Shown here: piece by piece, positions 1-22,912 of the stretch
Layout of the letters: every line of letters begins with the position of its first letter
Numbering within the stretch: the stretch's first letter is position 1
Virus record (IMG/VR): IMGVR_UViG_3300027754_000462
Span: 1-22,912 of that record
Source of the DNA: a virus
Direction: 5' to 3' (one strand)
Length of the DNA stretch: 22,912 nt
The notes under the pieces: generated by a model
Seen by the model: the letters and a program-made list of their open reading frames with translations, nothing else
What the model was told of the DNA's origin: nothing
Databases searched by the model: none
Position numbers and translations under genes: made by a program

Positions 1-250
1 CTAAGATTTCTTGAGATCTAGCTTTCTTACTTTCAGGAAGAATAGCATCACTCTTCCGTTTCTTAATGATTTTATTCTTTTTGTATTCGATGGGTTCTAA
101 CCCTTGAGCTATTCGTTCTTTATTCAAACGAACTAGAGCTGGTCGTCCAGCACCTGGTCTTCTACCACCCCTCTTTTCTTTTGGGGTAGCCTCTGCTTGT
201 GGTTCTGCAAGAATCACTTCAACATCAACTGGTTTAAACTCTTCGGTCAT
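1..250 (-). CDS. Basic, probably DNA-binding protein, N-terminal part (possible terminase small subunit)
   Basis: A leftward frame starts at the ATG at 250-248 and stays open to the left edge, giving 83 codons and no stop, so only the N-terminus is seen. The first residues are acidic (MTEEFKPVDVEV). From about residue 26 the chain becomes strongly basic, with an Arg/Gly/Pro patch (KRGGRRPGAGRP) like the AT-hook-like patches found near the N-terminus of many phage terminase small subunits and other DNA-binding proteins. A Lys/Arg-rich stretch follows. An AAGGG-type ribosome site lies just upstream, and a consensus leftward promoter sits at 291-319. Codons 4-7 contain one of the GTTTAAAC palindromes. 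The terminase reading rests only on this patch and on the leftward orientation, which matches the structural genes. Another nucleic-acid-binding protein is equally possible. Confidence 0.6.
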   Translation of the reverse strand, partial: MTEEFKPVDVEVILAEPQAEATPKEKRGGRRPGAGRPALVRLNKERIAQGLEPIEYKKNKIIKKRKSDAILPESKKARSQEIL

Positions 251-290
251 TCTTTGCCCTTACGGAGAAAATAGTTACATCTATATAACA

Positions 291-319
291 ATTATATCAT
301 AAGAAGATTGTTTTGTCAA
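291..319 (-). promoter_or_regulatory. Consensus sigma-70 promoter firing leftward
   Basis: On the minus strand TTGACA (319-314) is followed by a 17-base spacer and TATAAT (296-291). All 12 consensus bases are present, and a TGA just before the -10 makes it an extended -10 promoter. Transcription should start near 284, giving a leader of about 34 bases for the gene starting at 250. This is among the strongest host-type promoters in the window. Confidence 0.88.
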
Positions 320-424
320 GAGAAATCTTTACTGCAACAGAAACTACGGGTATAGGGAAGCTGAGTTTGAACTGGTCCCCATAATAGGTAATAAGAAGAA
401 GAATGTAAATAGTTAAGAAAGTAG

Positions 425-453
425 TTGACAAACAGAACTTCTTCTGTTATAAT
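425..453 (+). promoter_or_regulatory. Consensus sigma-70 promoter firing rightward
   Basis: TTGACA at 425-430, a 17-base spacer and TATAAT at 448-453 match the consensus at all 12 positions. It is divergent from the promoter at 291-319. It does not face a gene directly: its transcript would run through the A/T tract at 461-571, the hairpin at 575-596 and then antisense across pqqA. The next rightward gene begins at 1539. Confidence 0.85.
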
Positions 454-460
454 AAGATCT

Positions 461-571
461 TTAATATATATATATATATATAATATATATTAATTAATAT
501 ATAATAATATATATAATATATAACTAATAATATATATATATAATAATATATAAATATATATAATATAAATA
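461..571. repeat. A/T-only tract, mainly TA/TAA repeats
   Basis: About 111 bases consist only of A and T except for one C at 524. Most of it is alternating TA with occasional extra A or T. It lies between the rightward consensus promoter and the hairpin that ends the pqqA transcript. Such a tract melts easily and can extrude cruciforms, so it could be a DNA-unwinding element of a replication origin, a buffer between transcription units, or a slippage-prone repeat. The sequence alone does not choose between these. Confidence 0.85.
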
Positions 572-574
572 ACA

Positions 575-596
575 AAGCCAGGAACAAACCTGGCTT
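575..596 (-). terminator. Hairpin terminator behind pqqA
   Basis: AAGCCAGG at 575-582 pairs perfectly with CCTGGCTT at 589-596 around a 6-base loop. On the minus strand the stem lies 18 bases after the pqqA stop and is followed by a T-rich run (TGTTATTTATA), fitting a factor-independent terminator. On the plus strand the following bases are less T-rich, so rightward termination would be weaker. Confidence 0.7.
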
Positions 597-614
597 AGTC
601 ATATTTCTTTGAAT

Positions 615-689
615 CTATCGATTCATTACATACATTGTCACTTCGAAACCGAAGCGTAACTCGGTGACGCTAGGTTGAGTCCATTTCAT
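615..689 (-). CDS. pqqA: PqqA-like PQQ precursor peptide (24 aa)
   Basis: This small leftward gene reads ATG at 689-687 to TAG at 617-615. Its C-terminal 15 residues are ELRFGFEVTMYVMNR, preceded by Trp3 and Pro6. This is the layout of bacterial PqqA peptides (short, W near the N-terminus, then xLRxGFEVTxYxxNR). Glu16 and Tyr20 sit in the E-x-x-x-Y spacing that the radical SAM enzyme PqqE cross-links, with PqqD as chaperone, to begin pyrroloquinoline quinone synthesis. A strong ribosome site (AAAGGAG, 6 bases before ATG), its own -10 box, a leader inverted repeat and a terminator 18 bases after the stop indicate a real, separately controlled gene. No pqqB, C, D or E is in the window, so host enzymes would have to process it. 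PQQ serves methanol, glucose and other quinoprotein dehydrogenases. The family match is by eye. The physiological role, and whether it is a substrate or a competing decoy, are inference. Confidence 0.85.
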   Translation of the reverse strand: MKWTQPSVTELRFGFEVTMYVMNR

Positions 690-728
690 ATTATACTCCT
701 TTCATTTTCTAGTTTATAATAATAAGTT

Positions 729-784
729 TTATAGACTATCTGAGTCTATAATACAATTATACTCCCTTTCTAAAGATTTGTCCT
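729..784 (-). promoter_or_regulatory. pqqA promoter with inverted repeat at the start of the transcript
   Basis: On the minus strand AGGACA (784-779, 4 of 6 to consensus), a 17-base spacer and a perfect TATAAT (761-756) lie upstream of pqqA, giving a leader of about 60 bases. A perfect 9-bp inverted repeat with a 5-base loop (TTATAGACT at 729-737, AGTCTATAA at 743-751) begins 4 bases after the -10 box. It could therefore be an operator over the start site, or a hairpin at the very 5' end of the mRNA that protects it or controls translation. Confidence 0.65.
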
Positions 785-803
785 CAGTATTATCATTATT
801 CTA

Positions 804-857
804 GTAAGCGAGGATTGGTCTCATTTTACCGATCCGAGCTCATTCAAGCACCCTTAC
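804..857. other. Possible structured element upstream of the pqqA promoter
   Basis: GGATTGGT at 812-819 can pair with ACCGATCC at 828-835 (8 pairs, one G-U when read on the plus strand). An outer GTAAG at 804-808 can pair with CTTAC at 853-857. The fold is not a tRNA: the size and arms do not match. It lies between the mini-ORF terminator and the pqqA promoter. It may be an untranslated RNA fold or chance pairing. Confidence 0.25.
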
Positions 858-862
858 CATTA

Positions 863-893
863 AAAATAAAAGAAAAGGGCTTCTAGCCCCTTT
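863..893 (-). terminator. Leftward terminator after the mini-ORF
   Basis: On the minus strand AAAGGGGC (893-886) pairs with GCCCTTTT (880-873) around a 5-base loop, with one G-T wobble, and is followed by CTTTTATTTTT. This is a typical factor-independent terminator. It separates the mini-ORF at 908-937 from the pqqA unit. Confidence 0.75.
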
Positions 894-907
894 AAAACTT
901 GTTTAAA

Positions 908-937
908 CTATATGTTTGGTCTCTGAAGAGATGTCAT
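908..937 (-). CDS. Nine-codon mini-ORF with a strong ribosome site (MTSLQRPNI)
   Basis: On the minus strand a near-perfect Shine-Dalgarno, AAAGGAGGA, lies 3 bases before ATG at 937-935. The frame encodes only MTSLQRPNI and stops at TAG (910-908). The stop overlaps a GTTTAAAC palindrome at 901-908, and a terminator follows at 893-863. A ribosome site this good before a 9-codon frame, followed by a terminator, resembles a leader peptide or a tiny expressed phage peptide. No clear promoter was found upstream. It may also be a decayed remnant of a longer gene. Confidence 0.35.
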   Translation of the reverse strand: MTSLQRPNI

Positions 938-1462
938 TAATCCTCCTTTTTTTAATTTTAGCATTGAGTATTAGTTGAGGTCCTATTTTTCCTTCTCATA
1001 TATTTGGTGTGTACCTATAAATATTTTCGTAGATAAAAAATATACCCCCCCCTATCAAATTTTACATAATAAATATTATATAAAATCAATCTTATTAATA
1101 GTTGACTTAATTAATAAGGTATTAAATGCACTATATAAGGGCGTGGCGTGGTGCTGATAGGTTTTACTTATCACCCTAAGCAACATGATAGAAAATTAAT
1201 ATAAGTGTTTGGAAAATTTAGAAAATTTTAGATCATGATAATATTTTAAATGTCAACAACATATTCAAATTTATTTAATTTATTAATCAGAAATTGGCAT
1301 GGTTTTTGATATCTTGCATAATCAAACGCTAACGAATGATTAATATTCTGATACTATCCTATCACCCATGATTCAATCGTCGGTTATGGTGCGATTGTGA
1401 ATGCCTATATTTTAATCAGATGTTAAGGTTTTATATCTTTTTAAACTATTTATAAATAAATG
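938..1462. other. Non-coding control region with no convincing gene
   Basis: No frame here has a credible start, ribosome site and composition. A 60-codon frame at 975-1157 begins at a TTG without a ribosome site and is rejected. The region is AT-rich. It holds a run of eight C at 1045-1052 and an inverted repeat, CAATCG (1374-1379) with CGATTG (1392-1397), around a 12-base loop. No tRNA or CRISPR-like repeat is seen. It may hold origin or packaging signals, but nothing shows this directly. Confidence 0.5.
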
Positions 1463-1490
1463 TTGACATGTTTAAACATTATGATATTAT
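1463..1490 (+). promoter_or_regulatory. Sigma-70 promoter of the rightward early genes
   Basis: TTGACA at 1463-1468, a 16-base spacer and TATTAT at 1485-1490 with a TG one base before the -10 (1482-1483) form a strong extended -10 promoter. The spacer carries GTTTAAAC (1470-1477) inside a 12-bp perfect palindrome, ATGTTTAAACAT (1469-1478 plus flanks), where a regulator could compete with polymerase. Transcription should start near 1497, about 42 bases before the SprT-like gene. Confidence 0.82.
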
Positions 1491-1538
1491 TTAAATGTAG
1501 TATCTTTTTATCAATAACAACAAAAAGAGGTAATATAA

Positions 1539-2102
1539 ATGAATAGAGAAACATGGCTTAATAATTTAAAAGATCAATTCTTAATTGATCATTTCAAACA
1601 ACAAGGTTATGAAATACCCCAAAATGTTAGAATGTCTTGCTCACTAACAAGCGGCAGGGGTGTTAAAAATAAGAAAATAGGCTTATGCTGGAATAATTCA
1701 ATGAGTGCTGATAACACTTATGAAATAATGATTTCACCAACAATAGCGGATTCAATTCAAGTTGCGGATATTTTGATCCATGAATTGATTCATGCAACAA
1801 TAGGCTTAAAAGAAAAACATGGTAAAAACTTTAGAAAATGTGCATTGGCGGTTGGTTTAACGGGTAAGATGACAGCAACAACAGCAACGGATTCATTAAA
1901 GCTTAAAATAGCTGAATGGGTAAAAGTGCTAGGGGTTTATCCTCATGCAATTCTAGGGGGTGAAAATTCAGGTGGTAAAAAGCAAACTACACGATTAATA
2001 AAAGTTGAATGTGAATGCGGTTATACAGTAAGAGTTTCGAGAAAATGGCTTAATGTTGCAATTCCACAATGCCCATGTTGTAACATTGAAATGACAGTGT
2101 AA
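1539..2102 (+). CDS. SprT-like zinc metalloprotease domain protein
   Basis: This 187-residue protein has the HExxH metalloprotease motif as HELIH at residues 81-85 and a further histidine in the following HGKNFRK segment (His94), the arrangement of SprT/Spartan-type domains. A C-terminal zinc ribbon follows (Cys158, Cys160, and Cys178, Cys180, Cys181). Cellular Spartan/SprT proteins cut proteins crosslinked to DNA. For phage versions the substrate is not established. An AGAGG ribosome site lies 8 bases before the ATG. It is the first gene after the strong promoter at 1463-1490 and is closed off by a terminator at 2111-2137, so it is probably an early single-gene transcript. A role in clearing host proteins from DNA or in attacking host factors is inference. 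Confidence 0.85.
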   Translation: MNRETWLNNLKDQFLIDHFKQQGYEIPQNVRMSCSLTSGRGVKNKKIGLCWNNSMSADNTYEIMISPTIADSIQVADILIHELIHATIGLKEKHGKNFRKCALAVGLTGKMTATTATDSLKLKIAEWVKVLGVYPHAILGGENSGGKKQTTRLIKVECECGYTVRVSRKWLNVAIPQCPCCNIEMTV

Positions 2103-2110
2103 TAAATTGG

Positions 2111-2137
2111 GGGTGTTTAAACAACACCCTTTTTTTT
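2111..2137 (+). terminator. Terminator after the SprT-like gene
   Basis: GGGTGTT at 2111-2117 pairs with AACACCC at 2123-2129 around a 5-base loop, followed by eight T. The loop and right side of the stem include GTTTAAAC (2115-2122), so any protein bound to that palindrome would sit exactly on the terminator. Confidence 0.88.
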
Positions 2138-2166
2138 AATGTTTATTTTATAAAAGGTGTTGACAA

Positions 2167-2247
2167 ATGAAAATTTCTAATATATTGTGGTTTTTAGTAA
2201 GTGCAATTTATTTTTACGGCTTTATCTTTTTAATGATGTCTCTATAA
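2167..2247 (+). CDS. Small membrane peptide (26 aa)
   Basis: The frame ATG 2167 to TAA 2245-2247 encodes 26 residues that are almost wholly hydrophobic after the first five (ILWFLVSAIYFYGFIFLMM), enough for one membrane helix. A weak AAGGTG ribosome site precedes it. A TTGACA at 2160-2165 with a TATTGT 17 bases later overlaps its start, so this place could instead be a promoter restarting transcription after the terminator. The function is unknown. Confidence 0.5.
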   Translation: MKISNILWFLVSAIYFYGFIFLMMSL

Positions 2248-2259
2248 AAGGGGTATAAA

Positions 2260-2421
2260 ATGAAATTCAAAGGTTTAACAGTAGATGGTAAAAAAGAGGA
2301 ATACATAGAAAGTCTTTTAAATGTATCAGAGTTTAAAAGAGATGATTTAGAAAAGATGTCATTCGAGGAGGTCTTATTAAATTGGGCTTTCTATTTTCAA
2401 CCTAGTTTAATTACTAGATAA
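2260..2421 (+). CDS. Hypothetical small charged protein (53 aa)
   Basis: ATG at 2260 is preceded by an AAAAGGGG ribosome site, and the frame ends at TAA 2419-2421. The 53 residues are rich in Lys and Glu with predicted helices (KKEEYIESLLNVSEFKRDD) and have no recognised motif. It lies 12 bases before the next gene, which carries the same AAAGGGG ribosome site, so the genes are probably translated from one message. The function is unknown. Confidence 0.6.
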   Translation: MKFKGLTVDGKKEEYIESLLNVSEFKRDDLEKMSFEEVLLNWAFYFQPSLITR

Positions 2422-2433
2422 AAGGGGCTTAAA

Positions 2434-2679
2434 ATGTTATTAAAAAAAATCGGTAATAATATGAACGAAATTATATTAAATAATGGTGATCAAATATTAA
2501 TTAGTTATGAAACACCCGTGGCATGTATAAAAGATCATGAATTATATTATACTAATAAAAAATGGTCTCAAACAACAACAAAACATATTAATAGATGGTT
2601 TCAATTAAAAGGGTGGTTAATGACCCAACCTATATTTGAAGATCAAGAATTTTTTAATAACTTAATCAAGGGGGTTTAA
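2434..2679 (+). CDS. Conserved phage-type hypothetical protein (81 aa)
   Basis: The product has a short N-terminal extension and then a beta-rich core (GDQILISYETPVACI, YYTNKKWSQTTTKHINRWF). Small phage proteins with the pattern SYxTPVA...TxKxWSxTTxxHINxWL recur in many phage genomes, but their role is unknown. The start at 2434 is favoured over the internal ATG at 2461 because AAGGGG lies at the right distance upstream. The next gene begins one base after the stop. No catalytic residues can be named. Confidence 0.75.
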   Translation: MLLKKIGNNMNEIILNNGDQILISYETPVACIKDHELYYTNKKWSQTTTKHINRWFQLKGWLMTQPIFEDQEFFNNLIKGV

Positions 2680-2680
2680 T

Positions 2681-3016
2681 ATGTATCAAACAATTAATAG
2701 GTATGATTTTCATAATGCTTTTAAAGCGATGGGAAGAGAAACACAGTTTTCTTTTGAAGCAAAAGACTTACTTTATGATTTTTTAGAAGAAGACGAAAAA
2801 AACACAGATGATGGCATTGAATTAGATGTAGTTTCTTTATGTTGTGAATACTCGGAAGAGCATTACAAAGACATTTTTAATGGCTATGATATTATATGCG
2901 AATCGGACGAACCAACAGACGAAGAAGTGAAGCAAACTGTTATTGAATACCTTATAGATAATACATTTTATATAGGACCAACAAAAGATGGAAATTTATT
3001 ATTTCAACAATTTTAA
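2681..3016 (+). CDS. Conserved acidic phage hypothetical protein (111 aa)
   Basis: This is a strongly acidic protein with the central pattern EEDEKNTDDGIELDVVSLCCEYSE, a signature seen in a family of small phage proteins of unknown function. It has no membrane segment or metal motif. The high Asp/Glu content would suit a DNA mimic or a protein-binding inhibitor, but that is speculation. A GGGGG run 7 bases upstream acts as the ribosome site. After the stop come a GTTTAAAC palindrome (3023-3030) and the next short gene. Confidence 0.75.
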   Translation: MYQTINRYDFHNAFKAMGRETQFSFEAKDLLYDFLEEDEKNTDDGIELDVVSLCCEYSEEHYKDIFNGYDIICESDEPTDEEVKQTVIEYLIDNTFYIGPTKDGNLLFQQF

Positions 3017-3033
3017 AAAGGTGTTTAAACACT

Positions 3034-3138
3034 ATGAACTTAAACGAGGGCGATAGCACGAAGTATTTATTATTTAAAGCAACATATCAAAGCATGATGT
3101 TTAAACAATCTATTAATAATGAGAGGGTTATAAAATGA
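3034..3138 (+). CDS. Hypothetical short protein (34 aa)
   Basis: The frame from ATG 3034 to TGA 3136-3138 shares its last bases with the next ATG (ATGA overlap at 3135-3138), typical of real coupled phage genes. AAAAGG upstream is 14 bases from the ATG, rather far. Two GTTTAAAC palindromes lie here: one between the ribosome site and the start (3023-3030), one inside the gene (3099-3106). The function is unknown. Confidence 0.5.
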   Translation: MNLNEGDSTKYLLFKATYQSMMFKQSINNERVIK

Positions 3139-3308
3139 CAAGGGCAAACGATATTTTTAACAATGTTTTACTTGCTATGCAAGACGCAGAGGAAATTGAA
3201 GGTGTTGAGGGTGTGGCTTATTTAGATTTAATGGCAGCTATAAGACACGAATCACAAAAAAGATTTGATAATTGTGCCGATAACATGGACAGGGAGATTA
3301 TGAAATGA
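3135..3308 (+). CDS. Hypothetical helical protein (57 aa)
   Basis: ATG 3135 overlaps the previous stop, and TGA 3306-3308 overlaps the next ATG at 3305, so this is a tightly coupled gene with a GAGAGG ribosome site. The product (MTRANDIFNNVLLAMQDAEE...) is predicted to be two helices with a C-terminal QKRFDNCADNMDRE segment. It has no known catalytic motif. The function is unknown. Confidence 0.65.
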   Translation: MTRANDIFNNVLLAMQDAEEIEGVEGVAYLDLMAAIRHESQKRFDNCADNMDREIMK

Positions 3309-3529
3309 AAGCTAATATTCCATTAAGTTTTAACTCTATTATGGAGGTTGATTTATCAGAGATCAAGGAATCAGATTTATTTGATGAGTTAGAAGAGAGA
3401 GGCTATGAAGTTATAGAAGAGGGAACGAGGGAAGCGATAGAAGATATATATATAGCAAAGATAAATGGATTTGATGATAAATTTCTTATTAAAGAGTTAA
3501 TTTATAAAACAATAGGGAGGATTTTATAA
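3305..3529 (+). CDS. Hypothetical acidic protein (74 aa)
   Basis: The frame is coupled on both sides: ATG overlaps the previous TGA, and the TAA at 3527-3529 shares its final A with the next ATG (TAATG). The ribosome site is AGGGAG. The sequence contains VDLSEIKESDLFDELEERGYEV, a helix-turn-helix-like acidic pattern seen in small phage proteins of unknown role. A DNA-binding role cannot be supported because the protein is strongly acidic. Confidence 0.68.
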   Translation: MKANIPLSFNSIMEVDLSEIKESDLFDELEERGYEVIEEGTREAIEDIYIAKINGFDDKFLIKELIYKTIGRIL

Positions 3530-3792
3530 TGTGTTTAAACAAACTAGATCTTGACGAAGTATGCAATATTGCAGGAAAAATTTATTGGGAAGTAGTAAAT
3601 AAGTTTAACGCAGAAGACAAATGTGTTATGGACGATCCCGATAACAAAGGAGGAACACGCAACACAGAGTTTGGACAAGAACTATATTATTTGATTGAAG
3701 ACACAGTTAAAGAGGCTATTGACTACAAAGAAGAAGGTGAAGAAGATGACGAGGACTATACTTGCCCAAAATTTGAACCTACGGAGGATTAA
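3529..3792 (+). CDS. Hypothetical acidic protein (87 aa)
   Basis: The start ATG overlaps the previous stop, with GGGAGG upstream. GTTTAAAC lies at 3533-3540, just inside the start (codons for Cys-Leu-Asn). The N-terminal half has mixed composition. The C-terminus is a run of acidic residues (KEEGEEDDEDYTCPKFEPTED). Unstructured acidic tails of this type often mediate protein contacts. No motif identifies a function. Confidence 0.65.
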   Translation: MCLNKLDLDEVCNIAGKIYWEVVNKFNAEDKCVMDDPDNKGGTRNTEFGQELYYLIEDTVKEAIDYKEEGEEDDEDYTCPKFEPTED

Positions 3793-3795
3793 AAA

Positions 3796-3966
3796 ATGAA
3801 ATCTTATAAAGTTAGGATTTACTATAACGCTTATTTTGACATGACTATAGATGCACCAAGTGAAGACCATGCTAGAGATATAGCAAAAGATTTTTCTATG
3901 GACTATGCACAAGACGCTATAATTTCTTATGATTTTGTTGAAGTTGATGAGATTGGAGGTGTTTAA
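3796..3966 (+). CDS. Hypothetical small protein (56 aa)
   Basis: ATG 3796 follows a strong GGAGGATTAAAAA ribosome region, and the frame ends at TAA 3964-3966, which is part of a GTTTAAAC palindrome. The sequence alternates strands and a helix (KSYKVRIYYNAYFDMTIDAPSEDHARDIAKDF). This is a layout seen in small conserved phage proteins in which a beta-strand pair is followed by an 'APSExxA' helix. The function is unknown. Confidence 0.65.
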   Translation: MKSYKVRIYYNAYFDMTIDAPSEDHARDIAKDFSMDYAQDAIISYDFVEVDEIGGV

Positions 3967-3968
3967 AC

Positions 3969-4367
3969 ATGGTATTTGACATGGAACAGGCTAACGCTGA
4001 TTTAAATTGCATAGCAATAGCAATCTACGCAGAAGCACACACGCAAAGCATAGAAGCAAAGCATGGAGTAGCACAAGTTATATTAAATAGGCTTAGAAAT
4101 GGTCATTATGGGGATTCAATTTGTGAGGTGGTGCTAAAGAAAGGTCAATTTCATGGGGTTTGGGACATCATGACAGGGAAACACGAATATCCAACACAAG
4201 AGGACTTATTAAAAGAAAAATTAATAGCACACCAAGTCTATTTTCACAAAGTGCCAAACCAAATAGGACAAACGACTTATTATTTTCATGATGATTCAAT
4301 AAAAAAACCTTATTCATGGGGTATTAAAACCAAGAAGACAAAGCTTGACAATTTACTTTTTTACTAG
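3969..4367 (+). CDS. SleB-like cell-wall hydrolase (probable endolysin)
   Basis: The 132-residue product shows the signature of the SleB/CwlJ hydrolase family: IAIYAEA with candidate catalytic Glu22, then KHGVAQVILNR at 31-41, then SICEVVLKKGQF at 50-61. These enzymes cleave the glycan strands of peptidoglycan. There is no signal peptide, so release to the wall would need a holin, and the next gene encodes a one-helix membrane peptide that could serve. The ATG lies 2 bases after the preceding stop, with GGAGG upstream and the GTTTAAAC palindrome between them. Unusually for a lysis gene, it sits among early-type small genes rather than with the structural genes. Confidence 0.85.
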   Translation: MVFDMEQANADLNCIAIAIYAEAHTQSIEAKHGVAQVILNRLRNGHYGDSICEVVLKKGQFHGVWDIMTGKHEYPTQEDLLKEKLIAHQVYFHKVPNQIGQTTYYFHDDSIKKPYSWGIKTKKTKLDNLLFY

Positions 4368-4376
4368 GAGAATAAA

Positions 4377-4475
4377 ATGCTTTTAGCTATTATAGTTTTT
4401 GTAATAGGATTTGCAATAGGTTATATTTTAGGTAATCGAGACAAAAAAAACGAAACATATTTTGGAGATTATTAG
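4377..4475 (+). CDS. One-helix membrane peptide (32 aa), candidate holin or lysis accessory
   Basis: After an AGGAG ribosome site, ATG 4377 opens 32 codons ending at TAG 4473-4475. Residues 2-18 are hydrophobic (LLAIIVFVIGFAIGYIL) with small residues spaced as in packed helices, followed by a charged tail (GNRDKKNE). It begins 9 bases after the cell-wall hydrolase, which makes a small holin or pinholin plausible. Many small phage membrane peptides have no lysis role, so this is inference from position. Confidence 0.6.
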   Translation: MLLAIIVFVIGFAIGYILGNRDKKNETYFGDY

Positions 4476-4476
4476 A

Positions 4477-4641
4477 ATGAAAACAAGAGAAGAAATGATT
4501 GAAAGATTAATAGAATATGATGTTGATAATTTTGATATTCGTGATCTTGCTGATTTATTTAGATATGGTATGAAAGCGTATGAAGATATGTCAGACGAGG
4601 ACTTAAAAGATCAATCTGCACTTTTATTTGAGGAGAACTAA
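4477..4641 (+). CDS. Hypothetical acidic helical protein (54 aa)
   Basis: ATG 4477 starts 1 base after the previous stop, and the frame ends at TAA 4639-4641. The product (MKTREEMIERLIEYDVDNFDIRDLADLFRYG...) is helical and acidic, with no metal or nucleotide motif. The ribosome site is a GGAG 9 bases upstream. The function is unknown. Confidence 0.65.
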   Translation: MKTREEMIERLIEYDVDNFDIRDLADLFRYGMKAYEDMSDEDLKDQSALLFEEN

Positions 4642-4642
4642 C

Positions 4643-4948
4643 ATGAAAACATTTAGAGTGGAAGCTGAGACAGTAAGTAAGTTTTATACACTTGTTGAAG
4701 CAGAAAACATTACAGACGCATATTTACAAGCAATAAAACGCACACAAAGCGACTTTAAGCCCTCTTTTCAAGAAGATCAATGGCATGTATTAGCTAATGA
4801 TATTATTGAGATACCGACCTTTCCAGCATGGATAATGGAACACCATTCTAAGAGGTTCAGTGCTGATTTAGTAGAGGCAACAGAAGACACTGATTTACAA
4901 GATGATTATATGAATTTTTATGGACTTTCAGAGAGGGACATGGTATAA
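4643..4948 (+). CDS. Hypothetical protein (101 aa)
   Basis: A GAGGAG ribosome site supports the ATG at 4643 rather than an in-frame TTG at 4628. The N-terminus (MKTFRVEAETVSKFYTLVEAENITDAYLQAIK) has the strand-strand-helix pattern of small phage proteins whose helix begins 'AENxxDAYxxA', similar in layout to the protein at 3796-3966. The stop TAA shares its last A with the next ATG. The function is unknown. Confidence 0.68.
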   Translation: MKTFRVEAETVSKFYTLVEAENITDAYLQAIKRTQSDFKPSFQEDQWHVLANDIIEIPTFPAWIMEHHSKRFSADLVEATEDTDLQDDYMNFYGLSERDMV

Positions 4949-5043
4949 TGTTAAGAGATAAGCTACTTTATTATCGTAATGCACGAAGTTATTTAAAACT
5001 TTTGGAGAAACAAAATGATAAACGCATGGCTACAAAAAACTAA
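4948..5043 (+). CDS. Hypothetical basic peptide (31 aa)
   Basis: ATG 4948 overlaps the previous stop as TAATG, and the frame ends at TAA 5041-5043. The peptide is basic (MLRDKLLYYRNARSYLKLLEKQ...). It overlaps the next gene by 29 bases in another frame, which weakens the call. It may serve mainly to carry ribosomes to the next start. The function is unknown. Confidence 0.4.
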   Translation: MLRDKLLYYRNARSYLKLLEKQNDKRMATKN

Positions 5044-5227
5044 AAACTTTGGAGAGTATAAAATAATTTATCTTACTAAAAATACTTTCAATTTCTTTTG
5101 GGGACATGGTTGGGAATCACAGGCGAAGTTTAAACGAGATGGAAAAACATTTACACTCATTCAAAGACCGACACGAAGTTTGCCAAGAGATGTTAATGTT
5201 ATCCTTTCTAAAATGATTGGAGTATAG
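5015..5227 (+). CDS. Hypothetical basic protein (70 aa)
   Basis: GGAG lies 7 bases before ATG 5015. The 70 residues are basic and aromatic-rich (YKIIYLTKNTFNFFWGHGWES), consistent with a small beta-rich fold. One GTTTAAAC palindrome lies inside (5128-5135, reading Phe-Lys). No family was recognised. Confidence 0.6.
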   Translation: MINAWLQKTKNFGEYKIIYLTKNTFNFFWGHGWESQAKFKRDGKTFTLIQRPTRSLPRDVNVILSKMIGV

Positions 5228-5228
5228 A

Positions 5229-5435
5229 ATGAGATGTGTTGCGTGTAATGCTTTATTATCAGATTATGAAGCAACAAGGAAAAGTCAGACAACGAAAGAA
5301 TATTTAGACTTATGTAATCACTGTTTAAACGACATCAGAAATGATTTACTTTACATGGAACGAGAAGATCTAGCACAGAAAGAAACACCCTCTGATGAAG
5401 ATCATCACGACTTTATAGAATGGAAGGACTTATGA
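5229..5435 (+). CDS. Small zinc-ribbon protein (68 aa)
   Basis: The ATG at 5229 follows TTGGAG at a good distance and is preferred over a TTG at 5217. Two CxxC knuckles, CVAC at residues 3-6 and CNHC around residues 29-32, with 22 residues between, form a likely zinc ribbon. The C-terminal half is acidic (DEDHHDFIEW). Such proteins may bind nucleic acid or RNA polymerase, but nothing here specifies a partner. The last bases overlap the next start as ATGA. Confidence 0.7.
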   Translation: MRCVACNALLSDYEATRKSQTTKEYLDLCNHCLNDIRNDLLYMEREDLAQKETPSDEDHHDFIEWKDL

Positions 5436-5662
5436 AAAAACCTGACGCATGGCTTTACGAAGAGTTTGACACCAATGGGGAACTACGATCAAGTCAAATA
5501 TGGACTTTCTTACCCTCTGATTTAAAACAAACTATTAAACTTAAAGATGTTCATCATGTAGAACTTACACCGATGTATAAAGACATTAAGGAAATGCAAG
5601 TGTATAATAAAGAAAACAAGTTTGATAGCAAGAAATTAGTAGAGGCTTATTGTGGTCTATGA
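5432..5662 (+). CDS. Hypothetical protein (76 aa)
   Basis: ATG 5432 overlaps the previous TGA (5433-5435). GAAGGA, 4-9 bases upstream, favours it over the ATG at 5420. The sequence MKKPDAWLYEEFDTNGELRSSQIW resembles the N-termini of small phage proteins beginning 'KPxAWxYE...'. A role is not known. Its stop TGA overlaps the primase ATG, so the two are translationally coupled. Confidence 0.65.
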   Translation: MKKPDAWLYEEFDTNGELRSSQIWTFLPSDLKQTIKLKDVHHVELTPMYKDIKEMQVYNKENKFDSKKLVEAYCGL

Positions 5663-6381
5663 GTCATTTTTTATACAATGAGAGATGCCCTCGATGCAGT
5701 GAGAATGGTGCTGATAAGAGTGGCAATAACCTAGCAGTTTATTCTGATACGCATAAGTATTGTTTTGCTTGTGGTTATCACGATAGAGGGGACATTGTAG
5801 AGAAATATAAAGATCGTTTAAACACAGTAGTTGAGAAGAAATCTTTTATGTCATTCAATAAGGCTCAGTTTATGGATGCTAAGGGAATGACCTACTTAAA
5901 AAAATATGGGCTAACAAATGATGAAATCAATAAAAATTATTTTTGGGATAATGATGGCTATCTTGTCTTTGATGGCGGTAGTTATCAAAATGCTAGGAAT
6001 TTCACAGGAATAGGTGCTAAATATATGACTAGGGGAGTTATTCGTAATAATGAACCCATTATGCAGAATACGCAAAATGACAGTGTAATTATTGTAGAAG
6101 ATGCAATTTCTGCTATAAAAGTTAGTAGAGTGCTACCAAGTGTTCCTATACATAACTCAATTATACCCCTAGAACTCATTTTAAGGCTCTCTAAACGCTT
6201 TAAAAAACTTTTTGTATGGCTAGACAAGGATAAAAGTTTATCGGCTCTTAAACAGGCAGGAAATGCGAAATTACTTTTTGATGAAGTAAGAACAATTTGG
6301 ACTGATCTCGACCCAAAATGTTATTCTGAAACAGAGATAAAGAAATATTTAAATGTAGTTGACATGGAGAAAGAAGTATGA
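5659..6381 (+). CDS. DNA primase (T7 gp4A primase-half type)
   Basis: The 240-residue protein starts with a zinc-binding domain, CPRC at 10-13 and CFAC at 35-38, as in T7-type primases that read the template. A TOPRIM core follows with the acidic motif IVEDAIS (Glu147, Asp148) and a second acidic motif WLDKD (Asp189, Asp191) that bind catalytic metal. It makes short RNA primers on the lagging strand. Start ATG 5659 (ATGA overlap) is chosen over an in-frame TTG at 5650. In T7, primase and helicase are one protein. Here they are two genes joined by an ATGA overlap at 6378-6381. One GTTTAAAC lies at 5816-5823. Confidence 0.9.
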   Translation: MSHFLYNERCPRCSENGADKSGNNLAVYSDTHKYCFACGYHDRGDIVEKYKDRLNTVVEKKSFMSFNKAQFMDAKGMTYLKKYGLTNDEINKNYFWDNDGYLVFDGGSYQNARNFTGIGAKYMTRGVIRNNEPIMQNTQNDSVIIVEDAISAIKVSRVLPSVPIHNSIIPLELILRLSKRFKKLFVWLDKDKSLSALKQAGNAKLLFDEVRTIWTDLDPKCYSETEIKKYLNVVDMEKEV

Positions 6382-6387
6382 TAGAAT
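6359..6387 (+). promoter_or_regulatory. Possible promoter at the primase-helicase junction
   Basis: TTGACA at 6359-6364, a 17-base spacer and TAGAAT at 6382-6387 with TGA just before it resemble the other promoters of this genome. It overlaps the end of the primase gene and the helicase start (6378), so a transcript from about 6394 would lack that ATG. It may be chance within coding sequence. Confidence 0.35.
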
Positions 6388-7598
6388 TAATTATTATTAA
6401 ATATATATTAAATAATATAATATATAATAAATATATAAATAATATTATAATAACAAATAAAGAACTTGTCAAGCTTCTTTATTGTGTTAAATCTTTACAG
6501 GAATCTTCTGATAAAGAGCAATACACCATTGACGACCTAGAACTAAAATTCTTCTCAGATTATCCATTCTTGAAAGATGTTGAAAAGGAAATCTTCAATA
6601 CAATCTTCGACAAACTTCGCACATTGGAAGTTGATGACACTCGCATTGAGGAGTATCTCGACAAACAACGATCTGCGGTTATGGCTCGGGAGGTTGCAGA
6701 GATGGCTCTCGAAGTCACAGAGGGAAGGAAAGACTTTAATGAGATTCTTGACAAAATCTCTAAGATGGAAATTGACAGACCTAACGAGGAAGAGATTACA
6801 TTCGTCACAGATGACCTAGAGGAGTTGTATGAATCTCAAGTGACTACAAAGGGACTTAGATGGCGTTTAAACTGTCTCAATCAATCTTTGGGTAGTCTTA
6901 GACAAGGGGACTTTGGTTTCTTATTTGCTAGACCTGAGACAGGGAAGACAACATTCTTAGCTAGTGAAATTACATACATGGCTACACAAGCTGAGGGAAA
7001 TATTCTTTGGTTTAATAATGAAGAGCAAGGTAAAAAAGTCATGATGAGGTGTATTCAAGCGTCATTGGGCTTATCTCTACCTGAACTCTATCGAGACTTA
7101 AAAGGGCATAAAGATAAGTTTAATAACATTACACAACATAAAATTAAACTCTTTGACCAAGCTTCCATTAACTACCGAGATGTCAATAAGATTTGTGAGA
7201 AGATTAAACCTAGTCTCATCATCTTCGACCAGATAGATAAGATTAAAGGCTTTGAGCAAGACAGGAATGATTTGATGCTAGGGTCTATTTACCAATGGGC
7301 TAGAGAACTTGCTAAAGACTATGCCCCTGTAATTGCAGTGTGCCAAGCTGACGGATCAGGTGAAGGAGTTAAGTGGCTTAACATGGGTAATGTTGCTAAT
7401 GCTAAAACATCTAAGCAATCAGAAGCAGATTGGATATTAGGCATTGGTAAGACGAATGACGAGGGCTTGGAGTATATGCGTCACTTCTGTATCTCTAAGA
7501 ACAAACTTGTAGGGGATAACGATTCAATCCCTGACATGAGGCATGGGAAATTTGATTGTGTTATTAAACCTGATATTGCAAGATATGTAGATGTGTGA
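6378..7598 (+). CDS. Replicative DNA helicase, DnaB/T7 gp4 C-terminal type
   Basis: The 406-residue product carries a RecA-like motor: Walker A around residues 184-192 (ARPETGKTT), Walker B at 281-284 (IIFD) and the downstream KTSKQSEADWILGIGK segment of hexameric helicases. The N-terminal 150 residues are helical, like the linker and loader-binding part of DnaB-type proteins. It would unwind the fork together with the adjacent primase, with which it overlaps (ATGA). The first 25 codons after the start lie in a stretch of 69 bases made only of A and T (6385-6453), giving an Ile/Asn/Tyr/Lys-only segment. The pattern MIELxxxKxIL still resembles the N-termini of related phage helicases. Confidence 0.9.
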   Translation: MIELIIIKYILNNIIYNKYINNIIITNKELVKLLYCVKSLQESSDKEQYTIDDLELKFFSDYPFLKDVEKEIFNTIFDKLRTLEVDDTRIEEYLDKQRSAVMAREVAEMALEVTEGRKDFNEILDKISKMEIDRPNEEEITFVTDDLEELYESQVTTKGLRWRLNCLNQSLGSLRQGDFGFLFARPETGKTTFLASEITYMATQAEGNILWFNNEEQGKKVMMRCIQASLGLSLPELYRDLKGHKDKFNNITQHKIKLFDQASINYRDVNKICEKIKPSLIIFDQIDKIKGFEQDRNDLMLGSIYQWARELAKDYAPVIAVCQADGSGEGVKWLNMGNVANAKTSKQSEADWILGIGKTNDEGLEYMRHFCISKNKLVGDNDSIPDMRHGKFDCVIKPDIARYVDV

Positions 7599-7604
7599 TA
7601 TACT
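7576..7604 (+). promoter_or_regulatory. Candidate promoter for the DNA polymerase gene
   Basis: TTGCAA (4 of 6), a 17-base spacer and TATACT (5 of 6) with an extended TGA lie just before the polymerase ATG at 7611. Only 6 bases separate the -10 box from the ATG, so the message would begin at or next to the start codon. No Shine-Dalgarno is visible before this ATG, which agrees with a leaderless message. Confidence 0.45.
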
Positions 7605-7610
7605 ATCAGT

Positions 7611-8768
7611 ATGAACACAATAATTTTAGATGTAGAAACCACCACCCATGCTAATGGGAACCCATTTTCTGAAAGGAATAAACTTTGCTATGTCGGACTT
7701 AATTATAATAATGTTTCTAGTGTATTTGACATTGAATATAGTGGAAATCCGTACAGGGAAAAACTTGACGCTATACAGAATGTGCTTGACAATGACGCTA
7801 TTCTTGTTGGCTTTAACATTAAGTTTGACTTGCATTGGATAAGAAAATATGGAATTAATTTTATGGATAGGCGTATTTGGGATTGTCAGTTGGTACATTT
7901 TATACTCACTAACCAACAGAATCCCTATCCTTCACTTAATGGTGTCGCTGAGTACTATGGTTTGGGTAGTAAGCTTGATGTTGTTGCTAATGAGTATTGG
8001 AAGAATGGGATAGACACCCCTGATGTTCCTAAAGACATTCTTGAGGATTACCTAAAGCAAGACCTACTTCTAACAGAGGCAGTGTTTAAACGGCAGTATG
8101 AAGAAGTGATGTCTCTTCCACAAGAACGACAAAGATTGATTAGCTTACACAATCAGGACTTGCTTGTTTTAGAAGAGATGGAATATAATGGAATTTTATT
8201 TGATGAGGATAGGAGCTTAGAACTTGGTGCGGAACTGGAGAAGGAAGTCGGATTATTGGACGAAGAACTGGCTAAGACTTTTAATATTAGTGGTTTTAAC
8301 TTTAATAGTAAAGATCATCTTAGTTGTCTTCTTTATGGTGGACGCATTACTATCCCCAAAAAAGAAGTTATTGGAGTTTATAAAACTGGTGAAAGAAAAG
8401 GTCAAGTCAAGGAAGGGTGGGTAGATCAATGTTATGATATGCCTAGATTAGTAGAACCATTACGAGGGAGTGAATTAAAAAAAGATGGGTATTACAGCAC
8501 AGATGAACAAACGCTTAGAAGTCTTAGGAACACAAAAGTTTCTAAAGGAATTGTTGAACTTATCCTTAAAAGGAGTGGACTTGAGAAGCGTAGAGGTACT
8601 TACTATTCAGGACTCCCTGAACTCAGAGAAAACCAAGGTTGGGCTAAAGGTGCTTTACATGGGCAACTTAACCAGTGTGTCGCTAGAACTGGTCGCCTTA
8701 GTTCCTCCAAGCCGAATCTACAAAATTTTGATGGAGAAATAAAAGAGTTATTTTACTCGAGGTATTGA
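7611..8768 (+). CDS. DNA polymerase A, N-terminal part: 3'-5' exonuclease and thumb
   Basis: The 385 residues contain the proofreading exonuclease motifs DVET (Asp7, Glu9), NIKFD (Asp73) and YLKQD (Tyr147, Asp151). The thumb and the start of the palm follow, including the conserved TGRLSSSKPNLQNF segment near residues 355-370. The chain ends at Tyr385 in ELFYSRY, just before polymerase motif A. The rest of the enzyme is encoded at 9645-10367. It therefore has the proofreading half but no polymerase active site. No ribosome site precedes ATG 7611. One GTTTAAAC lies at 8094-8101. The two halves presumably assemble, which is inference. Confidence 0.9.
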   Translation: MNTIILDVETTTHANGNPFSERNKLCYVGLNYNNVSSVFDIEYSGNPYREKLDAIQNVLDNDAILVGFNIKFDLHWIRKYGINFMDRRIWDCQLVHFILTNQQNPYPSLNGVAEYYGLGSKLDVVANEYWKNGIDTPDVPKDILEDYLKQDLLLTEAVFKRQYEEVMSLPQERQRLISLHNQDLLVLEEMEYNGILFDEDRSLELGAELEKEVGLLDEELAKTFNISGFNFNSKDHLSCLLYGGRITIPKKEVIGVYKTGERKGQVKEGWVDQCYDMPRLVEPLRGSELKKDGYYSTDEQTLRSLRNTKVSKGIVELILKRSGLEKRRGTYYSGLPELRENQGWAKGALHGQLNQCVARTGRLSSSKPNLQNFDGEIKELFYSRY

Positions 8769-8771
8769 TTG

Positions 8772-8868
8772 TTACAATTAATTTACAATTTGTTATAAAG
8801 TATTACAGTTTAGAAATAGTTTAGTTACACTTGCCCTCTATAATGAATTTGTAAGATAATTTATCTTA
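8772..8868 (+). promoter_or_regulatory. Control region inside the split polymerase: spaced TTACAnTT repeats, -10 box, inverted repeat
   Basis: TTACAATT occurs at 8772-8779 and 8783-8790, with TTACAGTT at 8803-8810 and TTACACTT at 8825-8832. The offsets are 11, 20 and 22 bases, close to whole DNA turns. A perfect TATAAT lies at 8839-8844 without a good -35. An 8-bp inverted repeat, TAAGATAATTTATCTTA (8852-8868), covers the expected start site. This suggests an activated or repressed promoter for the gene at 8908. Confidence 0.5.
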
Positions 8869-8907
8869 TGTGCAGTTAATGTTCTATAACAATTATGGAG
8901 AATTAAA

Positions 8908-9084
8908 ATGGCAGCATATAATTATGTAATGGACTCAAAGACTAAAAAAATGTTATTTAAGTCTAATGATTCTAAAAAATGCGAAACATTTAAAAATAAA
9001 ATTGAAAAAGAAACAGGAAACAAAGACTTATTTATTGGACTTCATTCTGATGAGTTTAATAAATTATTTTCAAGATTATTTTAA
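8908..9084 (+). CDS. Hypothetical basic protein (58 aa) inserted between polymerase halves
   Basis: ATG 8908 has a GGAG site 8 bases upstream, and the frame ends at TAA 9082-9084. The product is Lys/Asn/Phe-rich and basic (KTKKMLFKSNDSKKCETFKNKIEKETGNK), with no HNH, LAGLIDADG or GIY-YIG signature. It has its own control region and a strong terminator (9094-9115), so it behaves as an independent transcription unit. The function is unknown. Confidence 0.68.
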   Translation: MAAYNYVMDSKTKKMLFKSNDSKKCETFKNKIEKETGNKDLFIGLHSDEFNKLFSRLF

Positions 9085-9093
9085 TAGTAAGTT

Positions 9094-9115
9094 GGGGGAG
9101 CAATCCCCCTTTTTT
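9094..9115 (+). terminator. Strong terminator after the 58-aa gene
   Basis: GGGGGA (9094-9099) pairs perfectly with TCCCCC (9104-9109) around GCAA, a stable GNRA tetraloop, and is followed by six T. This is one of the clearest factor-independent terminators in the window. It lies between the two halves of the polymerase gene, so the second half needs read-through or another promoter. Confidence 0.92.
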
Positions 9116-9128
9116 AAAAGGAGAAGTT

Positions 9129-9359
9129 ATGTTTATTAAATTAACAAATGCAACAAAAGAGTACCAAGGTGAGCAACTGATTATTAACATTGATCATATT
9201 CTATCTATTTTTGAGCTACAAGAGAAAAGACTTGATAATGATAATGAAGAATATGAAGTTTCTGTTTCAAACTTATACACCATTACACAACAATCTTATA
9301 TTGTTGAGGAACCAGTAAATGTTATTTATAAACTTATAGAGGAGAAGCAAAATGGGTGA
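9129..9359 (+). CDS. Conserved phage-type hypothetical protein (76 aa)
   Basis: AAAAGGAG lies 5 bases before ATG 9129. The sequence MFIKLTNATKEYQGEQLIINIDHILSIFE matches a recurring small phage/bacterial pattern ('IxLTNAxxxYxGxxIxINxxHIxSI') seen in beta-rich proteins of unknown function. The C-terminal part is a second strand-helix unit (YTITQQSYIVEEPVNVIYKLIEE). It overlaps the next gene by 8 bases. It is the second of four small genes lying between the polymerase halves. Confidence 0.75.
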   Translation: MFIKLTNATKEYQGEQLIINIDHILSIFELQEKRLDNDNEEYEVSVSNLYTITQQSYIVEEPVNVIYKLIEEKQNG

Positions 9360-9531
9360 TGATTTTGATAGTCATTATGTTGGTGGGTATATCCCAGGAG
9401 AAGAGGAAGCATATTTCTACCACACACTTGGAGATTTTGAAGCTTCAGTAAAAGAATTTGGTGCTAGTTATGTGGTAACAGAAATGAATGCTGATGTTAG
9501 AGATTTATTAAAAGGAGCATTAAATGTCTAG
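9352..9531 (+). CDS. Hypothetical acidic protein (59 aa)
   Basis: GGAG upstream and an 8-base overlap with the preceding stop support ATG 9352; the frame ends at TAG 9529-9531. The product is acidic (MGDDFDSHYVGGYIPGEEEAYFYH...) with a helical C-terminus. It overlaps the next ATG by 8 bases. No motif is recognised. Confidence 0.62.
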   Translation: MGDDFDSHYVGGYIPGEEEAYFYHTLGDFEASVKEFGASYVVTEMNADVRDLLKGALNV

Positions 9532-9661
9532 AGATGAGATTGCATTAAAAGCTATGGAAGCATTAATTATTGCTGACCATGTTAGACGAGAGGACATTCC
9601 TCATGAAGCCTATCGTATTGCAGATGCTATGTTAGAGATTAGTAATGCTCATACAGGGTGA
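9524..9661 (+). CDS. Hypothetical helical protein (45 aa) overlapping polymerase part 2
   Basis: ATG 9524 follows AAAAGGAG and overlaps the previous stop; TGA 9659-9661 lies 17 bases inside the second polymerase frame. The peptide is helical (SRDEIALKAMEALIIADHVRREDI). Its last six codons read the polymerase sequence in another frame, as expected if a gene block was inserted and its end fused over polymerase DNA. Ribosomes leaving this gene could restart at the polymerase ATG at 9645. Confidence 0.6.
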   Translation: MSRDEIALKAMEALIIADHVRREDIPHEAYRIADAMLEISNAHTG

Positions 9662-10367
9662 TGCCTCTGCTCTTGAGTGGAGATGTGCTGCCTTTTTAAG
9701 TAAGGATAAAGTAGCCTATGAAGAAATATGGAATGATGTCGATCAACATACTGATAATCAAACTCGTTTTGGTTTGCCTAGTCGTCTTATTGCTAAGACA
9801 TTTGTATTTAGACTTATTTATGGAGGAAGTGCTTACTCCTACGCTAATGATCCAAACTTCGCTGAGGTAAGTAAAAGTGAGAAGTTTTGGCAAAAGATTA
9901 TTGATGAGTTCTATAGTAAGTATAAAGGTCTTCATAAGTGGCATATTAAACTTATGCAAGAAGCTACAACGACTAAAATGGTTAAACTCCCTACTGGTAG
10001 GATCTATCAATTTGAACCTGAATTAAAGAGAGGTGAGCATGTTTATCCTAGGACTACTATTCTTAATTATCCTGTGCAAGGGTTAGGAGCAGATTTAATG
10101 ACACTAGCAAGAGTATCTTTATATAACCGAATGAGGAAACTAAATTATGAAAAGGCGAGACTTGTTAATACAGTTCATGATTCCATTATTATTGATTGTG
10201 ATAATGGCTCTGTTAGTACTTTAGCTAAGACTCTGTTAAATGTATTTGAAGATGTTCCTAAGAACTTTCAGAAGATGTTTGGGACTGAGTTTGATCTCCC
10301 AATGAAGGCAGAAGTACAGGTTGGAAATAATTGGAAAGATATGGAGGTTTGGAATGATAGTTTATAA
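9645..10367 (+). CDS. DNA polymerase A, C-terminal part: palm and fingers active site
   Basis: The 240 residues begin almost at motif A (QGDASALEWR, metal ligand Asp6). They continue with the O-helix motif B (Arg47, Lys51, Phe55, Tyr59-Gly60) and end with motif C (VHDS, Asp179). The residue matching E. coli Pol I Phe762 is Phe55, the 'Phe762' class. Together with the protein at 7611-8768 this completes a family A replicative polymerase. An in-frame stop at 9633-9635 rules out a continuous frame, and only a weak AGAG site lies before ATG 9645, so translation probably depends on coupling to the 45-aa gene. Residual coding just upstream (Arg-Leu-Val before Met) looks like former polymerase sequence. 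Confidence 0.9.
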   Translation: MLIQGDASALEWRCAAFLSKDKVAYEEIWNDVDQHTDNQTRFGLPSRLIAKTFVFRLIYGGSAYSYANDPNFAEVSKSEKFWQKIIDEFYSKYKGLHKWHIKLMQEATTTKMVKLPTGRIYQFEPELKRGEHVYPRTTILNYPVQGLGADLMTLARVSLYNRMRKLNYEKARLVNTVHDSIIIDCDNGSVSTLAKTLLNVFEDVPKNFQKMFGTEFDLPMKAEVQVGNNWKDMEVWNDSL

Positions 10368-10497
10368 AGTTAAAGGATTATTTGGCTTTATGAAACGAGA
10401 TGTCAGAATGAGGGCATCAGATAAAAATAAAAGAGTATATGATAAAATGAGTAAGTTAAGAAAGATGTGGTGGCACTTTAAAAATAGATGGGATTAG
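10354..10497 (+). CDS. Hypothetical strongly basic protein (47 aa)
   Basis: A perfect GGAGG lies 6 bases before ATG 10354, which overlaps the end of the polymerase gene by 14 bases. The 47 residues are rich in Lys, Arg and Trp (KMSKLRKMWWHFKNRW), suggesting contact with nucleic acid or membrane. It ends 3 bases before the -35 of the next promoter. The function is unknown. Confidence 0.62.
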   Translation: MIVYKVKGLFGFMKRDVRMRASDKNKRVYDKMSKLRKMWWHFKNRWD

Positions 10498-10500
10498 TAG

Positions 10501-10528
10501 TTGACAAGTAGTACAGATATGGTATAAT
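10501..10528 (+). promoter_or_regulatory. Strong sigma-70 promoter upstream of the SSB-like gene
   Basis: TTGACA at 10501-10506, a 16-base spacer and TATAAT at 10523-10528 match all 12 consensus bases, with an extended TGG before the -10. Transcription should begin near 10535. It restarts expression for the SSB, exonuclease, nuclease and reductase genes. Confidence 0.85.
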
Positions 10529-10536
10529 ATATATAC

Positions 10537-10559
10537 AGGACTATTAAATAGTTCTTTTT
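10537..10559 (+). promoter_or_regulatory. Hairpin at the 5' end of the ssb transcript
   Basis: AGGACTAT (10537-10544) pairs with ATAGTTCT (10548-10555) around TAA, with one G-U pair, followed by TTTT. It starts about 2 bases after the expected transcription start and ends just before the AAAGGAG ribosome site. It may stabilise the message, act as an operator in DNA form, or weakly attenuate. Confidence 0.5.
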
Positions 10560-10571
10560 AAAGGAGTATTT

Positions 10572-11066
10572 ATGATTATAGAAATTATTGATGTAGGAGC
10601 ACCCGAGTCAGTTAAAACTGGTAAAGGTCAATATCAGACATTACAAGTAAGTTATAAGAATGAACAGGGGCAAGTACAAGGTAAAAAGCTTATGTCATTT
10701 AGTAACCCTACAGTGTTTAAAGATGTTCAGGGCTATGTTAAAGGTGATCGTATTGATGTTCTTACTGTTAAAGAAGGTGATTACTGGCAGTGGAAATCTA
10801 TTGATAAAGAAGGTGAAGCTCCCCCAAGAGTTGAAGCTCCTAAGTCAACTGGTGGCGGTGGTAAGGTCATTGGAAGCAACTATGAGACAGCAGAGGAAAG
10901 AGCTAGACGACAAGTGTATATCATTCGTCAATCTTCTCTTGGCACTGCGGTGGAATTGTTAGGTCAAGGTGCATCAGTAAATGATGTAGTAAAGACTGCA
11001 AAACAGTTCGAGGCTTATGTCTTCTCTAAAGAAGCTGAACTAGCAACAGAAGAGTCTCCAGCATAA
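10572..11066 (+). CDS. Single-stranded DNA-binding protein-like (phage OB-fold)
   Basis: The N-terminal 75 residues have the strand pattern of an OB fold, with aromatic residues suited to base stacking (KGQYQTLQVSYKN, KKLMSFSNPTVFKDV, GDYWQWKSI). A Gly-rich linker (STGGGGK, about 92-98) and a helical C-terminal part (YETAEERARRQVYIIRQSSLG...) follow. The tail is mildly acidic (ELATEESPA), like the tails of SSBs that recruit partners. AAAGGAG precedes the ATG, and the stop overlaps the exonuclease ATG (TAATG). Coating of single strands during replication is inferred from this pattern and from the position between polymerase and exonuclease. Confidence 0.72.
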   Translation: MIIEIIDVGAPESVKTGKGQYQTLQVSYKNEQGQVQGKKLMSFSNPTVFKDVQGYVKGDRIDVLTVKEGDYWQWKSIDKEGEAPPRVEAPKSTGGGGKVIGSNYETAEERARRQVYIIRQSSLGTAVELLGQGASVNDVVKTAKQFEAYVFSKEAELATEESPA

Positions 11067-11743
11067 TGGAAGCTTTAATGGATGGTGATATCTACGCATT
11101 TCGAGTAGCTTGTACTACAGAGAATGACAACGAAGCTATCGCTGTCTATCGTGTCAATGAGATGATTGAGAATACTTTAGCTGAGGTGGAAGCATCTGAG
11201 TATAAATTATTTTTAACATCTCCTGACAATTTCAGGAAGCAAGTCTATCCTGAGTACAAGGCTAATCGTACTGCAACTAAACCTACGCACCTACAATTTC
11301 TTCGAGACTATCTTGTTGAGAGTTGGCAAGGAACAGTTGCTGAGAAGATGGAAGCAGACGATTATCTTGGTATTAATCAACATGAATCTAGCATCATCTG
11401 TTCTATAGATAAAGACTTGTTGCAAGTGCCTGGAAAGCACTACAACTTCGTTAAAAAAGAGTTCTATGAAGTAGATGAGGAAACTGGATTTAGGAATTTT
11501 TATACACAACTTCTTACAGGTGATACTTCTGATAACATTAAAGGTATAGCAGGTATTGGACCAGTTAAGGCTAAGAAAGCTTTGACTGGTTATTTTACTG
11601 AGCAAGGAATGTTTTCTGTAGTTAGAGAGATGTATGCAAACGACGAATGGATGATAATGAATGGGAGATGTTTACACATCCTCAGATCATTAGATGATGA
11701 TTGGACAAATCATTTTGAAAGGTTAGCACTTGGCGGCAAATAA
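11066..11743 (+). CDS. 5'-3' exonuclease, FEN/T7 gp6-like
   Basis: The 225 residues show the FEN nuclease hallmarks: an N-terminal acidic motif (DGD, Asp6/Asp8), the basic arch NFRKQVYPEYKANR at 55-68, metal-binding acidic clusters EADD (96-99) and SIDKD (113-117), GDTSDN (152-157), and a helix-3-turn-helix GIAGIGPVKAKKAL (160-173) that grips DNA. Such enzymes remove RNA primers and degrade host DNA. The ATG overlaps the stop of the SSB-like gene. The HNH gene begins inside its last codons. Confidence 0.9.
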   Translation: MEALMDGDIYAFRVACTTENDNEAIAVYRVNEMIENTLAEVEASEYKLFLTSPDNFRKQVYPEYKANRTATKPTHLQFLRDYLVESWQGTVAEKMEADDYLGINQHESSIICSIDKDLLQVPGKHYNFVKKEFYEVDEETGFRNFYTQLLTGDTSDNIKGIAGIGPVKAKKALTGYFTEQGMFSVVREMYANDEWMIMNGRCLHILRSLDDDWTNHFERLALGGK

Positions 11744-12110
11744 AGAATGGACTGAAGGTCGCTTAAAATCATTTATAACTTCTACCCTAAGAGGTGGATT
11801 TAGAAGGTACCCACCAAAATATGAATCTCTTAAAGAAGCTCAAGTTGGTAAAAAAATTAACACTAAATCTCAACGCTTGGCTATGCACTATAAGTGTAGT
11901 AAATGCAAAGGGAAATTCCCTGCTAAGGAGGTTCAAGTGGATCATATACTTCCTGTGGTCTGCCCTAAGAAAGGATTCGAATCGTGGGATATATTTATTG
12001 CACGACTCTTTTGTTCATCGGATAATTTACAAGTACTTTGTAAAGGTTGCCATGACACCAAAACAAAAGCAGAAAGGGTAAAGCGTGTTAGTAAAAGGAC
12101 TAAAGGATGA
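11730..12110 (+). CDS. HNH endonuclease (phage type)
   Basis: The 126-residue protein starts at TTG 11730, chosen because AAAGG lies 7 bases upstream and because the N-terminal pattern KEWTEGRLKSFITSTLRGG...PPKYE is typical of this phage family. The nuclease core has CSKC (56-59), VDHI (His72 as the likely general base), Asn99, and CKGCH (104-108), giving the HNH fold with a structural zinc. It overlaps the exonuclease gene by 14 bases. It may nick or cut host or phage DNA, aid packaging or recombination, or be a freestanding mobile nuclease. The position does not decide between these. Confidence 0.85.
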   Translation: MAANKEWTEGRLKSFITSTLRGGFRRYPPKYESLKEAQVGKKINTKSQRLAMHYKCSKCKGKFPAKEVQVDHILPVVCPKKGFESWDIFIARLFCSSDNLQVLCKGCHDTKTKAERVKRVSKRTKG

Positions 12111-12276
12111 TGGATCTTTTGAAAGTATAGACATCAATGAGCAAGAAGAAGAATTATTATTAAATATTGTAACAAGATATATAATTAACAATTGTGTATT
12201 ACAAAAAACAGAAGAAGGTCATGAGATCTATTTACATTATCTTCCTGATTGGGTATATGAAGGGAAAATACAATGA
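12085..12276 (+). CDS. Hypothetical acidic protein (63 aa)
   Basis: The best start is GTG 12085, which has AGAAAGGG upstream and overlaps the HNH gene by 26 bases. The product is acidic (DDGSFESIDINEQEEELLLNIVTRYIINN) with a short beta C-terminus (HEIYLHYLPDWVYEG). The stop overlaps the next ATG (ATGA). No motif is recognised. Confidence 0.6.
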   Translation: MLVKGLKDDGSFESIDINEQEEELLLNIVTRYIINNCVLQKTEEGHEIYLHYLPDWVYEGKIQ

Positions 12277-12461
12277 GTAAGGACAATGTAATTTATACTG
12301 AACAAAAAGCATTTAAAGAATTAGAAAAATCCATAAAGAAGCATGGTAAGCTTTATGCAAATTTAGCAACATACGAGCTTAACCCTTCTACAGGCGAAGT
12401 AGAAAAAAGATTTAAAGATGGAACATCTAAACCGAATGGAGAACAGTTTAATGACGAGTAA
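12273..12461 (+). CDS. Hypothetical small protein (62 aa)
   Basis: ATG 12273 overlaps the previous stop. The 62 residues have a helical Lys/Glu-rich N-terminus (QKAFKELEKSIKKHGKLYANL) and a polar C-terminus. The stop lies 11 bases inside the next gene. It has no recognised family. Confidence 0.6.
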   Translation: MSKDNVIYTEQKAFKELEKSIKKHGKLYANLATYELNPSTGEVEKRFKDGTSKPNGEQFNDE

Positions 12462-13203
12462 AATACTACTGCTAGATATTGAGACCAGTCCCAATACGGC
12501 TCATGTGTGGGGCATTTGGGATCAGAACATTGGATTGAATCAGTTGCTTGAATCTTCTTATACTCTATGCTATGCTGCTAAATGGCTAGGTAAGAAAGAA
12601 GTTATATTTGATTCTGTGAATAAGTCGTCACAAAAGAAGATGCTACAAGGCATTCATAAACTTCTTGACGAGGCTGATGCAGTCATTCACTATAATGGTG
12701 CGAGGTTTGACATACCAACACTTAACAAGGATTTTATTCTTAATGGGTTGACACCACCTGCTCCGTTTAAACAGATCGACCTCTTACAAGTAGCTAAGAG
12801 ACAGTTTAGGTTTGTATCTAACAAACTTGATTATGTTTCTCAAGCACTAGGGCTTGGTAAGAAGACTGCTCATGAGGGGCATGAGCTTTGGATTAAGTGC
12901 ATGAATAAAGATCCACAAGCTTGGAAGACTATGGAGAAGTACAATAAGAATGATGTAGTGCTATTAGAGAATGTCTATCAACGCTTTAAACCTTGGATTA
13001 AGAATCATTTGAATCTATCTGTCTTATCTGAAGATGGTTTAGTCTGCCCTAATTGTGGTGGTAAACATCATCAGAAGAGAGGGTATGCAATTACTACCAA
13101 TGCTAAGTATCAACGCTTACAATGTCAAGGATGTGGTAATTGGTTTAGAGGGACTAAAAATATTAGTCATAGATCAGGAGAGAAGTATGTCAATATCGCT
13201 TGA
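12451..13203 (+). CDS. DnaQ/YprB-like exonuclease with C-terminal zinc ribbon
   Basis: The start at ATG 12451 (GGAG upstream) gives 250 residues and places the first motif near the N-terminus; an upstream in-frame ATG at 12418 is less likely. The RNase H-like exonuclease motifs are LDIET (Asp9, Glu11), NGARFD (Asn82, Asp87) and YNKND (Tyr164, Asp168). A zinc ribbon follows, CPNC (199-202) and CQGC (225-228), probably for DNA binding. Such proteins are common beside replication genes in phages and would trim single strands or degrade host DNA. The exact substrate is unknown. One GTTTAAAC lies at 12765-12772. Confidence 0.83.
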   Translation: MTSKILLLDIETSPNTAHVWGIWDQNIGLNQLLESSYTLCYAAKWLGKKEVIFDSVNKSSQKKMLQGIHKLLDEADAVIHYNGARFDIPTLNKDFILNGLTPPAPFKQIDLLQVAKRQFRFVSNKLDYVSQALGLGKKTAHEGHELWIKCMNKDPQAWKTMEKYNKNDVVLLENVYQRFKPWIKNHLNLSVLSEDGLVCPNCGGKHHQKRGYAITTNAKYQRLQCQGCGNWFRGTKNISHRSGEKYVNIA

Positions 13204-13405
13204 TAAACAAATAGGAGGAGACCATTATAAAAAGTTTAAGATACAGCCTGCGTTTTTTAATTACATAAATAACATTCCTTATTTAGAAGCTACAGCAATA
13301 AAGTACTTATGTAGATGGCGAGATAAGGGTGGAATACAAGACCTCGATAAAGCTATACACTTTATTGAAATGCTGAAAGAATTTGAACATGCTAACACTA
13401 CCTGA
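13187..13405 (+). CDS. DUF3310 family protein (72 aa)
   Basis: CAGGAGAG lies before ATG 13187. The 72 residues match the DUF3310 pattern: IGGDHYKKFKIQPAFFNYI, then YLEATAIKYLCRWRDKGG, then DLDKAIHFIEML. The family is widespread in phages, often called nucleotide-kinase-like, but its activity is not proved. It overlaps the exonuclease end by 17 bases and the following gene by 17 bases. The position just before the ribonucleotide reductase is consistent with a nucleotide-related role. Confidence 0.85.
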   Translation: MSISLDKQIGGDHYKKFKIQPAFFNYINNIPYLEATAIKYLCRWRDKGGIQDLDKAIHFIEMLKEFEHANTT

Positions 13406-13568
13406 ACTACATGAAAAGATAATTGAGCAAGTCTCTGAAATAGATTTAATTGACCTACTCGGACTTACTACTGAAGATTTAGTCTATGCTTTCCAAGACA
13501 AAATTGAGGATAGATATGAACAATTGGTCAATGAACTGGAACTTGGAGATTATACTTCCTCCGATTAA
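13389..13568 (+). CDS. Hypothetical phage protein (59 aa)
   Basis: ATG 13389 is favoured over TTG 13383, though its ribosome site (GAAAGA) is weak and coupling to the DUF3310 stop is likely. The acidic helical sequence (PELHEKIIEQVSEIDLIDLLGLTTEDLVYAFQDKIEDRYEQL) is of a type often found next to nucleotide-metabolism genes in phages. The function is unknown. Confidence 0.65.
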   Translation: MLTLPELHEKIIEQVSEIDLIDLLGLTTEDLVYAFQDKIEDRYEQLVNELELGDYTSSD

Positions 13569-13599
13569 TTTATATAATTATGCTATAAGAAAGAAACTA

Positions 13600-15450
13600 A
13601 TGGACAAAAGTCAAAAGATATTATCAGACATTACTATATTTAACAAGTATGCTAAATATGTACCTGAGTTACAAAGAAGAGAATCATGGGAAGAACTTGT
13701 AGAACGCAACATGGTTATGCACATTCGCAAATACCCACAATTGAAAGAGGAAATTAAAGATGTTTACAAATATGTTTACAATCGTCAAGTATTGCCTTCA
13801 ATGCGTAGTTTACAATTTGGAGGTACTCCTATTGAACTTAGCAATAATCGTATGTTCAATTGTGCTTATTCCCCTGTCGATCATCCTGCCGTTTTCAGCG
13901 AGACCATGTTTAACTTACTTGGCGGAAGTGGCGTGGGTTTCAGCGTTCAACGCAGACACACAGATAGACTCCCTACTATCCTTGGTCCATCCATTAAACA
14001 ACGACGATTCTTGGTAGGAGATTCTATCGAGGGTTGGGCTGATGCTGTTAAAGTAATTATTAAAGCCTACACTCTTGGTAAATCTGAACCAATGTTTGAC
14101 TTTAGAGATATTAGACCTAAGGGTTCTCGACTCATTACTTCAGGGGGCAAAGCCCCTGGTCCTGACCCATTACGCATTTGCTTAGACAAGCTTCGTAGTG
14201 TGCTAAACAATGCTGTTGGTCGTAAGTTAGAACCTATTGAAGTACATGATATGATCTGCCATATTGCTGATGCTGTTCTATCAGGTGGTATCCGTAGAGC
14301 TGCCCTAATCTCTTTATTTGATAAAGATGATATGGATATGATGTCAGCTAAAACTGGTGCATGGTATGAACTTAACCCACAACGAGGTAGAGCTAATAAC
14401 TCTGTAGCTTTAAATAGAGACGAGATTACAGAAGAAGAGTGGTCTTCCATTTGGAAACGAGTAGAGCAATCAGGTGCTGGTGAACCTGGCGTGTTTTGGA
14501 CTAACAACTATGATGTGGGTACTAACCCATGTGCTGAGATTAGTTTAAGACCTAACTCCTATTGTAACTTAGTTGAGGTTAATGTATCTGATGTTGAGAC
14601 TCAAGACACACTTAATGCTAGGGTTAAAGCTGCTACATTCATTGGTACACTACAAGCTGGATACACTGACTTTCATTATTTAAGAAGTGTGTGGAAAGAA
14701 ACTTCAGAAGAGGATGCACTACTTGGTGTTTCTATGACTGGTATTGCTTCAGGTGGTGTTCTTAAATTAAACTTAGCGGAGGCTGCAGGTGAAGCTAAAG
14801 AAGAGAATAAACGAGTGGCTAATATCATTGGAATCAAAGAGTCCGCTAGAATTACTACAGTTAAACCTGCTGGTACTACTTCTCTTGTACTTGGCAGTAG
14901 TAGTGGTATTCACGCTTGGCATAATGATTACTATGTTCGTAGGATGAGGGTAGGTAAGAATGAGCCATTATATAAGTATATGACTACGACAGTGCCTAGT
15001 CTTATAGAAGACTGTGTATGGAAGCCCCACTTAGAAGCTGTGATGAGTTTCCCTCAGAAAGCTCCTGAAGGTTCTATCCTTCGCACTGAAAGCTATAAAG
15101 ACATCTTAGAAAGAGTTAAGAAGTTTAACTTACAGTGGGTAGCTTATGGTCATGATAGAGGGGATAATAAACATAATGTATCATGCACTATCTCATTGAA
15201 CAATGATGAGTGGGAAGAATGTGGTAAATGGATGTGGGAGAATCGTTATAACTATACTGGTATCTCTGTACTACCTTACGATGGAGGCACTTATGTTCAA
15301 GCTCCTTTTGAAGACTGTACTAAAGAAACCTTTGAGGAAATGTTTAAACATCTTCAAGAAATAGATTTAACGAAAGTAATTGAAACTGACGACCATACGG
15401 AAGCTAAAGATAATTTGGCTTGCAGTGGTGGAACTTGTGAGGTTAATTAA
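13600..15450 (+). CDS. Class II (adenosylcobalamin-dependent) ribonucleotide reductase, monomeric
   Basis: Starting at ATG 13600 (MDKSQKILSDITIFNKYAKY, the usual start of this family) gives 616 residues. The frame is open further upstream, but that part overlaps the previous gene. The reductase cysteines are visible: FNCAYS (Cys88), NPCAEIS (thiyl Cys311 with Glu313) and Cys322, 11 residues later, matching the 408/410/419 spacing of the Lactobacillus enzyme. The C-terminal pair CSGGTC (Cys608, Cys613) regenerates the active site. It converts ribonucleoside triphosphates to deoxy forms and needs B12 coenzyme, which the host must supply. The ribosome site is weak. One GTTTAAAC lies at 15342-15349. 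Confidence 0.93.
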   Translation: MDKSQKILSDITIFNKYAKYVPELQRRESWEELVERNMVMHIRKYPQLKEEIKDVYKYVYNRQVLPSMRSLQFGGTPIELSNNRMFNCAYSPVDHPAVFSETMFNLLGGSGVGFSVQRRHTDRLPTILGPSIKQRRFLVGDSIEGWADAVKVIIKAYTLGKSEPMFDFRDIRPKGSRLITSGGKAPGPDPLRICLDKLRSVLNNAVGRKLEPIEVHDMICHIADAVLSGGIRRAALISLFDKDDMDMMSAKTGAWYELNPQRGRANNSVALNRDEITEEEWSSIWKRVEQSGAGEPGVFWTNNYDVGTNPCAEISLRPNSYCNLVEVNVSDVETQDTLNARVKAATFIGTLQAGYTDFHYLRSVWKETSEEDALLGVSMTGIASGGVLKLNLAEAAGEAKEENKRVANIIGIKESARITTVKPAGTTSLVLGSSSGIHAWHNDYYVRRMRVGKNEPLYKYMTTTVPSLIEDCVWKPHLEAVMSFPQKAPEGSILRTESYKDILERVKKFNLQWVAYGHDRGDNKHNVSCTISLNNDEWEECGKWMWENRYNYTGISVLPYDGGTYVQAPFEDCTKETFEEMFKHLQEIDLTKVIETDDHTEAKDNLACSGGTCEVN

Positions 15451-15605
15451 TGTATTATTTTGGATCAGAACTTATCAGTGGGGTTAATGTAGGTATTGAA
15501 CACATGAGCTATAAACAGATTGGTAGGGAAGGAAAAGGTTGGATACTCTTGTTTGATCTTCTAATCATTCGACTAATGGTTGAATGGGATGAAGAAGGGG
15601 AATAA
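15450..15605 (+). CDS. Hypothetical protein (51 aa), last rightward gene
   Basis: ATG 15450 shares its A with the reductase stop (TAATG) and has GAGG upstream; TAA at 15603-15605 is just before the terminator. The C-terminal half has a hydrophobic stretch (GWILLFDLLIIRLMV) before an acidic tail. It could be membrane-associated or a packed helix. The function is unknown. Confidence 0.65.
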   Translation: MYYFGSELISGVNVGIEHMSYKQIGREGKGWILLFDLLIIRLMVEWDEEGE

Positions 15606-15608
15606 AAC

Positions 15609-15633
15609 AAAGGAGCTTAGTGCCCCTTTTTTA
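15609..15633. terminator. Two-way terminator between convergent operons
   Basis: AAAGGAGC (15609-15616) pairs with GCCCCTTT (15622-15629). On the plus strand there is one A-C mismatch, then TTTTTTATT. On the minus strand the mismatch becomes a G-U pair, giving a full 8-bp stem followed by TTTGTTTTATT. It should therefore stop both the rightward replication transcript and the leftward structural transcript. Confidence 0.8.
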
Positions 15634-17058
15634 TTATAATGGCATTACTGCTGGAGGTCTTTCAGTAGTGGATACAAGTGCTGAACCAGCACCAATTATT
15701 GATCCTCTGATAATGTCAGCAATTTGTTTTGTTGCTAGAGCATTCTCAGCAGTCTTAGGAATACTTGATATTCTTCTAGTGAGTTCCTCTAGTTGCACTC
15801 TTGACATAACACCTGACTCTTCAATAGCTGGTCTTAAACGAATAAACTCTCTCATAAGTTTATCAGGAGATAGTTCTTTACCTACTTGTTTACCAGCAAC
15901 TGTAATTGTTTCACCTAATTGATAAAAATGTTGGTCAACTGCTTTAGCAAATTCTAATTTACCTGCAGGTGATTTAGCAATATTATCTAAAGCAAGTTTA
16001 TAAGCTTCATCTGATTTACTAAATTTAGTTGCTACTAATGTAGGAATTGAATCTCTAGATGCAGCAATAAATTCTTGTTGTTCAATATTTTTTAAAAAAT
16101 TATACCCTTTACCACCAGTATTTCTTTCAAGATATTTATTAAATTGTTCTCTTAATACTCTTTGAGCATCAGGAGAAATCATAGCTTTAGTCTCACCTTC
16201 AACAGTGTAAGCACCCCCATTTTGGATAAGGTTAAGAATGTCTTTATTAGCAGTTACAGCTACTTTAGGGTTAGTATTAAGTTGATTCATAAGAATTTTA
16301 TTTAAATTAGCTTCTTCTTTAGGACTAATTAAATTTCTAGTTCTTAAAGCAGCAATTTCATCACCAAGTTGGGCATATTCGGGTGATTTAACAAATGGAG
16401 AAGTTGATGACATATTGCTATATAATTGTTTTCTAACTGCAGAAGAAGCAAGTTCATCTTCTCCTACTACAATACCTGCATTAGTTAGGTCATTTTTTAA
16501 AACACTTTGGGCTGCATCAGAATTCTTTGTTGTGTATAAACCTTTAAATGTAGGAGAACCAAATGTCTTTTCTTTAGCTACTAATGTAGCAACTTCTTCA
16601 TCAGAAGTAATTTTAAGCATATTAGAGAGCTTACCCCCTCTCCATGAAATAAGACCTAATGCTTTAGTACCAAACTTTTTAAAAGCACTTGGAAGACCAC
16701 CAGCAATTATTTCAGTACCTAATTGAGTAGCTTCAGATGTGCCCATTGTTTTAGCTATTTCACCTGCGGCTGAACTAACACCACCAGCAATAGCCCCACC
16801 AATTGCTGTTCCTAATACAGGACCACCAAGTAATGTTCCTAATCCAGCACCAATACCTACACCTATTCCAACATTACCAATATCAAAATTAGCAGGAGCC
16901 CTTTCAGTAAAGAACCCTGGAGTTGGTTGTTGTGCTACTGCAGATTGAACTGTAGCTTCACCAGTAGGGGAAGTAATAATATCATATTTATCAAATGGAT
17001 TAACTTCTGTAGTAAAAGTTTTAACATCATATTTATCAAACGGGTTTGTTTCAGCCAT
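15634..17058 (-). CDS. Internal virion / DNA-ejection-type protein
   Basis: The 474-residue protein begins with two copies of NPFDKYD (residues 5-11 and 20-26), a motif that recurs at the N-terminus of large internal proteins of short-tailed phages. A long Gly/Ala-rich stretch follows (about 60-105, GIGVGIGAGLGTLLGG...), like the glycine-zipper membrane segments of proteins injected into the host. The remainder is helical. It is preceded by GAAGGAAG and is the last gene of the leftward operon; its stop lies in the T-run of the terminator. A role in the ejection channel across the envelope is inferred from family habit and position. Confidence 0.68.
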   Translation of the reverse strand: MAETNPFDKYDVKTFTTEVNPFDKYDIITSPTGEATVQSAVAQQPTPGFFTERAPANFDIGNVGIGVGIGAGLGTLLGGPVLGTAIGGAIAGGVSSAAGEIAKTMGTSEATQLGTEIIAGGLPSAFKKFGTKALGLISWRGGKLSNMLKITSDEEVATLVAKEKTFGSPTFKGLYTTKNSDAAQSVLKNDLTNAGIVVGEDELASSAVRKQLYSNMSSTSPFVKSPEYAQLGDEIAALRTRNLISPKEEANLNKILMNQLNTNPKVAVTANKDILNLIQNGGAYTVEGETKAMISPDAQRVLREQFNKYLERNTGGKGYNFLKNIEQQEFIAASRDSIPTLVATKFSKSDEAYKLALDNIAKSPAGKLEFAKAVDQHFYQLGETITVAGKQVGKELSPDKLMREFIRLRPAIEESGVMSRVQLEELTRRISSIPKTAENALATKQIADIIRGSIIGAGSALVSTTERPPAVMPL

Positions 17059-17060
17059 TA

Positions 17061-18476
17061 TTAACTTCCTTCAGGTAAATAACCATACTTAGCTTTAAAT
17101 GCGTCTTTTAACGCAGGATTATTTTTAAGATCATCTATTGCAGCTTGTGGAGCTTTATTTTCATTAAATGCTCCTTTGTCTGATCCATTAACTTTAAGCC
17201 AATCTTTAAATTGAACTGTAGGATTCTTTTTAGCATATATAGAATACTTAGCTACATCAGCCCCTGTAAATGGAATAGCTTGCTTAACTTTTTCTAAGTT
17301 AGCTTTAACTAATGCTTTTTGGTCATCAGAAAAAGCTGGGTTAGTCATAGCTGCATCTGTAGCTGCTTCAGCAATCTGACGAAGTTCACCCATCTTTTGT
17401 ACTTGTACAATATATTGTTGTCCTGGTTTAGCAATTAAAGCATTCTTTAAATTATCTAATTGAGCAATTGTAGTTCTTCTGCCACCATTTTGCATTGTAC
17501 CAATATTTTGGATTACTGGAAGCATAATAGATTCATATTGTCCTGATTCAGAAGCAGTAATTGCGGTACCTAATACTGCTCCAGTTGATGAAAGAAGACC
17601 AGTACCTTTAATACCTGTGAATACACCAGCTGTAATAGGAGATGTACCACCTTGAGTAAGAATATTTAAGTTAGTGGTAGCAGGCACAAGTTCAGCAGAA
17701 GAAGTAACAAAGTTATTAGCATAACCTCTTTCATATACACTTGTTGAAGTACCTTTAGGATTAAGAGTAGCCTTTAATTGTTCTAATTCTTTTTTATGCT
17801 CAAAATCTAGATTAACAAAAAATAATTTATCTTCTTTTCTTTCAATAGCTCTTTGTTTTTCTTGTTCATATTTCATATCAATCTGATATTTCATAGTATC
17901 ACGATAAGCAGCTTTATCAGCACTTGTTTGTAATAATGGAGCTAACTTATCAATAGACATAAATGGAGCTGCTGCAGAAATAAGTTCTTCATTAGTAGGT
18001 GTTCTATTTTCTTTAGCTGCATTTTTTTGTACTAATAATATAGCATTTCTAGCTTTTTTATCTTGTTCTAAATCAAATGTTTTTTGTTGAATAGTAGCTT
18101 GTTTAGTATTCCAATCTAATATTTTAGTAGCACCTTCTTGAGATACTTTTTCAGCTATATCGCCATAACCTGCATTAGCAAAACTTTCTTGTAATGCTGG
18201 GTAAAGTTTAGTAGGATCAGTAGCATCTACACCTAAATTTTGTTGTGTAGTTTTAAGAATAGAATAAACATCTGAAGCTTTTTTAATTTCAGGGTCTTCT
18301 AAACCAAATAAAGCATTAATACCTCTGCCTAAAGCAGTACCAAGAGCAGCACCTGAAGCACCTCTAGGACCAAGTGATGCTCCTGCTTGTTGTATAGCTT
18401 GATATTCTTCTTTTCTTTTTAAAGACATCAACTCTTGAGGAGTTGGTCCAAATAAACTAGGTACGATTCCAGCCAT
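17061..18476 (-). CDS. Internal virion protein (471 aa)
   Basis: The N-terminus MAGIVPSLFGPTPQELM and the next Gly/Ala-rich segment (ASLGPRGASGAALGTALGRG) resemble those of structural proteins of marine podoviruses. The middle is a long charged helical region (residues about 190-240) likely to form coiled coils. No enzymatic motif is visible. AAGGA precedes the ATG, and it is separated from the downstream gene by 2 bases. An internal core or ejection protein is the most likely role. Confidence 0.65.
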   Translation of the reverse strand: MAGIVPSLFGPTPQELMSLKRKEEYQAIQQAGASLGPRGASGAALGTALGRGINALFGLEDPEIKKASDVYSILKTTQQNLGVDATDPTKLYPALQESFANAGYGDIAEKVSQEGATKILDWNTKQATIQQKTFDLEQDKKARNAILLVQKNAAKENRTPTNEELISAAAPFMSIDKLAPLLQTSADKAAYRDTMKYQIDMKYEQEKQRAIERKEDKLFFVNLDFEHKKELEQLKATLNPKGTSTSVYERGYANNFVTSSAELVPATTNLNILTQGGTSPITAGVFTGIKGTGLLSSTGAVLGTAITASESGQYESIMLPVIQNIGTMQNGGRRTTIAQLDNLKNALIAKPGQQYIVQVQKMGELRQIAEAATDAAMTNPAFSDDQKALVKANLEKVKQAIPFTGADVAKYSIYAKKNPTVQFKDWLKVNGSDKGAFNENKAPQAAIDDLKNNPALKDAFKAKYGYLPEGS

Positions 18477-18485
18477 GATTTTTCC

Positions 18486-19412
18486 TTATCTACTAAATGG
18501 GTTTAAATTTATATATCCTGGTGTAGGAGACCAACCACCACCTGTAGATAAACCTGATGAATATTTATTACCTGCATTTAAATTTCCAGCATCTTGACCA
18601 AACCCAATACTATTAAATAAATTACTAAACTTACCTAATGGATTTGTAGAGCCCATAGCTGAACTAAAGAGTCCACTTATAAATGCTTGATCTCCCTGCA
18701 TAGCTTGGTTTTGATATTGAGCATTTGTTTTATTAACATCTGTTACATAAGTACCACCAGTAAGTGATGGGGCAATTAATGGATTATTAATTTGACCTAG
18801 TTGTACACCAGTACCAAATAAAGATGTAGGAAGGGTATATCCTGATGTTTTAAGGTCATTACCTAAACCTACCAATCCTAAACCTCTTTGTAAGTCTTCT
18901 TGTTGAAATAGTCTTGCTCTATCTTGAGCTGATAAATAGATACCAGCATTAGTATTTTCTCTTGCTTTTAATAAAGCATATTGTTCAGGATTAACATAAC
19001 CACCACCACCATAACCAACACCCAAACCTGTTCTTCCTTGTGAAAATAATGTATTACTTAAATTAACATTTTCTTGTAATCTTCCTGGTTCTAATCCTGA
19101 TAATACTTGGTTATAATAATTATTAGTCATAGCCCCAGTATCTAAATTAGCCGCATTACCAAACATATTTTGACCATAATTAGAAACTCTATTAGCAAAA
19201 TCAATTGATGCCCCAGTAGGTCTATTTTTATTAGACTCACTTATAAAGTAATTATAAATATCTTGAAGCTCAGGAGATAGACTAGTTGTTACACCACCAC
19301 CGCCAGTTGGCGTAGCTGTCCCTGTAGTTGTCGTGATTGGGGATGCTTGGTATGGAGCTACTTGTGCTGGGTCATTCCCTGTAAATCCAAGTGCATCTGT
19401 AACAAAACTCAT
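18486..19412 (-). CDS. Glycine/asparagine-rich virion protein (308 aa)
   Basis: The protein begins MSFVTDALGFTGNDPAQVAPYQ, then has a Thr/Gly-rich linker (residues 25-45) and a long part rich in Gly, Asn and Gln (GRTGLGVGYGGGGYVNPEQYALLKAREN). Virion-associated proteins of this composition lie between the tail fibre and the large internal proteins in T7-like gene orders, where small internal core proteins occur. AGAGG precedes the ATG, which is 1 base after the upstream stop. The exact role is not visible. Confidence 0.62.
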   Translation of the reverse strand: MSFVTDALGFTGNDPAQVAPYQASPITTTTGTATPTGGGGVTTSLSPELQDIYNYFISESNKNRPTGASIDFANRVSNYGQNMFGNAANLDTGAMTNNYYNQVLSGLEPGRLQENVNLSNTLFSQGRTGLGVGYGGGGYVNPEQYALLKARENTNAGIYLSAQDRARLFQQEDLQRGLGLVGLGNDLKTSGYTLPTSLFGTGVQLGQINNPLIAPSLTGGTYVTDVNKTNAQYQNQAMQGDQAFISGLFSSAMGSTNPLGKFSNLFNSIGFGQDAGNLNAGNKYSSGLSTGGGWSPTPGYINLNPFSR

Positions 19413-19413
19413 A

Positions 19414-19773
19414 TTATACCTCTGTCTTTATAAAATTAATAACATTATTATTTCTACTTACTTCTTTAAATCCTAACCTCTTAACAAACGCTTCTGTTTC
19501 AGGATAAGTGGCTGTTGCTACCTTTCCATACTTTAGAAGAAGATTCTTCATAATACGCTTATACATCTTTAAAGGAAACCATTTTCCTTTATATTCAGGG
19601 AGACATCCACAATGGATTCTATTCCCTTTAGTCATTATTAAAGCAATTACTTTATCATCTCTATATATTGGGTAATATTCCCAAGTTGTTGCTTCTTCTA
19701 TAAACTTCTTTTTATGTTCTTTAGGACTTCCATAAATCCTATAAAGAAGATTTACATATTCTATCTTGCTCAT
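19414..19773 (-). CDS. GNAT-like protein, possible internal core protein (119 aa)
   Basis: The C-terminal half ends with ATYPETEAFVKRLGFKEVSRNN, the closing strand-helix-strand pattern of GNAT acetyltransferases (neighbour 'xxRLGFxxV'). The acetyl-CoA loop (Q/RxxGxG/A) is not obvious. T7-like phages carry a small internal core protein at this place, and some relatives look GNAT-like. Start ATG 19773 overlaps the preceding stop (TAATG); an in-frame ATG at 19794 would add 7 residues. Enzymatic activity is doubtful. Confidence 0.6.
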   Translation of the reverse strand: MSKIEYVNLLYRIYGSPKEHKKKFIEEATTWEYYPIYRDDKVIALIMTKGNRIHCGCLPEYKGKWFPLKMYKRIMKNLLLKYGKVATATYPETEAFVKRLGFKEVSRNNNVINFIKTEV

Positions 19774-20420
19774 TAAGCTTTCATAATATAGCATAAACCA
19801 TAATATGGAGGGAGGTTAGCATTAACACCAGTCACACCAGCTGTAGCTAAAGAAATACCAGTTACTGCACTTCCTGTGTTTTCACTTGTTGTAGTCATTG
19901 TTGAGTGAGCATCAGGACCTGATGTAGTACCAAAGTTAGTATTTTTAGCAAGATATGTATGTAAGTGACCAGGGTCTGTTACAGTATGGGTATGTGATAC
20001 AACAACTGCATCTGTACTACCACCAGTAGCATTAACAGCATAAGTAGAACCAGCACCTACAATAAATCTATTTCTTAAATCAGGTGTTGAGTTAGAACCA
20101 TTACATAAATACCATCCAGTAGGAATTGAAGCAGAAGATCCTGACCAAATAATAATTCCACCTGAAGGAATAGAAGCACTAACCGCAGTTGTTACAAATT
20201 CTGTAGTAGCAAGTTGTGTTGTATTAGTTGCAGCACTTGCTGTTGGAGCTAAAGGAGTACCTGTAAAAGTAGGGGATATTGTATTTGCTTTAGTATTAAC
20301 TGCTACTTGCAAAGCATTAAACTCTGTGTCAAAGTCAGCCCCTTTAATAATTTTTAATGGATCTGCATCTGCTAATGAGTCTTTAGCTAGAAAGTTTGTG
20401 GCTTTGGTATAGTTTGACAT
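19773..20420 (-). CDS. Tail fibre protein with phage tail-collar domain
   Basis: The 215-residue protein has an N-terminal part with a helix and the TFTGTPLAPTA...TQLATTEFV pattern of fibre shafts. A tail-collar domain follows, recognised from SGGIIIWSGSSASIPTGWYL at about 86-105 and then CNGSNSTPDLRNRF. A histidine-rich segment (SHTHTVTDPGHLH) and the closing LPPYYGLCYIMKA complete the pattern. Such fibres bind host surface receptors and trimerise. It overlaps the nozzle gene upstream (TAATG) and is the likely host-range determinant in this window. Confidence 0.85.
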   Translation of the reverse strand: MSNYTKATNFLAKDSLADADPLKIIKGADFDTEFNALQVAVNTKANTISPTFTGTPLAPTASAATNTTQLATTEFVTTAVSASIPSGGIIIWSGSSASIPTGWYLCNGSNSTPDLRNRFIVGAGSTYAVNATGGSTDAVVVSHTHTVTDPGHLHTYLAKNTNFGTTSGPDAHSTMTTTSENTGSAVTGISLATAGVTGVNANLPPYYGLCYIMKA

Positions 20421-22441
20421 TATGCTGTTTTCCCTGTTTTTAAATATATATCAATCTTTTGAATCGAAACAGGAGTATCATCTACAGTAGATTCAACTCC
20501 AAATTGTACTACTTTTCCTGAACCACCTAGTGGAACATTAATACTATTAACACCAACACCTACTGAAGCATACTTACTATTATTATATAGTGAAGTAGTT
20601 GCATTATAAGTAGGGTAAATACCAGTACCAAAACTTCTAGAAATTAATTGTGTACTATAGTTTAAAGTGTAGTCATAACCATACTTAAAGGTAAAGTCTT
20701 GATCTCCACTCCCAATAACAACTAAAGTAGCTTTTTTAAGCATTTTTATTGTAGTTGGTGCTGTTAAATCTGAACTAGAGGTATAGTATTTAAACTCATA
20801 AGTATTACTACCATCTAAATAACCATCATATAAAGCTACCCCATTAGGAACTCCTATAAATAAAGTTCTGTCAGTAGTTGAACAGAATGCTTTATAAATT
20901 GTTCCATCTGAGTTACTCCATAATGTTGTTCGTGCTGCACCATTAGGAAGTATTTGTCTTAAATCAAAATAAACCATAACTTTAGAACCAGGAAAAGTTA
21001 ATAGATAAAAAGCATCTCTTTCAAAATAAGCACTTTTAATATCTGTTACTGTTTCTACTTCTAAATATCCAACTAAGTCATCTCTAATGTTAAGAGATAG
21101 TTCACGAAGTGGCATTGACTTCTCTTGAACAACTCGATTAAAGCTTCTTACACCACTCTTAGATAAGAATATTAAATCAGTACCAGTTCCTTGTACAGAA
21201 TCTCTAGCAATACATCCTACACCTACTACAATATCAGCAAGTGTCATTGTTGTAGGATCACCTGCTCCTTGATAGGCAACAATATGATTTTTACAAAAGA
21301 TTATTAGATAATTATTATGAACAGCCAATGCTGTTATTTCATCATTGTTTCCAATGACAGAACTAATATCTAATACTCCTGAGCCTGCTCCTGTAAAATC
21401 AGCTGGATCTACAAGTTTACTAAAATAAAGACAAGCTTTATTACTTGATATTCCTGCAACCCATATTCTACCAAAAGCAGAAAGAACACAATCAGGATCA
21501 AAAGTTGTTACACCTGTTGGTTTATTACCATAATCCCCTATCTTTTGAAAGATATAAGCATCTGTATGACTTTTCTTTCTATAAACTAAGGCTGCATTTC
21601 CATTTTGTACAGCAATAGCATAAGAAAGAGCTGTTGGTCCTGTACCTTCAGGAAGAACAGCAAATTGCCATCTATTCCCTGTAAAAGCAGTAGCTACTAC
21701 TGTAGTTTGATTAGCAGCAAATACTTGTTGTTCTATTAAAGAGTCTGTACCTTTAAATAATTTACCATTACCAGCAGATAAATATACTACAGTTCCTGTA
21801 ACATCTTTAAATTCAAAAATAGATTCAAGATAGTTATCAGTACCTAAAGGATTTACAGCAGTAATTGGACGACTTAATGTTACATTACCGCTTGTTGTGC
21901 CACTAGTTCCATGTGTTACTGTAAAGGTATTTGCTGTTGGTGTTGTAACTACTACAAAAGCACCATCTACTGCAGTACCTGAGGTAAAGTCTAAATAAAC
22001 TGTATTTCCAACTGCTAATCCATGTGCTGTTGCTGTAACTGTAACTGTTGTTAATGCTCTTGCATAAGTTCCTGCTAATGTAACTGTTTGTGAAGCACTC
22101 ACTGTATAAGTACCAGTGCCTCCTGTACCTGTTCCTAAAGCTGTAATATAAGTAGCTGCTGTTACACCCGACCCACTAATGACATCACCAATAGAAAGAG
22201 TTCCACTAGTAATACTAGCTACTGTTAAAGTAGTAGCAGATATAGTTCCTGTAACAACTGCATTAGTTGCTACTGTTGTTAAATCCCACCCTTGCCTACT
22301 ACCTAATCTTCCATACTTATCAATAATACAATTATTAGCTACAGTTGCATAGCCACTTTCAAGCGTAACAGAAGAGTCTTGGGTATTTAAACCTAAGAAT
22401 CCAGGAGCTGCAATAGAAGTTGTTTGTAATTTACCAGGCAT
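20420..22441 (-). CDS. Tail nozzle / tail tubular protein B-like (673 aa)
   Basis: The N-terminus ([20 protein letters not shown], then [18 protein letters not shown]) is the standard start of podovirus nozzle or tail tubular B proteins. The later part ([29 protein letters not shown]) fits their beta-propeller-like repeats. Residues about 60-185 form an extra Thr/Gly/Val-rich region with a pattern ([33 protein letters not shown]) seen as add-on domains in many phage structural proteins. It is expected to form the distal tube of the short tail. Start and stop are linked to neighbours by TAATG overlaps. Confidence 0.75.
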
Positions 22442-22912
22442 TAGCTAGGATACCAAACTGTTTCTTCAGGGCGACTTCCCGCTTCAATAGCAATTAAATC
22501 TGCTAACATATTTCTATATCTAGCTTCTTGATCTTGATAACCACCATCTTCACCTCTTTCACTTAAAGCTCTAGAAAGGGTACCTTCAATAAGAAGAGTA
22601 TAAGGAATTTTAACTTCTTCTACATCTGTAGTAAAGTCATCTTGTGGCATTACTATATTAAAATATAAATCATACCCTGCATCAGGTACTGGAAACACAT
22701 CAACCTGTGTATCTCCATATTGATCTACTCCATTAAAGTTATAATATGCAGGAGATCCTGTCTGTACAGTAGCCATAAGAAGTTGTTGTTCAAACCAACC
22801 ACTTGGTTTATTTTGTAAGAATATATTAGTTGTATCATTAACAACATCTAATACTCTAAAACGAGTACCAGCACCTACAAGAACATAATTAAATAAAGCA
22901 GCAGTAGATGTT
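22441..22912 (-). CDS. Tail adaptor / tail tubular A-like protein, C-terminal part
   Basis: The leftward frame is open from the right edge to TAA at 22443-22441. An ATG at 22776-22774 is internal: the frame continues upstream for 45 more codons (including [17 protein letters not shown] and [17 protein letters not shown]) with no stop, so the N-terminus is outside the window. The segment [20 protein letters not shown] and then [11 protein letters not shown] fits structural proteins next to the nozzle gene in marine podoviruses, in the position of T7 gp11-type adaptors. The position upstream of the nozzle gene supports a head-tail or tail-tube role. Confidence 0.68.

Follow-up and report, generated by a model that had tools for sequence, protein, structure and literature searches.

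The window, that is, the whole stretch of DNA that was analysed, is a 22.9-kb viral fragment from IMG/VR (IMGVR_UViG_3300027754_000462, positions 1 to 22,912) which encodes a DnaB-like helicase, a split family A polymerase and a ribonucleotide reductase and carries virion-like genes on its minus strand. Between its two oppositely directed halves lies a minus-strand frame of 24 codons and a stop (615..689), translated as MKWTQPSVTELRFGFEVTMYVMNR, which was assigned to pqqA, the gene for the PQQ precursor peptide, based on family scores and on its conservation in relatives. The next gene on the same strand (2..250) encodes 83 aa without assigned function, has no match in PHROGs and runs off the window. 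On the plus strand, the replication module runs in the opposite direction; its first gene of notable size encodes a SprT-like protein (1539..2102; Pfam PF10263), and the DnaB-like helicase (6378..7598, plus strand), 51% identical to that of MEP401, served as the query for finding relatives. The family A DNA polymerase is interrupted (7611-8768 and 9645-10367), with several small frames in the approximately 0.9 kb between its two parts; such a split polymerase was also reported for MEP401/402. A long TA-rich tract (tatata...) occupies positions 464-575, directly behind the pqqA terminator.

The identity of the frame as PqqA was shown by family scores far beyond chance. The peptide scored 43 bits against Pfam PF08042 (cut-off 21.1, E 4e-11), about twice the curated cut-off, and 40.4 bits against the NCBIfam equivalog TIGR02107 (cut-off 20), with the match spanning the entire 19-position PqqA family model. 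When the whole record was searched in six frames with PqqA, 615-689 was the sole place found (41 bits, E 8.5e-12), and none of 14 control genomes was matched in the same search. Glu16 and Tyr20, the pair joined by PqqE, are present with the ExxxY spacing. PHROGs, Rfam, tRNA and PDB searches, made with either the peptide or the window, gave no additional information on pqqA, for which PHROGs has no family. The gene stands alone and not in a pqqABCDE operon; location in such an operon is common for PqqA but does not define it. The initial annotation, which was made without database searches, had claimed a leftward pqqA of 24 codons at 615-689 with Glu16, Tyr20 and a Trp/Pro N-terminus, and all of these claims held.

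The same annotation had described a ribosome site, a -10 box, a leader inverted repeat and a terminator; each of these was confirmed, and a -35 element was found in addition. Read leftward on the minus strand, the unit consists of a sigma-70-like promoter, AGGACA-17-TATAAT (784-756; 10/12 consensus), an inverted repeat just behind the -10 box which forms the 5' leader hairpin TATAGACT / AGTCTATA (754-726), the ribosome binding site AGGAG located 6 bases 5' of the ATG (700-696), the frame itself, and an intrinsic terminator of 8 pairs (596-575). When the unit was aligned with eleven relatives, GACA, the core of the -35 box, and TATAAT were seen again in most rows, and a purine-rich ribosome site preceded the ATG. 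In eight rows aligned for the leader and terminator hairpins, 92% of the cells pair, 6 of the 16 hairpin pairs were changed on both sides, 12 compensatory cells were counted, and the covariation score of both hairpins was reached by none of 500 shuffles. The rows are related to one another and were placed manually around the two hairpins, and for that reason the covariation figure is not a probability. All 8 base pairs of the terminator were kept in all eight rows, with three compensatory pairs; the leader hairpin was lost in two rows (L172 and L177). The predicted RNA of the whole unit had a fold z-score of -3.4, better than all 200 shuffles. In two relatives (L175 and L179) an inserted stretch follows the pqqA stop codon and the terminator is not directly behind the frame. 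The gene is best explained as a working phage copy of pqqA, self-contained in that it brings a promoter, a 5' hairpin, a ribosome site and a terminator; the 5' hairpin is inferred to be a probable stabiliser of the short message. The promoter and terminator of its own, a moron-like feature, were analysed only in the group of this window.

The helicase scan returned fifteen contigs at 88-96% identity. The pqqA frame was found in the same slot and orientation in all eight that cover the place; the other seven end before it, one of them just upstream of the frame. Among contigs at 62-68% helicase identity pqqA was present in four of nine, and among more distant records (53% or less), whose hosts are not known, in one of 21. 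A 35.6-kb SprT relative (G046) and a near-full Venkman-like contig of 35 kb (G121) have no pqqA, and therefore the gene is not strictly universal. Within the group of the window, synonymous divergence was 0.2-0.5 in the helicase and often 0.7-1.0 in pqqA, which falls into distinct allele classes. The slot is constant while the allele in the slot is exchanged.

The initial annotation had proposed scanning other marine phage genomes for the short frame. By tblastn on 50,697 phage records, the frame was found in Venkman, P19250A, MEP301, MEP401, MEP402 and four Melnitz isolates, with one further true match in the uncultured podovirus ctXG6705. All nine cultured Methylophilales phages identifiable in the collection thus carry it; the count leaves out the taxonomy-listed MEP431-434, HIM624-A, Venkman EXVC038S, MG-MtP1 and RSA-MfP1. 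HTVC008M, a SAR11 relative of Melnitz in the same collection, was not among the pqqA matches, and PqqA types of other bacteria used as queries found no further phage. Two contigs labelled 'Acinetobacter phage' MD-2021a (L008, CAKLQF020000010.1; L009, CAKLQH020000055.1) were rejected; their pqq operon is a bacterial one, and they appear to be pieces of bacterial chromosome mis-binned as phage. The terminases of P19250A and MEP301 have their best matches outside themselves at only 32-42% identity, in phages of other hosts, and these two phages were therefore regarded as separate lineages. A relative is encoded by at least 594 stretches of IMG/VR. Of 160 loci from this set, 133 have proteins in common with known methylophages or with marine phages (a few contigs being counted twice), and a single one (L315) resembles the sampled host pqqA surroundings. 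Together with the phage genes of the window, the complete phage genomes which also carry pqqA establish a genuine phage setting for this host-like gene. The frame is unannotated in Venkman, P19250A, MEP301, MEP401 and MEP402, and in the Melnitz and ctXG6705 deposits an antisense hypothetical protein is drawn over it (L007:2967-3062, L005:2067-2195), which is likely a wrong annotation call. That the phage of the window itself infects a methylotroph is an inference, drawn from the type of its peptide and from its kinship to MEP401.

Phage pqqA is under purifying selection equal in strength to that on host copies. The pN/pS value was 0.118 for phage copies, which were found via neighbouring genes, vs 0.115 for host copies. 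In 80 loci picked by a pattern over residues 3-15 only, and hence blind to residues 16-24, all 80 encode ExxxY at 16-20 and end intact, and each has a ribosome site. Across 149 distinct phage sequences Trp3, Pro6, Phe13, Gly14, Phe15, Glu16, Thr18 and Tyr20 were invariant, although part of this set was found by a motif including some of these residues. Seven peptides, compared from the W to the end, are identical between phages and hosts. The initial annotation would have been refuted by the lack of a family score, by absence of the frame from close relatives, or by stop codons or loss of Glu16/Tyr20 in relatives. None of these was borne out: the score is strong, all close relatives covering the place have the frame, and no such stop or loss was seen in the relatives examined.

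PqqE was found on the host side. No PqqE above the cut-off was detected in any of 50 pqqA-bearing phage records, whereas 17 of 18 host genomes encode one. The host genomes examined hold 1-12 pqqA copies each; for Methylophilaceae, 3-12 pqqA copies with single pqqBCDE genes were reported (PMC4109929). pqqA is shown to occur in methylophages of unrelated lineages and to be unaccompanied by pqqE, and the claim of a substrate-only gene relying on host PqqB-E is supported, its role remaining an inference. Most pqqA phages, including the small ones, lack any PQQ enzyme. In one 72-kb contig (G052, IMGVR_UViG_3300025120_009955) a methanol dehydrogenase (608 bits, TIGR03075) adjoins a formate dehydrogenase alpha subunit (885 bits, TIGR01591). 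This contig is methylophage-like and has DnaK, GroEL and pqqA alongside both dehydrogenases (L401:13989-18783, L484:187-1833); the Baikal phage paper (PMC7678222) makes no mention of formate dehydrogenase. A scan with this methanol dehydrogenase gave five viral contigs, three of which, all large, contain pqqA; the two without it are fragments under 18 kb. The Gp23 major-capsid family was not found in the methanol dehydrogenase contigs, and thus their T4-like nature rests on HTVC008M matches, ribonucleotide reductase and curli-like genes.

Phage pqqA is most likely (probability about 0.8) a substrate-only auxiliary gene, which supplies host PqqD/PqqE with a single-use precursor. This role is inferred, and there are no expression, peptide or PQQ data. 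PqqE is known to join Glu16 and Tyr20 of PqqA held by PqqD, after which the peptide is trimmed to PQQ (PMC10906245). During infection, the phage peptide would be bound by host PqqD and its Glu16 and Tyr20 cross-linked by host PqqE, and host PqqF/G, B and C would complete the PQQ for the periplasmic methanol dehydrogenase. One PqqA is spent per PQQ while the enzymes can be reused; because of this, the precursor would be the part that runs out first when host transcription fails and the cheapest to carry. A phage needing host energy after host genes are silenced would gain most from supplying the consumed part. Several points speak against this role: the hosts already have spare pqqA copies, PQQ enzymes are absent from the small phages, and the PQQ bound in methanol dehydrogenase may outlast the infection. 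A bolder reading, which we consider somewhat more likely than not, is that pqqA comes close to being a core gene in methylophages. In this reading it is an auxiliary gene for a substrate only, kept in a fixed slot with a stabilised mini-transcript and with its allele repeatedly exchanged, which would sustain the PQQ supply across unrelated phage lineages in important aquatic methanol oxidisers.

The initial annotation had offered a decoy as the alternative, in which the peptide ties up PqqD/PqqE and lowers PQQ, for example to stop methanol respiration or to block a second phage. Access of the phage peptide to PqqD/PqqE would be as good as that of host PqqA, and nothing in the sequence excludes titration. 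However, everything needed for turnover is kept, namely both cross-linked residues and the tail after them, and the seven shared peptides are the same as those of hosts. Loss of Glu16 or Tyr20 would be of advantage to a decoy, and no such loss was seen; moreover, the large pqqA-bearing phages encode a PQQ-dependent methanol dehydrogenase as well. Since all turnover features are intact and the PQQ enzyme itself comes with some phages, the decoy was judged less likely than supply, and indeed very improbable.

It is also very unlikely that the peptide only resembles PqqA and acts elsewhere, for instance in regulation or against host defence. Functions of this kind are frequent among small phage peptides, and the PqqA function of the phage peptide is inferred without any measurement; but the score covers the whole 19-position model, conservation tracks the residues of the PqqE substrate, and only phages of PQQ-dependent methylotrophs have the gene. 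The gene might also be a hitch-hiker that does not benefit the phage, whether picked up at random from a host or present only because host DNA was wrongly assigned to viral contigs. Several pqqA copies, scattered over the genome, are open to such pick-up in Methylophilaceae. Against this stand the presence of pqqA in complete genomes of cultured phages, the clear purifying selection and structure covariation, the constant slot with an exchanged allele, and the finding that 159 of the 160 viral loci are unlike the sampled host pqqA surroundings (the exception being L315), and we regard this explanation as very unlikely too. Supply of the precursor remains the preferred reading.

Phage pqqA as such was known before. 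Coutinho and co-workers (2020) found it with methanol dehydrogenase in Lake Baikal phages and proposed it as an auxiliary metabolic gene (PMC7678222), and a 2026 reservoir study listed viral pqqA among phosphorus-cycling genes without detail (PMC13188868). What is new here is its near-universality in methylophages; neither this nor the earlier report was part of the initial annotation. The Baikal paper stated that P19250A has none of these genes, which is contradicted by the P19250A record, where the pqqA frame is present. No mention of phage pqqA was found in the papers on MEP301, MEP401/402, Melnitz and Venkman, within the open-licence literature. A gene common to every cultured methylophage tested escaped annotation; it is 23-24 codons long and has no PHROGs family. 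If the supply reading is true, what phages of methylotrophs bring is the raw material for a cofactor and not an enzyme, since it is this material that the pathway uses up, and phage infection would be linked to methanol oxidation in OM43 and LD28 bacteria. The gene also offers an easy way to recognise methylophages in metagenomes. Phage-host pairs exist (Venkman or Melnitz with H5P1; MEP401 with FZCC0133), and the medium used for H5P1 already includes 1 nM PQQ (PMC9004378).

Compared with known systems, the peptide is closest to bacterial PqqA (PF08042, TIGR02107), especially the stand-alone copies of Methylophilaceae, with which it shares its length, the Trp/Pro start, the RFGFEVTMY core, Glu16-x-x-x-Tyr20 and a location apart from pqqBCDE. 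Unlike these, the copy in the window belongs to a phage and has a promoter, a 5' hairpin and a terminator to itself, and the phages tested have no pqqE above the cut-off. The Lake Baikal methylophage VP_266 (PMC7678222) is likewise a viral contig encoding PqqA, together with methanol dehydrogenase, but it represents one T4-like population, whereas pqqA was found here also in P19250A and other small phages without methanol dehydrogenase. As in phage morons, an extra gene with its own promoter and terminator lies between phage modules; morons are usually described in prophages, whereas pqqA occurs in phages isolated by infecting cultures. The proposed role also resembles that of cyanophage psbA, in that the phage would supply the fastest-used part of the host energy machinery; however, psbA encodes a working protein, whereas pqqA encodes a substrate which is destroyed to make the cofactor.
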